A stretch of 64,000 bases of DNA. It comes from Thermosipho melanesiensis BI429 (GTDB lineage: Bacteria > Thermotogota > Thermotogae > Thermotogales > Fervidobacteriaceae). Position numbers and translations under genes: made by a program. The notes under the pieces were generated by a model. It did not search any database. It was not told the origin of the DNA and saw nothing but the letters and a program-made list of their open reading frames with translations. The stretch is taken from contig NC_009616.1 of NCBI RefSeq assembly GCF_000016905.1, positions 310,001-374,000 of the forward strand. Reading direction: 5' to 3'. Below, piece after piece: positions 1 to 64,000 of the stretch. The first letter of the stretch is position 1. Every line of letters begins with the position of its first letter.

Positions 1-1
1 A

Positions 2-91
2 CTTTGTGATCAAATGGGACTTAATGTATATTTAAAAGATTGCAAGCATACAACATTTGTTATTGAAAGGGGTGAAAAACATGAAGACTGA
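2..91 (+). CDS. C-terminal end of an unidentified protein (partial)
   Basis: An open frame enters from the left edge and stops with TGA at 89-91, overlapping the fhs start by 11 bases. The visible tail of about 29 residues includes [20 protein letters not shown] and ends in a charged stretch. It carries the fhs ribosome-binding site inside its last codons, so the two genes are probably cotranscribed. The family cannot be named from so short a piece. Confidence 0.5.
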
Positions 92-1736
92 CATTGAAAT
101 TGCAAGGGAGGCTAAATTAAAAAGGATATCGGATATTGCAAAAGATATTGGAATAGAAGAAAAATATCTAGAACCATACGGGAAATACATTGCCAAGGTA
201 GATCTAAAATTCCTAAAAACATTAAATAATAAAAAGGATGGAAAATTAATCTTAGTAACTGCTATAACTCCAACTCCTGCAGGCGAAGGAAAAACTACAA
301 CAAGTATTGGTCTTTCAATGGCTTTAAATAGATTGGGGAAAAAGTCGATAGTTACACTTAGAGAGCCTTCCTTAGGACCTGTTTTTGGGATAAAAGGTGG
401 TGCAGCTGGCGGAGGATATTCACAAGTACTTCCAATGGAAAACATAAACTTACACTTTACCGGCGATATACATGCAATCTCATCAGCACATAACCTCATA
501 TCAGCGGTAATTGATTCCCACATAAAATTTGGAAATAACTTAAACATAAACCCTACAAAAGTATTTTGGAAGAGAACAATGGATATGAATGATAGAGCAT
601 TAAGGCAAATAATTGTTGGCTTAGGCGGAAATGCCAATGGACTTCCACGTGAAGATGGTTTTATAATAACAGCTGCATCAGAAATTATGGCAATACTCTG
701 CCTTGCAAAAGATCTTAAAGATTTAAAAGAAAGACTTGGAAATATAGTTGTTGCAGAAAGTTTTGACAAAAAATTAGTTAGAGTCAAAGATTTAAAAATT
801 GAAGGAGCTCTAACAGCCCTTCTAAAAGATGCTATCAATCCAAATATCGTTCAAACCATAGAAAATACCCCTGCATTTATACATGGTGGGCCATTTGCAA
901 ACATTGCACATGGAACAAATAGCATAATCGCAACTAAATTAGCATTAAAATTAACAGATTATGTTGTAACCGAAGCAGGTTTTGCAGCAGATCTTGGAGC
1001 AGAAAAATTCTTAGACTTTGTAACACAAGTAGGAAATTTCGATGTAAATGCTGTTGTATTAGTTGCAACAATAAAAGCGTTAAAATACCACGGTGGAATA
1101 AAAAAAGACGAATTAAACAAAGAAAATGTAGATGCAATGTTGAAAGGAATGGAAAATTTAAAGACACATATTGAAAATTTAAAACTTTACAATGTACCAG
1201 TAGTAGTAGCCTTAAACGTATTTGCATCCGACACTACTAATGAACTAAAAGCCTTCTCCGAGCATTGTAATGCACCTCATGCCCTAGTAAGAGCTTTTGA
1301 AAAAGGAAGTAAAGGCACAATAGAACTTGCAAATACAGTATTAGAAAATATATCAGATTCAAAACATATTCCTATATTAAATCCTGAAATGTCTATCGAA
1401 GAAAAGATAGAAACACTTGCTACAAAAGTATACAGGGCAAGAAAGGTAATTTACACAGATACTGCAAAAAGTAAGTTGAAATTTTTAAAACGTCACGGTT
1501 TTGAGACACTTCCTGTAATAGTAGCAAAAACCCAATCAAGTATATCGGATGATCCAAAAAAACTAAATGCACCAAGAGATTACAATTTTACTATCAGAGA
1601 CTTTGAACTTTCCGCAGGTGCAGGATTTGTTGTTGCTCTGGCAGGTGAAATAATGCGAATGCCTGGACTTTCAAAAATTCCAAATGCGGTGAACATAGAT
1701 GTTGACGAAGATGGAAATATAGTTGGTTTATCTTAA
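81..1736 (+). CDS. fhs: Formate--tetrahydrofolate ligase
   Basis: This enzyme joins formate to tetrahydrofolate using ATP, giving 10-formyl-THF for one-carbon metabolism in the cytoplasm. The 551-residue product has the usual family length (about 555). The ATP-binding loop TPAGEGKTT lies near residues 65-73, and the family signature [11 protein letters not shown] follows at about 105-115. I chose ATG at 81 because GAAAGGGGTG sits just upstream; an in-frame start 24 bases earlier has no ribosome-binding site. It overlaps the end of the preceding gene and is closed by a strong terminator, so it is the last gene of its transcription unit. Confidence 0.97.
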
Positions 1737-1762
1737 GCTGGTCGTTAGACCAGCCTTTTTTT
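1737..1762 (+). terminator. Intrinsic terminator after fhs
   Basis: Seven-base-pair stem GCTGGTC / GACCAGC with loop GTTA, followed by CTTTTTTT. It begins right after the fhs stop codon. Confidence 0.9.
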
Positions 1763-1844
1763 AGTATAAATTAGTAAAAAAAAGAAATTACAAATATTTT
1801 GCCTAAAACATGATTTATGTTAGGATTTTCACAAAATATCGAAG

Positions 1845-1873
1845 TTGAAAAAACAATTATTTTAAGCAATAAT
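1845..1873 (+). promoter_or_regulatory. Candidate promoter of gdhA
   Basis: TTGAAA at 1845-1850 and AATAAT at 1868-1873 are separated by 17 bases. The site is 37 bases before the gdhA start, in the only intergenic gap available. Inferred from sequence match only. Confidence 0.5.
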
Positions 1874-1909
1874 TTAGGTGTACTACAACACAATAGGGAG
1901 GTTTAAAAA

Positions 1910-3193
1910 ATGAAATTAAGCGAATTAGGCAGGTTAGAAGCACCAGGTCCACTCTATAAAATGGCACAACATCAATTTTTAAAAGCAGCAAAACTTATGG
2001 ATTTAGATCCAAACATTGGAAATTTCCTTCTCTGGCCACAAAGATCACTAGTAGTACATTTCCCAGTGGTAATGGATGACGGAAGAGTAGAAATATTTGA
2101 AGGATATAGAGTTCAACACAATACGGCAAGAGGTCCCGCAAAAGGTGGTATAAGGTATCACCCTGAAACAAACCTTGATGAAGTATCCTCACTTGCATTC
2201 TGGATGACATGGAAGTGCGCTGTTGTTAACCTTCCATATGGTGGGGGAAAAGGTGGTGTTAGGGTTGATCCATCAAAACTTTCCGAAAAAGAACTTGAAA
2301 AGCTTAGTAGAAGATTCTTCTCAGAGATTCAAATGTTGGTTGGTCCAACAAAGGATATCCCAGCTCCTGACGTAAACACAAACGCAAAGATAATGGCATG
2401 GTATATGGATACATACAGCATGAACTCTGGTAATACAACATTGGGTGTTGTAACTGGTAAACCACTTGATCTCGGTGGTTCTGAAGGAAGACCAGAAGCA
2501 ACTGGTAGAGGCGTATCCATAACTGCTGCAGAGGCATGTAAAGCAAAAGGAATAGACATTTCGAAAGCAACCGTTGCAATTCAAGGGTTTGGTAATGTCG
2601 GCTCTTTCTCTGCAAAGATACTATCTGAAGAATACGGTGCAAAAATTGTTGCAGTAAGTGACGTAAGTGGGGGACTTTACAACGAAGATGGATTCGATAT
2701 TAATGATTTAATTAGATATAGAAATGAAAATGGTGGTGTAATTAAAGGATATCCAAAAGGAAAGGCAATCTCAAATGAAGAACTCCTTACATTAGATGTT
2801 GATATTTTAGTTCCAGCAGCACTTGAAAATGCAATCACTGGAAATATCGCAAAAGACGTTAAAGCAAAGATCATAGTAGAAGGTGCTAACGGTCCAACAA
2901 CTGAAGAAGCTGAAGAAATCTTAATTGAAAAAGACGTTCTTATAGTTCCAGATATTCTTGCAAACGCTGGTGGTGTTACAGTATCATACTTTGAATGGGT
3001 ACAAGACCTTCAAAGCTTCTTCTGGGATATTGAAGATATAAGAAAGAAACTCCACAAGATAATGACAAAATCATTTGGAGAAGTATACGCAACAAAGCAA
3101 AAATACAACACAGATATGAGAACAGCTGCATATATCGTTGCAATCGGTAGAGTAGCAGAAGCTGTTAAAAAAAGAGGTTACTTCCCAATGTAA
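1910..3193 (+). CDS. gdhA: Glutamate dehydrogenase
   Basis: Catalyses reversible oxidative deamination of glutamate to 2-oxoglutarate and ammonia with NAD(P); hexameric, cytoplasmic. At 427 residues it matches the short bacterial/archaeal type. The substrate-binding segment AKGGIRYHP and the catalytic-lysine motif PYGGGKGGV are present in the first third, and the Rossmann fingerprint IQGFGNVGS in the second half. ATG at 1910 follows AGGGAGG at the right distance. It stands alone between two terminators. Cofactor preference cannot be read reliably from the sequence. Confidence 0.97.
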   Translation: MKLSELGRLEAPGPLYKMAQHQFLKAAKLMDLDPNIGNFLLWPQRSLVVHFPVVMDDGRVEIFEGYRVQHNTARGPAKGGIRYHPETNLDEVSSLAFWMTWKCAVVNLPYGGGKGGVRVDPSKLSEKELEKLSRRFFSEIQMLVGPTKDIPAPDVNTNAKIMAWYMDTYSMNSGNTTLGVVTGKPLDLGGSEGRPEATGRGVSITAAEACKAKGIDISKATVAIQGFGNVGSFSAKILSEEYGAKIVAVSDVSGGLYNEDGFDINDLIRYRNENGGVIKGYPKGKAISNEELLTLDVDILVPAALENAITGNIAKDVKAKIIVEGANGPTTEEAEEILIEKDVLIVPDILANAGGVTVSYFEWVQDLQSFFWDIEDIRKKLHKIMTKSFGEVYATKQKYNTDMRTAAYIVAIGRVAEAVKKRGYFPM

Positions 3194-3195
3194 GA

Positions 3196-3224
3196 AAATG
3201 GCTCCCAAATGGGAGCCATTTTTA
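3196..3224 (+). terminator. Intrinsic terminator after gdhA
   Basis: ATGGCTCCC at 3198-3206, loop AAAT, GGGAGCCAT at 3211-3219, then a T-rich run. A-rich DNA in front also makes it usable from the other strand. Confidence 0.9.
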
Positions 3225-3374
3225 TTTAACAATTAATTTTAATTCCCAATCTCAAACTCTGTTTAAAAGTGCTTAATAATAACAAAAGCAATTCTTTTTA
3301 AAATTCGATAGATACATATATAACTCCAATATGTAGTAGTTTTTTGCTTTATCATTTTTATAATACAAAATTTT

Positions 3375-4154
3375 TCACAAAAATAAACCTGTGCTATATT
3401 TTATATGAGTTAAATTTTCATCTTTTTTAGGTTTTCTAAAAACAAACAAATGTTCATGCATTATTAGATAAAAATTATATTTTTTAACTTGTTTCTCCCA
3501 AAAAGGTGTTGATTGACAATTGTGCTGTATCTTAATAATATCTTCTTTTAAAACAAATCTATTTTTTAAAAATATCTTCATAACATAAAAAGAAAGAGGA
3601 ATATAATGTCCTTTTCTTCTAGTATCACCAATTAAAATTGCACAATATTTATTTTCTTTCAAAACTCTATAAAGTTCCTTAACAATTTTTTCAAATTCTA
3701 AAATGAATTTATTTACGTCGGAAATATTAGATAAATCTTGTTTAATTTTTCCGCTTGAATATTTTATAATATTCAAATATGGCGGATGAGTAATAATTAA
3801 ATCAATAGTTTCGTTTTTTATTTCATAAAGATTTCGTGCATCGCCTATTTTTACTGCAGGTTCGTATTTATAATTCCCTTCAAAATTTAAATTTCGTTTT
3901 GTAAGTTCAATTGATTCAGGATTAATATCATACCCAATAGATTTTCTATTAAGAATTTTAGCTTCAATTAACGTTGTACCACTTCCAACCATTGGATCTA
4001 AGATTGTTTCACTTTCATTAGAATATCTAAGAATAACATTTCGAGGAATTTGAGGAGCAAAATTGCCTCTATATCTTGAATTATGAGTTTTCCATTTTCC
4101 CCTTTTAGGAAAAGACCAAACTGTTGTAATTTCTAATTTATCAAAATTATCCAT
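3375..4154 (-). CDS. DNA methyltransferase of the GATC restriction-modification operon
   Basis: An S-adenosylmethionine-dependent DNA methyltransferase of 259 residues. The SAM-binding motif I is DPMVGSGTT near residue 56; the catalytic motif IV THPPY comes about 65 residues later. This order (SAM site first) and the short gap differ from the beta-class DpnA-type second enzyme of classical DpnII systems, in which DPPY precedes the SAM motif. A threonine before PPY leaves N4-cytosine or N6-adenine methylation open. The gene begins 2 bases after the restriction-enzyme stop codon with GAGGAG upstream, so it is translated from the same mRNA. Its target sequence is unknown. Confidence 0.8.
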   Translation of the reverse strand: MDNFDKLEITTVWSFPKRGKWKTHNSRYRGNFAPQIPRNVILRYSNESETILDPMVGSGTTLIEAKILNRKSIGYDINPESIELTKRNLNFEGNYKYEPAVKIGDARNLYEIKNETIDLIITHPPYLNIIKYSSGKIKQDLSNISDVNKFILEFEKIVKELYRVLKENKYCAILIGDTRRKGHYIPLSFYVMKIFLKNRFVLKEDIIKIQHNCQSTPFWEKQVKKYNFYLIMHEHLFVFRKPKKDENLTHIKYSTGLFL

Positions 4155-4156
4155 TT

Positions 4157-4975
4157 TTAAATCTCCTCTTTCAAAATTTCAATAAATCTTTTAATAGTTT
4201 TTAAATTATAAATATGTTTAATATGCTGAAAAGCTTCTTTTATCTTATTTTTAGCTGATAACCAGCTTTTCCCATCAGTAATCCATACAAATTCATAGTT
4301 TTTATATTCATTTATTTTTTTTGCAATCTCAATATATGCTCTAGTTGTTTCATTAATTTTTGAACCTCCTACATTATAGTAATTTGTTTCAATTAGATAG
4401 CATTTTTCTGTTGTTTGGACAACATAATCAAAACATTTTAAATCATATCCAAGATTCATAATCTCTGGAAAAAGATCTGATTTAATTTCTTTTGAGAATT
4501 TTATACCATTTTTTTCAAATATATTTTCTACAATTTTCGCCATTATTTTTCCCGAGCGATTTTTACGTGCATTTGTATCAAGACCAACTTCTATACCAAA
4601 AACATAATCTACAACATTTTTTATATCTTCCCTTATAAAAACCTCTTCTAAACCTGTTTCTTTCAAATATTTATAAATACTTTCTGGATTTTCAAAATAG
4701 TTTTTTAAAAAAACAATATTTCCTTCATCGTTCACAACTTTTTTGTTTTTGTCCCTGACAGCAATTAATATGTTAAGAACATCGAACACAGAAGGATTCT
4801 CATTAAAAAGTTCATATACAGCCTTTCTCAAATCCCTTTTTCCAATTAAATAATTTAATTGATGTAATTTAATTTCTATTTTTGAAATTTTATCTGTAAT
4901 TTTTTTAAAATCTGTAAAGTAACTTAATGTTGCATTTGTATCTGACAATGAATTAATAAATTCCTTATAATCCAT
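4157..4975 (-). CDS. Type II restriction endonuclease, DpnII/MboI family (GATC)
   Basis: Predicted endonuclease cutting unmethylated GATC. It resembles R.DpnII as I remember that sequence over its whole length (272 residues from this start), most clearly in the block VDYVFGIEVGLDTNARKNRS, in LIETNYYNVGGSKINET, which carries a PD-(D/E)xK-like Glu, and in FVWITDGKSW. I chose ATG at 4975 because GGGGG stands 6 bases before it; a start at 5002 would overlap the upstream methylase and lacks a clear site. It lies between two methyltransferase genes in one operon, which fits a complete restriction-modification unit. Confidence 0.88.
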   Translation of the reverse strand: MDYKEFINSLSDTNATLSYFTDFKKITDKISKIEIKLHQLNYLIGKRDLRKAVYELFNENPSVFDVLNILIAVRDKNKKVVNDEGNIVFLKNYFENPESIYKYLKETGLEEVFIREDIKNVVDYVFGIEVGLDTNARKNRSGKIMAKIVENIFEKNGIKFSKEIKSDLFPEIMNLGYDLKCFDYVVQTTEKCYLIETNYYNVGGSKINETTRAYIEIAKKINEYKNYEFVWITDGKSWLSAKNKIKEAFQHIKHIYNLKTIKRFIEILKEEI

Positions 4976-4994
4976 AATATACCCCCAAATTTCT

Positions 4995-5927
4995 CTACTC
5001 ATAATAGTTTCTTATTAAAAGTTCATAAATATATCCTCGTTTACTTCCTTTAGAATTTATCATTCTTTTCGCAAGAATACGTTCAATTATGTAATTCTTA
5101 TAAAGTTCATCAAAAAAATTATCATTAGGGTCTGTGTTTTTAGGATCGGAATTGCTTAAAAGAATTTTAGCTCCTTTATTTGTTATAAAGTCAAAAAAAT
5201 TTTTCAGCCTAATTTGTTCATTGTCATCAAATGTATTATTGAAGTATGATGTAAAATTTGAAGTATTGCTTAGGGGTCTGTATGGAGGATCAATATAAAC
5301 AAAAGTATTTTCATCGATAAAATTTTTGCTTATTTCAAAATCATCACAAAGAATTTCCACATTTTTTAATGCAAGAGATACATTAATTAAATTTTCTTCA
5401 TCTAAAATTTTTGGGTTTTTATATCTTCCAAAAGGAACATTAAATTCTCCTTTAGAGTTTACCCTATACAAGCCATTATAACATGTTCTATTTAAAAATA
5501 TTAAAAGCGCGGCTTTCTTAATTTTATTGTTTTTCAACTTATTAAACTCTTTTCTCTTACTATAGTAAATTTTTTTTCGTTCTTCTCCATTGCTATTTAA
5601 GAATTTTCTTTCTAAAATTTTTAAATATTCAATTAAATCGCAAACATTATTTTTTATTACTTTGTAAAGATTAATTAAATTTTCATTAATATCTATAATA
5701 TACGCTTTTTCTATATTGTAATTACTCAATAAATGAAATAGTACTGCACCACTACCAACAAAGGGTTCAATATATCTCATTTTTTTTCCATTCTTGAGTT
5801 CTCTTGGTAATCTTTTATCAATCTCGGAAAGAATTTGAGTTTTACCACCAGCCCATTTTAAAAAAGGTTTAGCTTTTTTACTATTAGTAGAACTAAATTT
5901 GTATTCTTGAAACAACATTAATTGCAT
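4995..5927 (-). CDS. dam: DNA adenine methylase, Dam / M.DpnII type
   Basis: N6-adenine methyltransferase expected to protect GATC sites from the neighbouring DpnII-like nuclease. Of 310 residues, it opens with FLKWAGGKTQ (the Dam-family N-terminal motif), has the SAM motif EPFVGSGAV, and the catalytic motif DPPYRP in the alpha-class order. ATG at 5927 is preceded by GAGGAG at 7-8 bases; a GTG at 5936 overlaps that site and is rejected. It is the first gene of the operon, so protection would be made before the nuclease. An extended -10 promoter lies about 70 bases upstream. Confidence 0.93.
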   Translation of the reverse strand: MQLMLFQEYKFSSTNSKKAKPFLKWAGGKTQILSEIDKRLPRELKNGKKMRYIEPFVGSGAVLFHLLSNYNIEKAYIIDINENLINLYKVIKNNVCDLIEYLKILERKFLNSNGEERKKIYYSKRKEFNKLKNNKIKKAALLIFLNRTCYNGLYRVNSKGEFNVPFGRYKNPKILDEENLINVSLALKNVEILCDDFEISKNFIDENTFVYIDPPYRPLSNTSNFTSYFNNTFDDNEQIRLKNFFDFITNKGAKILLSNSDPKNTDPNDNFFDELYKNYIIERILAKRMINSKGSKRGYIYELLIRNYYE

Positions 5928-5996
5928 CTCTGTCACTCCTCAAAATAATCTTTTAAGACATTTCCGAAAGTTAAATCATCATTTAATTTCAAATAC

Positions 5997-6005
5997 ATTA
6001 TACCA
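5997..6005 (-). promoter_or_regulatory. Extended -10 promoter of the restriction-modification operon
   Basis: Read on the minus strand this is TGG followed by TATAAT, an extended -10 element. No good -35 is seen at 17 bases. Confidence 0.5.
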
Positions 6006-6092
6006 TAATTAATAATTTAAAATGTGCAATACTCCACTGAAAAATGATAAAAATGAAATTTTAGTATAACTATAAAAAAATTAAATAGAATC

Positions 6093-6248
6093 ATGAAACT
6101 TTTTTATAAATTAGACGTTCTTCAAATACCTTCCGCCAACTTTGGTATTTTAATAACACAATGTGTATGGATACTAACTATTATAAAATTTCTAGTACTC
6201 CTTTTAGCAATAACTATTTTCTTCAATTTTACATATTTCATTTTTTAA
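6093..6248 (+). CDS. Possible small membrane peptide (low support)
   Basis: A 51-codon open frame in the otherwise empty 5.94-6.35 kb gap. Its second half is strongly hydrophobic and would form one membrane segment. It has no ribosome-binding site and no recognisable family, so it may be chance in AT-rich DNA. Nothing else is seen in this gap apart from the promoter and terminator at its ends. Confidence 0.15.
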   Translation: MKLFYKLDVLQIPSANFGILITQCVWILTIIKFLVLLLAITIFFNFTYFIF

Positions 6249-6349
6249 ATTTCTCTTCTTCTAAATAACACAAAAACATTCTAGACAAAAAACAAAAAAA
6301 TAATTATGTTATTCAAGAATAATACCAAAATACAATAAAAAATAAACAA

Positions 6350-6385
6350 ACATGGCTTCGGTAGATTACCAAAGCCATGTTTTTT
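6350..6385. terminator. Bidirectional terminator downstream of acpP
   Basis: Inverted repeat ACATGGCTT / AAGCCATGT around a loop of about 13 bases that adds GGTA / TACC-type pairing. It is flanked by T-rich runs on both strands. It stops acpP (minus). Its sequence resembles the hairpin at the end of the IS at 20.98 kb. Confidence 0.75.
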
Positions 6386-6428
6386 GAAAAATTAACACCT
6401 TTTAAAAACTTACCCTATTTTCCTTTTT

Positions 6429-6659
6429 TTATACTCTCTCACTAATTAAATCAATAACATCTTTTACCGTCGTAATCTTGGATAAATCTGAATCCTCTAC
6501 CTTTATCCCAAATTCATCCTCAAAAGCCATCACTAAATCAACCATATCCAAAGAGTCTGCTCCCAAATCGTCTGTTAAACTTTTTTCTTCGGAAACTTCA
6601 TTAACATCAACACCAAGTTGCTCGGCTATAATTTCCCTAATTTTTTGTACTTTTTCCAT
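6429..6659 (-). CDS. acpP: Acyl carrier protein
   Basis: Carries growing fatty-acyl chains on a phosphopantetheine arm during fatty-acid synthesis. The 76-residue acidic protein has the attachment motif GADSLD with Ser36, followed by the conserved helix [17 protein letters not shown] at 6659 has AGGAGG at the proper distance; a GTG nine bases earlier overlaps that site. It is alone rather than in a fab cluster, with its own strong promoter and terminators on both sides. Confidence 0.97.
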
Positions 6660-6682
6660 AAAACTCACCTCCTACAAGGAAA

Positions 6683-6711
6683 ATATTACCATAATCAAAA
6701 GTTAGTGTCAA
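6683..6711 (-). promoter_or_regulatory. Strong promoter of acpP
   Basis: On the minus strand TTGACA (6711-6706), 17 bases, then TAATAT (6688-6683) preceded by TGG. It is a near-consensus sigma-70 promoter with an extended -10, about 24 bases before the start codon. Confidence 0.8.
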
Positions 6712-6720
6712 GTAAAAATG

Positions 6721-6734
6721 TTAAACGTGTTTAA
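6721..6734. promoter_or_regulatory. Palindrome upstream of the acpP promoter
   Basis: TTAAAC GT GTTTAA is a perfect palindrome beginning 9 bases upstream of the acpP -35. The position would suit a regulator or UP-like element. No regulator is identified. Confidence 0.35.
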
Positions 6735-6750
6735 TTGTTACAACAAAATA

Positions 6751-6774
6751 AAAACCAGCTTTATTGCTGGTTTT
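6751..6774. terminator. Terminator of the purA-HIT-TPR operon
   Basis: AAAACCAGC / GCTGGTTTT with loop TTTATT, just beyond the TPR gene stop. On the minus strand it is followed by TTTTTATTTT. Confidence 0.85.
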
Positions 6775-6779
6775 ATCAA

Positions 6780-8321
6780 TCAAAGAGAAAGTATCACTTT
6801 TGCAATTTTTCCAACTAGTGTTTCTTCATTTATTTCATGTTTTGTCGGTTCATAACTCAACAATTCTATTAATTTCAAAGTTAACTCGGCAAGTTTTTTT
6901 GGCTCTGAATATTCTTCCCAAAAATCATCCAGTGACTTTTTTTCCTCTTCTAGTAATTTAAATGCTTTTCTAAATAGCATAACATTAACTTTGGAAAGTT
7001 CTTGTAAAACTCTTTCAATAATTTCTTGAAATAGCATTTTTTCAAACAATCTACCAAAGTAAATTATTTGAAACACCTTGTAGAAAGAAATAGCCTCATC
7101 ATTGTTGAAAAGTAATAAAGAAGTCCTAGCTAAGTTCTTTTCTATCAATATAGGATTGGCACCAGCAATATACGCATTAGATATAATCAACCCAATTTTT
7201 TCTTTAAACGTCAAATAAATGTAATTTTCCAATTCTTCTAAAATCACTTCCCCTATTTCATCAGTAATTTCAAATGAATAATTTAATTCTCCAAAAGGAA
7301 AACTCATATTTTCAAGTCTATTTTCTATTTCTTCTTTCTCTCCACTTAATGTTCTAAGAAAATTAACATATTCTGGATCAAATTTTTCTAATTCTCTTAA
7401 AAGAGATTCATCATAACCTTTCACAAACAATAGTACTTTTAAATAATTTTCCTTATACTCTTCACCAGCTAATTCTAAATTTTCTAAAGCTTCTTCGTAC
7501 ATACCAAATAATTTCTGCTCAAGTCCAAGTTCGTTGTACACTTCAGTAGATGGAAAATTTTTTGACAACTCTTTTAATACTTGAAGAGCTTGGAAATGTT
7601 TCCCAAGTCTTGAAAGAGTATACGCTAGGTTATACGCTATTTCCGGTTTGTATTCAACAGATAAACCTTCTCTGAAAATCTTTTCCGCTTTTTCAAACTT
7701 TTGAATGGAATTGTACAAGACACCCAATCTAAGATAAATTTGAGATAGCTTTTCAACCTTTAATGCTGTTTTATATGCAATTTCTGCATCTTTAAACTGG
7801 CCATTTTCAAAATAAGCATCCCCCATCTTAAGTAATGGTAAAGAAAACTCTTTGTTAATCTCAAATGCCTTTAAATACATTTGAATTGCATCGTCATATT
7901 CCTTTTTTAAATACAACAAATTCCCCAACTCATAGTATCCCAAATAAAAATTTGGATTCATGGCAAGCGAACGCTTTAGCTCAACCTCTGCATTTTCATA
8001 ATCTCCTAATTTTGAAAATAATAAACCATAATAAAAATGGTATCTATAATCATACAAAACATTTTTTGCTTTTTCTAAAATTTCTCTTGCATCTTCATAA
8101 TTTTGAGCATTTAAATGCTCCTTGAATTTTTCATAATAAAAATAAACAAGATAAGATGCCCAATATTCGCTTTTCTCAACAGAATATTGGGCTTCAAGAC
8201 CTCTTAATATAACATCTAAAGGAATTTTGTTAATTTCCGTCACAAGTGGCATATCCTCAACTAGAATCGGTAATTTCACAGGTAAATTCTGACTTTTTGC
8301 CATTTCAGGTTTTATCGGCAA
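6780..8321 (-). CDS. TPR-repeat protein, function unknown
   Basis: About 513 residues made largely of tetratricopeptide repeats: successive 34-residue helix pairs with the Gly/Tyr/Ala pattern run from about residue 75 to 290. The C-terminal 200 residues are alpha-helical and unassigned. There is no signal peptide. TPR arrays act as protein-binding scaffolds, but no partner is evident. The start is uncertain: TTG at 8321 has no ribosome-binding site, whereas the frame extends upstream to ATT at 8339 with GAGGAG about 8 bases before it, which would add MKAIVY. It follows the HIT gene directly and ends the purA operon. Confidence 0.8.
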   Translation of the reverse strand: MPIKPEMAKSQNLPVKLPILVEDMPLVTEINKIPLDVILRGLEAQYSVEKSEYWASYLVYFYYEKFKEHLNAQNYEDAREILEKAKNVLYDYRYHFYYGLLFSKLGDYENAEVELKRSLAMNPNFYLGYYELGNLLYLKKEYDDAIQMYLKAFEINKEFSLPLLKMGDAYFENGQFKDAEIAYKTALKVEKLSQIYLRLGVLYNSIQKFEKAEKIFREGLSVEYKPEIAYNLAYTLSRLGKHFQALQVLKELSKNFPSTEVYNELGLEQKLFGMYEEALENLELAGEEYKENYLKVLLFVKGYDESLLRELEKFDPEYVNFLRTLSGEKEEIENRLENMSFPFGELNYSFEITDEIGEVILEELENYIYLTFKEKIGLIISNAYIAGANPILIEKNLARTSLLLFNNDEAISFYKVFQIIYFGRLFEKMLFQEIIERVLQELSKVNVMLFRKAFKLLEEEKKSLDDFWEEYSEPKKLAELTLKLIELLSYEPTKHEINEETLVGKIAKVILSL

Positions 8322-8351
8322 ATAAACTATTGCTTTAATCTTCTCATCTCC

Positions 8352-8684
8352 TCATCCTATACCTTTAAGTTTTCTACCAGAAATAATGTGGAAATGGATA
8401 TGGGGAATTTCCTGTCCGGCTTCCTTTCCGTTATTTTGAACGATCCTATATTCCTCAAACCCCATTTTATCACTTAATTCCTTTATTATGTGGAAAATCT
8501 TCCAAAAACGTCTTTGATCGTCTTCAGTTAATTCTTGGATTTTTTCCACATGTTTTTTATAAATTATCAACAAATGAATTGGAGCAATAGGTTTAATATC
8601 TTTTATAACTATAAAATCATCATCTTCATATATCTTCTCTGATGACAATTCATTGTTTATTATCTTACAAAATACACACTCCAT
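8352..8684 (-). CDS. HIT-family nucleotide-binding hydrolase (HINT type)
   Basis: Histidine-triad protein of 110 residues, the usual HINT length; such proteins hydrolyse nucleoside phosphoramidates and related AMP conjugates. The N-terminus CVFCKI and the active-site triad HIHFH near residue 96 are clear. ATG at 8684 is preceded by AAGGAGGG; the longer open frame upstream lies within the end of purA and is not used. Placed between purA and the TPR gene, consistent with a purine-related housekeeping role. Confidence 0.93.
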   Translation of the reverse strand: MECVFCKIINNELSSEKIYEDDDFIVIKDIKPIAPIHLLIIYKKHVEKIQELTEDDQRRFWKIFHIIKELSDKMGFEEYRIVQNNGKEAGQEIPHIHFHIISGRKLKGIG

Positions 8685-8697
8685 ATCTTTTCCCTCC

Positions 8698-9897
8698 TTA
8701 AAGTTTAACAATTTGATCAACCTTTGGGCCAATTGATATATATGTAATTTTAACTTTTAATTGTTTTTCCAAAAAATTTACAAAATCCAAAAAACTTTGA
8801 GAATTGTGGCTCTCCCAACCTTTAAAGTATTCATAAACGGGTTTGGCTTTTTCAAGTTCAACAACAGACTTTATATCAGATACTCTCTCCTCATTAATTT
8901 CATATTCAACACAAACGGGTATTTTGTCAAAACCGTTTAATATATCACTTTTTGTCATAATTAATTCGGTAGCCCCAGACACCTTTATCGCATACTTCAT
9001 AAGAGGAATATCAAGCCAGCCACACCTTCTTGGTCTACCAGTTGTTGCACCAAATTCATTTCCTTTACGTCTAAGATTTTCGCCTTCCTCTTCGAAAGCC
9101 TCCGTTGGAAACGGGCCATTACCAACCCTAGTTAGATATGCTTTAAATACACCCATATATTTTTCCACTTTAACGGGATATCCTACACCATTTTGTATAC
9201 CAGTTGTGTTACAATTAGCTCCTGTTACGTAAGGATAAGTCCCAATATCTAAATCCAACAATACACCTTGCGTACTTTCAAATAAAACATTATTTTGTTC
9301 TATCAAATCTATTATTTCTACGTGTGGTAGTATATACCTTTTTATTTTTTCATATGCCTTTAATAACCCATCATATCCTTCGACCTCTATTCTGTAGAGT
9401 TTCTTGTAGAGATGGGATATAAAATTCCATTTTTCTTTAAAATCAACTTCAAAATCTGCAAGCCTTAAACCAAATCTATGAACTTTATCTGCATATGCAG
9501 GTCCAATTCCCTTTTTGGTAGTCCCAATCGCATTGTTCTCCTTAACGCTTTCAAGTAACCCGTCAAACAACTTATGCTGAGGTAAAACTACATGTGCTAG
9601 ATTTGAAATACACAAATTGGGAATACGCCCTACCCTTGAAATATAATCTTCAATTTCAAGGACAATCTGTTCAATATCTAAAACAACACCATTTGAGATT
9701 ATAGCTCCAACCTCATATTTCGCATGAATAGAAGGAAGCAAATGATGTACTACTTTAAAGTCTTCGTACATAACAGTATGTCCTGCATTGCTTCCGCCAC
9801 TATACCTTACCACATAATCATAATCTTTTGAAAAGTACGTAGTTATCTTTCCTTTTCCTTCGTCCCCCCACTGTAAGCCAAAAATAACACTCTTCAA
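8698..9897 (-). CDS. purA: Adenylosuccinate synthetase
   Basis: First committed step from IMP to AMP: joins IMP and aspartate using GTP. The N-terminal signature [11 protein letters not shown], the IMP-binding motif GIGPAYADK and the C-terminal TGRPRRCGW segment are present. At 399 residues it is slightly shorter than the E. coli enzyme (432). The start is TTG at 9897 with GAGGTG upstream; no ATG fits. The HIT gene's ribosome-binding site lies just before the purA stop codon, so the two are translationally close. Confidence 0.97.
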
Positions 9898-9912
9898 AAT
9901 AATTCACCTCAC

Positions 9913-11172
9913 TCAATAATCTTCTAATAGTGAAAAACTATCTTTATTTACTTCTCCAAATTCCGACAACCTATTGTAACACCTTGATTTTATCAACTCT
10001 ACTTTTCCAACATTGGTACCAAAAACATTTGCTATTGAATACATTTCAAGTCTTAAAAAATAAAACGTATTTTTCTTGCCCCTAAAGTATGTTCCACGTT
10101 TTAAAGATAACCTCTTTACATTAGAATAAACCATTGTAATATGTGAAAAATCACTTATAGTAAACGTTTCAGCATTTATAGAGAAAACATCTATACTTGT
10201 TAACCCTTCAACATTCACATTAACTGTATTAACATTATTCACAATAACACTTCTCGTATTTTTTATATCTAGCTCTGTAATAGTTGAATTTTCCAGCACC
10301 AACAATCCAACATGTGACACTTTCAAATTCCTTAGTGTAGAATTCTTCACAATAACTACATTTGTTTTGGAAAGATTAATATCTTGTAACTCTACATTCT
10401 TTAAAAATAACAAACTTCCTCCATTGGAAGAAATTTCACCGTCAAATTGCCTTCCTTCAATATAAAACGTTCCATTTCCTTCTACAGAAAATTTTATATT
10501 CCCCGTAAACTTAACATTATCGGGTATATATACAGTACCTTTTGAAACTATTTCACCAATTCCTATAGACTTTAATTCTACTCCACCTTCAAAAAACAAT
10601 ACGGAATTTTCCGGAATCAAAACCTTTCCAACAATTTTATATGGTGATTGGGAATTTAATAGTATATTTTTACCTAAGATACCGGAAACAGGGGTTTTAG
10701 AATCTAAAGGAGTAATATTTTCAACACTTGGTGGAATATACAAAAAACCACCTAAATTTTCCGCCTCATCTTTTGAACAAACTACCAATGGTAACTTGTC
10801 ATACCTTTTTGTAGTCTTTTCAAATTTTTTACCAAAAAAGCTTAACCTACTTTTGTAATTTACTTCCCAAACAGGTCTCTCAAAAATCACAAAATTTGGT
10901 TCTCTAATTGTAAATTGAACATCAGTTGGCGGTATTGTATCAACAACCACTTTAAACAAAAATTCTTGATAACTTCCAACAAGCCTTAACGAATGTGCTC
11001 CATCCTCAAAATCTAAACCATTTATTACTTTATTGGGAATTGGAATACCATCGAAAAATCCCAATAAATCTTCAAATTCAACTACAACATCCCTTTTCCC
11101 TATGTAATGTGGGACATTTAAAGAAAAAGAAATTACACAGAAAAACAAAAGTAAAAATACAATTTTTTTCAC
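9913..11172 (-). CDS. Exported beta-rich protein, function unknown
   Basis: A signal peptide (KKIVFLLLFFCVISFSLN) opens this 419-residue protein. After an N-terminal region of about 140 residues there is a long run of short strands rich in Val, Ile, Asn, Ser and Thr, spaced roughly 20 residues apart (for example NVVIVKNSTL, GLLVLENSTI, RSVIVNNVNT). That pattern suggests a right-handed beta-helix or similar solenoid at the cell surface. No enzyme motif is visible. GTG at 11172 follows GGAGGT. It lies 1 base after the UPF0173 stop codon and ahead of purA, so it shares that transcript. Confidence 0.75.
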   Translation of the reverse strand: MKKIVFLLLFFCVISFSLNVPHYIGKRDVVVEFEDLLGFFDGIPIPNKVINGLDFEDGAHSLRLVGSYQEFLFKVVVDTIPPTDVQFTIREPNFVIFERPVWEVNYKSRLSFFGKKFEKTTKRYDKLPLVVCSKDEAENLGGFLYIPPSVENITPLDSKTPVSGILGKNILLNSQSPYKIVGKVLIPENSVLFFEGGVELKSIGIGEIVSKGTVYIPDNVKFTGNIKFSVEGNGTFYIEGRQFDGEISSNGGSLLFLKNVELQDINLSKTNVVIVKNSTLRNLKVSHVGLLVLENSTITELDIKNTRSVIVNNVNTVNVNVEGLTSIDVFSINAETFTISDFSHITMVYSNVKRLSLKRGTYFRGKKNTFYFLRLEMYSIANVFGTNVGKVELIKSRCYNRLSEFGEVNKDSFSLLEDY

Positions 11173-11173
11173 G

Positions 11174-11845
11174 CTATACCTCCAAGCTTTCTCCTGGTTT
11201 TAAAATAACACATTTTACACCTAATTTTTCCACCTTATCCTTAAATTCATTTGCATCAGCTGAAATTAAATCCCATGTGTTATAGTGCATTGGAATAACA
11301 ATTTGCGGTTTTATAAACTCTACTGCCTTTACCGCATCATTAACATCCATTACAAAATTACCACCTATAGGTAACAAAGCAACGTCCACACCTTCTAAAA
11401 GCTCCATATCTTTTGTAAGTCCCGTATCCCCTGCATGATATATACTTTTTTTCAAATTTATTAAAAATCCACCTGGATTTCCACCGTATATTATGTTATT
11501 TCCATCAATTATTCCTGAACCATGCAAAGCAGGTGTCATCTTCAATTTACCAAATTCAAATTCTTTTACTCCACCAATGTGCATAGGATGAACTTTTTTC
11601 ACACCCTTCATCTGTAAATAATTGCAAATCTCAAAATTTGAAATTACAGTTGCTCCATACTTTTCGGCAAGTTCTACGGTATCGCCTATGTGATCTCCAT
11701 GACCATGCGTTACCAAAATGTAGTCAATATCTGGCAAAATATAATTTGATGGGAACGCAGGATTGCCTTTGATAAATGGATCTATTAAAAAGGTTCTCTT
11801 TTCTTCAATTAAAAATACTGCATGACCTAAAAAGGTGATTTTCAT
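11174..11845 (-). CDS. UPF0173 metal-dependent hydrolase (metallo-beta-lactamase fold)
   Basis: A 223-residue metallo-beta-lactamase-fold hydrolase of unknown substrate. The family opening MKITFLGHA, the metal-binding motif [10 protein letters not shown], a later HAGDTGL and a C-terminal PMHYNTW supply the expected His/Asp ligands. ATG at 11845 is preceded by GGGGTGAG; a GTG nine bases earlier overlaps that site. It is the first gene of the minus-strand operon running through purA to the TPR gene, and divergent from the GlmL-like gene. Confidence 0.92.
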
Positions 11846-11931
11846 ATCGCTCACCCCTTTTTTAATTTTTTCAACAACTTAATTATACTCTAAAACAACT
11901 TAAACTTGCAAGAGATTTTTCTTAAATTTCA

Positions 11932-11940
11932 TGATAAAAT
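11932..11940 (+). promoter_or_regulatory. Extended -10 promoter of the GlmL-like operon
   Basis: TGATAAAAT, an extended -10 sequence, 19 bases before the chosen start codon. The same 10-mer, ATGATAAAAT, occurs before other first genes in this window. Confidence 0.5.
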
Positions 11941-11959
11941 CAAAATGGGGGTGAGTAAA

Positions 11960-13327
11960 TTGAAAATAGATTTGTTATTTGCAGAAATTGGTTCAACAAC
12001 AACCGTTGTAACTGCTTTTCACAATATAGACGGTAACGTAAAAATCTTAAGTCAAGGTGAACATTGGACCACTGTCAACGAAGGAGACGTAACCATTGGC
12101 ATTGAAAAAGCTATAGCACGATTAAAAGAAAAAATAGGAGAAAAAAATATCTCATGGAGTAAATTTGCAGCATCGAGCAGTGCAGCAGGTGGATTAAAAA
12201 TGACAGTACACGGGCTTGTGTATGATATGACTGTACGTGCCGCAAGAGAAGCTGCTTTAGGAGCAGGAGCAGTTATAAAATACGTAACTGCGGGAAAAAT
12301 GGATGAATTTCACATACAAAAAATTTTAGAAATTCAACCAAAACTTATACTTCTTGCAGGTGGTGTTGACTACGGTGAAAAAGAAACCGTAATCTACAAT
12401 GCGAAAATATTATCAAAACTTGAGTTAGATATTCCCATTATTTACGCGGGAAATATAGCTGCAGCAGAACATGTGGAATATATACTAAAAAGCGCTGGAA
12501 AAACCGTTTTTGTAACAGAAAATGTTTATCCAAAAATAGATCAATTAAATGTTGAACCCACTAGAAATATAATAAAGGAAGTGTTTGCACAACACATTAC
12601 AAAAGCTCCTGGCATGGAAAAGATATACGATATTGTTGATTACAAAATTCATACAACTCCAGGTGCTGTAATGAAAACTACACAACTACTTTCCGAAATT
12701 TACGGAGATGTTCTAACGGTAGACATTGGTGGTGCAACAACAGATATTGACTCCGTAACTGAGGGAAGTGTTGAGATACAAGAAATAATGATATCCCCTG
12801 AACCCACAGCCAAAAGAACCGTGGAGGGAGATTTGGGGTTATTTGTAAACGCAAGGAATGTAATAAATTTAATGGGTGAAGAAAATCTTAGAGAAGAGTT
12901 CCCAAATCTTTCGGAATTAAAAGAAAGAATTTCGCCATATCCAAAATCAGATGAAGATGAAAAATTTATTTCAAGACTAGCATTATATTGTTTCCAACAA
13001 GGAATTAGAAGACATGTTGGTGTAAAAAAACATATTTATACACCACTTGGTAGGAAACTCGTTGCAGAAGGAAAAGATCTTAGCGCAGTTAGATTTTTAT
13101 TCGGTACAGGTGGATTTTTAAGTAGATCAAAATACGCAGATAAAGTTTTAAAATCTATCAACACCCTTTCAAAACTTCATCCTATGGAACTCTTACCACA
13201 AAATGAAGTTGAGATATACCGAGATAAACACTATATATTTGCAGCTATTGGTGTAATTGCAACTGAAATAGATAAAAATATCGCAAGAAAAATTTTAGAA
13301 AAAAACTTAGAAAAATTAGGAGGTTAA
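11960..13327 (+). CDS. GlmL/MutL-like ASKHA-family ATPase
   Basis: Related to GlmL, the ATPase encoded with B12-dependent glutamate mutase and ornithine aminomutase. Of 455 residues, it has the actin/Hsp70-like phosphate loops: LLFAEIGSTTTVVTAF at the N-terminus and TVDIGGATTDIDSV in the middle, plus a C-terminal FGTGGFLS. TTG at 11960 is preferred because GGGGGTGAG lies a few bases upstream; GTG at 11951 is possible. No mutase subunit gene is nearby, so its partner is not shown here. It leads the operon with the Nudix gene 3 bases downstream. Confidence 0.8.
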   Translation: MKIDLLFAEIGSTTTVVTAFHNIDGNVKILSQGEHWTTVNEGDVTIGIEKAIARLKEKIGEKNISWSKFAASSSAAGGLKMTVHGLVYDMTVRAAREAALGAGAVIKYVTAGKMDEFHIQKILEIQPKLILLAGGVDYGEKETVIYNAKILSKLELDIPIIYAGNIAAAEHVEYILKSAGKTVFVTENVYPKIDQLNVEPTRNIIKEVFAQHITKAPGMEKIYDIVDYKIHTTPGAVMKTTQLLSEIYGDVLTVDIGGATTDIDSVTEGSVEIQEIMISPEPTAKRTVEGDLGLFVNARNVINLMGEENLREEFPNLSELKERISPYPKSDEDEKFISRLALYCFQQGIRRHVGVKKHIYTPLGRKLVAEGKDLSAVRFLFGTGGFLSRSKYADKVLKSINTLSKLHPMELLPQNEVEIYRDKHYIFAAIGVIATEIDKNIARKILEKNLEKLGG

Positions 13328-13330
13328 AAA

Positions 13331-13918
13331 ATGTATGAAAAAGAGAAGGTCTTAGTAGTTCCAACAAATAAAATTCAAAATATCTGTAACAACAAAACAG
13401 GTCTGATAAGCGTACCGGAATATGATATAATCTCAATAATAGAAAAATACGGTTATTTTGTAGATAGAGAAAAAGCCGAGAATGACGAAACAACCAGACA
13501 AGTTATACCTTATATAATTTTACGTGAAAACAACAAATATCTATTATTTAAAAGAACTACTGCACAAGGCGAGAAAAGACTTCACAATAAAATCACGATA
13601 GGAGTAGGAGGGCATATAAACAGTACAGACTCAATAGATCCTGTAAAAGCTTTTAAAAAAGGGATGATACGTGAAATAAATGAAGAGGTGAATGTTGAAA
13701 TTTTAAACCTAAACTACATTGGAGTTATAAACGTAACTGATAATCCTGTTAGTAGGGTACATGTTGGATTATGTTACATAGCAGATGTAAAATATTTTGG
13801 GTTAATGGAAAAAGAAAAATTTATAGAACTTTTTACAGAAAATCCAAGTAAATACTTTGAGGAGATGGAAGGATGGAGCAAAGTAGTGGTGCAGTCATTA
13901 GATCATATGCAAAAATAA
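13331..13918 (+). CDS. Nudix-domain predicted phosphoesterase
   Basis: A 195-residue protein with a Nudix box in the middle: GHINS, then REINEEV about 20 residues on, giving the G-x5-E-x7-REUxEE-type metal-binding helix in slightly diverged form. The N-terminal 60 residues with a VLVVPTNKI start match the MutT-related predicted phosphoesterase group (COG4112-like). Substrate unknown. ATG at 13331 has TAGGAGG before it. Its last 46 bases overlap ispE in another frame, which implies tight translational coupling. Confidence 0.85.
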   Translation: MYEKEKVLVVPTNKIQNICNNKTGLISVPEYDIISIIEKYGYFVDREKAENDETTRQVIPYIILRENNKYLLFKRTTAQGEKRLHNKITIGVGGHINSTDSIDPVKAFKKGMIREINEEVNVEILNLNYIGVINVTDNPVSRVHVGLCYIADVKYFGLMEKEKFIELFTENPSKYFEEMEGWSKVVVQSLDHMQK

Positions 13919-14697
13919 ACCTTTTTCTTGATGTTACAAAAAAAAGGGATGATGGGTACCACGAAATCTTATCGTTATTTCAAAATATCTCTTTGTACGA
14001 CCGCCTTATAATTACAAAAATAGATAGAGGACTTGAAATAAAGACTAATGTTGATATTGAAAACAACATTCTGTATAAAACTTGGGATGTATTTTCTTCT
14101 AATTTTAAGGAACCTGAGTTTGGACTTAGAATAGTACTGGAAAAAAACATTCCCATGCAGGCAGGGTTAGGTGGAGGAAGTTCTAATGCTGCAGCTCTGT
14201 TATTCTATCTATCAGACCAACTAAAAATACCAAAAAACAAAATAATAAAAATAGCTGCAAAAATAGGAAGTGATGTACCGTTTTTCCTAATTGGGGGAAC
14301 AGCGGTAGTTAAAGGTAAGGGAGAAATTATAGAACCATTGCCCCCGTTGTTGGGATATTACGTTAAATTAATAACGGCAAATGGGATCTCAACAAAAGAG
14401 GCATATAACCTTTTAAACTCCACATTATTCAACAAAGCACCGTGTTCTCCATATGCTCTTTATGAAGCATATTACCATAGAAATATCGACGAAATAAAAA
14501 GATGTACATACAATATATTTGAAAAGGTTATAGCAAAACAAAACAGAGAAATTGCACAAAATATTAAAAAATTAAAGAAAAATTCCATTGTTTCAACGTT
14601 AACAGGAAGCGGTAGTGCAGTATATGGCATTTCCTTTAGAGAAGGAGATTTCAACTTTGTACCAAGGGGGGTAGAATATGAAGAAATTAACATTTAG
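13873..14697 (+). CDS. ispE: 4-diphosphocytidyl-2-C-methyl-D-erythritol kinase
   Basis: Phosphorylates CDP-methylerythritol in the non-mevalonate isoprenoid pathway. This GHMP kinase of 274 residues shows the N-terminal SYAKINLFLDV motif, the ATP loop PMQAGLGGGSSNAAAL and the C-terminal LTGSGSAVYG glycine loop. ATG at 13873 lies inside the end of the Nudix gene and has GAGGAG 8 bases upstream. Its 3' end overlaps the start of the Lon-like gene by 20 bases, so the operon is continuous. Confidence 0.95.
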   Translation: MEQSSGAVIRSYAKINLFLDVTKKRDDGYHEILSLFQNISLYDRLIITKIDRGLEIKTNVDIENNILYKTWDVFSSNFKEPEFGLRIVLEKNIPMQAGLGGGSSNAAALLFYLSDQLKIPKNKIIKIAAKIGSDVPFFLIGGTAVVKGKGEIIEPLPPLLGYYVKLITANGISTKEAYNLLNSTLFNKAPCSPYALYEAYYHRNIDEIKRCTYNIFEKVIAKQNREIAQNIKKLKKNSIVSTLTGSGSAVYGISFREGDFNFVPRGVEYEEINI

Positions 14698-17029
14698 AGA
14701 ATTAACAATAAAAAGTTCATTATTTCCAAAGGTAACTTCAACGAAAAACATAAGCCCATGTGAAACATTTATTGGAAGGGAAAACGCATTTAAGGCCATG
14801 GAATTTGGCCTTTCTATGAATAAAGATGGATACAATATCTTTGTTGTAGGACCAAGTGGTACCGGAAGAAAATCTTTTGCAATCTCCCTTGCTAAAAGGT
14901 TTTCAAAACTTAAGAAAAAATATTATGATTTAATATATACAATTGACCTTGATGAACCTTATTCAGCTAAAGCAATATTACTTCCGCCTGGTGAAGGGAA
15001 AAAACTAAAAGAAAAACTTGAAAATGTTTCAGAAGATATCTTTAAAAACATACAACAAACCTTTGAAAGTGAAGAATATGAAGAAAAAAAGAAAGAATTA
15101 GAAAATGAATACGAACAAAAAAAAGAAGAAATTCTCCAAGAATTATCGAAAAAAGCCATTAGGTTAGGATTCATAGTAAAATTAACGCCTACTGGCATCG
15201 TTTACGCTCCTCAATTAGATGGTAAACCTTTAACACAAGAACAATTTGAAAAACTTCCAGAGGAAATAAAACAAACCTATGAAGAAAATGTGAAAAAACT
15301 AGAACATCTGATTTCCGGAGCTATTTATCAATTAAGAAAAATTGATAGTATCTATAGAGAAAAATTCAACGATTTAGATAGATACGCAACCCTCTTTTCT
15401 ATAGAATCATCATTTGAAGAGTTAAAATCACAATTTAGATATTCGGAAAAGCTAATAGACTATTTTGAAAAGTTAAAAGACCATATTGTAAAACAAAGTG
15501 TAAAAATTAAAAATTTTGAAGAATGGAAAAATTACATAAAACACATCCTAACAATAAATCTATTAGTTGATAATTCTAATAGAAAAAGTGCACCTGTAAT
15601 TTTTGAAAACAATCCAACCTATCCAAATCTCTTTGGAAAGGTAGAATACATATCAAAATCAGGAGTTTTGTACACGGATTTCTCCATGATAAGAAGTGGT
15701 TCAATACATAAAGCAAACGGCGGATATCTTATATTAAATGCAGAAGATCTTCTTAAATTTCCATATGTATGGGATAAATTAAAAAAAACTTTAATATCAA
15801 AAAAACTAACAATAGAAAATATTGACATTGCATACGGTCTAAATCCAACAATTACACTAAAACCAGAACCTGTTGAATTGGATTTAAAGGTAATAATTTT
15901 TGGCACACCCAACCTTTACTATTTACTTTACGAATACGATGAAGATTTCAAAAAGCTTTTTAAGGTAAAAGTGGAATTTGATTGGGAGATGGACACCACA
16001 AAAGAAAATATAAAACAATACTATTCATTCATTTCAAGTGTAGTTGAAAACAATAGATTGAATCCTCTTGATTCAAAAGCACTTAGAAGGGTAATTTGGT
16101 ACTCTATGAGATTATCAGAAAACCGGGAAAAACTTTCCATGAAAATGGGAGAAATTGCAAGTTTGATAATAGAAGCAGATTATCATTCAAAGTTAAGAAA
16201 TTCAAATATGATTACTGATAAAGATATTTTAGATGCGATAAAAGAAAGAGAAAATAGAGTAAGGCTTTTAATGGATAAATACGATGAATCACTTAAAAAA
16301 TACGAAATTATGATTGAAACACATGGAAAGGTTGTCGGGCAAATTAATGGACTTACTGTAAGTCATTTTGGTGACTTTTCATTCGGTATGCCGGTAAAAA
16401 TCACTGCAAAAACATATGTAGGTAATTCTGGAATTATTGATATACAGAGAGAATCAGATTTAAGCGGTAATATACACAGCAAAGCTGTATTAACATTAAT
16501 GGGGTATCTTGGTAGTAAATATGCAACCGAATTTCCTCTTTCAATTGGTGTTTCGATAAGCTTTGAACAAGTATATGGTATGGTTGAAGGTGATAGTGCT
16601 TCACTGGCCGAAACAGTTGCAATTATTTCAGCAATTTCAAACATACCAGTAAAACAATCAATTGCAGTTACAGGATCCATAAACCAACATGGTATAGTGC
16701 AACCAATAGGTGGAGCAATTGAAAAAATTGAAGGATTTTACAGATTATGCAAACACAGGGGATTAGATGGCTCTCACGGAGTTATTATCCCAGAGGCAAA
16801 CGTAAAAAACCTCGTATTAAAAGATGAAATATTAAACGATATAAAAAATGGATTATTTAACATTTGGACGGTAAAGACAGTAGATGAAGCAATTGAATTA
16901 CTAATGGACAAGAAGGCGGGCAAATTAAATACAAAGGGAAAATATCCAAAAGGTACAGTTAATTACATGGTAGTAGAACGCCTCAAAAAAATACACGAAT
17001 ATATAGATGGAAAAAAAGGTAGGAGGTAA
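14678..17029 (+). CDS. ATP-dependent Lon-like serine protease
   Basis: AAA+ protease of the Lon (S16) group, 783 residues. A Walker A loop GPSGTGRKS lies at 58-66, a charged coiled-coil segment at about 110-160, and an AAA+ core further on (ANGGYLILNAEDLL includes the Walker B-like strand). The C-terminal protease domain has the catalytic Ser640 in EGDSAS and Lys683 in GGAIEKIEG, the 43-residue spacing seen in Lon. It lacks the LonA N-terminal domain, so it is the separate Lon-like family with a substituted AAA+ part. Likely degrades damaged proteins. ATG at 14678 follows AAGGGGGG. Confidence 0.9.
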   Translation: MKKLTFRELTIKSSLFPKVTSTKNISPCETFIGRENAFKAMEFGLSMNKDGYNIFVVGPSGTGRKSFAISLAKRFSKLKKKYYDLIYTIDLDEPYSAKAILLPPGEGKKLKEKLENVSEDIFKNIQQTFESEEYEEKKKELENEYEQKKEEILQELSKKAIRLGFIVKLTPTGIVYAPQLDGKPLTQEQFEKLPEEIKQTYEENVKKLEHLISGAIYQLRKIDSIYREKFNDLDRYATLFSIESSFEELKSQFRYSEKLIDYFEKLKDHIVKQSVKIKNFEEWKNYIKHILTINLLVDNSNRKSAPVIFENNPTYPNLFGKVEYISKSGVLYTDFSMIRSGSIHKANGGYLILNAEDLLKFPYVWDKLKKTLISKKLTIENIDIAYGLNPTITLKPEPVELDLKVIIFGTPNLYYLLYEYDEDFKKLFKVKVEFDWEMDTTKENIKQYYSFISSVVENNRLNPLDSKALRRVIWYSMRLSENREKLSMKMGEIASLIIEADYHSKLRNSNMITDKDILDAIKERENRVRLLMDKYDESLKKYEIMIETHGKVVGQINGLTVSHFGDFSFGMPVKITAKTYVGNSGIIDIQRESDLSGNIHSKAVLTLMGYLGSKYATEFPLSIGVSISFEQVYGMVEGDSASLAETVAIISAISNIPVKQSIAVTGSINQHGIVQPIGGAIEKIEGFYRLCKHRGLDGSHGVIIPEANVKNLVLKDEILNDIKNGLFNIWTVKTVDEAIELLMDKKAGKLNTKGKYPKGTVNYMVVERLKKIHEYIDGKKGRR

Positions 17030-17033
17030 TAAG

Positions 17034-18029
17034 ATGAGAATACTAAGCGGAATGAGACCAACAGGTAAATTACATATTGGACACCTTTTTGGTGCATTAC
17101 AGTCTTGGGTAAAGCTTCAAAATGAAGGCCATGAATGTTTTTACTTTGTAGCAGATTGGCATGCTCTAACAACACATTATAACGAAACAGATGAAATAGT
17201 TAAAAATTCTGTTGAACTTGTTAAATCATACCTTGCTGTGGGAATTGACCCAGAAAAATCTACAATATTTATCCAATCAGAAATAAAGGAACATGCAGAA
17301 CTTACACTTTTGTTCTCCATGTTTGTCTCTGTATCAAGGCTTGAAAGAGTTCCAACATACAAAGAAATAAAACAACAATTGAAAGATAAAGATTTATCAA
17401 ACGCTGGATTTTTAATATATCCCGTTCTTCAAGCATCTGATATACTCATTTACCTTGCTGAAGGAGTACCGGTGGGAGAAGATCAAGTTTATCATATTGA
17501 ACTTACAAGAGAAATTGCAAGAAGATTTAACTATCTTTATAAAGAAGTCTTTACAGAACCTCAACCTATTCTATCAAAGGTTCCAAAACTTCTTGGAACT
17601 GATGGCAGAAAAATGAGCAAAAGTTATGGAAACATCATACCACTTATTACAGAAGAAGAAAATTTAAAAAAGATGGTCATGCCTATGGTAACTGATCCTG
17701 CAAGAAAAAGAAGAACAGACCCTGGAAATCCCGAAAATTGTCCAGTATGGAATTATCACAAAGCTTTTGGAATAAGTGATGAAGAAGCTGAATGGGTAAA
17801 AGATGGGTGTACAACCGCAAAAATTGGTTGCGTAGATTGCAAAAAACTCTTGCTAAAAAATATGAAAGAAAAACTGGAACCTATTTGGGACAGGTATAAT
17901 ACATTAACAGATGACTATGTTAGGAATGTTATAAACGATGGAAATCAAAAAGCAAGAAATGTTGCAAGAAAAACCATGGAAAAAGTAAGAGATGCCATGA
18001 AACTTGATTATAAATTCTTGAGGAAGTGA
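17034..18029 (+). CDS. trpS: Tryptophanyl-tRNA synthetase with predicted iron-sulfur cysteines
   Basis: Class I synthetase charging tRNA-Trp, 331 residues. HIGH appears as HIGH at 14-17 and KMSKS at 193-197. Cysteines 236, 259, 266 and 269 form C-x22-C-x6-C-x2-C, the arrangement known to bind a [4Fe-4S] cluster in the Thermotoga maritima enzyme. ATG at 17034 follows AGGAGG; it begins 4 bases after the Lon-like gene stop. An mscS gene follows immediately. Confidence 0.97.
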   Translation: MRILSGMRPTGKLHIGHLFGALQSWVKLQNEGHECFYFVADWHALTTHYNETDEIVKNSVELVKSYLAVGIDPEKSTIFIQSEIKEHAELTLLFSMFVSVSRLERVPTYKEIKQQLKDKDLSNAGFLIYPVLQASDILIYLAEGVPVGEDQVYHIELTREIARRFNYLYKEVFTEPQPILSKVPKLLGTDGRKMSKSYGNIIPLITEEENLKKMVMPMVTDPARKRRTDPGNPENCPVWNYHKAFGISDEEAEWVKDGCTTAKIGCVDCKKLLLKNMKEKLEPIWDRYNTLTDDYVRNVINDGNQKARNVARKTMEKVRDAMKLDYKFLRK

Positions 18030-18034
18030 TAACA

Positions 18035-18820
18035 ATGAAAACTTTTTTATCAACAGAATTGTGGAATGAAATTATACTATCAACTATTACTATAATTCTT
18101 TCGTATTTTATATACAAATATTTAGATAAATTTATACAAAAATCTTTAAAGGCATTTGGTAAAGACGTAAAAGCTCCAAAGACGATACGTTTTTTCATTG
18201 GATTAATTGTTTCTGTTTTTGCAATATTAGTACTTTTAAGTATCTGGAATATTGATTTATTACCTTACATTACTGGACTTGGAATCTCTGGGATTATTAT
18301 TGGACTTGCATTGCAGGAACCCCTTACAAACTTTGTATCTGGTATACTAGTTATGACAACAAGAAAATTATTTGAAGGAGAAGTTGTAGACGTTAACGGA
18401 ATAAGCGGAATAGTAGACCAGATAAAAATCAACCACAGTTACTTAAAAACATTTGATGGAAAATTGGTTCTTATTCCCAACAAAAATGTTTGGAGTGGAA
18501 CAGTAACAAAATTCTGGCCAGGTCCAGTAAGAAGAGTAACCATGGATGTAGGTGTATCATATGACTGCAATCTTGAAACCGTAATACAATTGTTACATAA
18601 AGCCATAGATGAAGAAGCACTTGTTGTAAAAGATGGTGTTAGTAACTTTATAGCTTTCAAACAATTTGGTTCAAGTTCAATTGACTTTACAGTATACTTT
18701 TGGGTAGAAAGAAATTCATATTTTGATGCGGTTAATGCTCTTGCAATGAGAATAAAAAAGATTTTTGACGAGCATAATATAGAAATTCCATTTACACAAA
18801 TTGATATTCACACAAAATAA
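18035..18820 (+). CDS. mscS: Small-conductance mechanosensitive channel, MscS family
   Basis: Opens under membrane tension to release solutes during osmotic downshock. Of 261 residues, it has about three membrane segments; the pore-lining third helix matches the Gly/Ala-rich pattern (YITGLGISGIIIGLALQ), followed by the beta domain with FEGEVVDVNGISG and a C-terminal alpha/beta domain. ATG at 18035 is preferred over GTG at 18026 because AGGAAG lies before it. It follows trpS by 5 bases and is the last gene of the operon. Confidence 0.93.
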   Translation: MKTFLSTELWNEIILSTITIILSYFIYKYLDKFIQKSLKAFGKDVKAPKTIRFFIGLIVSVFAILVLLSIWNIDLLPYITGLGISGIIIGLALQEPLTNFVSGILVMTTRKLFEGEVVDVNGISGIVDQIKINHSYLKTFDGKLVLIPNKNVWSGTVTKFWPGPVRRVTMDVGVSYDCNLETVIQLLHKAIDEEALVVKDGVSNFIAFKQFGSSSIDFTVYFWVERNSYFDAVNALAMRIKKIFDEHNIEIPFTQIDIHTK

Positions 18821-18843
18821 TTTTTTATTTTTTTTTATTTTTA

Positions 18844-18852
18844 TGGTAAAAT
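18844..18852 (+). promoter_or_regulatory. Extended -10 promoter of the first chemoreceptor gene
   Basis: TGGTAAAAT, an extended -10, 56 bases before the chemoreceptor ATG. No -35 consensus is evident. Confidence 0.45.
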
Positions 18853-18872
18853 TTATTATGTAAAATTCAATT

Positions 18873-18893
18873 AAGTTAAAAATAATTTAACTT
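18873..18893 (+). repeat. Inverted repeat in the chemoreceptor 5' leader
   Basis: AAGTTAAA and TTTAACTT, 8-base arms around AATAA, ending two bases before the AGGAGG ribosome-binding site. It could form a weak hairpin or be a protein site. Confidence 0.35.
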
Positions 18894-18908
18894 TAGGAGG
18901 TGTTATTT

Positions 18909-20897
18909 ATGTTTAGGAATATGTCCATTAAATCTAAACTGTGGTTACTTATTATTTTAGCATCAGTTGTTCCTCTTGTGATTATTTCAACAGTAGCTAT
19001 AGTAAATTCATTCCAAGTTGGGAAAGAACTTGGAATGGAATCATTAAAAGCCATTGCCAGGCAAGGTTCTTCAAACCTAGATAACTTTTTAAAAGGGTAT
19101 ATAAACCTTGTTGATTTTCTTTCAACTGATGCAAATGTAATGGGTGCTTATGAAAATAAATACGATGAAGTTACTTGGATGATGAAAACGTTTAAAAATA
19201 TAAAAGAAAAATATCCCGATGCTCTTTGGATATATATGGGACTTTCCGATAAAAAATTCTACATTTATCCTGAAAGTGATGACCTTCCACCAGATTATGA
19301 TCCAACAGTACGACCATGGTACAAAGATGCCGTTAAAAACAAGGGAAATGTGGTTATCACTGAACCATATGCAGATGCATCAACAGGTGATATAGTTATA
19401 ACAGTTGCAAAAGCTGTTGTAGTCAACGGTAAAATCAACGGAGTTGTGGCAATAGACTTTAAAGCATCAGATCTTGCAAAAAAACTTTTATCAGCTAAAT
19501 ATGGAAAAGACGGTTATTCATATCTTTTATCAAGCGATGGAAAAACATTACTCCATTCTGACAACTCCAAAATTGGAAAAAGTGTGGCAAATTTTGATTG
19601 GTTTAAAAAGATAAAAGACAAACAAGAAGGTGCAATTGAATATGAATATGAAGGCGTAAAGAAAGTAGTTGGATTTTCTAAAACGGAAAATGGATGGATA
19701 TTCGCATCTGTTGCACTTCAAAGTGAGGTTAACAAAAAAGCCATCGAGATTATGATAGTACTTATTATCATCTCATTAATTGCTATTACTATTGCATTTG
19801 TATTTGGTACAATCACTGGAAGTTCCATTGTAAAACCAATAAACAAACTCGTTGAAATAATTGAAAAAGTAGGACAAGGCGATCTCTCAAATAGAGCAGT
19901 TATAACCTCAAAAGACGAAGTTGGACATATGGCAAATGAGCTAAACAAAGCACTTGATAATCTTTCAAATTTAATATCAGAAGTTAACCAAAATTCCGTA
20001 AAACTAAACAAAAATGCAGAAAAACTTTCAGCACTTTCAGAAGCACAGGAAGAAGAAGTTACAACACTTACCCAAAACATCGAAGAAATAAATTACGAAA
20101 TTCAAAATGCTTCATCTGCAATTGAAGAAACAACAAGTGGTGTGGAAGAGGTTGCAGCAAGTGCACAAAATGTCTCTAAAACATCTCAAGATTTAACTGA
20201 AAAAGCAACAGAAGTATCACACGCAGCTAAAAATAGTGAAAAAGCAATAGATACAATTAATAAAATCATAAATAATATCATGGATAAATCCCTTTCTATG
20301 TCAGAAAAGGTTGATTTACTATCAGATAATGCAAAAAACATTGGAGAAATTGTTGAAACCATTTCCAGTATCGCAGAACAAACAAACTTACTTGCACTCA
20401 ATGCTGCAATAGAAGCAGCAAGAGCAGGTGAGGCAGGAAAAGGTTTTGCCGTTGTTGCAGACGAAATTAGAAAATTGGCAGAGGAAAGTAAGATTGCAAC
20501 GGATAAAATAACCTCAATCTTAAAAAACATACAAAATGGTTCTGAAGCTGTGAGAAAAGAAACAGACGACATGGTTGAAATTGTTACAAATGCAAGTAAA
20601 GAAAGTGAGAATGTAACAGTAAACCTCAGAGGTATACTAGCGCAAATTTCTGATATTTCAGGAATGATTGAAAATCTAGCCGCAATAGCCCAAGAACAAA
20701 GTGCTGCAGCAGAAGAAATGGCAAGTGCCATGGATGTTGCAAGTAGAAATATAACAAGTGTTGCAGAAAAAATGGAAACAGTTGTCGAAACAGCCAAAAT
20801 GCAACTTGAAAAAACTACCGAAGTTAAGAATGCAGGTGATGAACTATCTGAAATCTCTAAAAAGCTGTACGATGAAGTTCAAAAATTTAAATTCTAA
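18909..20897 (+). CDS. Methyl-accepting chemotaxis protein with Cache sensor
   Basis: Transmembrane chemoreceptor of 662 residues that relays ligand binding to CheA/CheW. An N-terminal membrane helix is followed by a periplasmic double-Cache domain (about 35-280, with the typical YDPTVRPWY and [12 protein letters not shown] motifs), a second membrane helix, a HAMP domain (about 310-365) and a long coiled-coil signalling domain. The conserved tip [20 protein letters not shown] is present. ATG at 18909 follows AGGAGG. It is monocistronic; its terminator was split by the IS just downstream. Confidence 0.95.
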
Positions 20898-20969
20898 ATA
20901 TATTAATCCTCCGCAAATTGTGGACTTACCCCCGAAAGTAAAACAGATAAAAAAATAACTATACACATT

Positions 20970-21790
20970 TCAAACAGCATGGTTTCGGTATTCCACCGGA
21001 GCCATGTTTTTTAATCTTGCTTGGTATCTTTCTTCATTGTAGAATCGTATATATTCTTCTATTAGCTTTTTGTATTCTTCTTTTGTTTTTTCCCCATTTA
21101 TTCTTACTACTTCTTCTTTAAGATGACTGAAAAAACTTTCTGCTGGTCCATTGTCTTGTGGTACACCTTTTCTTGACATGCTTTGGATTATTCCTTTTTC
21201 TTTTAACATCTTTGCTGTCAACATATGTGTGTATTAAAATCCTCTATCTGTATGTAATATACCTCCTTTTCTATATTTCCCACTTTTTAACCATCTCTTT
21301 ATTGTATTATCTACTAGTTACAGATTATTATTTTCACCTATTGAATATTCTATTATTTCATTATTATACAAATCCTGAATTATTATCAAATACAATTTTC
21401 CATCAATTGTTTTTATTTGTGTTATATCACTTACAAACTTTTCAAACGGTCTTTTGCTTTTGAAGTTTCTTTTGAGTTTGTTATCTGCTATATATTGTGC
21501 TTGTTAATTTGCGTATGTGATTCTTTTTTCTTATTCTTGCATACAGCCCCATCTCGATATACTTTCTTGTGATTTATTTTCCTTCCTTTCCTATTTAATA
21601 CCATTGTTATTCTACTATATCCGTATATCCCTTTGCATTTGAAGTATATATCTTTGATTTCTTCTTTAAGTTATCTTTATCTTTTCGTTTCATTGCTCGG
21701 TAATACGTACTCTTTGAAATACCTGATATCTTACACAGTAATTCTAAACCAAATCTTTCTTTCAATTCATTCATTACTTCAATTTTTTTA
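20970..21790 (-). pseudogene. IS150-type transposase orfB, inactivated
   Basis: Remains of the DDE integrase-core transposase. Minus-strand fragments in order are ELLCKISGISKSTYYRAMKR, then CKGIYGYSRITMVLNRKGRK, SDITQIKTIDGKLYLIII (first catalytic Asp), LHTDRGF (second Asp) and GVPQDNGPAESFFSHLKEE (catalytic Glu). These pieces sit in different frames, so there are at least two frameshifts. In addition there are two in-frame TAA codons where homologues usually have Gln (after NNNL and after DRGF). The last 84 residues are open but have no start of their own. The element therefore cannot move by itself. Confidence 0.85.
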
Positions 21791-22076
21791 CTATTTCCTT
21801 CCTCAAGAATTTTTTCATCAAAAGCTTTAAATAAGCATTTTCAGCTCGTAATCTTTCCATCTCTTCTTCAAAAGATTCTTTCTTTGGTTTACCTCTTTTA
21901 CATTCTGCTTCACCATACAAAAGATAATTCTTAATCCAAAGACGAACTCTATCTGGCGAAATACCCAAAAGAGAAGCAATAGTCTTCTTAGGAAGATTTT
22001 CTTCAATGAAAAGTTTAACAACCTGATATTTTAGCTCAGAAGGATACTTTTTGAATTTTTGCCCTTTCTTCGTCAA
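21774..22076 (-). CDS. IS150-type transposase orfA (helix-turn-helix protein)
   Basis: DNA-binding first protein of an IS3-family element, 100 residues. A helix-turn-helix lies at about residues 20-60 (KKTIASLLGISPDRVRLWIK), then a KRGKPKKES linker and a leucine-zipper-like helix (EEMERLRAENAYLKLLMKK). The start is TTG at 22076 with GGGGGTG 7 bases before it; that site is one arm of a hairpin. It is intact, unlike orfB, and could still bind the element ends. Confidence 0.85.
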   Translation of the reverse strand: MTKKGQKFKKYPSELKYQVVKLFIEENLPKKTIASLLGISPDRVRLWIKNYLLYGEAECKRGKPKKESFEEEMERLRAENAYLKLLMKKFLRKEIVKKLK

Positions 22077-22080
22077 TGAA

Positions 22081-22119
22081 AAACACCCCCAAAAGATTTT
22101 ATCACTTCCGGGGGTGTTT
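22081..22119 (-). promoter_or_regulatory. IS hairpin controlling transposase translation, with internal promoter
   Basis: AAACACCCCC and GGGGGTGTTT form a perfect 10-bp stem around a 19-base loop. On the minus strand the second arm is the orfA ribosome-binding site. The loop holds TGATAAAAT (22104-22096), an extended -10, so transcripts from that promoter would begin after the first arm. Read-through transcripts would contain both arms and hide the site. Confidence 0.6.
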
Positions 22120-22170
22120 TTTATTTCGTCCCTTTCCTTGGGTTCAGTGCAATTGCGGAGGATCTTTTTT

Positions 22171-22197
22171 TTTAGTTTTTTCATATTTTTCCGATAA
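22171..22197 (+). promoter_or_regulatory. Sigma-28 (FliA) type promoter of flgMNKL
   Basis: TTTAGTTT, 11 bases, then TCCGATAA, against the known sigma-28 consensus TAAAGTTT-N11-GCCGATAA (13 of 16 positions match). It is 20 bases upstream of flgM, and the -35 lies in the T-tract of the old terminator. Confidence 0.7.
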
Positions 22198-22216
22198 ATA
22201 TTTGGGAGGTGTGATA

Positions 22217-22468
22217 ATGGATATAAAAAAAATAGGTGGATATGGATACATTCAAGGAATTAACAAGAAACATATAGAAAAAATAAATAGGAAGGATTTT
22301 AAAGCTTCTGACTTTTCCTCTTCTTTGGAAATAAAAAAGTTACTAAAAGATGCCAAGGAAATTCCCGAAGTAAGGCAAGAATTAGTTGATAAACTAAAAG
22401 ACGCTATTAAAAATGGCACATTTAAGGTTGACCCAGAAAAAATTGCAAAATCCATATTAGGAGGATAA
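22217..22468 (+). CDS. flgM: Anti-sigma-28 factor FlgM
   Basis: Negative regulator that holds sigma-28 until the flagellar hook is complete and FlgM is exported. The 83-residue protein has the FlgM C-terminal half: RQELVDKLKDAIKNGTFKVD followed by PEKIAKSIL. ATG at 22217 has GGGAGG upstream. It leads the flgM-flgN-flgK-flgL operon and lies behind a sigma-28-like promoter, the classical feedback layout. Confidence 0.88.
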   Translation: MDIKKIGGYGYIQGINKKHIEKINRKDFKASDFSSSLEIKKLLKDAKEIPEVRQELVDKLKDAIKNGTFKVDPEKIAKSILGG

Positions 22469-22471
22469 AAA

Positions 22472-22903
22472 ATGAAAGAAATACTAGAAAAACAAATTGA
22501 ATTATTGGATAAAATAATTTTATCTTTTAAAGATGCACAAACATCATTAATAAAAAAAGAAATACAAAAACTTTCAAAAAACATAGCATGTGTTGAGGAA
22601 TATTCGTTTGAATTTGAAAAACTAGAGGAGTTACTAACAGACAAAGTAAGAAAATCGGGATTCCCCTCCATTTATCAGTACGTTAATAGCCAAAACGATA
22701 AAAATTTATCGTTTTTATTGGCAAAACTTGTAGAAAAATTAAACGAACTTTCTCTAGTAATGACAAACTTTAAAGAGATGTTGGATTTTGAAAATAACTA
22801 CTTTGAATTTGTTAAATCTTTATTTTCAAATAATACTACATCTACCTATTCAAAAAACGGATACGATAAAGGTAATGCAAATCTATTTAACAAATCCTAC
22901 TAA
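22472..22903 (+). CDS. flgN: FlgN-like flagellar export chaperone
   Basis: A 143-residue, largely helical protein with long heptad-like stretches. FlgN is the chaperone for the hook-associated proteins FlgK and FlgL. Sequence similarity within this family is weak, so the call rests mainly on size, helical character and its place between flgM and flgK. It begins 3 bases after flgM with GGAGG before the ATG. Confidence 0.75.
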   Translation: MKEILEKQIELLDKIILSFKDAQTSLIKKEIQKLSKNIACVEEYSFEFEKLEELLTDKVRKSGFPSIYQYVNSQNDKNLSFLLAKLVEKLNELSLVMTNFKEMLDFENNYFEFVKSLFSNNTTSTYSKNGYDKGNANLFNKSY

Positions 22904-22914
22904 GGAGTGGTCAA

Positions 22915-25455
22915 ATGCCAGATATTAGTCTATTTGGTGCGTTAAACACCGGACTTTTGGGTATTTATACAAGTAAACTTGCAATGAACGTTGTATCTCA
23001 CAATATAGCAAATGCAAATACACCTGGTTTTTCAAGACAGGTGCCTATAATCCGTACAATGCCTCCTATACCAGCAACAACGCTGACACAACCTTCTGTT
23101 CCACTACAAATTGGAACTGGCTCAAAGGTAAAAGATATAAAAAGAATAAGAGATCAGTTTTTAGACATCCAATACAGGCAAGTTAACAATAAATACAACT
23201 ATTGGGATTCGATTACTTCAAATCTTCATTTTATAGAACAACTTTTGGCGGAACCTGGAGACTCAGGAATTAGATATTTATTTGATTCCATGTGGTCAGG
23301 TATGGAAGAAATTATTACAGATCCAACCAATAGTGCTGCAAAAAGGGAATTAGTAAGTAGAGCAGAAGAGTTTGTGAAAAATATAAAAGATTTGTATTTC
23401 AGACTTGAACAGCTTAGGGAAGACCTTGATTATGAAATATCGCAAAGGGTTGAACAGATAAATTCCATGGTGAAAAGACTTGCTGATATAAATGCAAAAG
23501 TAAGACTGTCGGTTGCGTTAAAATCTACACCTAACGACTTGCTAGATGAGAGAGATAGAATTTTAGATGAGTTATCCACACTTGCAGATATTTATTACAC
23601 AGAAGATGCATCAGGTCAAATTACGCTTAGAATAGGAGATCAAATTGTACTTACCGGTAGTGACATCAATAAACTTAGAGCACTAGAAAGACCTTATGGA
23701 AAAGGCTTTAAAGAAATTTTTGTAAGCAATTCAAAAGTTGACATACACGATGGTAGTATTAAAGCTGCATTGGATTTAAGAGACAAGATAATAGTAAAAT
23801 ACATGAATAGATTGGACGAGTTTGTTCTCTATCTAACCGATAAATTCAATTTAACACACAGAGATGGGTTCAACAAAGACGGTAGCGTAACAGGTTTGGA
23901 TTTTTTCTCACAAATTGAGGCGGATAATATTGAAAACTCTGTATTGTTTAGAATAGCGGGAAGTAAAAGAGTTGAAGGTGGGCCAATAAACTATATCTCC
24001 GGCATGTCAAATAGAAACAATGTTAACGATATAACCACTAAACAATTTATCGATCAAGGGTCTATAGTTTTCTTTGATGGCTCCTTAAACACAACCGCCA
24101 TTTCTGTTAATTCCGGTGATACCATACAAGATTTTATGAATTATGTTTCATCTGCAGGACTTTGGTTTAACTTCGAAACAGCTTTACATAATGGTTCAAC
24201 CTATTTACTTCGCATGACAAGCTCTTCAAATCTAAAGAACACATTAGCACTTGATTTTAATGGAAATATGTTTAATACAATGGGCTTTGATACTAAAGAT
24301 GTAAACATATTCGTAATAAACCAATCTGAATTTAATGTTCAAGATGGAACATACAAGATAAAAATAGACGGTGTTGAAGCAAACATAACAATAAATTCTG
24401 GATACACTTTAAACGACCTGGCAAATGACTTAAATGCAAATTTCTCCTCAAGTATTAGGGCTTTTATCCATAATAACAAATTGTTGATTTTACCTACAAA
24501 ATCAAAAGAATTTGACATAAACAGATTGGAAATTCAAGACACTGATGGTTTACTCACACAAGCAAATTTGCATATTGAAACATACAAGGCCTTGAATACG
24601 GAAAAAGAAACTTTGGATAACATACTTAACAGGACTGATCCATTTAAAATAACAATTGGTGCTACGGAAATTGAAATAGATCCCACACAACTTACTTTAA
24701 AAGATTTTGTAGCTAAACTAAACGAAGCTGGAACTGGAATTTTATTTGATATAACCCCACACAACAAAGTTGTAATTAGAGGTACAAGATCCATGAACTT
24801 TAAAATTGACAAAACTATAAAGGGACCTGAAGAATTATTTGTGAAGCTTGGATTTATCGATGCAGACAGTGATCCAACAAATGACTGGAATGAAAATTAC
24901 ATCTTCCTAAATCCATTTGACGAACCTAAAACATTAAGAGAAAGATTTTCAAAAGCAGATACACTTTTTGTGGATAAAATAATAACAAACGAACCCTTTA
25001 GATTTGTTGAAAAATTCAAAGTAAATTCCACAGTTTCTTCAAATCCGGAAACAATAGCAGTAGATTACGGAATTATAAGTGATAATACAAATTGGGATGC
25101 AAAGGTATTTAACCCAACAGGACAGGCAAATACAACAATCATGGAATATCTATCTTCAATGAGATTTGAAAAAATTTTAAATGACGGTAGAGAAAGTTTT
25201 GCAGAATACCTTGGTGGAATAGTTGCGGAAATGGGTGTTGAAGGAGAAACGGCAATGAAAATGAAAAATAATACAGATATAGTAATGAAGGATATAAGTA
25301 ATGAACGAGAAAGAGTTAAGGGTGTTTCTCTGGATGAAGAAATGGCTAATATGATTAAATTTCAACATGCTTTTAACGCATCAGCACGTGTAATGACAGC
25401 AGTAGATGAAATGATAGGAAGGGTAATAGACAAATTAGGTGTAGTTGGAAGATAG
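22915..25455 (+). CDS. flgK: Flagellar hook-associated protein 1
   Basis: First junction protein between hook and filament. The N-terminal rod/hook motif (SHNIANANTPGFSRQ, about residues 30-45) and the C-terminal helix (MANMIKFQHAFNASARVMTA) are both typical. At 846 residues it is about 300 longer than the E. coli protein; the extra length is in the central, surface-exposed part (about 330-720). It starts with ATG at 22915 after AAGGAG and is 11 bases upstream of flgL. Confidence 0.95.
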   Translation: MPDISLFGALNTGLLGIYTSKLAMNVVSHNIANANTPGFSRQVPIIRTMPPIPATTLTQPSVPLQIGTGSKVKDIKRIRDQFLDIQYRQVNNKYNYWDSITSNLHFIEQLLAEPGDSGIRYLFDSMWSGMEEIITDPTNSAAKRELVSRAEEFVKNIKDLYFRLEQLREDLDYEISQRVEQINSMVKRLADINAKVRLSVALKSTPNDLLDERDRILDELSTLADIYYTEDASGQITLRIGDQIVLTGSDINKLRALERPYGKGFKEIFVSNSKVDIHDGSIKAALDLRDKIIVKYMNRLDEFVLYLTDKFNLTHRDGFNKDGSVTGLDFFSQIEADNIENSVLFRIAGSKRVEGGPINYISGMSNRNNVNDITTKQFIDQGSIVFFDGSLNTTAISVNSGDTIQDFMNYVSSAGLWFNFETALHNGSTYLLRMTSSSNLKNTLALDFNGNMFNTMGFDTKDVNIFVINQSEFNVQDGTYKIKIDGVEANITINSGYTLNDLANDLNANFSSSIRAFIHNNKLLILPTKSKEFDINRLEIQDTDGLLTQANLHIETYKALNTEKETLDNILNRTDPFKITIGATEIEIDPTQLTLKDFVAKLNEAGTGILFDITPHNKVVIRGTRSMNFKIDKTIKGPEELFVKLGFIDADSDPTNDWNENYIFLNPFDEPKTLRERFSKADTLFVDKIITNEPFRFVEKFKVNSTVSSNPETIAVDYGIISDNTNWDAKVFNPTGQANTTIMEYLSSMRFEKILNDGRESFAEYLGGIVAEMGVEGETAMKMKNNTDIVMKDISNERERVKGVSLDEEMANMIKFQHAFNASARVMTAVDEMIGRVIDKLGVVGR

Positions 25456-25466
25456 GAGGTAATAAC

Positions 25467-26354
25467 ATGAGAATAACTAATGGAATGATAAATGAAAGAA
25501 CTCTATTTAACATACAACACAGTCTGTATAGGATAAGTAAATTACACGACAAACTTTCTTCAGGAAAAGAAATCTCATACCCAAGCGATGATGCAGTGAT
25601 TGCAACACGTGCATCTAACATCTCAAGTAGAATTAGAGAACTAAAACAATTCAAAAGAAATGTAGACCACACTCAAAATTTTGTAAATATATATGATTCA
25701 ACTATACAAGAACTAACGAATGTTTATCACAGAATAAAGGAATTAATCGTAAGAGGAGCAAATGGAGTAAATGACGTTGCAGAACGGGAATCTATTGCAC
25801 AAGAACTTGAAAAACTAAAAGAACACATGGAAGATATAGCAAATACACAATTAGGTGGAGAATATATTTTTGGAGGTGCAAGATCCGATTTAAAGCCCGT
25901 TGAAAACGGTAAAATTCAAACCCCACCTGAGGCTGATATAAAAAGAAAAATAAATGTACTAGGATTTAAAATAGAATATGGTGTTACAGTATACGATGTA
26001 TTTAAATTGGAAAATGGCAAAGATGCATTTACAGTTGTGGATGATGCAATTAAAGCATTAAGAGAAGGAAACTCTTTAAAACTTTCAAACATTACACTAA
26101 AAGAAGTAAATCAACTTGAAACATCAACAATGGAGGTTTTTGCACAAATTGGTGCTAATTCAAGAACTTTAGAACTTGTAAATTCTAGGATAACCGACAT
26201 AGATACATTTATGACAGAATATCTTTCAAAAGAACAAGATGCAGATTTAACAAAGGTATTAACTGATCTTTCCATGCAACAATCTGTCCTACAAGCTGCG
26301 TTAAAATCCGCAGCTCAAGTACTACAAAAAACGTTGGTTGATTTTGTACAATGA
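25467..26354 (+). CDS. flgL: Flagellar hook-associated protein 3
   Basis: Second hook-filament junction protein, 295 residues, related to flagellin. The N-terminus MRITNGMINERTLFNIQ and the SGKEISYPSDD motif (about 30-40) are family features, as is the helical C-terminus. Start ATG at 25467 follows TAGGAGG. Its stop overlaps the next start as ATGA, so the methyltransferase is translationally coupled. Confidence 0.95.
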   Translation: MRITNGMINERTLFNIQHSLYRISKLHDKLSSGKEISYPSDDAVIATRASNISSRIRELKQFKRNVDHTQNFVNIYDSTIQELTNVYHRIKELIVRGANGVNDVAERESIAQELEKLKEHMEDIANTQLGGEYIFGGARSDLKPVENGKIQTPPEADIKRKINVLGFKIEYGVTVYDVFKLENGKDAFTVVDDAIKALREGNSLKLSNITLKEVNQLETSTMEVFAQIGANSRTLELVNSRITDIDTFMTEYLSKEQDADLTKVLTDLSMQQSVLQAALKSAAQVLQKTLVDFVQ

Positions 26355-27004
26355 TAAAGTTACCACCATTTGATAAAAATCTTGGTAAAGATATTAAAAC
26401 TATTGACATAGATGGCCACAAACCGACACATGCATCGGTATTGCTTTTGTGGTATTCAAAACCAACAAAAGATATCAAAAAAGCTTGTGAGCTTGGGACT
26501 GGAACTGGTTTTGTATCTTTTGGACTTGAAAAATACTACTCCCTTGAAGTTGTCGGTGTAGAAGTCATAAAAGAATTGTACACAAACGCAAAAAAGGCTA
26601 TTGAGTTGAATAATTCCAAAAAAGTTAGTTTTTTTAACATAGATGTCAGAGAAATTAAAAAGCAATTTGTTGCAGAAAACTTTGATATGGTTGTGTTTAA
26701 CCCCCCATTTCACTTTTCTTCTTCCTCAAACAAAAAAATCAGAGAAATTTCTAGAAAGGCATCAAATGAGCTTCTTGAGTCATTTGTAAAAGCTGCTTCG
26801 TATCTTTTAAGAAACAAAGGTACTTTTGTAACTATTATTTCTCCATATATACTTTCCGTTTACTTTACCATTCTCTCAAAAAACAAATTAAATCCTCAAC
26901 AAATGTGCATTGCATACGGAAAAAAGGGTAAACTCGTTCTTTTAAGGGGTAAAAAAAATGGGGGGATACACCTTGAAATTGATCTCCCCGTATTTTTATA
27001 TTAA
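26351..27004 (+). CDS. SAM-dependent methyltransferase, TrmN6-like
   Basis: A class I methyltransferase of 217 residues. SAM-binding motif I is CELGTGTGFVSFGL near residue 48, and the catalytic motif NPPF (VVFNPPFHF) near residue 118 marks an N6-adenine-type active site. The arrangement matches the family that methylates A37 of tRNA-Val (TrmN6/YfiC), but the exact target is not certain. It overlaps flgL by 4 bases, an association by operon rather than obvious function. Confidence 0.8.
   Translation: MIKLPPFDKNLGKDIKTIDIDGHKPTHASVLLLWYSKPTKDIKKACELGTGTGFVSFGLEKYYSLEVVGVEVIKELYTNAKKAIELNNSKKVSFFNIDVREIKKQFVAENFDMVVFNPPFHFSSSSNKKIREISRKASNELLESFVKAASYLLRNKGTFVTIISPYILSVYFTILSKNKLNPQQMCIAYGKKGKLVLLRGKKNGGIHLEIDLPVFLY
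26961..26997 (+). terminator. Possible terminator at the end of the flagellar operon
   Basis: GGGGGGAT pairs with ATCTCCCC (one G-T pair) around a 14-base loop, followed by GTATTTTTAT. It lies inside the last codons of the methyltransferase gene. Confidence 0.5.
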
Positions 27005-27009
27005 TTTTA

Positions 27010-27018
27010 TGATAAAAT
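27010..27018 (+). promoter_or_regulatory. Extended -10 promoter of the CHASE2 cyclase operon
   Basis: TGATAAAAT, part of the recurrent ATGATAAAAT, 19 bases before the GTG start of the cyclase. A short leader is implied. Confidence 0.5.
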
Positions 27019-27036
27019 AACACTGAAGGTGAGAAT

Positions 27037-28962
27037 GTGAAAATCCTATTTTTCTTGTCCCTATTATTAGTTATTTTTTATATAATTTCACTTTTTTTCT
27101 TTCCATTTATCGAATTTTTTGAGTTAAAGATTATGGATTTGTTCTACAGATTAAGAGGTACAATGAATATAAACCCAAATGTTGTCGTCGTAGGAATAGA
27201 TGAATATTCTCTAACATCACTTGAGGCACAAAACGATGTTTGGCCATGGTCAAGACATCATTATGGAAAAGTGGTAAAAAATCTGTTTGATGCTGGAGCA
27301 AAAGTCATATTGTTCGATATATCTTTTACCGAAGAAGATGAAATAAATCCAAAATATGATAATTATCTTGCAAGTATTCTTTCTGTTTATAAAAAAATAG
27401 TCTTAGGAAGTTATCTAATAAACGAAAAGGAAACATACGAAAAATATAATCAAAAAATTAAAGAAAAATTGGAAAAAAATACAACTTATTTTAACTATAT
27501 ATACAAAATGAAAAATTTCAAAAATCTAAATTACATAACTCCCATTGAAATTTACAAGGTTAGACCTCCTATTCTAAAATTCTCATCACTTGTTCCATCG
27601 GCAACATATGAAATTGGTGAAATTGACATCGACGGTGTGGTAAGAAATATTCCGTTATTCTTCAAAGAAAAATGGGCAGAAGAAAAAGGTCTTTCTTCGG
27701 GATTTTTACCCCACATGGATATTTTAGCCATCTCTTTGTATCTAAATGCCAATTTAAAAAATCTAATTGTGGACTTTAAAGAAAGGTATGTTTACACAGG
27801 AAGCAAAAAAATACCATTTGATTCAAATGGCCTTTTTCGATTATTCTATTATGGGAAAAATGTATTTCCAGAAGTTTCTTTTTATGACATTGAAATAGGC
27901 AATTTCGACAAAAGTTTGTTTAAAGATAAAATAGTAATAATTGGATATACAGCAACAGCAAAAGGACTTTATGATCTAAGAATCACACCATTTTCTAACA
28001 ACACACCAGGTGTTTACATACACGCCACAGCAATAGAAAACATGATAAATGGTGATACGTTAAAAAGAATTCCCGTTTGGTTAAAACTAATTGTACTGTC
28101 CTTACTACTAACATTTGTACTTATATTTTCAAAATCTAAAAATATAAAAATAAATCTTATTTCATTTCTCTCAGTACCATTGATCTTAATCATGTCATAC
28201 ACGTTCTTTTTAAATAAGATTTACGTAGATAACTTTTACTCAATTCTTTCAAGTCTAATAATATCAACGACAAATATTTCAAAAAACCTCATTAAGGAAA
28301 ATAGGGAAAAAAAGAAAATAAAAGAGTATCTATATAGATATGTTCCAGATAATGTTGCAGAATTGTTAGTAAAAAAAGGTAAAATAGAATTAGGTGGTGA
28401 AGAAAAAAATATCGTTGTAATATTTTCAGATATAAAAGGATTTACATCACTGTCTGAAAAAGTTTCTCCTGGAGAATTAGTTAAAATCCTAAATGATTAT
28501 CTAACAAGGATGAGTAATGTAATTAGAAACAAATACAACGGTACAATAGATAAATTTGTCGGTGATGCAATAATGGCAATTTTTGGTGCTCCAATAGAGT
28601 ATGGCAATGAAATTGAACGGGCATTAAAATGTGCTCTTGACATGAGAATGGAATTGGAAAAATTTAACAAAGAAAAACAACTAAATCTTGACAGTGGAAT
28701 AGGCATACATTTTGGTCCTGCAATTGTTGGAAATATTGGCGCACCATTTAGAATGGATTATACATCGATTGGTGATACAATAAATACGTGCTCTAGGATA
28801 GAACATCTAACAAGGGAAATTAATGCAAATATAATAGTTTCAGAAAATGTGTACAAGCTTTCAGAGAAAAAGTTTGAATATGAATATCTTGGTGAATACA
28901 AAGTTAAAGGCAAAAGTAGACCTCTGAAACTATATAAATTAAAGGGTGAAAAACATGTTTAA
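27037..28962 (+). CDS. CHASE2-domain class III adenylate cyclase
   Basis: Membrane-bound cyclase of 641 residues. An N-terminal membrane helix is followed by an extracellular CHASE2 sensor domain (about 35-345, with VVVVGIDEYSL and WPWSRHHYGKV), then two or three membrane helices (about 345-415) and a class III cyclase domain (about 455-635). Both metal aspartates are visible (VVIFSDIKGFTS and KFVGDAIMAIFG), and SIGDTINTCSRIE carries the Asp expected for ATP. It should make cAMP in response to an outside signal. GTG at 27037 follows AAGGTGAG. It is the first of five linked signalling genes. Confidence 0.93.
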   Translation: MKILFFLSLLLVIFYIISLFFFPFIEFFELKIMDLFYRLRGTMNINPNVVVVGIDEYSLTSLEAQNDVWPWSRHHYGKVVKNLFDAGAKVILFDISFTEEDEINPKYDNYLASILSVYKKIVLGSYLINEKETYEKYNQKIKEKLEKNTTYFNYIYKMKNFKNLNYITPIEIYKVRPPILKFSSLVPSATYEIGEIDIDGVVRNIPLFFKEKWAEEKGLSSGFLPHMDILAISLYLNANLKNLIVDFKERYVYTGSKKIPFDSNGLFRLFYYGKNVFPEVSFYDIEIGNFDKSLFKDKIVIIGYTATAKGLYDLRITPFSNNTPGVYIHATAIENMINGDTLKRIPVWLKLIVLSLLLTFVLIFSKSKNIKINLISFLSVPLILIMSYTFFLNKIYVDNFYSILSSLIISTTNISKNLIKENREKKKIKEYLYRYVPDNVAELLVKKGKIELGGEEKNIVVIFSDIKGFTSLSEKVSPGELVKILNDYLTRMSNVIRNKYNGTIDKFVGDAIMAIFGAPIEYGNEIERALKCALDMRMELEKFNKEKQLNLDSGIGIHFGPAIVGNIGAPFRMDYTSIGDTINTCSRIEHLTREINANIIVSENVYKLSEKKFEYEYLGEYKVKGKSRPLKLYKLKGEKHV

Positions 28963-29848
28963 AAACATCGTAGTAGATAATATAGGAAAAAAAGGGAAAA
29001 AGTTACTTTTAAAACTAAATATAAATAATCACAATGTGGAATTTTACGATGAAATTAACATAGATTCCATATACTTTTTATCGAATTATCTTGGTGTATT
29101 TGATCCTAAATTTATTACCCCAATCCTTCCTAAACTTTTAAATTCAAATGACCTTAACGAATCTCTAGATTTACTTAAAAATTACTGGAATTTAGAAAAA
29201 ATTACTTTATCTGATTCTGTAATGGAAATAAGGTTTGAAGAAAATAACTTTTATTTTCCAATAAAAAGTAAATCATCCGGAAAACTGGGAACTTTGATAT
29301 TCAAAGGCGTTTCTGAAAATTTTATTGTAAATTTTCTTTCTATTTCAGATACAATAACTTCCATTCTTGAAGGATTAATCATTCAAAAAAGGATATCCAT
29401 AACCTTATCAGACACAATTGACGCACTTTCAGAAGCTTTAGCAAAAAGGAGAAACATAGATAAAAAAATAAAAAGTATCATCGAAGAAAAAATTATGAAT
29501 TTAGGTAAAAAATTTGGTTTCAATGAAAGCTTATTAAAACTCTGTGCAAAGATTTACGATATAGGTATGATAGGAATCCCAGATGATAAAGCAGATACAA
29601 CCGGCAAGCATATAAGATATGGATACGAAATACTTAGCAAAATTGAAAACATTCCTCAGGAACTACTAGATGTTGTAAAATATCACCATGAAAAATTAGA
29701 TGGAAGCGGTCCTTTAAAAATTACAAACGTTCCATTAATAGCACAAATTGTTGGGATTGTTGTTGAAGTTATAGAAAATAACGCCTCAATAGACTCCCTT
29801 GAGGGAAAGTACGATCCAAAACTTTTAAAGGAGCTTAAACATGGATAA
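28955..29848 (+). CDS. Degenerate HD-GYP-like protein
   Basis: A 297-residue protein whose C-terminal half (about 150-270) has the outline of an HD-GYP cyclic-di-GMP phosphodiesterase but has lost key metal ligands: the HD pair is YD in KIYDIGMIGIPD, and no His stands at the start of the domain. HHEKLDGSG is kept with GPL in place of GYP. The N-terminal half is unassigned. It probably cannot hydrolyse c-di-GMP and may act as a binding or regulatory protein. ATG at 28955 has AAGGGTG before it and overlaps the cyclase by 8 bases. Confidence 0.8.
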   Translation: MFKNIVVDNIGKKGKKLLLKLNINNHNVEFYDEINIDSIYFLSNYLGVFDPKFITPILPKLLNSNDLNESLDLLKNYWNLEKITLSDSVMEIRFEENNFYFPIKSKSSGKLGTLIFKGVSENFIVNFLSISDTITSILEGLIIQKRISITLSDTIDALSEALAKRRNIDKKIKSIIEEKIMNLGKKFGFNESLLKLCAKIYDIGMIGIPDDKADTTGKHIRYGYEILSKIENIPQELLDVVKYHHEKLDGSGPLKITNVPLIAQIVGIVVEVIENNASIDSLEGKYDPKLLKELKHG

Positions 29849-30470
29849 ATTCATTCATCTTTTCTTAGGCCATCTCTTTGGTGATTATGTTTTTCAAACA
29901 AAATGGATTGCCACAAAAAAACAAAAGGAAATCAAGGTACTCTTGGTGCACATATTGATAATTTTCTTAAGTCAAGTCTTTTTCTACCTTGGAAGGGGAT
30001 TTAACCTGAAAATCTTATTTTGTTTGTTAATTTTATCAACTGTTCATTTTTTTATAGATCTTATTAAATTCATAAATAACGAAAAAACATTTTTTAAATC
30101 ACATACCTATTATCTAATAGATCAACTATTACATTTTATATCTTTATTCATCGTTACCACTTTTATTCCTCCAAATAGCTTTTTCTTTCCAAAAAAATTA
30201 TCAGTTATCCTTATTTCAGCTGTATTTAACGCATACTTTTTAGGAATATACAGCTTTTTCTTAAAAAACAACAAAATTTACCAAAGAGATTTATTGGGGT
30301 ATATTATAAGAGGAAGTTTTCCAATATTTTACCTTTTTGGTCTAACTACATACTCAATATACACATTAGTAACTGGAGTATATTCTATATATTTTCTAAA
30401 AAAGCATCAGGTAATTTCTTGGGCACTTTCCACAATATTTACAATGATATTTTTGGAGGTGATGTTATGA
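29841..30470 (+). CDS. DUF3307 family membrane protein
   Basis: A 209-residue integral membrane protein with about six hydrophobic segments. The N-terminus HLFLGHLFGDYVFQTKWIA and a later STVHFFIDLIKF place histidines and aspartates as in DUF3307 proteins, whose role is unknown. It overlaps the preceding gene by 8 bases and the next by 4, so it is an integral part of the signalling operon. Confidence 0.82.
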   Translation: MDKFIHLFLGHLFGDYVFQTKWIATKKQKEIKVLLVHILIIFLSQVFFYLGRGFNLKILFCLLILSTVHFFIDLIKFINNEKTFFKSHTYYLIDQLLHFISLFIVTTFIPPNSFFFPKKLSVILISAVFNAYFLGIYSFFLKNNKIYQRDLLGYIIRGSFPIFYLFGLTTYSIYTLVTGVYSIYFLKKHQVISWALSTIFTMIFLEVML

Positions 30471-32461
30471 AAAAGATAATCTTCTTTTTCCTAACTTTAT
30501 CCACTTTAATATTCTCAGAATTAACTATAATCCCAGATGCAACACAGATTTATATAGGTGAAGAGGTGGGAATAAAAATTTTATCAGATGAAAGGGTATA
30601 CGTAGAATTTAATTTAGGTGGCTTTGAAGATCCCGAAATCATCTTTGATGGAACAGAAAAAGAGTATGTAAAATATATAGCTCCACTAATTGAATCGAGC
30701 GATACCTTAGTCTTTAAAACTTCAAAAGAAGAGAAAAAAATTACGCTTTACTTTGTAAAAAAAGAAGAGAAAACATTACCAAAAGCATTTGCAAAGGTAA
30801 ATGATTTCTTTGGAAATGTCGCTATAAAAAAACAAGATGTATGGGAACCAATTACAACTAACACAATAATAGAAGAGGGCGATGAAATACTTACAATGTC
30901 GAATTCATTTCTTGAAATACTTTTTCCAGATGGAAGTATATCGAAAATTATGGAAAATTCACAAGTATTTGTTGAAAAACTTAGATACAAAGAAAAAATT
31001 GATGTAGTATTAAATTTAAAAAAGGGAGAAAATTACAACATAATACAAAAATTTCTCGTTTCAGGTTCATCGTTTAAGGTTAAAACCTCAAGTGTTACCG
31101 CTGGAGTAAGAGGTACAAGATTTTCCGTAATAAACAAAGATGGTAGCACAAATATCATTACATTTGATGGGGTGGTTTTTGCCTATTTCAACAATGGCAA
31201 GATAATACCTGTAAAACAAGGATTCTCTTTATCATCGTTTGAAAAACCAACAAAAAATACCATTCCAGAAAACAAATTTGAAAAACCAAAAATAAAAAAA
31301 GAAGAAAAAACTAAAACTGAAGAAAAAGAAACAAAAGAAACAAAATCACAAGAAATTCCACCTATTTCTATAGAACCGGTTAATAAAAATGGTATAGACT
31401 ATATGATATACTCAATATCGCCAGAATTTAACCTTGGAATAATCACATTAGGTATTGGATTTACAGCATATTCAACTGAGGTTGGAGGAACACTATACTA
31501 TGGGCTACCCTCTTCAAGCCCAAGCACGAATATAATTAATGCATTTACAATTAATTCTGTGTCGTTATCACTATTTGGTGCTACATTAAGATATGGAAAC
31601 ATGTTTCCAGTATCACTTGCCATGGGTTTTACCACACGCGATTATTATAATTATCCTGCAAAGGCATTTGATATCGCATATGAAAATGAGTTAATATATC
31701 TATTTTTACACCTTCCATATGAACTATCTAAGATTTTTCCCTTTGAATTCAATAGTTCTGATTCCGTGTTCTTAGGGGAGTTTGCATTAAAATACAATCT
31801 CCCATTAATTGGAACATCCAAAATCGGTGTCTCTATAACCTACGATTTTGAAGCAAGTAATACGTATGTTATAAATGAAGCAACACCTATTAATTCAGCA
31901 TTTAGTCTATTTGTAAAAAAACAACTAATAGATAATGTAGATTTGGGTATAGAACTTTCAATAGAAAATGGTGAAAAAATAGCTTACGGACTTTTTTCAG
32001 GAATTTACGGTAAATTGGGATTTGTAAACATCACAGGAGGGATCTATTACCACCTAGATGGATTTATTCCTTACTATTTTAGTAGGAATTATTTATATTT
32101 AAAAAACAACAAATCTCTTCCTTCCATGTCTAATGATAGTACATTTGGGTATCTTTTGGGATTTGATTTTGAAACTCAATATGCCGCTGGTAGATTTTAT
32201 CTGTATGGATTTGATCCCAAATTAGAAGGAGAAGGAAGGGTAATAATTCCATCATTCGGTGCGTTTAGTGGTCTTTTTGTAACCGCATATTATTATGATC
32301 CTACACCATTTGTCAACGGATTCTTAAGCTTAGATACTACAACATATATAAAAATTACCTATCCACTTGTAGGAGAATCACTTACTGGTGGTATAATATT
32401 AAGTTGGAATGGGTATGAATGGGTAGAAAATGTAATTTTTGGTGCAGAAATTTGGAGGTGA
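30467..32461 (+). CDS. Exported FecR-domain protein with beta-rich C-terminus
   Basis: A signal peptide (MKKIIFFFLTLSTLIFSE) starts this 664-residue protein. A FecR domain follows at about 100-245: FFGNVAIKKQDVWEPI, FLEILFPDGSISKIMENSQV and SSVTAGVRGTRFSVI are its strands. A Lys/Glu-rich linker (about 270-300) leads to about 350 residues of aromatic, beta-rich sequence that could be an outer-membrane (toga) barrel. Cyclases with CHASE2 domains are often next to FecR-domain proteins, so it may pass an envelope signal to the cyclase. ATG at 30467 follows GGAGGTG. Confidence 0.82.
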   Translation: MKKIIFFFLTLSTLIFSELTIIPDATQIYIGEEVGIKILSDERVYVEFNLGGFEDPEIIFDGTEKEYVKYIAPLIESSDTLVFKTSKEEKKITLYFVKKEEKTLPKAFAKVNDFFGNVAIKKQDVWEPITTNTIIEEGDEILTMSNSFLEILFPDGSISKIMENSQVFVEKLRYKEKIDVVLNLKKGENYNIIQKFLVSGSSFKVKTSSVTAGVRGTRFSVINKDGSTNIITFDGVVFAYFNNGKIIPVKQGFSLSSFEKPTKNTIPENKFEKPKIKKEEKTKTEEKETKETKSQEIPPISIEPVNKNGIDYMIYSISPEFNLGIITLGIGFTAYSTEVGGTLYYGLPSSSPSTNIINAFTINSVSLSLFGATLRYGNMFPVSLAMGFTTRDYYNYPAKAFDIAYENELIYLFLHLPYELSKIFPFEFNSSDSVFLGEFALKYNLPLIGTSKIGVSITYDFEASNTYVINEATPINSAFSLFVKKQLIDNVDLGIELSIENGEKIAYGLFSGIYGKLGFVNITGGIYYHLDGFIPYYFSRNYLYLKNNKSLPSMSNDSTFGYLLGFDFETQYAAGRFYLYGFDPKLEGEGRVIIPSFGAFSGLFVTAYYYDPTPFVNGFLSLDTTTYIKITYPLVGESLTGGIILSWNGYEWVENVIFGAEIWR

Positions 32462-32465
32462 GCAT

Positions 32466-33677
32466 TTGTACGCACCTTATTGGATTCTTGGAATAGAATA
32501 CAAAAACACATTGAAAGGAAAAAAAAGTAAAATCACTCATAAAATTGGAAATATTACCTTTTACCTTTTAAGCGACAGATTTAATCTAGATATATTAGAA
32601 TCAATAGCCAAAAAAATAGGAGAGGTAAATATACTTGAAGATTTCGAAAGAATACCATTCATCGCCGCAAATTTAAACAGCAGTATTAGGCTTTCTACAT
32701 TGCTAAAAAAAATACAGGATAATATATGTACATTAATTGACGCAGAAGCAGCATCAGTTTTGCTATACAAAGATAACCACCTAAAATTTCTATCAACCGT
32801 TGGGAAAGCAAGTGGAAAAATTGAAAGTATACCAGTTCCCATGAAATCTATTGCTGGAACAATTTTTCTGGAAGAAAAAACCTTAATATTTAACGATATG
32901 ACAAAAGCACCACACTTTAAGGGTGTAGATAAGGCAGCAAAGTTTCAAACAAAAAATATTGTAGGAGCACCCATATATTCAGGCGAAAACAAAGTAGGAG
33001 TGCTTGAAGTACTAAATAAAAAAGAGGGTTTTTCCAAAAAAGATGCGTTGCTTGTCGAAGAATTTGCAAAGCTTATTGGAAAAAAATTACTCAGTACTTG
33101 GGAACTTGAAAAAATGAGTAATTTGTTTAAAAGTATCATCTTATCATTTGTAACTATGATAGATAAGAGGGATAAATATACCCACATGCACTCAAGTAAC
33201 GTTGCAAAAATCTCAAGAGCAATTGGTGAAAAAATGGGGCTTTCTGAAAGTTTGTTAGAACAACTCGAATATTCTGCTATTGTACACGATATAGGAAAGA
33301 TAGGTATACCAGATTTCGTTCTTTTAAAAAAAGGAAAATTAACAGATGAAGAATATAAGATAATTCAATCACATACAATTATTGGTGCCGAAATTCTCTC
33401 ACGAATAAGGTATACCAATAAAAATATTATTTCCGGTGCACTAGAACATCATGAAAGACTAGACGGAAGTGGGTACCCATACGCAAAAAAAGATGGTGAA
33501 ATAAGTCTCTTCGGAAGGATTATTGCCCTTGCTGATGTATACGATGCACTTACGGCAAAAAGACCATACAAAGAACCTTGGTCAAAAGAAAAAGTTTTAG
33601 CAATACTAAAAAACGACAGTGAAAAAGGAAAATTTGATAAAAAAATCTTTGAGGTATTAGAAAAAATAGCCCCATGA
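32466..33677 (+). CDS. GAF-HD-GYP protein, predicted c-di-GMP phosphodiesterase
   Basis: A 403-residue protein without membrane segments. A GAF domain (about 60-210) contains LIDAEAASVLLYKDNHLKFL and VGAPIYSGENKVGVLEVLNK. The HD-GYP domain (about 220-400) is complete: HSSNVAKISRAIG, VHDIGKIGIPD, HHERLDGSGYP and ALADVYDALTAKRPY. It should hydrolyse cyclic di-GMP. TTG at 32466 is chosen because GGAGGTGAG lies directly before it and no other start fits. It ends the cyclase operon, so one transcript encodes both cAMP synthesis and c-di-GMP breakdown. Confidence 0.92.
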   Translation: MYAPYWILGIEYKNTLKGKKSKITHKIGNITFYLLSDRFNLDILESIAKKIGEVNILEDFERIPFIAANLNSSIRLSTLLKKIQDNICTLIDAEAASVLLYKDNHLKFLSTVGKASGKIESIPVPMKSIAGTIFLEEKTLIFNDMTKAPHFKGVDKAAKFQTKNIVGAPIYSGENKVGVLEVLNKKEGFSKKDALLVEEFAKLIGKKLLSTWELEKMSNLFKSIILSFVTMIDKRDKYTHMHSSNVAKISRAIGEKMGLSESLLEQLEYSAIVHDIGKIGIPDFVLLKKGKLTDEEYKIIQSHTIIGAEILSRIRYTNKNIISGALEHHERLDGSGYPYAKKDGEISLFGRIIALADVYDALTAKRPYKEPWSKEKVLAILKNDSEKGKFDKKIFEVLEKIAP

Positions 33678-33690
33678 AAGGGGCTATTTC
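33662..33690 (+). terminator. Terminator of the signalling operon
   Basis: AAATAGCCCC / GGGGCTATTT with loop ATGAAA, then CTTT. It overlaps the stop region of the GAF-HD-GYP gene and abuts the 3' end of tRNA-Gln on the other strand. Confidence 0.85.
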
Positions 33691-33692
33691 TT

Positions 33693-33766
33693 TGGCTGGG
33701 AGGGGTGGATTCGAACCACCACTGGCGGATCCAGAGTCCGCAGTCCTGCCGTTAGACGACCTCCCA
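33693..33766 (-). tRNA. tRNA-Gln (anticodon CTG)
   Basis: Minus strand, 74 nt including an encoded CCA. Acceptor TGGGAGG pairs with CCTCCCA, the anticodon loop is CTCTGGA, and the T loop contains TTCGAAT. The anticodon CUG reads glutamine. Confidence 0.95.
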
Positions 33767-33792
33767 AGGCATATTAATTTTATCACATTTGA

Positions 33793-33801
33793 TGATAAAA
33801 T
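33793..33801 (+). promoter_or_regulatory. Extended -10 promoter of sdaAB-sdaAA
   Basis: TGATAAAAT (again within ATGATAAAAT), 21 bases before the sdaAB ATG, between the divergent tRNA-Gln and sdaAB. Confidence 0.5.
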
Positions 33802-33822
33802 CAAGATTAGGAGGTGAAAATA

Positions 33823-34473
33823 ATGAGCATTTTAAAAGTACTTGGTCCCATTATGGTTGGACCTTCAAGTTCTCATACACTTGGTGCAATAAAAATTGCA
33901 CGATTTGTACATAAATTAATAGGTGGGATACCAGAAGAAGTACAGTTTCTACTTCACGGTTCATTTTCAAAGACATATAGAGGCCATGGTACAGATAGGG
34001 CTTTACTTGCAGGTATTATGGGCTTACAACAAGATGATCCAAAAATAAAAAATGCATTCGAAATTGCTAAAGAAAAAAATTTAAAATACTCCTTTAAGGT
34101 TACCGACCTTGGAGATGTTCATCCAAATACCGTTAGAATAAAATGTACTAAAGACGGTATATCTCATGAAATAGAAGGATCATCAATTGGCGGAGGAAAT
34201 ATACTAATTACAAGTATTGATTCCGTGCCATGTAATCTTTCCTGGGATTTCGATACCCTTGTTATTGTAAACAAAGATGTTCCCAAAGCATTGGAAAAAA
34301 TTTTGGAAACAATAAAAGTAAATGTAGCAAATCTATATCTTAGGAGAATCAATGCACTACTTGAAAGGGCTCTTACCATTATTGAATTAGATGAACCCAT
34401 AGAAAATTTAGCCGAAATCAAAAAACTTTCTTGGGTATATGAATGCTATTTTGTTAGGAGGGATACCAAGTGA
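33823..34473 (+). CDS. sdaAB: L-serine dehydratase, beta subunit
   Basis: Beta chain of the iron-sulfur L-serine ammonia-lyase, which converts serine to pyruvate and ammonia. Of 216 residues, it opens with the family motif GPIMVGPSSSHTLGA and contains HGTDRALLAG and GGGNILI. ATG at 33823 follows AGGAGG; GTG at 33814 overlaps that site. The alpha subunit gene overlaps its stop by 4 bases. Confidence 0.95.
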   Translation: MSILKVLGPIMVGPSSSHTLGAIKIARFVHKLIGGIPEEVQFLLHGSFSKTYRGHGTDRALLAGIMGLQQDDPKIKNAFEIAKEKNLKYSFKVTDLGDVHPNTVRIKCTKDGISHEIEGSSIGGGNILITSIDSVPCNLSWDFDTLVIVNKDVPKALEKILETIKVNVANLYLRRINALLERALTIIELDEPIENLAEIKKLSWVYECYFVRRDTK

Positions 34474-35330
34474 ACACATGGGTTAAAATAACTGAAATGG
34501 CAAATTCCATGCCTTTACATGAAGTTATCCTAACAGTCGAAATGCTCGAAAATGGTTATGACCCAAATGACACTAAACAGAAAATTTCAAAAATCTTAAA
34601 AACAATATTAGAAGAATCAAAAAAGCAATACGGACAAAAACAAAAAACACTTACAGGACTCACTGGTGACAATGCATACAAATTTAAAAATTATAAGCCA
34701 AAACTAATGGGAAATTTCAACTATGTAGCCACTGTAACAGCTCTTTCAATATCGGAAAGTAACGCTGCAATGGGAAGAATAGCCGCCTGTCCAACAGCGG
34801 GATCTTCAGGAATAATTCCTGGTGCTTTTTATGCTTTACACGTGATTTTTAATCCTCCATATGAAAAACTTCTAAATTCATTCATCGTTTCAGGTGGTAT
34901 TGGGAATATCATCTCAAAGAAGGCACCACTTTCAGGAGCAGCAGGTGGATGTCAAGCAGAAATTGGAAGTGCAGCTGCCATGGCCGCCGGTGGACTTGCT
35001 TACTTTTTTTCTGAAAACCCGGAAATCGTTGGAAACGCTGCCGCTCTTGCTCTAAAATCTTTAATGGGACTTGTTTGCGATCCCGTTGGTGGCTTTGTTG
35101 AAGTGCCATGTGTAAAAAGAAATGGAAACATTGTAAATCTTGCAATCTCAAGCGCTGAACTTGCTTTAAGTGGCATTAAGAGTACTATCCCCCTTGATGA
35201 AGTTATAGACGCAATGTACAAAGTGGGCAAAAGCCTACCAGAATCATTGCGTGAAACAGGAGAAGGTGGCATTGCGGCAACAAAAACAGCTGTCGATTTA
35301 GTCAGAAATATAGTGAAAAATTTGCACTAG
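34470..35330 (+). CDS. sdaAA: L-serine dehydratase, alpha subunit
   Basis: Catalytic [4Fe-4S] chain, 286 residues. Cysteine-bearing motifs are AACPTAGSSG, GGCQAEIGSA, LVCDPVGG and VEVPCVKRNG, giving candidate cluster ligands. GTG start at 34470 follows TAGGAGGG and overlaps the beta gene. Its product pyruvate would feed the por enzyme encoded 2.5 kb downstream. Confidence 0.95.
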   Translation: MNTWVKITEMANSMPLHEVILTVEMLENGYDPNDTKQKISKILKTILEESKKQYGQKQKTLTGLTGDNAYKFKNYKPKLMGNFNYVATVTALSISESNAAMGRIAACPTAGSSGIIPGAFYALHVIFNPPYEKLLNSFIVSGGIGNIISKKAPLSGAAGGCQAEIGSAAAMAAGGLAYFFSENPEIVGNAAALALKSLMGLVCDPVGGFVEVPCVKRNGNIVNLAISSAELALSGIKSTIPLDEVIDAMYKVGKSLPESLRETGEGGIAATKTAVDLVRNIVKNLH

Positions 35331-35376
35331 ACATATTTAAACCTAAATATTACATTTTTTCATACCACTACAACTG

Positions 35377-35405
35377 TTTACAACATCAATTTAACATGTT
35401 AAAAT
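35377..35405 (+). promoter_or_regulatory. Candidate promoter of the DUF4912-GH57 genes
   Basis: TTTACA (35377-35382), 17 bases, TAAAAT (35400-35405), about 47 bases before the DUF4912 start. Confidence 0.55.
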
Positions 35406-35451
35406 TTCATATGAAAAAAATTAAATAAATATTAAAAAAAGGGGGGATAGT

Positions 35452-36237
35452 ATGTTTGATGAAAATGTTGAAAAATTAAAAGAATGGTTATCTGAAAAAA
35501 GAACTATTCAAGAATTAAAAGCTATGGCAAAAAACCTTGGGTTAAAGGTCAAAAGAATGATGAAGAAAAAAGAGGTTATAAAGCTATTGGAAAGTTATAT
35601 AAAACAAAATGAAGAAATTAAAAAACTTGAAAGACCTTCTTCGTCAACTTCTGCTTCTGACAGCATAAAAAAAGAAGACAAATTATCAAAAGAAGAACTT
35701 TATCTTCCAAAATCGTACAACAAAAATAAGCTAGTATTAATGCCAGTAAATCCAAACTGGTTACATGCATACTGGGACTATACCAAAGAAACATTTGAAA
35801 CCCTCAACAAACTTCCAAAAGAATACAGGATTGTTTTAAGAATTTACGATGTAACATTTATAGAATTTACCGGAAATAACGCTCATAGGACTTTTGAAAT
35901 AAGAATAACTCCTAATATGAGAAACTATTATATAAACGTACCTATACCTAATGCAGATTATTTAGCAGAAATAGGATATATAACACCAGATGGAAATTTT
36001 TATTCATTAATTAGATCAAACGTTTGTAAAACTCCACCAAACTCACCAAGTAACAGTACAAGAGAAAAATGGCTTGATTTAAGAAAAAAGAGAAAAATAG
36101 TAACTCCTTCCGACGGTGTTTTAGTAAAAGAAGTAGAAACAATACCAGGCTCTATTTTCAAAATTGAAGAAATACAAAATAAGAGTGAACAAATTTGGGA
36201 ACTATTTAGTAAACTTAGAAGTGGAAGGGGGATATAA
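35452..36237 (+). CDS. DUF4912 domain protein
   Basis: A 261-residue soluble protein. The first 55 residues are helical and charged, resembling the SAP/Rho-N type helix-extended-loop-helix used to bind nucleic acid (ELKAMAKNLGLKVKRMMKKK). The DUF4912 domain follows at about 85-205: LMPVNPNWLHAYWDYT and the IYDVTFIEF strand. Function is unknown. It ends 2 bases before the GH57 start, so a role in carbohydrate storage is a fair guess and no more. ATG at 35452 follows GGGGGG. Confidence 0.8.
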   Translation: MFDENVEKLKEWLSEKRTIQELKAMAKNLGLKVKRMMKKKEVIKLLESYIKQNEEIKKLERPSSSTSASDSIKKEDKLSKEELYLPKSYNKNKLVLMPVNPNWLHAYWDYTKETFETLNKLPKEYRIVLRIYDVTFIEFTGNNAHRTFEIRITPNMRNYYINVPIPNADYLAEIGYITPDGNFYSLIRSNVCKTPPNSPSNSTREKWLDLRKKRKIVTPSDGVLVKEVETIPGSIFKIEEIQNKSEQIWELFSKLRSGRGI

Positions 36238-36239
36238 CT

Positions 36240-37844
36240 ATGCCAAAAGGTAATGTGGTAATGGTTTTACACGCACATTTGCCATACGTTCACCATCCAG
36301 ATTATGATTTTTTCTTGGAAGAAAATTGGCTTTTCGAAGCAATCACGGAAACATATGTTCCACTTATTAGAATGTTTAAAAGGCTTGAAAATGAAAACAC
36401 AAAGTTTAATCTTACTATGTCCATTACCCCTCCACTAATGGAAATGCTTGCAAATAAGGATTTGCAAGAAAAATACATAAAAAGAATGACTAAATTAATA
36501 GAGCTTGCCAAAAAAGAAGTAGAAAGAACCAAAAATGAACATCCAAAAAAACACAAAATGGCAAAATTCTACCTAGAAGATTTTAAAGAAATTCTTTATA
36601 TATTCAAAGACGTATACAAAGGCAATATTTTAAATGCTTTTAAAGAATTTTTAGAAAAGGGTAAATTAGATATTATCACTTGTAACGCAACTCACGGTTT
36701 TCTTCCTTTTATGGAACAATACCCTCAAGCAATCAGAGCACAGTTAGAACAAGCAATAAAAACATATGAAAGACATCTTGGAAGAAAACCACGAGGAATC
36801 TGGCTTGCAGAATCTGCATATTTCTCGGGTCTTGATAAATATCTAAAAGAATATGGATTAGAATACTTTTTTGTGGATTCACATGGATTATGGTATGCCG
36901 ATGAAAGACCAAAATATGGAGTTTACCGTCCCGTTATTACTCCAAACAACGTGTTTGTATTTGCAAGAGATCCAGAAAGTAGCGAACAAGTTTGGAGTGC
37001 CCAAATAGGTTATCCAGGTGATGGGAGATACAGAGAATTTTACCGGGATATAGGTTTTGATAGGGAGTTTGAATATATAAAACCATATATTGATCCTAGC
37101 GGAGTAAGGACAAATACTGGCATAAAATATCACAAAATAACAAGTAAAAATGTAAATCTCAATGAAAAAGATTTCTACGACATAGATGATGCCAAAAGCA
37201 CGGCAAAAGAACATGCAATTGATTTTTTGAAAAAGAAAGAACAACAAGCAACAAAATTGTTAAACTTATTCAAAGGTTTAGAACCCATTATTGTCGCACC
37301 TTTTGATGCTGAGCTTTTTGGACATTGGTGGTTTGAAGGTCCCATTTTTTTAGAAGAATTTATGAGAGCTGCATCAAAAAGCAAAAAAATTAGAACTTTA
37401 AAAGCGTATGATGTAGTAGATATGATTGAAAAAATACAAATAGTTACACCTGCAACATCAACATGGGGAGCAAATGGTTACAATGAAGTATGGTTAAACG
37501 GTACAAATGATTGGATTTACCCTCATCTACATGAAGCTATTGAAAAGATGACTGAAGTTGCAAATATGTACCCTAATCCAGAAAAAAATCCTAAAGAAAT
37601 AAATGAAGCATTAAACCAAATGGCCAGAGAATTAATGCTTGCTCAATCAAGTGACTGGGCATTTATAATGACTACTCGTACCAGCGTTGATTATGCTGTT
37701 AACAGAACCAAAACACATTTGAAACGTTTTCTAGATTTGTACAACATGGTCATTAGTGGTAAAATAGATATGAGAAGAGTTTCACATTACGTATGGCTTG
37801 ATGACATATTTCCAGATATCGACTATACCATGTACAAGGTATAA
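36240..37844 (+). CDS. GH57 family 1,4-alpha-glucan branching enzyme
   Basis: Makes alpha-1,6 branches in glycogen-like polymers. Of 534 residues, it has the GH57 N-terminal motif HAHLPY (11-16), the catalytic nucleophile Glu191 in GIWLAESAY and the acid Asp356 in APFDAELFGHWWFEGP, as in characterised GH57 branching enzymes, followed by the DUF1957-type helical C-terminal domain. ATG at 36240 overlaps the GGGGG-containing end of DUF4912. The por genes follow 25 bases later without an obvious terminator. Confidence 0.93.
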   Translation: MPKGNVVMVLHAHLPYVHHPDYDFFLEENWLFEAITETYVPLIRMFKRLENENTKFNLTMSITPPLMEMLANKDLQEKYIKRMTKLIELAKKEVERTKNEHPKKHKMAKFYLEDFKEILYIFKDVYKGNILNAFKEFLEKGKLDIITCNATHGFLPFMEQYPQAIRAQLEQAIKTYERHLGRKPRGIWLAESAYFSGLDKYLKEYGLEYFFVDSHGLWYADERPKYGVYRPVITPNNVFVFARDPESSEQVWSAQIGYPGDGRYREFYRDIGFDREFEYIKPYIDPSGVRTNTGIKYHKITSKNVNLNEKDFYDIDDAKSTAKEHAIDFLKKKEQQATKLLNLFKGLEPIIVAPFDAELFGHWWFEGPIFLEEFMRAASKSKKIRTLKAYDVVDMIEKIQIVTPATSTWGANGYNEVWLNGTNDWIYPHLHEAIEKMTEVANMYPNPEKNPKEINEALNQMARELMLAQSSDWAFIMTTRTSVDYAVNRTKTHLKRFLDLYNMVISGKIDMRRVSHYVWLDDIFPDIDYTMYKV

Positions 37845-37869
37845 AAATTTTTTGTGAGGAGGGATAAAA

Positions 37870-38445
37870 GTGCCCGCAAAGTATTTTGAAATAAGATGGC
37901 ACGCAAGAGCCGGTCAAGGTGCAAAAAGTGCTTCTCAAATGCTTGCAGAAGCAGCTTTAGAAATGGGAAAATATGTTCAATCATTTCCTGAATATGGTGC
38001 AGAAAGAACAGGGGCACCAATGAAGGCATTTAACCGTGTTTCAGATGAACCAATTTTGATTCACAGTTCCGTTGACTACCCTGACGTTGTTGTCATTATA
38101 GATGACACAATGTTAGGACAACCTGCTTTAACTGATGGAACAGATGAAAACACTGTATTTATAGTAAATACAGTAAAAGATGTAGAATACGTCAGGGAAA
38201 AATTGGGTGTGAAAGGGAAGATTTGTACAATAGCCGCAACAGATATCGCACTTGAAGAGCTAAAAAGAGGAATTCCAAATACAGTCATGCTTGGTGCAAT
38301 AGCAAAAGTTACAGGAGTTATTACCCTGGAAAGTGCCGAGCAAAGAATAAGGAAAGCTTTTTCAAAGAAATTCCCAGAAGAGTTAGTTGAAGCAAATGTA
38401 AGGGCATTGCGCCGTGGATTTGAGGAGGTGAAGTGCAATGGCTGA
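37870..38445 (+). CDS. porC: Pyruvate:ferredoxin oxidoreductase, gamma subunit
   Basis: Gamma chain (191 residues) of the four-subunit enzyme that oxidises pyruvate to acetyl-CoA and reduces ferredoxin. It has the family start KYFEIRWHARAGQGAKSASQ and SFPEYGAERTGAPM. GTG at 37870 follows GAGGAGGG. The order gamma-delta-alpha-beta with short overlaps is the usual archaeal and Thermotoga arrangement. It overlaps porD by 8 bases. Confidence 0.94.
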   Translation: MPAKYFEIRWHARAGQGAKSASQMLAEAALEMGKYVQSFPEYGAERTGAPMKAFNRVSDEPILIHSSVDYPDVVVIIDDTMLGQPALTDGTDENTVFIVNTVKDVEYVREKLGVKGKICTIAATDIALEELKRGIPNTVMLGAIAKVTGVITLESAEQRIRKAFSKKFPEELVEANVRALRRGFEEVKCNG

Positions 38446-38770
38446 ACTCAAAGGTTGGAAAGATATACCAATTGGTGGTGTAATTGACAGACCCGCTACC
38501 GCTAAAGAATACCAAACTGGAACTTGGAGGGTTATTAGACCCGTACACCAACCAGAAAATTGTATCCACTGTATGATGTGTTGGCTTTACTGTCCCGATC
38601 AAGCAATTGTTATTGAAGTTGTCGACGGAAAACCAAAGATGAAGGGTTACAATTACTACTACTGTAAAGGTTGCGGACTTTGTGCAAACGTATGTCCTAA
38701 AACAAATGATAAATTACCAGAAGAAAAAAGAGCAATTGTTATGAAACCAGAAACGGAATTCCAAGATTGA
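38438..38770 (+). CDS. porD: Pyruvate:ferredoxin oxidoreductase, delta subunit (2[4Fe-4S] ferredoxin-like)
   Basis: Electron-transfer chain of 110 residues. Eight cysteines form two cluster motifs: Cys42, 45, 48, 52 and Cys76, 79, 82, 86. It passes electrons from the thiamine-containing core to ferredoxin. ATG at 38438 lies inside the end of porC with GAGGAGG before it. Confidence 0.95.
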   Translation: MAELKGWKDIPIGGVIDRPATAKEYQTGTWRVIRPVHQPENCIHCMMCWLYCPDQAIVIEVVDGKPKMKGYNYYYCKGCGLCANVCPKTNDKLPEEKRAIVMKPETEFQD

Positions 38771-38783
38771 GGAGGTGTTTGAA

Positions 38784-39962
38784 GTGCCAGAAATAAAAAA
38801 TAGACAAGCAGTAACAGGTGCACAAGCAATTGCAAATGCAATGCGTCAAATAAATCCAGATGTAGTTGCTGCATATCCAATTACTCCACAAACTCCTGTA
38901 GTTGAATACTTTGCGCAATATGTTGCAGATGGACTTGCTGATACAGAAATGATTCCCGTTGAAAGTGAACATAGTGCAATGAGTGCAGTAGTAGGTGCTG
39001 CTGCTGCAGGTGCAAGGGCAATGACAGCAACTGCTGCTAACGGTCTTGCGTTAATGCATGAAATCGTATATATTGCAGCTTCTTCGAGACTCCCAATAGT
39101 AATGCCTGTTGCAAACAGAGCTCTTTCCGGGCCTATTAACATTCACTGTGATCACAGTGACGCAATGGCAGAAAGAGACTCTGGATGGATTCAACTTTGG
39201 GCAGAAAATGCACAAGAAGCCTATGATTTTACGATTATGGCAGTTAGATTAGCAGAACATGAAGATGTAAGATTACCTGTAATGGTTAATTTTGATGGTT
39301 TTATCATTTCCCACGGTGTTGAAGTAGTAGACTTTTTAGATGATGAAGTAGTTAAGAAATTCGTTGGTGAACCTAAAGTTATATATCCACTTCTTGATGT
39401 TGAAAAACCAGTTACACACGGTCCATTAGACCTATACGACTATTACTTTGAACACAAAAGACAACAAATTGAAGCAATGAAACATGTAAAAAAAGTATTT
39501 AAAGAAATTGCTGAGGAATTTGAAAAAATTTCTGGAAGAAAATATGATGTATTGGATAAATATAAAATCGACGATGCAGAGTACATAATGATAGCTCTTG
39601 GTTCAACTGCAGGAACTGTAAAGTACACGGTAGACTTATTAAGGGAAGAAGGTCACAAAGTTGGTGTAATAAAACCTCAAATTTTCAGACCATTCCCAAA
39701 AACAGAACTTCAAGAATTATTAAACGGAAGAAAAGCCGTTATTGTACTTGATAGAGCAGCTTCTTTTGGTGCTGAAGCTCCTTTATATGAAGCTGTAAAA
39801 AGTGCTCTTTATGAAGTTGCTGTTAGGCCACAACTTGGAAGTTACGTATACGGTCTTGGTGGAAGAGATATAAAGGTCGAACATATTAAAAAAGCATTTG
39901 AGGATGCATTTTCTGGAAACTTAATCGTAGATGAAGAAAGATACCTTGGACTTAGAGAATGA
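38784..39962 (+). CDS. porA: Pyruvate:ferredoxin oxidoreductase, alpha subunit
   Basis: Alpha chain, 392 residues, the family's usual length. It begins with the GAQAIANAMRQINPDVVAAY motif of the N-terminal thiamine-enzyme domain and contains YPITPQTPVVE and a GARAMTATAANGLALMHE segment. GTG at 38784 has GGAGGTG upstream; it starts 13 bases after porD. Confidence 0.95.
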   Translation: MPEIKNRQAVTGAQAIANAMRQINPDVVAAYPITPQTPVVEYFAQYVADGLADTEMIPVESEHSAMSAVVGAAAAGARAMTATAANGLALMHEIVYIAASSRLPIVMPVANRALSGPINIHCDHSDAMAERDSGWIQLWAENAQEAYDFTIMAVRLAEHEDVRLPVMVNFDGFIISHGVEVVDFLDDEVVKKFVGEPKVIYPLLDVEKPVTHGPLDLYDYYFEHKRQQIEAMKHVKKVFKEIAEEFEKISGRKYDVLDKYKIDDAEYIMIALGSTAGTVKYTVDLLREEGHKVGVIKPQIFRPFPKTELQELLNGRKAVIVLDRAASFGAEAPLYEAVKSALYEVAVRPQLGSYVYGLGGRDIKVEHIKKAFEDAFSGNLIVDEERYLGLRE

Positions 39963-39975
39963 GGAGGTGTAATGA

Positions 39976-40953
39976 ATGGCTTTTAATATAATGCAACTTG
40001 CAACTAAATTTGCAGATAAAAATCCCGGTATTACTCAGGGACATCGACTTTGTCCTGGATGTGCAGCTCCAAATGTTGCAAAATTTGCTTTAATGACAGC
40101 TCAAGCTATGGGATATGAACCAATTGTTGGATTTGCAACGGGTTGTATGGAAGTTTCTACAACAATTTATCCATATACAGCATGGAATATTCCATATATT
40201 CACAACGCATTTGAAAACGCTGCTGCAACTGTAAGTGGAATAGAAACGGCATACAGAGCTCTACTTAAAAAAGGAAGATTAGTAGATCCAAATAAAAAAT
40301 ATGCTTTCTTTGCATTTGGTGGAGATGGCGGAACATATGACATAGGTTTACAATCACTTTCAGGTGCTGTTGAAAGAGGACATAAGTTTATCTACATTGT
40401 TTACGATAATGAAGGTTACATGAATACTGGTAACCAAAGATCTGGTGCAACACCTCCAGGCTCACAAACAACCACTCAACCAGTTGGTAAAAAATTACCT
40501 GGAAAGATACAATTAAAAAAGAATATTGTTGAGATAATGGCAGGCCATGAAAATGTTTATGTTGCAACTGTATCCACATCTGAACCTATGGACTTCTTTA
40601 AAAAGATTGAAAAAGCTCTGGAATTTGATGGCCCATCATTTATTGCCGCTATATCTCCATGTGTAAGATTTTGGAGGGTAAATGACGACAAAGCAGTGGA
40701 AATTTCCAAACTTGCAGTCGAAACAGGTTACTGGCCATTGTACGAAGTTGAAAGAGGAGTCTACAGAGTTACAAAGAAAGTTAAAGAATTAAAACCTGTA
40801 AAAGAATTTATCGAAAAACAAGGCAGATTTAGAAATCTTTTAAAAAGACCAGATGCAGATGAAATCATAAATGAACTTCAAGAATATATTAAAAGAAGAT
40901 GGGAAAGGTTACTTGCCCTTGAAGAAGCCACAAAAGATAAACCAATTAGATAA
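39976..40953 (+). CDS. porB: Pyruvate:ferredoxin oxidoreductase, beta subunit (thiamine-diphosphate binding)
   Basis: Beta chain, 325 residues. HRLCPGCAAP near the start supplies cluster cysteines; the thiamine-diphosphate motif begins with GGDGGTYDIG and ends with DNEGYMNTGNQ. It is the last por gene, 13 bases after porA, and is closed by a terminator. Together the four subunits supply acetyl-CoA and reduced ferredoxin for hydrogen production. Confidence 0.95.
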   Translation: MAFNIMQLATKFADKNPGITQGHRLCPGCAAPNVAKFALMTAQAMGYEPIVGFATGCMEVSTTIYPYTAWNIPYIHNAFENAAATVSGIETAYRALLKKGRLVDPNKKYAFFAFGGDGGTYDIGLQSLSGAVERGHKFIYIVYDNEGYMNTGNQRSGATPPGSQTTTQPVGKKLPGKIQLKKNIVEIMAGHENVYVATVSTSEPMDFFKKIEKALEFDGPSFIAAISPCVRFWRVNDDKAVEISKLAVETGYWPLYEVERGVYRVTKKVKELKPVKEFIEKQGRFRNLLKRPDADEIINELQEYIKRRWERLLALEEATKDKPIR

Positions 40954-40972
40954 TTGCTAAATGGTTAAATCT

Positions 40973-41003
40973 AAGCAAGGCTCTACATGGGCCTTGCTTT
41001 TAA
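40973..41003 (+). terminator. Terminator of the por operon
   Basis: AAGCAAGGCTC and GGGCCTTGCTT form a long stem with loop TACAT and a TTTTAATTTT tail. Confidence 0.88.
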
Positions 41004-41059
41004 TTTTAAAATCAAAAAAATTGAAAATTTTATAATTTTAAATTGCTTGGAGGGAGTTT

Positions 41060-41977
41060 ATGATTTATTCTTTTCTCCTATCATTCATTTTTACAATAGT
41101 CACTATCCCATTTTTAAGAAAAATTGCTTTTAAATTTAACATCATAGATTATCCTGATAAAAACTTAAAAAATCACGAAAAAGCAACTCCATATCTAGGA
41201 GGAATGGCTTTTATGGGAGCTTTTTTGTTATTTACACCTTTTAGTCTATTTAGAAAACTTTATGTATTTATCTTGGGAATTTTAGGTTTGTATGACGACA
41301 TTAAATCATTAAATCCTTGGATAAGAATTACCTTAGAGTTTGTTATAGGGTATTTAGTTGCAATTCGTTTTTTAGATAACCCATTTAAGGTACTTATAGC
41401 AACCATATTTTACGCTTTTTTAACTAACTCCGTTAACATGATGGACGGAATGGATGGAATATGTGCAACAACCTCTCTCATAGCTACAGTGGGATTAATA
41501 TTTACAGTTGCATATCCTAATGATAAATATTATTTAATTGCATTAATTGGAACTTTATTGGGTTTCATCATTTTTAATTTTCCGCCTGCAAAAATATTCA
41601 TGGGAGATTTAGGTAGTTACACAATAGGTGGAATATTAGGCATCGCAATAATTTCATCATTCTCAAAAAGTTTTGATCATACTATAGCGTCTCTAATAAT
41701 TTTAGCACCATTTTTTATTGATACATTTTCAAGTATGTTTAGAAGAATTTTACATGAAAAATCACCTTTCTCGGGTGATAGGGAACATATATATGATAAA
41801 ATATTCAGAATAACAAAAGACAAAAGAAAAACCTTATTGTTTACAGCAGTAATCAGCACAATTTTTTGCTCACTTGGAATGTTTTATCTAAAATCAAAAG
41901 TATTTTCAATAATCTTTTCAATAATATTAATAATCTTCCTTATTCTCAAACTAAAACTTTTAAAATATGGTGATTGA
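41060..41977 (+). CDS. WecA/TagO-like polyprenyl-phosphate sugar-1-phosphate transferase
   Basis: Membrane enzyme (MraY/WecA family, 305 residues, about 10 helices) that starts a surface polysaccharide by putting a sugar phosphate on undecaprenyl phosphate. Cytoplasmic-loop motifs are present: GLYDDIKSLNPW, NMMDGMDGICATTS, FNFPPAKIFMGDLGS and the C-terminal SGDREHIYDKI, which takes the place of the family His motif. The sugar is probably an N-acetylhexosamine; this is not certain. ATG at 41060 follows TGGAGGGAG. A VanZ-like gene follows directly. Confidence 0.88.
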   Translation: MIYSFLLSFIFTIVTIPFLRKIAFKFNIIDYPDKNLKNHEKATPYLGGMAFMGAFLLFTPFSLFRKLYVFILGILGLYDDIKSLNPWIRITLEFVIGYLVAIRFLDNPFKVLIATIFYAFLTNSVNMMDGMDGICATTSLIATVGLIFTVAYPNDKYYLIALIGTLLGFIIFNFPPAKIFMGDLGSYTIGGILGIAIISSFSKSFDHTIASLIILAPFFIDTFSSMFRRILHEKSPFSGDREHIYDKIFRITKDKRKTLLFTAVISTIFCSLGMFYLKSKVFSIIFSIILIIFLILKLKLLKYGD

Positions 41978-41978
41978 T

Positions 41979-42476
41979 GTGAAAAAAAGAATGTTTTTAG
42001 TTTTTTTAATAGTAGTTTGGGTCTTAACAATATTCTATTTTTCCTCACGAACACCTGTTGAATCTTCTCAACAGTCAAATTTAGTTACTAAGATACTAAA
42101 AAAAATTGATAGTATAATTGATTTTTCAAATACAAAATTATTCAAAAACATCGAACTATTCATGAAAAAACTCTGGTTTAGAACACAATACGTTCCAGCC
42201 GAAATGCTAGTTAGAAAAACCGCACATTTTGGACTTTATTTCATTCTAGGTTTTTTAACATATCTTTTATTTCAAAAATACGGAATTATTATCTCTACAA
42301 TAATTGGTATATCCTTACCAAATTTAATAGCTACAATAGATGAATATACACAACAATATTACAATAGAGGTTCTTCCTTAAATGATGTGATTATTGATCT
42401 TTCAGGTACAATTTCAGGAGTACTTTTTGGAATTGTTCTAGTTTTAATATTCAAGTTATTTTTAAAAAAAAAATAA
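41979..42476 (+). CDS. VanZ-like membrane protein
   Basis: About 165 residues with four membrane segments. The pattern IFYFSSRTP near the start, RKTAHFGLYFILGFL in the middle and ATIDEYTQQYYNRGSSLNDVIIDLSG near the end is characteristic of VanZ-like proteins, whose members include a teicoplanin-resistance protein. Its cellular role is unknown. GTG at 41979 is preferred, though an ATG at 41967 is possible. It overlaps or abuts the WecA-like gene. Confidence 0.8.
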   Translation: MKKRMFLVFLIVVWVLTIFYFSSRTPVESSQQSNLVTKILKKIDSIIDFSNTKLFKNIELFMKKLWFRTQYVPAEMLVRKTAHFGLYFILGFLTYLLFQKYGIIISTIIGISLPNLIATIDEYTQQYYNRGSSLNDVIIDLSGTISGVLFGIVLVLIFKLFLKKK

Positions 42477-42505
42477 AGCAGGCGAGAATGCCTGCTTTAA
42501 AAAAA
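42475..42505. terminator. Terminator between vanZ-like gene and 5S rRNA
   Basis: AAAGCAGGC / GCCTGCTTT with loop GAGAAT, starting at the stop codon. The A7 run beyond it gives a T-run for the rRNA operon on the minus strand. Confidence 0.8.
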
Positions 42506-42506
42506 C

Positions 42507-42623
42507 CCCGGGCGATACCTACTCTTGCGAGGGGGAGCCCCTCACTACCATCGGCCCAAGGCGGCTTAACGGCCGGGTTCGGGATGGGACCGGGTGGTTC
42601 CCGCCTTGGTATCGTCACCCGGG
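42507..42623 (-). rRNA. rrf: 5S ribosomal RNA
   Basis: Minus strand, about 117 nt. The two ends are complementary (5' CCGGGTGACGATACC, 3' GGTATCGCCCGG) and the internal CCATCCCGAAC is the conserved 5S loop. It is the last gene of the rRNA operon. Confidence 0.93.
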
Positions 42624-42655
42624 ATAGGTCACTCAAAAATGCATAGGGATTCTGT

Positions 42656-45606
<2,951 letters not shown>

Positions 45607-45677
45607 TCTCCCTATGCATTTTTCAATGACCTCTGCCACTCAAAAATGGATAGCAGCGCTACTTCTTTCTCCTTAGA

Positions 45678-47241
<1,564 letters not shown>

Positions 47242-47317
47242 TATCTGAAAGGCTCTTCCTTCTCTTCCATTGCGCTGCTATCCATTTTTCAATGACCTCC
47301 CTAACCACGCATCTCCT

Positions 47318-47346
47318 AATTTACCACATCACCCCCCCTTAGTCAA
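47318..47346 (-). promoter_or_regulatory. Promoter of the rRNA operon
   Basis: On the minus strand TTGACT (47346-47341), 17 bases, TAAATT (47323-47318) preceded by TGG, about 75 bases upstream of the 16S gene. Confidence 0.65.
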
Positions 47347-47636
47347 TTGCTCCTCTTTAACATTTTCTTTGACTCTTTGTTAATACTTTACACATCTCCA
47401 GGTGTTTTGGAATAAAATATGTAATCTTTGTAAAATATGCAATGGAGTTTCTTATATATTGAGAAAATACTAGAAACATGGCTTAAACAATCTGTAAGTA
47501 TTTGTTTGTCTTTATATTTCAGTTAGACAAATAAGTTCCTCAAAACTTGAACAAGATAATTTAGTTTTTTTGATAATAATATTGAATAATTTAAATTTGA
47601 AATACAATGGATAAAATAGGATGAACTTTTAAAAAT
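47347..47636. other. AT-rich gap upstream of the rRNA operon
   Basis: About 290 bases between the rRNA promoter and the tRNA-Met terminator. No open frame, repeat or RNA gene is seen; further upstream rRNA promoter elements may be present but none is clear. Confidence 0.4.
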
Positions 47637-47664
47637 AAAGCGGAGCCTACCTAGCTCCGCTTTA
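47637..47664. terminator. Terminator after tRNA-Met
   Basis: TAAAGCGGAGC and GCTCCGCTTTA are perfect arms around CTACCTA, directly at the 3' end of the tRNA. A/T tracts on both sides allow use from either strand. Confidence 0.85.
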
Positions 47665-47665
47665 T

Positions 47666-47741
47666 TGGTGGCGGCGATGGGACTCGAACCCATGACTCAC
47701 TGATTATGAATCAGTTGCTCTAGCCACTGAGCTACGCCGCC
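47666..47741 (-). tRNA. tRNA-Met (anticodon CAT), elongator type
   Basis: Minus strand, 76 nt with encoded CCA. Acceptor GGCGGCG pairs fully with CGCCGCC, so it is not an initiator tRNA. The anticodon loop is TTCATAA and the T loop TTCGAGT. A CAU anticodon could also belong to a lysidine-modified tRNA-Ile; elongator Met is the likelier reading. Confidence 0.9.
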
Positions 47742-47994
47742 GCATTTGCTATATTATCATATTTTGCTTTTAATGTCAATAGTATTATCTATAGCTTTAG
47801 TCAGCAATTGCAGTATATCTACCTTCCCCATATCACAAAAATATTTCCAAAAATTCATTTTTAAACTTACAGAATGTTGTATTTAAAATTTCAAAAGTCG
47901 AAAAAAGACACAAACTGGGAAATCACTATTACAGACATGTCAAATCCCTGGGTTTTACGTACACTTTTCAATATTTGCTCTCTTACATTAAAAT

Positions 47995-49677
47995 TTACAC
48001 CTTGAATCCTCTCACACTTTCTCTAAGTTTAGCAACTATGTCTGAGATATAATCTATTTTGTTCTTTGCAGAAATAACTTGTTCGCTTTGTTCGTTGATA
48101 GCTTTGTTTGTTTCGACCATGTGGTTCGATGTATCCTCGACAAGTCCCGATATTTCCTTAATACTACTTGCCATCTCCTCTGCAGATGCACTCTGTTCTT
48201 GCGAAACTGCTGCAAGATCTTCTGCTTTCCTTGCCGCATTTTCAACATTTTCACGTATAGTAATAAATTTTTTACTCATATCCTCCATTTTCTCAAGTAC
48301 TCTGTTTATAGAGGCCACCATTTCTCGGCTCGAATTGGCCGTCTCTTTGGACCTGTGACTTATATCTCCCAACTTTACAGCAATTTCATCCGCGGATTTT
48401 TTAGTTTCCTCTGCAAGTTTTCTGATTTCGTCAGCAACAACGGCAAATCCTTTTCCTGCTTCCCCTGCTCTTGCAGCTTCAATTGCAGCATTCAACGCTA
48501 GCAAGTTCGTCTGCTCTGCGACACCACTTATAACGTTCAATATCTCACCTATTGCATTGACCGATTTTTCAAGTAGCTCGGATTTTTTCGCCATCTCACT
48601 TGTTTCAGAATTTACCACATCGATACTTTCGTTTACTTCTTTTATTATATTCATTCCACTATCTGCTTCTTCAAGTATCTCATTCATATTTTCCGACAAC
48701 TCCGTTGCTGCTTCTGCTACTGAAACAGCGGATTTTGCAACTTCCTGAACATTTGCATCCATTTGATTAACTATTTCATTAACCTGTTGAAGATCTTCTG
48801 TAAATTTATCTGTAACTTCACGTATATTTTCTGATTTATCCCCAACTATATTAAGGAAGTTTTTTAGAGCACTTGTAGAAGAAGCTACTTCATCTGTGTT
48901 TTTCATAATAGACACCGCAACATTTTTAATAACTTCCATAAACCTATTAAAGCTATCTGCTATCTTTCCTAACTCATCTTTCGTAATAACAGGTATTCTC
49001 TTGCTAAGATCTGCCTCTCCCCTTGCAAGTTCTTGTGATACTTGGAGAAGTTGTTTCAAAGGTTTGTAGATGACATTCCAGTACAAAATAATAAAACCCA
49101 CAACAATACCTAATCCAGTTATTGCCAACCATCCTTGTATATGTTTCATCCATTTGACTTTTCGTTCCGCAAAGTTCTGGAAAAGTAACACCGCGGCGTT
49201 CATTTCTGAAAGAAGTTTTTCGTTATTATCTATTATATACTTGATCGCTTCTGGATCTTTACCGTTACTATTAAGAATTCTCTGCTGAATAACATCTTTA
49301 AAAGGTAGGAAAAGTTTTTCAACAACGTTCAATTGTTTTTTTATTTTTTCGGTTCCCGCCGGCGATATTTTTACCGGTGTTTTCATCGTAAGATCTGTGT
49401 ACGTTTTTCCACCATCTCTTAATGCGTACAAAGTAATCTCAAAAAGTTTTAGAGTCTTTGTAAGTTTTTCTTTGTAACTAACTTCACCGTGCGAAACTAT
49501 TAACGCTTCCTTGGACATCTTCTGTGTTAACATACGTTGTCTTCCTGCAAGATTAACAATCAACGCATCAAACTTTTGAGAAGTTGTTATTACGTAGGTA
49601 GTTATAAATATTACAATAATCAAAGATGCCAAAATAATTATTGGTGTTACCAACTTAAACAAAATACGTTGTCTCAT
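47995..49677 (-). CDS. Methyl-accepting chemotaxis protein with PilJ-type sensor
   Basis: Chemoreceptor of 560 residues. Two membrane helices (about 10-30 and 185-205) enclose a helical sensor that starts with [18 protein letters not shown], the signature of PilJ / nitrate-sensor type domains. A HAMP domain (about 205-260) and the signalling coiled coil follow, with the tip [23 protein letters not shown] at 49677 is preceded by AAAGGAGG. Monocistronic, with an extended -10 about 40 bases upstream. Confidence 0.94.
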
Positions 49678-50034
49678 ACAACTTCCTCCTTTCCAACATG
49701 TACCTGATCGTTTTTATTTTATCATACTTATAACTTAAATTTAAACATTTATTCTTGTTTTTAATAAATTAAAAATACAACCAAAACAAAAGTTAAAACA
49801 AAATAATAACAGTAAAGCTAAAATCTTTTGTTAAAATATAACCATTGTTTTGTCTAGATTATTTTAAATCAACCCAAAAAATATATTTTTCTCATTAAAA
49901 CAATTGAAATCAAAATATCTATTTCTCTACTTCGAAACCCTATCAATAAATTTGTAAAATAATCAAATCCCAATATCTCAATTTTCTTCTAAAGCTAAAA
50001 AATTTAATAAGCTACACTTACTTTTTAAAACTTC
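49678..50034. other. Gap between chemoreceptor and CRISPR array
   Basis: About 357 AT-rich bases. On the minus strand ATGATAAAAT (49725-49716) is the probable promoter of the chemoreceptor. The rest, on the trailer side of the CRISPR array, holds no degenerate repeat or gene that I can see. Confidence 0.5.
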
Positions 50035-50533
50035 ATTTCAATTCCTCCAAGGTAAGGTAAAAACAAAAAGCACTCAAAACGAGCGCCATATTTCGCCGTT
50101 AATTTCAATTCCTCCAAGGTAAGGTAAAAACGCAGGAATGGCTAATTGAAACCTTACTGTTCCATCAATTTCAATTCCTCCAAGGTAAGGTAAAAACACG
50201 AAAGCAATTCAGAAACTAACACAAATAGAGGCATTTCAATTCCTCCAAGGTAAGGTAAAAACCAAAATAACAATGATGGTTTGTTTAATTGTTTTGTTTC
50301 TATTTCAATTCCTCCAAGGTAAGGTAAAAACCAATATTCTTCCCAGCAATCTTGACAAAGCGCAAATTCATTTCAATTCCTCCAAGGTAAGGTAAAAACT
50401 TTCAAGTCACTACTTGATGCGGATCCAATATATATTATTTCAATTCCTCCAAGGTAAGGTAAAAACATTCAGCTGAGAACAATAGATACACACACACCAA
50501 ATAATTTCAATTCCTCCAAGGTAAGGTAAAAAC
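50035..50533 (-). CRISPR. CRISPR array, 8 repeats and 7 spacers
   Basis: Eight apparently identical 30-base repeats start at 50035, 50102, 50168, 50233, 50302, 50370, 50437 and 50504. Spacers are 35-39 bases. On the minus strand each repeat starts GTTTTTACC and ends GGAATTGAAAT, giving the ATTGAAAT handle typical of type I-B. Transcription is therefore to the left, with the leader at 50534-50706 next to cas2 and the newest spacer at 50467-50503. Even the leader-distal repeat is unmutated. Confidence 0.97.
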
Positions 50534-50549
50534 CATAGAATCCATTAAT

Positions 50550-50578
50550 ATTCTATCATATTTCTTTCTCAAGAGCAA
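50550..50578 (-). promoter_or_regulatory. CRISPR leader promoter
   Basis: On the minus strand TTGCTC (50578-50573), 17 bases, TAGAAT (50555-50550), placing the transcription start just before the first repeat. Confidence 0.6.
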
Positions 50579-50658
50579 TACTTTTGAAACTATATCATAT
50601 TAAATTTAACATAATTAACACAATGTATTCCTAAGTTACAAAAATGTTATTCTGTTTT

Positions 50659-50700
50659 CTGTCGATCTCCCGGAGTTTTTCTTCTATTACACATCGACAG
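50659..50700. repeat. Inverted repeat between cas2 and the CRISPR leader
   Basis: CTGTCGAT and ATCGACAG, perfect 8-base arms 26 bases apart; the interior holds a smaller CTCC-C-GGAG palindrome. It may end the cas transcript or mark the leader for adaptation. Confidence 0.5.
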
Positions 50701-50706
50701 ATTTTT

Positions 50707-50967
50707 CTAAATAAATTTTGTTTCTTCTTTTTTATCTTTTCCTAACACTTCTCTTTTACTGTAAAACATTTGTTTGAAAGTATATATCACTACTGAATCT
50801 TCATCTTTAATTATATTTTCCAACTCGATTTTTAATCTCTCCAAGTTAGAAATACTAATTTCACCTTCAAACACAGAATTTTGAACCCAAGTTAGATACT
50901 TCCTGCACGTTTTAAGCATTTTTGAAACTCTTTTTTTATTAACATCGTAATACAAAATTACAAACAT
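50707..50967 (-). CDS. cas2: CRISPR-associated Cas2
   Basis: Structural partner of Cas1 in spacer integration, 86 residues. It starts MFVILYYDVNKKRVSKM, with the first-strand Asp of the ferredoxin-like fold, and has WVQNSVFEGEI typical of Cas2. ATG at 50967 has GGAG 8 bases upstream; the longer GTG start overlaps that site. Last gene of the cas operon, beside the leader. Confidence 0.94.
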   Translation of the reverse strand: MFVILYYDVNKKRVSKMLKTCRKYLTWVQNSVFEGEISISNLERLKIELENIIKDEDSVVIYTFKQMFYSKREVLGKDKKEETKFI

Positions 50968-50969
50968 AT

Positions 50970-51965
50970 TCACCACTCCATAACTAGAGATGTATAAATC
51001 TCATCATCCAAAAAATGTTTTTCTAGTTTATAAAGTTCCATTCTTATTAATGTTCTATAACTTACCTTCTTACCTATTTTTTTCATTTTTACAGTTTCTT
51101 TAAGCTTATTTTCCAACATCTCAATAATCTTTTTCTTTCCATTATTATTCAAAAAAACTCTATTCAAACTTTTTTCAAAATCTTTTACACCAATAACTTC
51201 TTTATTAATTGCACTAAAAATTACCCTATCCCCTAATACTGGCTTAAATATTTCTGCAATATCCAAATTAAGTGAAAATCTTCTAAAATTGGTTGAGTGC
51301 AAAAATCCTATCCTTGGATCTAAGTGTGTTGAATATATTTCCCTTAAAACTATGCTATAAATTAAAGAATTTGAAAAACTAATTAAGGCGTTTATTCTAT
51401 CAATTGGTGGTCTCTTACTCCTTTTTAAAAAATTAAAATCTTCTGATTCAATAATATTATTAAAAGCATTATAATAAATCTTTTTTATTCTTCCTTCTAT
51501 TTGCATTAGCTTAGGAATATTACATACCAAATTTGTTTCCTTTAAACTTTCTTCTATCTCATGTATATGATTTATTAATTGCTTCCCCCTTCTATTATAG
51601 TATTTTAGAACTTTCAAACTATTTTTTACCGCTCCTTCAACAAATTTTTTAGCAATAAAAAGCCTTTTTTCTTTATCTATATAATGTTCTGCTTGTTTTA
51701 AAATCATAAATCCCGAATTATAATGTTCTCTTGGATAAAAACTTCCAACATAAAAACCATAATAATTGAAAAACGAAATCATAATTTCTTTCTTCGCAAC
51801 AAATTCAAGTAATCTTTTATTGCAATTAACCTCTCCAAATATATAAATTTCCTTTAAATTTTCAACAGGTATATGTTTTTTTACATTATCTTTTGTTAGG
51901 AATACCAAAGAATTGTCCTCTCTTTTTAAAGTTCCATCAGAAAATATATAAACAGTTTCTTTCAT
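50970..51965 (-). CDS. cas1: CRISPR-associated Cas1 integrase
   Basis: Metal-dependent integrase that inserts new spacers, 331 residues. The N-terminal beta domain (ETVYIFSDGTLKREDN, then EIYIFGEVNCNKRLLEFVAK) and helical C-terminal domain with Glu in MQIEGRIKKIYYNAF and the HSTNFRRFSLNLDIAEIFKP segment match type I-B Cas1. ATG at 51965 is chosen with GGAG upstream; it begins 5 bases after cas4 and stops 2 bases before cas2. Confidence 0.95.
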   Translation of the reverse strand: MKETVYIFSDGTLKREDNSLVFLTKDNVKKHIPVENLKEIYIFGEVNCNKRLLEFVAKKEIMISFFNYYGFYVGSFYPREHYNSGFMILKQAEHYIDKEKRLFIAKKFVEGAVKNSLKVLKYYNRRGKQLINHIHEIEESLKETNLVCNIPKLMQIEGRIKKIYYNAFNNIIESEDFNFLKRSKRPPIDRINALISFSNSLIYSIVLREIYSTHLDPRIGFLHSTNFRRFSLNLDIAEIFKPVLGDRVIFSAINKEVIGVKDFEKSLNRVFLNNNGKKKIIEMLENKLKETVKMKKIGKKVSYRTLIRMELYKLEKHFLDDEIYTSLVMEW

Positions 51966-51970
51966 AGTTA

Positions 51971-52447
51971 TCAACTCCAACAAAAATATTCAAAAGAACA
52001 AGTTGAACAATAGCTCTTCCTTTCTGGTTTTGGCATTTTTGGATTGTTTATTGTTTCTTCTAATTCATTAACTATAGTTAATAATTGTTTTTCATTATCA
52101 TCTGTCATTTCAACTTCTATTACCTTTTTTTCTTTTGGTATTCTTATCTCCCCGTAATAAACATTCAGTTTCCACATATAAAACAAAAGTTGAAATTTTG
52201 CGCTTTTAATCATCTTTGAAGATTTTTTTACTTCAACTAATTTCAAAAAACCCCTTTCTTTCTTCACTATATCAATTTTTCCACCATCGATAACTATTTC
52301 CTTCTTAGAATTTTTATACGACTCTTTTGAAATTAACCTTCCAATAACTATGAAATCATTATCTTGATCTCCTACTAATTGCCTTGAAAGAAGCCATGCT
52401 TGTCTTCTACATACAATATATGCTTGGATTAAACTTCCGGTTATCAT
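51971..52447 (-). CDS. cas4: CRISPR-associated Cas4 (RecB-like nuclease)
   Basis: Trims prespacers and checks PAM orientation. Of 158 residues, it has an N-terminal Cys13, nuclease motifs DGGKIDIV and LVEVKKSSKM, and C-terminal cysteines in YCSTCSFEYFC that complete a [4Fe-4S] site. ATG at 52447 overlaps the TGA of the cas3 C-terminal reading frame as ATGA, which ties its translation to that frame rather than to the shorter cas3. Confidence 0.94.
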   Translation of the reverse strand: MITGSLIQAYIVCRRQAWLLSRQLVGDQDNDFIVIGRLISKESYKNSKKEIVIDGGKIDIVKKERGFLKLVEVKKSSKMIKSAKFQLLFYMWKLNVYYGEIRIPKEKKVIEVEMTDDNEKQLLTIVNELEETINNPKMPKPERKSYCSTCSFEYFCWS

Positions 52448-52905
52448 ATAAAATCATACTCCCTTGAAGACTTTAACTTCAAAAATTTTTCAACGTTTAA
52501 TCCACAATCATAACTGTAATATTTTGAGTAATCTTCTGCGTAATAAAACTCTCCAAACATTTCATCTTTTAATATTTCTTTTATACCCTTTCCTTCAATT
52601 CGATAATTAAACAAAGAAACAACAAAATTTGAAAATATCTTTGAAAACAACCTATGTTCTACGTAATTAAAATCGTTATTTCTAAAGATATCCCATACCT
52701 TTTTTCCATCCAAAAATTCATCATCTTTATCAATTAATTTAAATTTAAATAATAGATTTTTCATGTTTTTTATTTTTTTCACTGGAATAGAAATTGGAAC
52801 AAACAAAGAAAAACTATATCCTTCTATTAGATTCATTTCATTATTTATTTTTTCAAATTCTAAATTTCTAAAATAGTCAAAATAATCTTTTGTATATTTA
52901 TTTAT
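52444..52905 (-). pseudogene. cas3: cas3 C-terminal domain, out of frame
   Basis: An open frame of 153 codons directly after the cas3 stop, without a start or ribosome-binding site at its beginning. It reads TKDYFDYFRNLEFEKIN, then EMNLIEGYSFSLFVPI, the kind of segment that follows the helicase in type I-B Cas3. The only ATG (52836) lacks a ribosome-binding site. The frame ends in ATGA coupling with cas4. Loss of one AAAT unit at about 52897-52912 would fuse it to the upstream cas3 for a product of about 800 residues. Confidence 0.75.
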
Positions 52906-54853
52906 TTATTTTCTTCTTTAAATTTTCAATAGTTAACATATAAAAATCTTTCAAAGTTAAAGAACCATTTTTGAATTTTGAGAAATTTTCCTCCAAAATC
53001 TTTTTTCTTACATCACTTCCATAAATCTTCTTCCACATCCCATCGTCAAACAAATACAACGTTGCTCTACTCAATCTTGCATTCCTATTAACCCTCCCCA
53101 TTGTTTGAATTATTGAATCAAGTATGGAAAATGCCCTAAATCCAACATCAAAATCCAAATCTACTCCTGCTTCAATTGATTGAGTAGAAACAAGAATTAA
53201 TGGCTTTTCTTTATCATATGACTTTATATAATCTATCAACTCTTTTTTTCTAATATCCAAAAGTGTAGAATTTAAAAGGTATATTTCTCCGTTAATCTTA
53301 TCTTCTAAATTTTCATAAATCTCGTAAGACTTTTTTACCGTATTTACCACTATCAAAACTTTTTTTGACTCATTTATCTCCTCTAAAACTTTTTCTTCAA
53401 AGGTGTGATTTTCTTTCAAAAATAATGTATTTACACGATTGAAAATTTTATGTTCTACAACATCTGGAGATAAATCTTCCACAAAACTTCCTTTATCCAC
53501 AAATTTAGTAAAATCCGGAAGTGTTGCACTCATAATAATTATTGTTGTATTTAGATATTTACTAAGATAATAAAACAGATTTGAAAGTGTATTCCAAAAC
53601 TTTGGATTGTACGCTTGTACTTCATCTAAAACAACTACACTGTTTGCCAATTGATAAAAATTAAAGTTATCTGATTTTCCGTTCCTAAAAAACATATCAA
53701 AAAATCCCACATGTGTAGAAAATACAAATGGAAAATTCAAAAAAAGCATTTGTGTAAATGTTTTTTCTTTATTTTCATCATCTGTTACATTCAAGTATTT
53801 GTGATCATATCTTGTAATATGTTCTTTGGGGATAAACTTTGAAAAATACTCAAAATTTTGCTCTATTATATTTATAAAAGGTATTACGTAAAAAACTTTC
53901 TTTTTATTTTCAAGCAATCTACTGATCAACCGAAGTGAAATGTTGGTTTTTCCTCCCCCGGTAGGGATTTCAATAAAAAAAACTTTCTTATTACTATTTT
54001 TAAACTTTTCCTCTACCCTTGCTGCCATAACACTTCTTAGTGTATTAATGTCAGAAATATTTTCTTTCTTCATTGCTTTCAACCTATCAAAATTTTCATC
54101 TATATATGGATTGAAATTTCCTTCAATATTTCTCGAAGATATATTTTCAAGTATTGCTTTCTTTAATGTCTTATCAATCGCATTTATACTGATTTCTACT
54201 CCTTTCATAAACTCTAAAGTCGCAAGATAATCAGAGGTTATAAGAAGGGAATTTATAAGTTTATAAAGTATATAAAATTCAATCTTTTTATATATTTTCA
54301 ATTGTTTTATCTTCTCAAAAACTTGCTTTGTTTTTTTTACTATTTCTCCTTTATCATTGATTGTTTCAATATTTTCTAGTATATCTTTTACAAACTTTTC
54401 CTTATTTTCATTCCATGTAATAACTTTATCGATATCAAATAAAACACTGTGGTGCCTCGAAACCACAGTGGAAAGAAAAAACAAAAACAAAAATTCATCT
54501 TTTTTTAAATTTTCGGATAATAATTTATCTGTTAAAAGTGTAGCTATTGTATAAAATCCCACATCACTATGCGTTACTTTGATTTTTCCTTTTATCAAAC
54601 CTTCTTGAAATTCATCTGTTAATTTTCCAATATCATGGTACTTTATTATCTCTTTTATCGTTTGAATGTGAGAAGAATCTATTCCAATTTCACTAAATAA
54701 ATTTCCCAATATCCTTTCTAAATCAAATTTATCGATTATACGTTCCAAATATTTTTCCGTTTTTTCTACATGTTCGTAAAAAGTTTCAAAATACATTCCA
54801 TTTTTATGCGCCATTTTGTTATCTATATTTTTAGAAAACATAAATAACTTCAT
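52898..54853 (-). CDS. cas3: CRISPR-associated Cas3 HD nuclease-helicase, truncated
   Basis: Effector that unwinds and shreds target DNA after Cascade binding. The HD nuclease motif is KYHDIGKL (His73-Asp74); the helicase has Walker A PTGGGKT near residue 300, the DExH-type motif VVLDEVQAY, STQSIEAGVDLDFDVGFR and QTMGRVNRNA. The frame stops after 651 residues inside an AAAT repeat, and the usual C-terminal domain lies in the next frame. ATG at 54853 follows GGAGG and overlaps cas5 by 23 bases. Nuclease and helicase cores are intact, so partial activity cannot be excluded. Confidence 0.93.
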   Translation of the reverse strand: MKLFMFSKNIDNKMAHKNGMYFETFYEHVEKTEKYLERIIDKFDLERILGNLFSEIGIDSSHIQTIKEIIKYHDIGKLTDEFQEGLIKGKIKVTHSDVGFYTIATLLTDKLLSENLKKDEFLFLFFLSTVVSRHHSVLFDIDKVITWNENKEKFVKDILENIETINDKGEIVKKTKQVFEKIKQLKIYKKIEFYILYKLINSLLITSDYLATLEFMKGVEISINAIDKTLKKAILENISSRNIEGNFNPYIDENFDRLKAMKKENISDINTLRSVMAARVEEKFKNSNKKVFFIEIPTGGGKTNISLRLISRLLENKKKVFYVIPFINIIEQNFEYFSKFIPKEHITRYDHKYLNVTDDENKEKTFTQMLFLNFPFVFSTHVGFFDMFFRNGKSDNFNFYQLANSVVVLDEVQAYNPKFWNTLSNLFYYLSKYLNTTIIIMSATLPDFTKFVDKGSFVEDLSPDVVEHKIFNRVNTLFLKENHTFEEKVLEEINESKKVLIVVNTVKKSYEIYENLEDKINGEIYLLNSTLLDIRKKELIDYIKSYDKEKPLILVSTQSIEAGVDLDFDVGFRAFSILDSIIQTMGRVNRNARLSRATLYLFDDGMWKKIYGSDVRKKILEENFSKFKNGSLTLKDFYMLTIENLKKKINK

Positions 54854-55592
54854 TATTTGTCCTCCAAAAATTTTCCTTTCTTTTTAACCTTAATTTTTTA
54901 TTTGTGAAAACAAATACATCTTTGAGATACAAATGATTTTCATTAAAATCGTATGGTAACTCTTCCAGTATAGATATGTAATCTGTTTCTTCTTCAAATA
55001 ATTCAATATCATCTAAATTTTCTTTAAAAAACTCAATATCTTTTAATCTTACAAGAGAGTTAACGGTTGATTCCTCAAATTCAAGCCTTTCAAGTTCAAT
55101 TGAACAATAATTTTCAAAATATGCTAAAAACTCGTTTTTCCCAAAATAAATAGGATATTCTGAATAATTCTTTTTTACCATTTTCTCTAATTTTTCATAT
55201 ACATTTTTTTCTTCATCAGTAAATGTCTCCAAACATGGTATAAATATTCTATATCCAATGCTTTCAACTATAACTTGTTCTTTGATTTGCAATACCCCAC
55301 CAGCTTCTCTTGAAGCATGGCCTGTTGAGTTATTAAATATAACAAGAGTTTTTTTCGGAGGTTTATTATACAAAGGTGTTATTGCTACCTTAAAATTTTT
55401 AAATTTCTCATAGTATTCCATAAAATTTCCACTTTTGTCTCTTTTGTATCCTTCTAATCCTAATATTGCTCCAAAAATACCGAAAAGATTTAATTTATGA
55501 ATAAAATTGTATGTGGCATATACAGTTGCATTTGTATCATTTTTTTTAAAAAAACCCATATCTCCTTTAAGCTCAAAAGAAAAGGCTTTCAT
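54831..55592 (-). CDS. cas5: CRISPR-associated Cas5, type I-B
   Basis: RAMP-fold Cascade subunit that caps the 5' handle of the crRNA, 253 residues. The N-terminus KAFSFELKGDMGFFKKNDTN and GIFGAILGLEGYKRD are the Cas5 family motifs. ATG at 55592 follows GAGGAGG. It begins 11 bases after cas7 and overlaps cas3. Confidence 0.92.
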   Translation of the reverse strand: MKAFSFELKGDMGFFKKNDTNATVYATYNFIHKLNLFGIFGAILGLEGYKRDKSGNFMEYYEKFKNFKVAITPLYNKPPKKTLVIFNNSTGHASREAGGVLQIKEQVIVESIGYRIFIPCLETFTDEEKNVYEKLEKMVKKNYSEYPIYFGKNEFLAYFENYCSIELERLEFEESTVNSLVRLKDIEFFKENLDDIELFEEETDYISILEELPYDFNENHLYLKDVFVFTNKKLRLKRKENFWRTNNEVIYVF

Positions 55593-55603
55593 ATTAGCCC
55601 TCC

Positions 55604-56527
55604 TCAAAGTAAAATATCACCCTTTTCCCAGTTATCTTTGATTCCTGCAACTTTACAAATTGAGTCGTTGTAGTATACTTCAACGTTTTCTATTTCATTC
55701 CCATAATTTTCAAGAAGATTAGATATCTTTGTAAGGTCTATAATTTCATCTTTATTTACATCAACTAAATTCTTCATAGTTGGAAGAACCAACTTTGAAT
55801 TTTCCTTAAGTGTAATAAATAAAAGTAAAGCATTTTCTGTTCCAATCTTCGATGTAGTATTTAAATTTGTTGCAAATTTTTTCAAAGCTTCTTTTAATTT
55901 TGATATATCATCATCAGTAAGTTCCATACCATCTGGCAAGTTTTTTGGATTTAAAACAAAATCATATACATAATAAGACTTTAGGTTCTTAATCTCATCC
56001 CCTAAGGTTGTTTGTTTGTCACCTTCTTTGTTTCTAAATGGTGAAGCTATATCAACAACAAATGGAATATTAACATTGTATCTATTTATCCCATAACTTA
56101 TTTGAAAAGGACCTGTTATTGACATTTGACTTTCACCTACTGCAAAGGTTATTCCAAATAATTTTACATCAATAAATTTGTTAAAAAAGTCGTATCTGTC
56201 AATATTTTTTATTTCTTCCTCTTTTCCATTTTTATTTTTCTTCTTTTGAATAATCCATTTTATTTCATCTTTTAATACTTCTTGCCAATATTTATCAGTT
56301 TCATCAAGAGATCTTGGTTTACCATCTTCTTTAAACGTTCTCCAAACAAATACCTTCTCTCCTGAATCTAAGAAAAATTTCCTTATAGCATATTTTGCAG
56401 ACTTATCCGTTGCAAATATGGTTGCATTTTCATCGGGAAGTCTTCTTGGATATTTCGTAAAATCGGCATTCCAATTACTATTTTCACTTTTCAAAACAAC
56501 TATACCATAACATCTTTTTGTAAACAT
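55604..56527 (-). CDS. cas7: CRISPR-associated Cas7 (Csh2 type)
   Basis: Backbone subunit of the Cascade complex, 307 residues, several copies of which coat the crRNA. The opening YGIVVLKSENSNWNADF and RRLPDENATIFATD and the glycine-containing AVGESQMSITGPFQISYG match Csh2-type Cas7 proteins. ATG at 56527 follows GGGAGGG. Lies between cas8b and cas5 in the expected order. Confidence 0.93.
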   Translation of the reverse strand: MFTKRCYGIVVLKSENSNWNADFTKYPRRLPDENATIFATDKSAKYAIRKFFLDSGEKVFVWRTFKEDGKPRSLDETDKYWQEVLKDEIKWIIQKKKNKNGKEEEIKNIDRYDFFNKFIDVKLFGITFAVGESQMSITGPFQISYGINRYNVNIPFVVDIASPFRNKEGDKQTTLGDEIKNLKSYYVYDFVLNPKNLPDGMELTDDDISKLKEALKKFATNLNTTSKIGTENALLLFITLKENSKLVLPTMKNLVDVNKDEIIDLTKISNLLENYGNEIENVEVYYNDSICKVAGIKDNWEKGDILL

Positions 56528-56541
56528 CTATATCCCTCCCG

Positions 56542-58242
56542 CTATAATTTTCTTGATGAAAAATACCCTTCAAAGAAATAAAACTTATCATTTTTAGATA
56601 CTTTCTCAGGTAATTTTCCGGAATTAAAATAATTCAAAATTAAACCAAAAATCTTATCAAATTTTTCATTATAGAAATTTATAGCGTGCTTGTACTTGGT
56701 AAATAGTTCGTAAATTCTTTCAAGCATGACTTTTGAACTATTTACATTGATAAAAGGTTCAACCAAAGCATGGGTTTTATTAGAAATTTTTGATTGTGAT
56801 AGAAGAAATCTTGTAAGCTTTCCAAGTAGATAATAGTACTGATAACTATCTTCGATTTTTTCTAAGTCTTCCGTTTCTACCTTTTCCGTTTTTTCCATAA
56901 AATCACCCCCAAAGATTTTATTTAGCTTTTTATAACTTTCAAATGCCTTTTCAATTTTCTTTAAAAAATTTTTTTCCTCAGAATATAGCCCCTTTAAATA
57001 ACAAACTAAGGAATCGTAAAAGATATTATCAATTGTTTCTTTGCTTAATGAGTCATATCTTGCTCTATAAATAAAATCAAAAATATTCTCCCTGTATTTA
57101 TATATGTTTTTTGCCAATAAGTTATTTTTAATTGTTATTGAACCAAAATAATTTTTCACTAAAAAGTTATCAAACATCTTATCTAAATAATTTTCTATTT
57201 CAAAAATATTTGTTTCGTTGTAATAATACCTAAAGTTTGATACATAATCGACATATACAAAATCATCTTTGTAAATTATTAGGTAAAAATCGAGAATTAA
57301 ATCATTTACATCAACCTCCTTAAATACTTGCTCTAAAATCTCTCGAAATGACAGTTTTTCACCGCTACTTTTCAAAAACTTTATTTCCAATTCCCTGAGT
57401 TTTTTCTTAGATAGTAATGGAAATATTGAAAATTTTTTTAAAAATTTTTCTAAAAAAGTTGTAAGTTCAAAGGCACAATCTTTACAAATCATTATGTTGT
57501 ATTCTGTTTTTCTTCCTAAATGCTTTAAAAACGGCTTTTTCACGTTTAAAGTATGAAAAACCCCGGGTATTGAAATAATATCTTTTTTACCACATATTGG
57601 ACATATTCCATATTCTTTGACATTTTCAACAGCAAATACTTTTTCTTTTAAATATTTTTGATGAAAATCTTTATAGAGTTCTTTATTTTCTAATTCAAAT
57701 ACAAAGTAGATATTTTTGTAAATTTCTTCGTATTCTTTATTAAAAACCTTTAGTGACATATCATTTACCTTTTCATATAAAAACTTTGCTTCGTCTCCTT
57801 TGAAGATCAACTTTTCCAACAAATCTTCTTTAACTCTATTTTTAAAGGATTTTAATGTTTCACTATTATAAACTAACATTATTTTTTTAGTAAAATCACC
57901 ATTTTTAGGTTTGGGCCCTTGGAATATAAATAAGTTGTATGAATTTGTCCCTTTATTTCCCTTTATACTCTTATTACCTTTCTCATCTCCGGGAAGTTTT
58001 GCCGTCAAAACTTTTACATTTTTCAAAATTTCCCTCAAATCATCATTAACATCATCTATCTTTCTCGCGTTTTCTAATAAATTTACTTTATCGTAATATT
58101 TTTCATCTAATACAAAGTAAAACTTTTTTTTATCTTCTGGAGGGATAATTACATAAACTAAATCCTGTGCTTTTTCCTCAAGTAAATCATAAAATCTGGA
58201 ATCTCTTAGTTCTTTTGAAAACTCTATCATTTGGTTTATCAT
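56542..58242 (-). CDS. cas8b: CRISPR-associated Cas8b (Csh1 family)
   Basis: Large Cascade subunit, thought to read the PAM. Of 566 residues, it carries a central zinc-ribbon: CPICGKK and, about 40 residues later, CKDCAFEL. This feature and its position beside cas7 define Csh1/Cas8b. The rest is weakly conserved in this family. ATG at 58242 follows GGGGGTG; it starts 11 bases after cas6. Confidence 0.9.
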   Translation of the reverse strand: MINQMIEFSKELRDSRFYDLLEEKAQDLVYVIIPPEDKKKFYFVLDEKYYDKVNLLENARKIDDVNDDLREILKNVKVLTAKLPGDEKGNKSIKGNKGTNSYNLFIFQGPKPKNGDFTKKIMLVYNSETLKSFKNRVKEDLLEKLIFKGDEAKFLYEKVNDMSLKVFNKEYEEIYKNIYFVFELENKELYKDFHQKYLKEKVFAVENVKEYGICPICGKKDIISIPGVFHTLNVKKPFLKHLGRKTEYNIMICKDCAFELTTFLEKFLKKFSIFPLLSKKKLRELEIKFLKSSGEKLSFREILEQVFKEVDVNDLILDFYLIIYKDDFVYVDYVSNFRYYYNETNIFEIENYLDKMFDNFLVKNYFGSITIKNNLLAKNIYKYRENIFDFIYRARYDSLSKETIDNIFYDSLVCYLKGLYSEEKNFLKKIEKAFESYKKLNKIFGGDFMEKTEKVETEDLEKIEDSYQYYYLLGKLTRFLLSQSKISNKTHALVEPFINVNSSKVMLERIYELFTKYKHAINFYNEKFDKIFGLILNYFNSGKLPEKVSKNDKFYFFEGYFSSRKL

Positions 58243-58253
58243 GCTTTCACCCC

Positions 58254-58982
58254 CTATTCAATAAAACCAAACCCTTGTGAATTTTTACTACCAAGTCCTG
58301 CATCATATGCAAATGCTAGAACAGATGGTTCACCTTTCAAAAGAAACTTACCCTTCCAACCTTCGACTACATATTTTTTATCCCCAAATCCATAATAAAC
58401 TACACTTTTGTTCATATTTCCAAGTGATATTATTTCAATATCTCTGTCCAAGTTCTCTTTGTAAAAAGCTTCCCACTTACTTTTTAAATTTAAATTTATT
58501 AGTTTTGAAAATTCTCTTTCAAATGGTGCAAAATACTTCGTCTTATTTCTTCCATTTTCTTTATAAGTCTGGTGAACTTCTATAGGAGTTAAAGCATTCA
58601 CTTTCAAAATATCCTTTGCAATCTCCTTATAAACAACTTCTACAGAAGATAAATAGATATCATTTTCTCCAAGAAAATATTTATCCCCATTTAAAAGATT
58701 CAAAACCAAATTTTCCATTAACTTTGTTACAGGAGATGAAATATAAAAACTTATATTCTTTCCAAAATTAAAAACTTTCATTCTCTTAAAATACTGCCCT
58801 TTTTCTAAAATAGAAGAAAAACAAAAAAGCGAAAATTTTCTTTTGCTTCTAAATCCTTCTTCATGAACAAAACGTCTCAAACTATTGCTAAATAGGTTGT
58901 ATATCAACGCTTGAATATATTTGTTAAAACCTACTGGCAAAATTATATCTTCGATTGAAATAAATCCCACTTTAATTCTCAT
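58254..58982 (-). CDS. cas6: CRISPR-associated Cas6 endoribonuclease
   Basis: Cuts the repeat RNA to release crRNAs, 242 residues of double RAMP fold. The C-terminal glycine-rich loop GLGSKNSQGFGFIE is diagnostic. ATG at 58982 follows CGGAGGGG. It is the first gene of the eight-gene cas operon, with an extended -10 promoter about 60 bases upstream. Confidence 0.93.
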   Translation of the reverse strand: MRIKVGFISIEDIILPVGFNKYIQALIYNLFSNSLRRFVHEEGFRSKRKFSLFCFSSILEKGQYFKRMKVFNFGKNISFYISSPVTKLMENLVLNLLNGDKYFLGENDIYLSSVEVVYKEIAKDILKVNALTPIEVHQTYKENGRNKTKYFAPFEREFSKLINLNLKSKWEAFYKENLDRDIEIISLGNMNKSVVYYGFGDKKYVVEGWKGKFLLKGEPSVLAFAYDAGLGSKNSQGFGFIE

Positions 58983-59040
58983 CTATACCCCTCCGAAAAT
59001 ATAAAAATAACGTTTCTTTTATACTTATTTTTTGTTAAAA

Positions 59041-59049
59041 TTATACCAT
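59041..59049 (-). promoter_or_regulatory. Extended -10 promoter of the cas operon
   Basis: TGG TATAAT on the minus strand, 59 bases upstream of cas6. No consensus -35 is seen. Confidence 0.55.
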
Positions 59050-59409
59050 ATTCAATATATTCAATAGTTGTTCTTCTGTTTTAATAGTACTTTTAATTTT
59101 TTAGAACATTTCACAATTTATGTTTATATACAAAAAATAATTTGTATGTTATTTTAATATCAAAACTTTTTGCTTTTCAATTAGAAAATATAAACTTCCA
59201 AAAAATTGTCCACAATTAAAAAAGGTAGTTTTTTCAATCCAATTTCATAAAAATCTATCCTAAACACTTAAAATCTAAAGAATTTTATTCATACTTTTAA
59301 ATTTGAATTTCTAAAAATAAGTCTTTTTTAACTAAGAATTTTTTCAAATATTCTTTTTCTACTCATAATATATAACGTTTCACAATTAAACTTTCTGACA
59401 ATCAAAAAA
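59050..59409. other. AT-rich gap upstream of the cas operon
   Basis: About 360 bases with no gene, repeat or RNA that I can recognise. Confidence 0.4.
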
Positions 59410-59430
59410 TAATCGGAGATATCAACTCCG
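59404..59430 (-). terminator. Terminator of the decayed sugar-transport genes
   Basis: CGGAG / CTCCG with loop TTGATAT on the minus strand, then ATTATTTTTTG. It lies 45 bases after the symporter remnant's stop codon. Confidence 0.5.
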
Positions 59431-59474
59431 GGTATTAAAGAAAGCTATCATATTGTAAATGTTTAGACCTTTTA

Positions 59475-59775
59475 TTATTTCTTACACAACGAATCAAATT
59501 TTTGACCAGTTAATTCTTCCAAAAATCTCTTTGTCTTATCATCTACTTCCCTTACATTATTTCTAAATTTTTTGATTTGCTTCATCAATTTTTTATGCTG
59601 GAGTTATTTTATGCTTCAATGAAACTATAATACCTAAAACAAGCAAGATAATTGGAAAAATACAAAAACAATCCTCAACCAAAGCAACGTCACTTCAGTT
59701 TGAGGTAGATTTGGAACACAACCTATTAAGATCCAAAAGCAGTCCTAACAAAAGTAAGATAATTGCTTGAACAAC
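59475..59775 (-). pseudogene. Remnant of a GPH-family (MelB-like) sugar symporter, 3' end
   Basis: Minus-strand pieces read AIILLLLGLLLDL, GCVPNLPQTEVTLLWLRIVF and FPIILLVLGIIVSLKHKITP in successive frames, then an open tail ending GQKFDSLCKK and TAA. These match the last two membrane helices and tail of glycoside-cation symporters. At least two frameshifts separate them and the 5' three-quarters of the gene is missing. Confidence 0.6.
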
Positions 59776-60820
59776 CTTTCTAATAAAGGGCATCTTTCCA
59801 GAATAAAGACGTAATTTTCAATTCTTAGCCTGCTAATAGCATAATTCATAGATTCAAATATTCCAACAAACCAAGGTCTATCCTTTGCAAGTTCTGAACC
59901 GGTAAGAAGTTCTACTTTTGCAGGAGTCATTCCGACCTTCACTAATTTTTACCTGCTTTATACGAAGTCACCAGTAAGCAAATTCAGCAACAGCTTTTTT
60001 GTTTTTAGATACATTCAGAATGCCCAACCCCCAAGTTCCTCTAACTTGCTTTCTTCGCATCTCCTACAGGTGGTACTGAATAAATTATCTTACCATCTAC
60101 TAATGATTTTTCTAGATTTTCATGAGCCGGAATTATTGCTAGCCATTGGAACATTGAAAATACTTTGCCCTGATTAAATATTGCTATCCTTTCTGAATGC
60201 CCATAACTGTTTGCGCCGGGACATAATTCAATAATTCTTTATACATTTCCATTGCCTTTTTTTATTAAGAACAACTTTATATGCACCTACATCTTTATAA
60301 AACTTTAATGGCATTGTTCCATATGTTTCAAACATCATCATTGCTTCACTAGTTAAACCTTCTGATGATTTTGTAAATGGTGCAAATTCATAAATTCATT
60401 TTGTTTTCAAAAATTTCACCATATCTATTAACTCATCAAATGTTTTTGGAATTCCCATTTCATAACCGTATTGTTTTTTGAACTCATCTTTGTATTCTTC
60501 TATCAAATCATATCTTGTCATCCACACATAAATATCGCCATTAATTGGCAATCCCATAATTTCAGCTCTCTACACAGAAGCAAAAAATACTTGGTCCAAA
60601 ATCACCGTCAAATCCGGTTTTTTATAATAATTTCCTTCAGGCCAAAGTTAATAAGGTACCAACTTCATCTCTACTTTTATCCATATCTCTTTTTCAAATT
60701 CTGGAAGTTTCTCTAAAGCTGCTCTAGTAAGTTCATCATCCCACACTAAAACCTTTATGGTAGTTGCAGAAAAAAACTTAGTGTTAATAAAACAAGCAAA
60801 AAGATCAGCGACATCTTCAT
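59776..60820 (-). pseudogene. Sugar ABC transporter substrate-binding protein, decayed
   Basis: Starts with ATG at 60820 after AAGGGGAA and a signal peptide (MKMSLIFLLVLLTLSFF). Pieces follow in several frames: TIKVLVWDDELTRAALEKLP, GLPINGDIYVWMTRYDLI, GYEMGIPKTFDELIDMVKFL, WLAIIPAHENLEKSLVDGKI, ILNVSKNKKAVAEFAYW and ELAKDRPWFVGIFESMNYA. These are the landmarks of family 1 extracellular sugar-binding proteins. Numerous stops and frameshifts make it nonfunctional. It runs into the symporter remnant with no gap. Confidence 0.8.
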
Positions 60821-60840
60821 AAAAATTCCCCTTTCAAATT

Positions 60841-60871
60841 TATGGTAACGTTATCAGATAACGTTACCATA
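60841..60871. promoter_or_regulatory. LacI-type operator in front of the dead sugar-binding gene
   Basis: Perfect 14-base arms TATGGTAACGTTAT and ATAACGTTACCATA around CAG, 20 bases upstream of the ribosome-binding region of the pseudogene. Each arm also contains the palindrome TAACGTTA. On the minus strand TTATAT, with a poor -35 TTGTGT further up, lies immediately upstream. The layout fits repression by a LacI/GalR regulator. Confidence 0.65.
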
Positions 60872-61056
60872 TAACGTACGAATATAACATTCATTAAAAC
60901 AAACACAAGTTTTAAATAACTATTTATCACTTGCCAAAACTAAAACACACAAACTATTAAACAAAAAATCTCTAAATAAATTGATGCTTAAAAAAGTCAT
61001 TGACTAAAAAATTTTTTATGATATATTTTTTATGAAAGCCTTCAAACAAAGGCTTA

Positions 61057-61085
61057 TTGACAAATAAAAGATTATATGGTATAAT
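61057..61085 (+). promoter_or_regulatory. Consensus promoter of tRNA-Asn
   Basis: TTGACA (61057-61062), 17 bases, TATAAT (61080-61085) preceded by TGG: a perfect sigma-70 promoter with an extended -10, starting about 12 bases before the tRNA. A hairpin AAGCCTT / AAGGCTT (61036-61055) stands just in front. Confidence 0.9.
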
Positions 61086-61104
61086 ATATACTGCGCATGG
61101 GAGT

Positions 61105-61180
61105 TCCGGCGTAGCTCAATAGGCAGAGCGGGTGGCTGTTAACCACTAGGTTGGGGGTTCGAGTCCCTCCGCCGGAGCCA
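61105..61180 (+). tRNA. tRNA-Asn (anticodon GTT)
   Basis: 76 nt with encoded CCA. Acceptor TCCGGCG pairs with CGCCGGA, the anticodon loop is CTGTTAA and the T loop TTCGAGT. Confidence 0.96.
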
Positions 61181-61205
61181 AAAAAGTAAGTCAAGATCTA
61201 AAGAA

Positions 61206-61226
61206 CGGAGCTAAGGCTCCGCTTTT
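61206..61226 (+). terminator. Terminator after tRNA-Asn
   Basis: CGGAGC / GCTCCG with loop TAAG, followed by CTTTTT. Confidence 0.85.
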
Positions 61227-61287
61227 TATTATCATTAATAATATTCTAACTCTCAAAGAAGAAATTAAATTTTTAACCTTTCTTCTT

Positions 61288-61650
61288 CTATATTCGTATA
61301 TCCTTTTGCATTTGAAGTATATATCTTTGTTTTCTTCTTTAAGTTATCTTTATCTTTTCGTTTCATTGCTCGGTAATACGTACTCTTTGAAATACCTGAT
61401 ATCTTACACAGTAATTCTAAACTAAATCTTTCTTTCAATTCATTTATTACTTCAATTTTTTTACTATTTCCTTCCTCTTCAGCTCGTAATCTTTCCATCT
61501 CTTCTTCAAAAGATTCTTTCTTTGGTTTACCTCTTTTACATTCTGCTTCACCATACAAAAGATAATTCTTAATCCAAAGACGAACTCTATCTGGCGAAAT
61601 ACCCAAAAGAGAACCAATAGTTTTCTTAGAAAGATTTTCTTCAATGAAAA
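61288..61650 (-). pseudogene. Remnant of a second IS150-type element
   Basis: Minus-strand similarity to the IS at 20.9-22.2 kb: the orfA part KKTIGSLLGISPDRVRLWIK through RGKPKKESFEEEMERLRAE, then a deletion of about 36 bases that removes the end of orfA, then the orfB start ERFSLELLCKISGISKSTYY. Both IS ends, the orfA start and most of orfB are missing. The small open frame spanning it is an accident of the deletion. Confidence 0.85.
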
Positions 61651-61717
61651 AATTGAAAAATATGTTCATTTGATATAATATCATTGGAAGAATACAGTTA
61701 AAAAAATAAAATACATA

Positions 61718-61746
61718 TTGTTCCCGGTATTAGAAGATGTTAAAAT
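61718..61746 (+). promoter_or_regulatory. Candidate promoter of the M48 protease gene
   Basis: TTGTTC (61718-61723), 17 bases, TAAAAT (61741-61746), 26 bases before the GTG start. Confidence 0.55.
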
Positions 61747-61772
61747 AATACTAATGTATAAGGGGTGAGATA

Positions 61773-62993
61773 GTGTTTTTTTACATTTTTTTGATAGTAT
61801 TTCTTTTAAACACTATATGGGATACAGTTTTGTCTATTTGGAACGTGAATTACTCATCACGCAAAACAACAGTACCTGAAGTTTTAAGAGATAGGTTTTC
61901 AGAAGAGTATTTAAAAAACTCAAGCATGTATTTGAAAGATGTTACTATGGTAAATGTAATCTTAAATTTAATTAATACATTAATCTCTTTGATTTTTATT
62001 TTTTGGGGATTTACCTATTTTGAAAATTTTGTTTTGAAAATTACAGATTCTCTAATTTTGCAAGGATTATTCTTTTTTGGCATTATCTGGATAATTTACA
62101 AAATCCTTTCCTTACCTACGGAGATTTACAGAAATTTTGTAATAGAGGCTAGATACGGCTTTAATACTATGACACCAAAAATTTTCGTTTCAGACTTTCT
62201 AAAAAGTTTGTTAGTTACAGCTATATTATTTATTCCATTAATAAGTTTTCTTCTTTGGATACTTGAAACTGATAACAACTGGTGGTGGAAGATATCTATA
62301 TTTTTTGTTGGTTTTCAACTTTTGATGTTGTTAATTTACCCTTTGTATTTGGCACCACTTTTTAATAAATTTACACCACTTAAAGATGAAAAATTGAAGG
62401 AAAAGATAAAAGATATTTTAAAGAAAGCTTCTATAAATATCAGTGAAATATACGTTATGGATGCATCTAAGAGAACTAAAAAGAAAAATGCGTTTTTAAC
62501 TGGAATGGGAAAATCTCGAAGACTAGTTTTGTTTGATACAATATTGAACTATCCTGAGGAAGAAATTTTAGCGATAATAGCTCATGAATTAGGACATTAT
62601 AAATACAAGCACATCCCAAAATTGCTAGGATTAAATTTGATATTCTATACCTTTGTGTTTTACCTTGTAAATTTGGTTTATAACTATCTGGCAAAAGGAA
62701 ATATTTTTAACGTTTCACAGCCATACTCTTTGTTTGTTTATTCTTTTTTATTTATAGAATCACTAATATTTTTCATGCTTCCATTATTAAACTACTTACA
62801 AAGAAAATTTGAATATCAAGCAGATGAATTTTCCGCAAAAGTTATTGGGAGTAAATACATGATATCTAGCTTAAAGAGGATAATAAAGGAAAATTTGATT
62901 AACCTAAATCCCTTACCGTTATATAAAATATGGCATTTCAATCATCCCTCACCTGAAGAAAGAATAAAAAAGTTATTACAATTTTCGGAGTGA
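61773..62993 (+). CDS. M48-family membrane metalloprotease (Ste24-like)
   Basis: Integral-membrane zinc protease of 406 residues with about six or seven hydrophobic segments. The zinc motif HELGH (AIIAHELGHYKYKHI) lies near residue 270, and the third ligand is expected in FEYQADEFSAKV. The N-terminal domain matches the CAAX-protease-1 type rather than HtpX. It probably trims membrane proteins; substrates are unknown. GTG at 61773 follows AAGGGGTGAG. Confidence 0.9.
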   Translation: MFFYIFLIVFLLNTIWDTVLSIWNVNYSSRKTTVPEVLRDRFSEEYLKNSSMYLKDVTMVNVILNLINTLISLIFIFWGFTYFENFVLKITDSLILQGLFFFGIIWIIYKILSLPTEIYRNFVIEARYGFNTMTPKIFVSDFLKSLLVTAILFIPLISFLLWILETDNNWWWKISIFFVGFQLLMLLIYPLYLAPLFNKFTPLKDEKLKEKIKDILKKASINISEIYVMDASKRTKKKNAFLTGMGKSRRLVLFDTILNYPEEEILAIIAHELGHYKYKHIPKLLGLNLIFYTFVFYLVNLVYNYLAKGNIFNVSQPYSLFVYSFLFIESLIFFMLPLLNYLQRKFEYQADEFSAKVIGSKYMISSLKRIIKENLINLNPLPLYKIWHFNHPSPEERIKKLLQFSE

Positions 62994-62997
62994 TAAA

Positions 62998-63382
62998 ATG
63001 AGAAATATATTAAAACGTATTTTTGTTCTAATTTCAATGATTTGAATAATTTTCAAACCTTTGGGAATTATTTTCAGTCAGGCTATGGAAGAATAGTTAT
63101 TGGTAGTGGCACATGGATAGCACCAAATGTAGCTATAATAACACAAATCACAATCTAAGCAATTTAGATGAACATCCACCGGAAGAGGATGTAATAATTG
63201 GTAAAAATTGTTGGCTAGGCATTAACTCCGTTATATTGCCTGGTGTTATTTTGCGGCCAAGAACTATAGTAGGTGCAGGAAGTGTTGTAACAAAAAGCTT
63301 TCCTGAGGGAAACTGTATAATAGCTGGAAATCCCGCAAAATTAATTAAAAAGTTAAATTGTAAAGATTATGGAGGAAAATAG
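62998..63382 (+). pseudogene. Hexapeptide-repeat acyltransferase, frameshifted
   Basis: A surface-sugar acetyltransferase of the left-handed beta-helix type. ATG at 62998 begins MRNILK, then the frame is lost; the second frame reads NNFQTFGNYFQSGYGRIVIG and SGTWIAPNVAIIT; the third reads NHNLSNLDEHPPEEDVIIGK, NCWLGINSVILPGV and IAGNPAKLIKKL. Two frameshifts therefore interrupt it (near 63020 and near 63145). It follows the M48 gene by 4 bases and precedes the flippase. Confidence 0.8.
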
Positions 63383-64000
63383 GTGTCCATAAAAAAATCT
63401 AGTACTATATTATTAGTTTCTAGGTTTGTAAAAACGTTAATAGATATAATTTCTGTAATGATTTTGTCAAGATACTTAGAGATTGCAGATTATGGGATAT
63501 ACAGACAAATAGTAATATCCCAACAATTGGTAGTTAGTGTACTTACACTTGGAATTCCAAATGCCGCTTTGTACTATCTATCTTCAAAAAAAGAGAAAGA
63601 ATATTTGATAAATTTGTATACAATGTTATTTTCAATATCTTTTCTAGTATTGTTAATATCACCAATATTAACAAACTTGTTTTATTTGAATTTTAAAGTG
63701 ATTTTTTTTAGAAAAAATGAACTAATTATAGGCCTGATATATAGTCTTAGTATATTTTCTTCAGTAGCAGAAAATGTATTAGTTGCATTAAATAAGATTA
63801 AAAATGTTGCAGTTTATGCGTTAATACCTACAACATTCTGGCTTGTAGGTTTATTGGTATTATATACATCCAAATATACGGTACAAAACATATTAACATT
63901 GATGATTTTGAGATATCTTGTGGGGATAATACTGCTAGTAATGTTTACATATAAAGAAATAAATTTTCGATTTTTAAATATAAAAAAAATAAGAGATATC
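63383..64000 (+). CDS. Polysaccharide flippase (Wzx/MATE-like), partial
   Basis: GTG at 63383 with GGAGG 7 bases upstream opens a frame that runs off the right edge (206 codons seen). The N-terminus SIKKSSTILLVSRFVKTLID and VMILSRYLEIADYGIYRQIV is characteristic of oligosaccharide flippases, and at least six hydrophobic segments are visible. It should move lipid-linked sugar units across the membrane, and suggests that a polysaccharide cluster continues beyond the window. Confidence 0.8.
   Translation, partial: MSIKKSSTILLVSRFVKTLIDIISVMILSRYLEIADYGIYRQIVISQQLVVSVLTLGIPNAALYYLSSKKEKEYLINLYTMLFSISFLVLLISPILTNLFYLNFKVIFFRKNELIIGLIYSLSIFSSVAENVLVALNKIKNVAVYALIPTTFWLVGLLVLYTSKYTVQNILTLMILRYLVGIILLVMFTYKEINFRFLNIKKIRDI

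Follow-up and report, generated by a model that had tools for sequence, protein, structure and literature searches.

An IS150-branch insertion sequence in the loop of an intrinsic terminator of Thermosipho melanesiensis, and the recurrence of this type of target among its relatives

The DNA analysed here (the window) is a stretch of 64,000 nucleotides from Thermosipho melanesiensis BI429, positions 310001-374000 of a single 1,915,238-bp contig. It contains an intrinsic terminator, with a chemoreceptor gene (MCPsignal, dCache and HAMP domains) on one side and flgM-flgN-flgK on the other, that is interrupted by an insertion sequence (IS). The IS (20921-22151, 1231 bp) and the ATTG repeat on each side of it were read directly from the sequence. 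The features, in window coordinates, are:

20906..20914, + strand: 5' arm of the split intrinsic terminator, ATCCTCCGC, 3' of the chemoreceptor stop codon (from the sequence, the rejoined stem and intact orthologous terminators in relatives G003, G001 and G002)
20917..20920, + strand: left copy of the target-site duplication ATTG, partly terminator loop (sequence, rejoining)
20921..22151, - strand (transposase strand): IS3-family, IS150-branch insertion sequence, 1231 bp (identical copy in a different target; Pfam HTH_Tnp_1 and rve_2/rve_3)
20921..20934, + strand: terminal inverted repeat at the orfB end, TGGACTTACCCCCG, common to copies in many genomes
20970..21790, - strand: remnant of orfB (DDE transposase) with several stops and frameshifts, outer limits approximate (translations; intact homologue in G017)
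20976..21013, + strand: terminator-like hairpin in the 3' end of orfB, GCATGGTTTCGG...CCGGAGCCATG plus T-tract, reading inward from the chemoreceptor side
21774..22076, - strand: orfA (HTH protein), about 100 aa, with a TTG start conserved in copies (Pfam HTH_Tnp_1, 1.5e-8)
22084..22122, no single strand: orfA-end hairpin, CACCCCC/GGGGGTG, with a T-tract on each strand, conserved in 12 copies with one compensatory pair
22096..22104, - strand: TGATAAAAT, extended -10-like element in the loop of the orfA-end hairpin, inferred transposase promoter (TG[AG]TA[AC]AAT in all 12 copies)
22140..22151, - strand: terminal inverted repeat on the orfA side, TGCACTGAACCC when read inward (comparison of copies)
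22152..22155, + strand: right copy of the target-site duplication ATTG (sequence, rejoining)
22155..22173, + strand: 3' arm GCGGAGGAT (22155-22163) and T-tract (22165-22173) of the split terminator
22171..22197, + strand: sigma-28-like promoter of flgM, TTTAGTTT-N11-TCCGATAA, uninterrupted and abutting the terminator T-tract; promoter identity inferred
22217..22468, + strand: flgM, first gene of the downstream flagellar operon (Pfam FlgM, 5e-14)

Removal of the IS and one ATTG gives ATCCTCCGCAAATTGCGGAGGATCTTTTTTTTT, in which ATCCTCCGC, the bases AAATT and GCGGAGGAT are followed by the T-tract and form a 10-pair stem (MFE -16.8 kcal/mol). An equally good centred hairpin is found at just 0.18% of random window positions, and at 0.02% if an A/T tract is also required; the hairpin criterion is less stringent in non-coding DNA, with 4.6% of positions attaining an MFE of -12 with 8 pairs. 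The initial annotation, made from the sequence alone, had proposed an ATTG-flanked IS exactly in the loop of a terminator between the chemoreceptor and the flagellar operon, and the insertion, the joined hairpin and its placement between these genes are confirmed to the base. Its claim that the insertion also fixes the borders of the element stands for the ends (TGGACTTACCCC...GGGTTCAGTGCA) and the ATTG repeats, which are read directly, with a small doubt over the A at 22151, which may belong to the target repeat (AATTG) and not to the IS. Comparison with an uninterrupted locus, which had been suggested as a check, reveals the joined hairpin in three relatives. Here the empty orthologous interval is an intact terminator at the matching place (AAATCCTCCGCACAATGCGGAGGATTTTT in G003, CCCTCCACAAACGTGGAGGG in G001 and CCCTCCACTTTTGTGGAGGG in G002, each followed by a T-tract). 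The sigma-28-like flgM promoter is located downstream of the IS and was left intact, and TCCGATAA is conserved 5' of flgM in the same three genomes.

The element has the features expected of the IS3 family: orfA has an HTH_Tnp_1 domain and orfB rve_2/rve_3 (Pfam), the ends are of the TG...CA type (TGGACTTACCCC / TGCACTGAACCC), and the duplications ATTG and TTA fall within the expected 3-5 bp. Among the named transposases compared, that of IS150 is nearest. An orfB tree places Escherichia coli IS150 among terminator-targeting elements, and the deep forks near the clade of the window element are weakly supported. IS2 and IS3 are on very long branches in this tree, and IS3 is drawn near the Thermotogota rows, probably due to long-branch effects. 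Domains and ends thus place the element in the IS3 family, and its designation as an IS150-type element is tentative, with IS150 falling among the relatives in a tree with weakly supported deep forks; the best explanation is that the window holds an IS3-family element of the IS150 branch, present as a recent copy. In intact copies (in G017) orfB overlaps orfA in another frame. Because orfB is broken in the window, this copy can no longer mobilise itself.

A second copy, 100% identical to the window copy (genome position 330921), was identified at genome 1881337-1882567. Its flanks (AAAAAACTTCCATTA / IS / TTATTGGAAGGGTTTTTT) rejoin into a terminator with a 3-bp duplication (TTA), and the same interval in G002 is an ordinary intact terminator. 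The target is thus the hairpin rather than ATTG, and of the two preferences suggested originally, hairpin loops or an ATTG core, only the first is upheld, as other copies lie in unrelated stems. A third, decayed copy (1259784-1260514) is also within a palindrome, so that insertion in a terminator loop holds for the genome's own copies at 330921 and 1881337 and probably for that at 1259784. The question of whether other copies also lie in terminator hairpins is therefore answered positively: copies with the same ends occupy other terminators, including the identical copy. The two identical copies (window 20921-22151 and L001) carry the same broken orfB, which implies that the last move occurred after the damage, either in trans or by copying between sites. 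An intact orfB was not seen anywhere in this genome. An internal part of the same IS, 89% identical, also lies at 61280-61650 of the window, 3' of a tRNA gene and its terminator.

Across genomes, elements sharing these ends are found largely in the same family, and a few belong to other groups. Rejoining the flanks gives a centred hairpin for eight of the 10 contiguous Thermotogota copies, compared to 4.6-8.6% of non-ORF positions, depending on the cutoff; the two that fail the stem criterion (L139 and L148) are decayed. In fragmented assemblies the IS ends fall at contig borders, and those copies are not part of the 10, but their flanks show the same A-tract and C-rich arm. Some pairs of such flanks can be matched by duplication and arm (e.g., CAGCCTCTCCAATTG with CAGCCTCTCCAAT in G012); as this matching is partly circular, it was left out of the statistics. 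In G012, we also identified copies inserted into the hairpin loop of other copies of the same IS (L234:35 and 99, L238:511 and 558, L155:1136). At L137:862-866 (G002 C7), the two ends of this IS, one from the orfB side and one from the orfA side, are separated by only 3-4 bp, resembling the circle junction of IS3-family transposition intermediates.

The same siting recurs in other phyla. We sampled eight Weeksellaceae genomes with 3-8 near-identical copies each, for which the ends were obtained by aligning the copies (52 insertions). Rejoining yields a centred hairpin (at least 7 pairs, MFE of -9 or below) for 46 of the 52, compared to 5.8% of 2080 random flank positions. A/T tracts alone suffice to fold swapped flanks (72% at the loosest cutoff), and we therefore adopted a test based on a perfect centred stem with at least 3 GC pairs, which is met by 46/52 insertions versus 74/308 swapped flanks; six copies fail the stem criterion. 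In a broad sample, mostly Bacillota, ends were called solely from inverted and direct repeats. Automatic end-finding is error-prone in distant elements, so only copies with a duplication and canonical ends were counted. A hairpin was found for 31 of 40 such confidently bounded copies and not for the remaining nine, and ends could not be placed confidently for 42 of 144 loci; in non-ORF DNA, 5-9% of random positions meet the loose criterion. Plasmid relatives (six sampled) lie in clear terminators with 3-4 bp duplications in Streptococcus equi, Fusobacterium animalis and Enterococcus faecium, and in a probable terminator in Priestia megaterium. A Klebsiella relative of IS150 (L442) and one from Geobacillus (L444) have unresolved ends and were counted neither way.

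Terminator targeting is thus strongly supported, whereas its recognition by the transposase is an inference. We predict, with a probability of roughly 0.8, that the transposase selects intrinsic terminators and that the element resupplies termination near both of its ends. The other copies lie in unrelated stems, nearly always in the loop and usually with flanking A/T tracts. When both flanks are read towards the IS, A is found at -20 to -13 and a C-rich segment at -11 to -6, ahead of an A/T-rich loop, in Weeksellaceae and Thermotogota alike; in a two-sided logo, A reaches 70-88% at -17 to -14, and -11 to -6 is C-rich, in both clades. This signature on both flanks indicates that the targets tend to be two-sided terminators. 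The transposase most likely recognises either this two-sided dyad, made up of an A-tract, a C-rich arm, a short loop, a G-rich arm and a T-tract, or the cruciform that the dyad can extrude, and the IS ends would be joined across the loop with a 3-4 bp stagger. Since terminators lie between genes, such an insertion would be nearly harmless.

It remains possible, although we lean slightly against it, that the transposase reads only base composition, an A-tract followed by a C-rich segment in a symmetric duplex dyad, without an extruded hairpin. This would account for a signature that is present on both sides and common to targets of unrelated sequence. Of 14 background terminators found in the window, only three have a 5' A-tract and five a C-rich 5' arm, so the targeted ones look like a subset; with only 14 for comparison, this merely hints that the IS picks a subset of terminators. 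The arms complement their own partners far more often than do flanks swapped within the same genome (the 46/52 versus 74/308 above), which counts against composition alone, although any terminator would show this. Reading of composition is not excluded, and would be a sub-mechanism of terminator selection by the transposase.

The second part of the proposal, resupply of termination, depends on hairpins within the element. The orfB-end hairpin has 14 pairs and is kept in 12 of 12 aligned copies, with 97.6% of cells paired; four pairs are changed on both sides, and none of 500 shuffles scored as high on that measure. As this hairpin sits in coding sequence, protein conservation may explain part of the pairing. 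At the orfA end, GGGGGTG, the second arm on the minus strand, is likely the ribosome-binding site of orfA. This hairpin would cover that site in transcripts entering from outside, and transcripts started in its loop would leave the site uncovered; both promoter and ribosome-binding-site control are inferred. Scanning for sigma-70 promoters gave no convincing match at the position proposed for the transposase promoter, and the -10 assignment thus rests on conservation. With a terminator-like hairpin close to each end, the IS probably halts transcription again shortly after it enters the element. The basis for this is conservation and covariation only, and IS-borne termination is plausible but has not been demonstrated; we are not aware of any assay of termination or transposition for the Thermotogota element.

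These hairpins could instead be by-products of coding and regulatory sequence that resupply nothing. We consider this unlikely, although a conserved M-x-P-x-E-Y-R motif is encoded by the orfB-end hairpin and the orfA-end hairpin likely hides a ribosome-binding site. By-products are not easily reconciled with pairing that persists through changes on both sides and, in G014, in the presence of a loop insertion. In addition, inward-reading terminator-like hairpins occupy the corresponding places in most Weeksellaceae elements; of the eight examined, five have them at both ends and three at one end. Also relevant is a site 3' of hutU, where G003 (L450) has a decayed IS end with the hairpin GCACCCCC...GGGGGTGC and a T-tract, standing where G002 (L448) has an ordinary terminator; here an IS hairpin may have been taken over as the host terminator.

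Much less probable is that insertion is broad and that copies merely persist in harmless places such as terminators. Terminators are indeed non-coding, and old copies are hard to place. However, about 14% of the window lies outside ORFs of at least 100 aa, yet most copies are within a few bases of a hairpin axis; identical, recent copies show terminator siting in many genomes, and the hairpin loops of existing copies have themselves received insertions. Sequence-specific insertion at ATTG, which recurs in one G012 copy pair, is ruled out by the varied duplications (TTA in the identical copy, and TAGG, TTTC, GAT, TTTA, AAA and GTC in others).

The nearest precedents to terminator selection by the transposase are IS1397/ISKpn1 and IS1272. 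IS1397 and ISKpn1 are IS3-family elements that target REP palindromes (PMC1525189; Wilde et al. 2003 cited there), and the transposase is held responsible for target choice. Their target is one repeated family, whereas the targets here are unrelated intrinsic terminators with T-tracts; carriage of terminators by IS1397/ISKpn1 is not reported in the text consulted (PMC1525189). IS1272/TnSha1, of the IS1182 family, inserts into stem-loops that share no set sequence and include several confirmed terminators (PMC4923244). Its transposase belongs to a different family, and it inserts bluntly into the stem, deleting part of the hairpin and producing no duplication (PMC4923244), whereas the elements described here enter the loop, leave the arms intact and generate 3-4 bp duplications. 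IS1447, an IS3-family element of Firmicutes first annotated as belonging to the IS150 subgroup, is the subject of a paper on transcriptional slippage, in the text of which we did not find terminator targeting (PMC6211511). No published report of terminator-loop targeting by the IS150 branch was found, but ISfinder and most subscription journals were not covered and the behaviour may have been described before.

The IS3 family is one of the most widespread of all IS families, and little target preference is ascribed to most of its members. Two aspects were beyond the reach of the initial annotation: the preference spans a whole IS3-family branch, and the element bears its own terminator-like hairpins. 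We are evenly divided on the full generalisation, that terminators are the natural target of a phylum-spanning branch including E. coli IS150 and that many members carry terminators at both ends as replacement. If true, such an element would behave as an almost neutral parasite, spreading terminators and sometimes donating them. A large terminator-homing branch would account for the sites at which these elements accumulate and for the small amount of damage they cause. Whether a duplex dyad, an extruded cruciform or a nascent RNA hairpin is recognised would become a testable question, and rejoined terminators could be used to annotate IS ends to the base.

For E. coli IS150, most of 16 sampled copies are at hok loci, in the terminator of Sok RNA and usually off the loop centre (L426-L441); one is inside rbsR. 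The hairpin at these sites we take to be the Sok terminator, based on the sequence and on the known anatomy of hok/sok. IS150 resembles the Thermosipho element in the siting of most copies and in its grouping with terminator-targeting elements in the orfB tree. It differs in that the loci are mostly paralogous hok/sok copies entered off the loop centre, from which a sequence-specific preference cannot be separated, and many copies share one site and so are not independent. Internal terminators were not found in E. coli IS150 by a hairpin scan. A laboratory evolution study reported repeated IS150 insertions beside hok/sok and ldr genes and interpreted them as toxin-antitoxin inactivation (PMC5419217). 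Target preference is a possible alternative reading of those insertions. If terminators are indeed the natural target, the repeated hok/sok insertions would reflect target choice and not selection against toxins, and IS150 hot spots in evolution experiments with E. coli could be interpreted differently.

A related subgroup (L339, L340 and L341) apparently has a different target, the 3' ends of tRNA genes (flank TTCGA...ACCA).

Follow-up and report, generated by a model that had tools for sequence, protein, structure and literature searches.

A four-nucleotide insertion at a short AAAT repeat splits the only recognisable cas3 of Thermosipho melanesiensis, probably a recent loss of function rather than a working switch

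Background

Type I-B Cas3 proteins (Cas3b) combine an HD nuclease domain, an SF2 helicase and a C-terminal domain, and a review notes that it is not clear what exactly the C-terminal accessory domain does (PMC7074321). In 9 of 16 Salmonella genomes cas3 was found as a pseudogene, together with cse1, beside otherwise intact cas genes (PMC2886076), and for E. coli strains whose Cas3 is shortened at the C-terminus it was suggested that the protein may be functional, a suggestion left untested there (PMC6301781). For the genus Thermosipho, a comparative study published in 2018 stated, after manual inspection of the cas genes, that cas3 is present in some members and “disrupted in T. melanesiensis, T. 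africanus Ob7” (PMC6211235). For T. melanesiensis this sentence names the species and not the strains, and the main text of that study attaches no position, repeat or mechanism to it. The strains of T. melanesiensis, whose average nucleotide identity to one another is at least 99.98%, were treated there as closely related clones, and two of them, BI429 (454/Sanger) and 431 (PacBio/MiSeq), were kept for analysis (PMC6211235).

Tandem tetranucleotide repeats are the basis of contingency loci such as the methyltransferase genes modM and modN, which are phase variable in Moraxella; the on-off tracts described for these genes are located near the 5′ end, and that of ModM comprises 18–35 units (PMC7302503). 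The number of units at which a tract is regarded as a candidate varies between surveys, with tetranucleotide tracts of > 2 units being counted in one (PMC7302503), a rule that the four AAAT units discussed here pass, and a threshold of ≥ 5 units being applied in another (PMC5953494), below which they fall. An exact-phrase literature search returned no paper on phase-variable CRISPR or cas3, and no slippage-controlled cas gene was seen in a broader search judged mostly by titles and abstract openings.

Here, we analyzed a 64,000-nucleotide stretch of the T. melanesiensis BI429 genome (G000:C1:310001-374000, hereafter the window; positions without a contig label are counted within it) that carries a CRISPR-cas operon; the species lives at hot vents in the deep sea. 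An earlier note on this DNA had proposed that its cas3 is split by a run of AAAT units acting as a possible on/off switch for CRISPR interference. The locus resembles modM-type contingency loci in that a tandem repeat is placed in a defence-related ORF and the number of units sets the frame, and it differs from them in having four units instead of many (18–35), in their position late in the gene, and in their being unique in the genome. With the degraded cas3 genes of Salmonella and E. coli it shares a broken or truncated cas3 among mostly intact cas neighbours, whereas those cases also involve a cse1 that is truncated or a pseudogene (PMC2886076, PMC6301781); here a short repeat has gained 4 nt, and cas3 is the only cas gene seen to be broken.

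Results

The type I-B operon and other CRISPR loci

Eight cas genes are arranged on the minus strand in the order cas6-cas8b-cas7-cas5-cas3-cas4-cas1-cas2, followed by a CRISPR array (Table 1). Based on the profile matches for Cas8b, Cas7b, Cas5, and Cas1b, the operon is assigned to type I-B. Every cas gene other than cas3 aligned over at least 97% of its length to one frame of the congener G003, and cas3 contained the only frame break seen among the eight.

Table 1 Features of the cas operon and the adjoining array in the window (cas3 given as two parts)
Feature	Position	Strand	Description
cas6	58254..58982	minus	unbroken
cas8b	56542..58242	minus	unbroken; Cas8b profile PDLC01507 (2.5e-74)
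cas7b	55604..56527	minus	unbroken; Cas7b profile PDLC01614 (1.7e-34)
cas5b	54831..55607	minus	unbroken; Cas5 profile PDLC01432 (2.8e-26)
cas3, 5′ part	52898..54853	minus	651 codons + TAA; HD nuclease and helicase core; terminates within the AAAT tract
Conserved inverted repeat (RNA hairpin) in cas3	54445..54470	minus	spans the codons for TVV-x-RHHS in the HD domain; T-rich stretch behind it
AAAT × 4 tract	52896..52911	minus	net +4 nt relative to intact homologues
cas3, 3′ part (+1 frame)	52444..52905	minus	153 open codons + TGA; Cas3 C-terminal domain; no visible start site of its own
cas4	51971..52447	minus	ATGA overlap of its start with the stop of the cas3 3′ part
cas1	50970..51983	minus	unbroken; type I-B profile, Cas1b over cut-off
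cas2	50707..50976	minus	unbroken
CRISPR array	50035..50533	minus	8 identical 30-nt repeats, 7 spacers

Two arrays were found in the genome here; five are given in PMC6211235. The second one is located at G000:C1:137986-138552 (L049:15987-16553), where no cas gene was recognised by eye among the ORFs of its 20-kb stretch, and two positions distinguish its repeats from those of the window array (GTTTCTACC...GAAAC for the second array, GTTTTTACC...GAAAT for the window array). The 15 spacers of both arrays had no second match at ≤ 7 mismatches in the window and in two further stretches of the same genome. When compared with phages, the window array gave four weak matches (E 0.01), i.e., two Pseudomonas phages each present under two accessions, with 7% of the query covered, and these were taken as chance.

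A second cas1 and a second cas6 occur elsewhere in the genome. A type III-A csm operon lies within G000:C1:1655000-1674999 (L097:3-10001); Csx1 and a SAVED-domain protein are encoded upstream of it and a cas6 downstream, and it ends with an RNase-HI-like ORF. Within the window, a short ORF (61265-61684, minus strand) had a partial match to an IS3-type transposase below the family cut-off and is probably a remnant; it is adjoined by a tRNA gene (61105-61177).

Two frames of one cas3 gene

Direct reading of the sequence bore out the earlier note on the structure of the break. The cas3 frame stops inside four AAAT units, which lie one base off the position first given (approximately 52897-52912), and its TAA occupies 52900-52898 on the minus strand. 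The perfect period-4 tract measures 17 nt (52895-52911, 4.25 units) and begins at codon 648 of about 800, roughly 80% into the gene. From 52905 to 52447 the next frame is open, as had been described, and it closes with a TGA (52446-52444) that forms the ATGA overlap with the ATG of cas4 (52447). The lack of a ribosome-binding site for this second frame was likewise noted before, and no Shine-Dalgarno-like sequence was visible, as judged by eye, upstream of its first ATG (52836). Removal of one unit fuses the frames through KKINKYTKDYFDYF, the junction having been predicted correctly. Among 2896 wrong-frame stretches of 153 codons taken from seven cas frames of the operon (cas6, cas8b, cas7, cas5, the long cas3 piece, cas4, and cas1, with cas2 left out), none was open; because of this count and the Cas3b profile match of the C-terminal piece reported below, the open frame represents more than chance.

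The 5′ part exceeded the NCBIfam cut-offs for the helicase core (TIGR01587, 153.6 bits, cut-off 102.45) and for the HD nuclease domain (TIGR01596, 69.2 bits, cut-off 43.45), and its helicase motif VI is found at residue 583. Along the PADLOC Cas3b profile PDLC01758 (797 positions), the N-terminal piece matched positions 6-665 and the C-terminal piece positions 675-792, leaving 666-674 unmatched between them, so that the two pieces jointly cover positions 6-792. The second piece had no NCBIfam match at 0.001 and no Pfam match at 0.1, and it was identified as a Cas3 C-terminal domain by this profile and by alignments with the C-termini of relatives. Structure prediction for the read-through protein was uninformative (mean pLDDT 44.3, three sequences). 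Among the features of a type I-B Cas3, the HD domain, the helicase core with motif VI and the neighbouring cas8b, cas7, and cas5 are all present, while the C-terminal domain is encoded in a different frame and not in the same polypeptide, unlike in 27 of the 29 loci examined.

A profile search of the genome retrieved one Cas3 over the family cut-off, namely the split gene. Five further matches to the Cas3 core remained below the cut-off, the best of them being Mfd. A second intact cas3 was looked for and none scored above the family cut-off, at which a very divergent cas3 could escape.

Comparison with homologous loci

Intact, single-frame Cas3 proteins are encoded by G003, a member of the same genus (801 residues), and by the outgroup G016 (805 residues), whose printed sequence is identical to that of Thermosipho sp. 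GB_MAG9_058. On both of them the two T. melanesiensis pieces abut with a gap-free junction, overlapping solely in the residues INK that are encoded by the repeat. Identity to the G003 protein was 71% for the N-terminal and 67% for the C-terminal piece, the latter being 63% and 57% identical to the cas3 C-termini of G002 and G016, respectively. At the site of the break G003 reads AGAAGGTTAAATGCATTTACA and has no AAAT repeat, and the repeat is absent there in G002 too. A net 4-nt insertion therefore puts the C-terminal domain (about 150 residues) out of frame with the 651-residue HD nuclease-helicase part, and since the net excess over the relatives is +4 nt, the difference is most simply explained by a single surplus AAAT unit compared with the ancestral frame.

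A wider search gave matches in 29 of 45 genomes of the order. In the first 29 loci of this order-wide search, 27 keep 187–239 residues in frame after helicase motif VI, a number that includes the query gene of the search, one frame of 402 residues and two frames (L078 and L079, 919 and 910 residues) that may be other helicases; the corresponding figure for T. melanesiensis cas3 is 61. The remaining locus is the N-terminal piece of the G002 cas3, which is broken earlier and lacks motif VI, its second piece (L080) having been left out of the count. Homologues ending near residue 651 and accompanied by a separate small protein, which would have spoken against a broken gene, were hence not what we found, and a Cas3 split by design across the family was rejected because the C-terminal domain is in frame in 27 of the 29 loci. 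A search of genome contigs yielded two named relatives, and a search of viral contigs yielded two distant matches only.

In the type I-B operon of G002 (L006, G002:C8:3000-20000), cas7 and cas3 each lack 1 nt that is present in G003, and cas1 lacks 263 nt, a pattern that points to operon decay or draft errors. This operon was not accepted as further, independent evidence of a switch, given that its cas3 is broken by a 1-nt deletion elsewhere in the gene and that cas7 and cas1 are damaged as well.

Constraint on the C-terminal piece and rarity of the repeat

In the C-terminal domain, identity to the outgroup G016 was 56.4% for T. melanesiensis, 53.7% for G003 and 57.0% for G002, and identity to the more distant G020 was 38.9% for T. 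melanesiensis, slightly below the 40.5% of G003. Pairwise comparison of the C-terminal piece with G003 gave dN 0.204 and dS 1.237, the N-terminal part being compared by amino-acid identities only. Signs of a decaying pseudogene were not found, i.e., the C-terminal piece is not clearly accelerated and has no stops, and the other cas genes are unbroken. As no clearly faster decay of the C-terminal part is apparent, the break looks recent, but these values would fit either a recent break or a C-terminal domain that is still used.

Four tandem AAAT units occur once in the T. melanesiensis genome (1,915,238 bp, single contig) and nowhere in the three congeners G001, G002, and G003. Three units occur at seven other places in T. 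melanesiensis, the corresponding counts for G001, G002, and G003 being 5, 9, and 7. The reversed-letter control gave 3, 0, 4, and 0 for the four genomes in the same order. Dinucleotide shuffles led to an expectation of 0.01 four-unit tracts per 64 kb, which scales to approximately 0.3 per genome, and a single one per genome is consequently not remarkable. The tract seems to be a near-chance short repeat that slipped and not a member of a set; the real signal is the frame-breaking insertion relative to the homologues, and not the occurrence of the tract.

A conserved hairpin within cas3

A terminator scan found four candidates against 2.0 expected in shuffles, and the stem-loop flagged at 54470-54445 falls within cas3. 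Its palindrome (ACTGTGGT...ACCACAGT) is shared by four of the five cas3 homologues examined (T. melanesiensis, G002, G003, and G016, not G020), with folding energies between -13.9 and -18.7 kcal/mol in the four carriers and shuffle z-scores of -3.5 to -5.7 (three sequences folded). Among 2000 synonymous recodings, 3, 0, 0, and 0 were as stable in the four carriers and 1705 in G020, the test covering a single spot, the one picked by the terminator scan. Two stem pairs change on both sides; pair shuffles matched this in 64 of 500 cases, and covariation alone is therefore weak. The hairpin occurs once, in cas3, in three of the four genomes searched, and does not occur in G001, where no relative of this cas3 was found. 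The T-rich stretch that follows it is weaker in G016. The hairpin might serve as an operator, or it might attenuate transcription of the adaptation genes and of the part of cas3 that lies beyond it.

Discussion

The disruption of cas3 in T. melanesiensis was already known. The published lesion (PMC6211235) is almost certainly the one described here, because the species is the same and its genome has only one Cas3 over the cut-off, and what had been reported as “disrupted” without an explanation is now tied to a precise lesion.

We consider it probable that the only recognisable cas3 has suffered a frameshift mutation here, and that this represents a recent loss of function rather than a working switch. 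A replication slip would have taken a chance three-unit AAAT tract to four units, after which the ribosome would stop behind residue 651 and release a Cas3 that keeps its nuclease and helicase motors and lacks the C-terminal domain. The latter, encoded in a frame with no visible start, would not be made, or hardly so, and type I-B interference would likely be lost or strongly weakened. The absence of a second visible break in the operon and the undecayed state of the orphaned domain suggest that the event was recent and became fixed in the sampled clone. Some points weigh on the other side: the truncated Cas3 retains its catalytic domains, a Cas3 shortened at the C-terminus may be functional in E. 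coli strains (PMC6301781), and the undecayed C-terminal piece fits continued use as well as it fits recency.

Phase variation, in which the tract would gain and lose units at an appreciable rate and thereby toggle full-length Cas3 and type I-B interference, appears improbable to us. Such a role is favoured by the perfect tetranucleotide repeat, as repeats of this class are known to slip, by the joining of the two frames that the loss of one unit would bring about, by the intact C-terminal frame, and by both the > 2-unit candidate rule and the precedent of modM and modN (PMC7302503). However, its 4.25 units stay under the 5-unit threshold of PMC5953494, it is unique in the genome and missing at this site in G003 and G002, it lies about 80% into the gene, whereas the tracts described for Moraxella are close to the 5′ end (PMC7302503), and the statement on the cas3 of this species in PMC6211235 speaks of disruption and makes no mention of variation. 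The on/off switch put forward in the earlier note is unsupported on these grounds. We also attach little probability to a slow reversible switch, with most cells carrying four units and rare three-unit revertants regaining full-length Cas3 and taking over under phage attack. A working Cas3 made from two pieces or by frameshifting is similarly doubtful. Active protein would then come from a +1 shift at AAA-TAA or from the C-terminal domain being translated separately, and this is in line with a C-terminal frame that is free of clearly relaxed constraint and still coupled to cas4 by the ATGA overlap. Against this, the site is not conserved, with G003 and G016 having one frame and a different sequence there, a ribosome-binding site is not seen upstream of the first ATG in the C-terminal frame, and no other split at the same point was seen among the 29 loci examined.

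The chance is slight that the break is a sequencing or assembly error and that the true chromosome has three units and an intact cas3. A lone frameshift within a repeat is where an error would sit, and the unbroken state of the other cas genes and the seemingly normal constraint on the C-terminal piece would be expected from it. An error of a whole 4-nt unit is, on the other hand, unlike the typical homopolymer error of 454 sequencing. BI429 was indeed sequenced by 454/Sanger (PMC6211235, Table 1), but the same study, which included strain 431 (PacBio/MiSeq) and a manual inspection of the cas genes, called the T. melanesiensis cas3 disrupted, albeit without naming the strains in that place. 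This inspection, the identity of at least 99.98% between strains, and the use of different technologies for the two strains (PMC6211235) make it likely that the lesion is fixed and unlikely that it stems from a sequencing error.

The expectation that interference would be off and adaptation intact is upheld only in part. The genes cas1, cas2, and cas4 are unbroken. Primed adaptation in type I systems needs Cas3, however, so adaptation would not be fully intact.

Conclusions

A lone short repeat with an open frame behind it does not amount to evidence for a switch, although a variable tract would make this locus a direct case of CRISPR interference controlled by slippage. The lesion suggests that the type I-B locus of T. 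melanesiensis is able to make guides and to acquire spacers without possessing a complete DNA-cutting enzyme, and with a type III-A locus and a second cas1 located elsewhere in the genome, the loss of type I-B interference may be tolerable.
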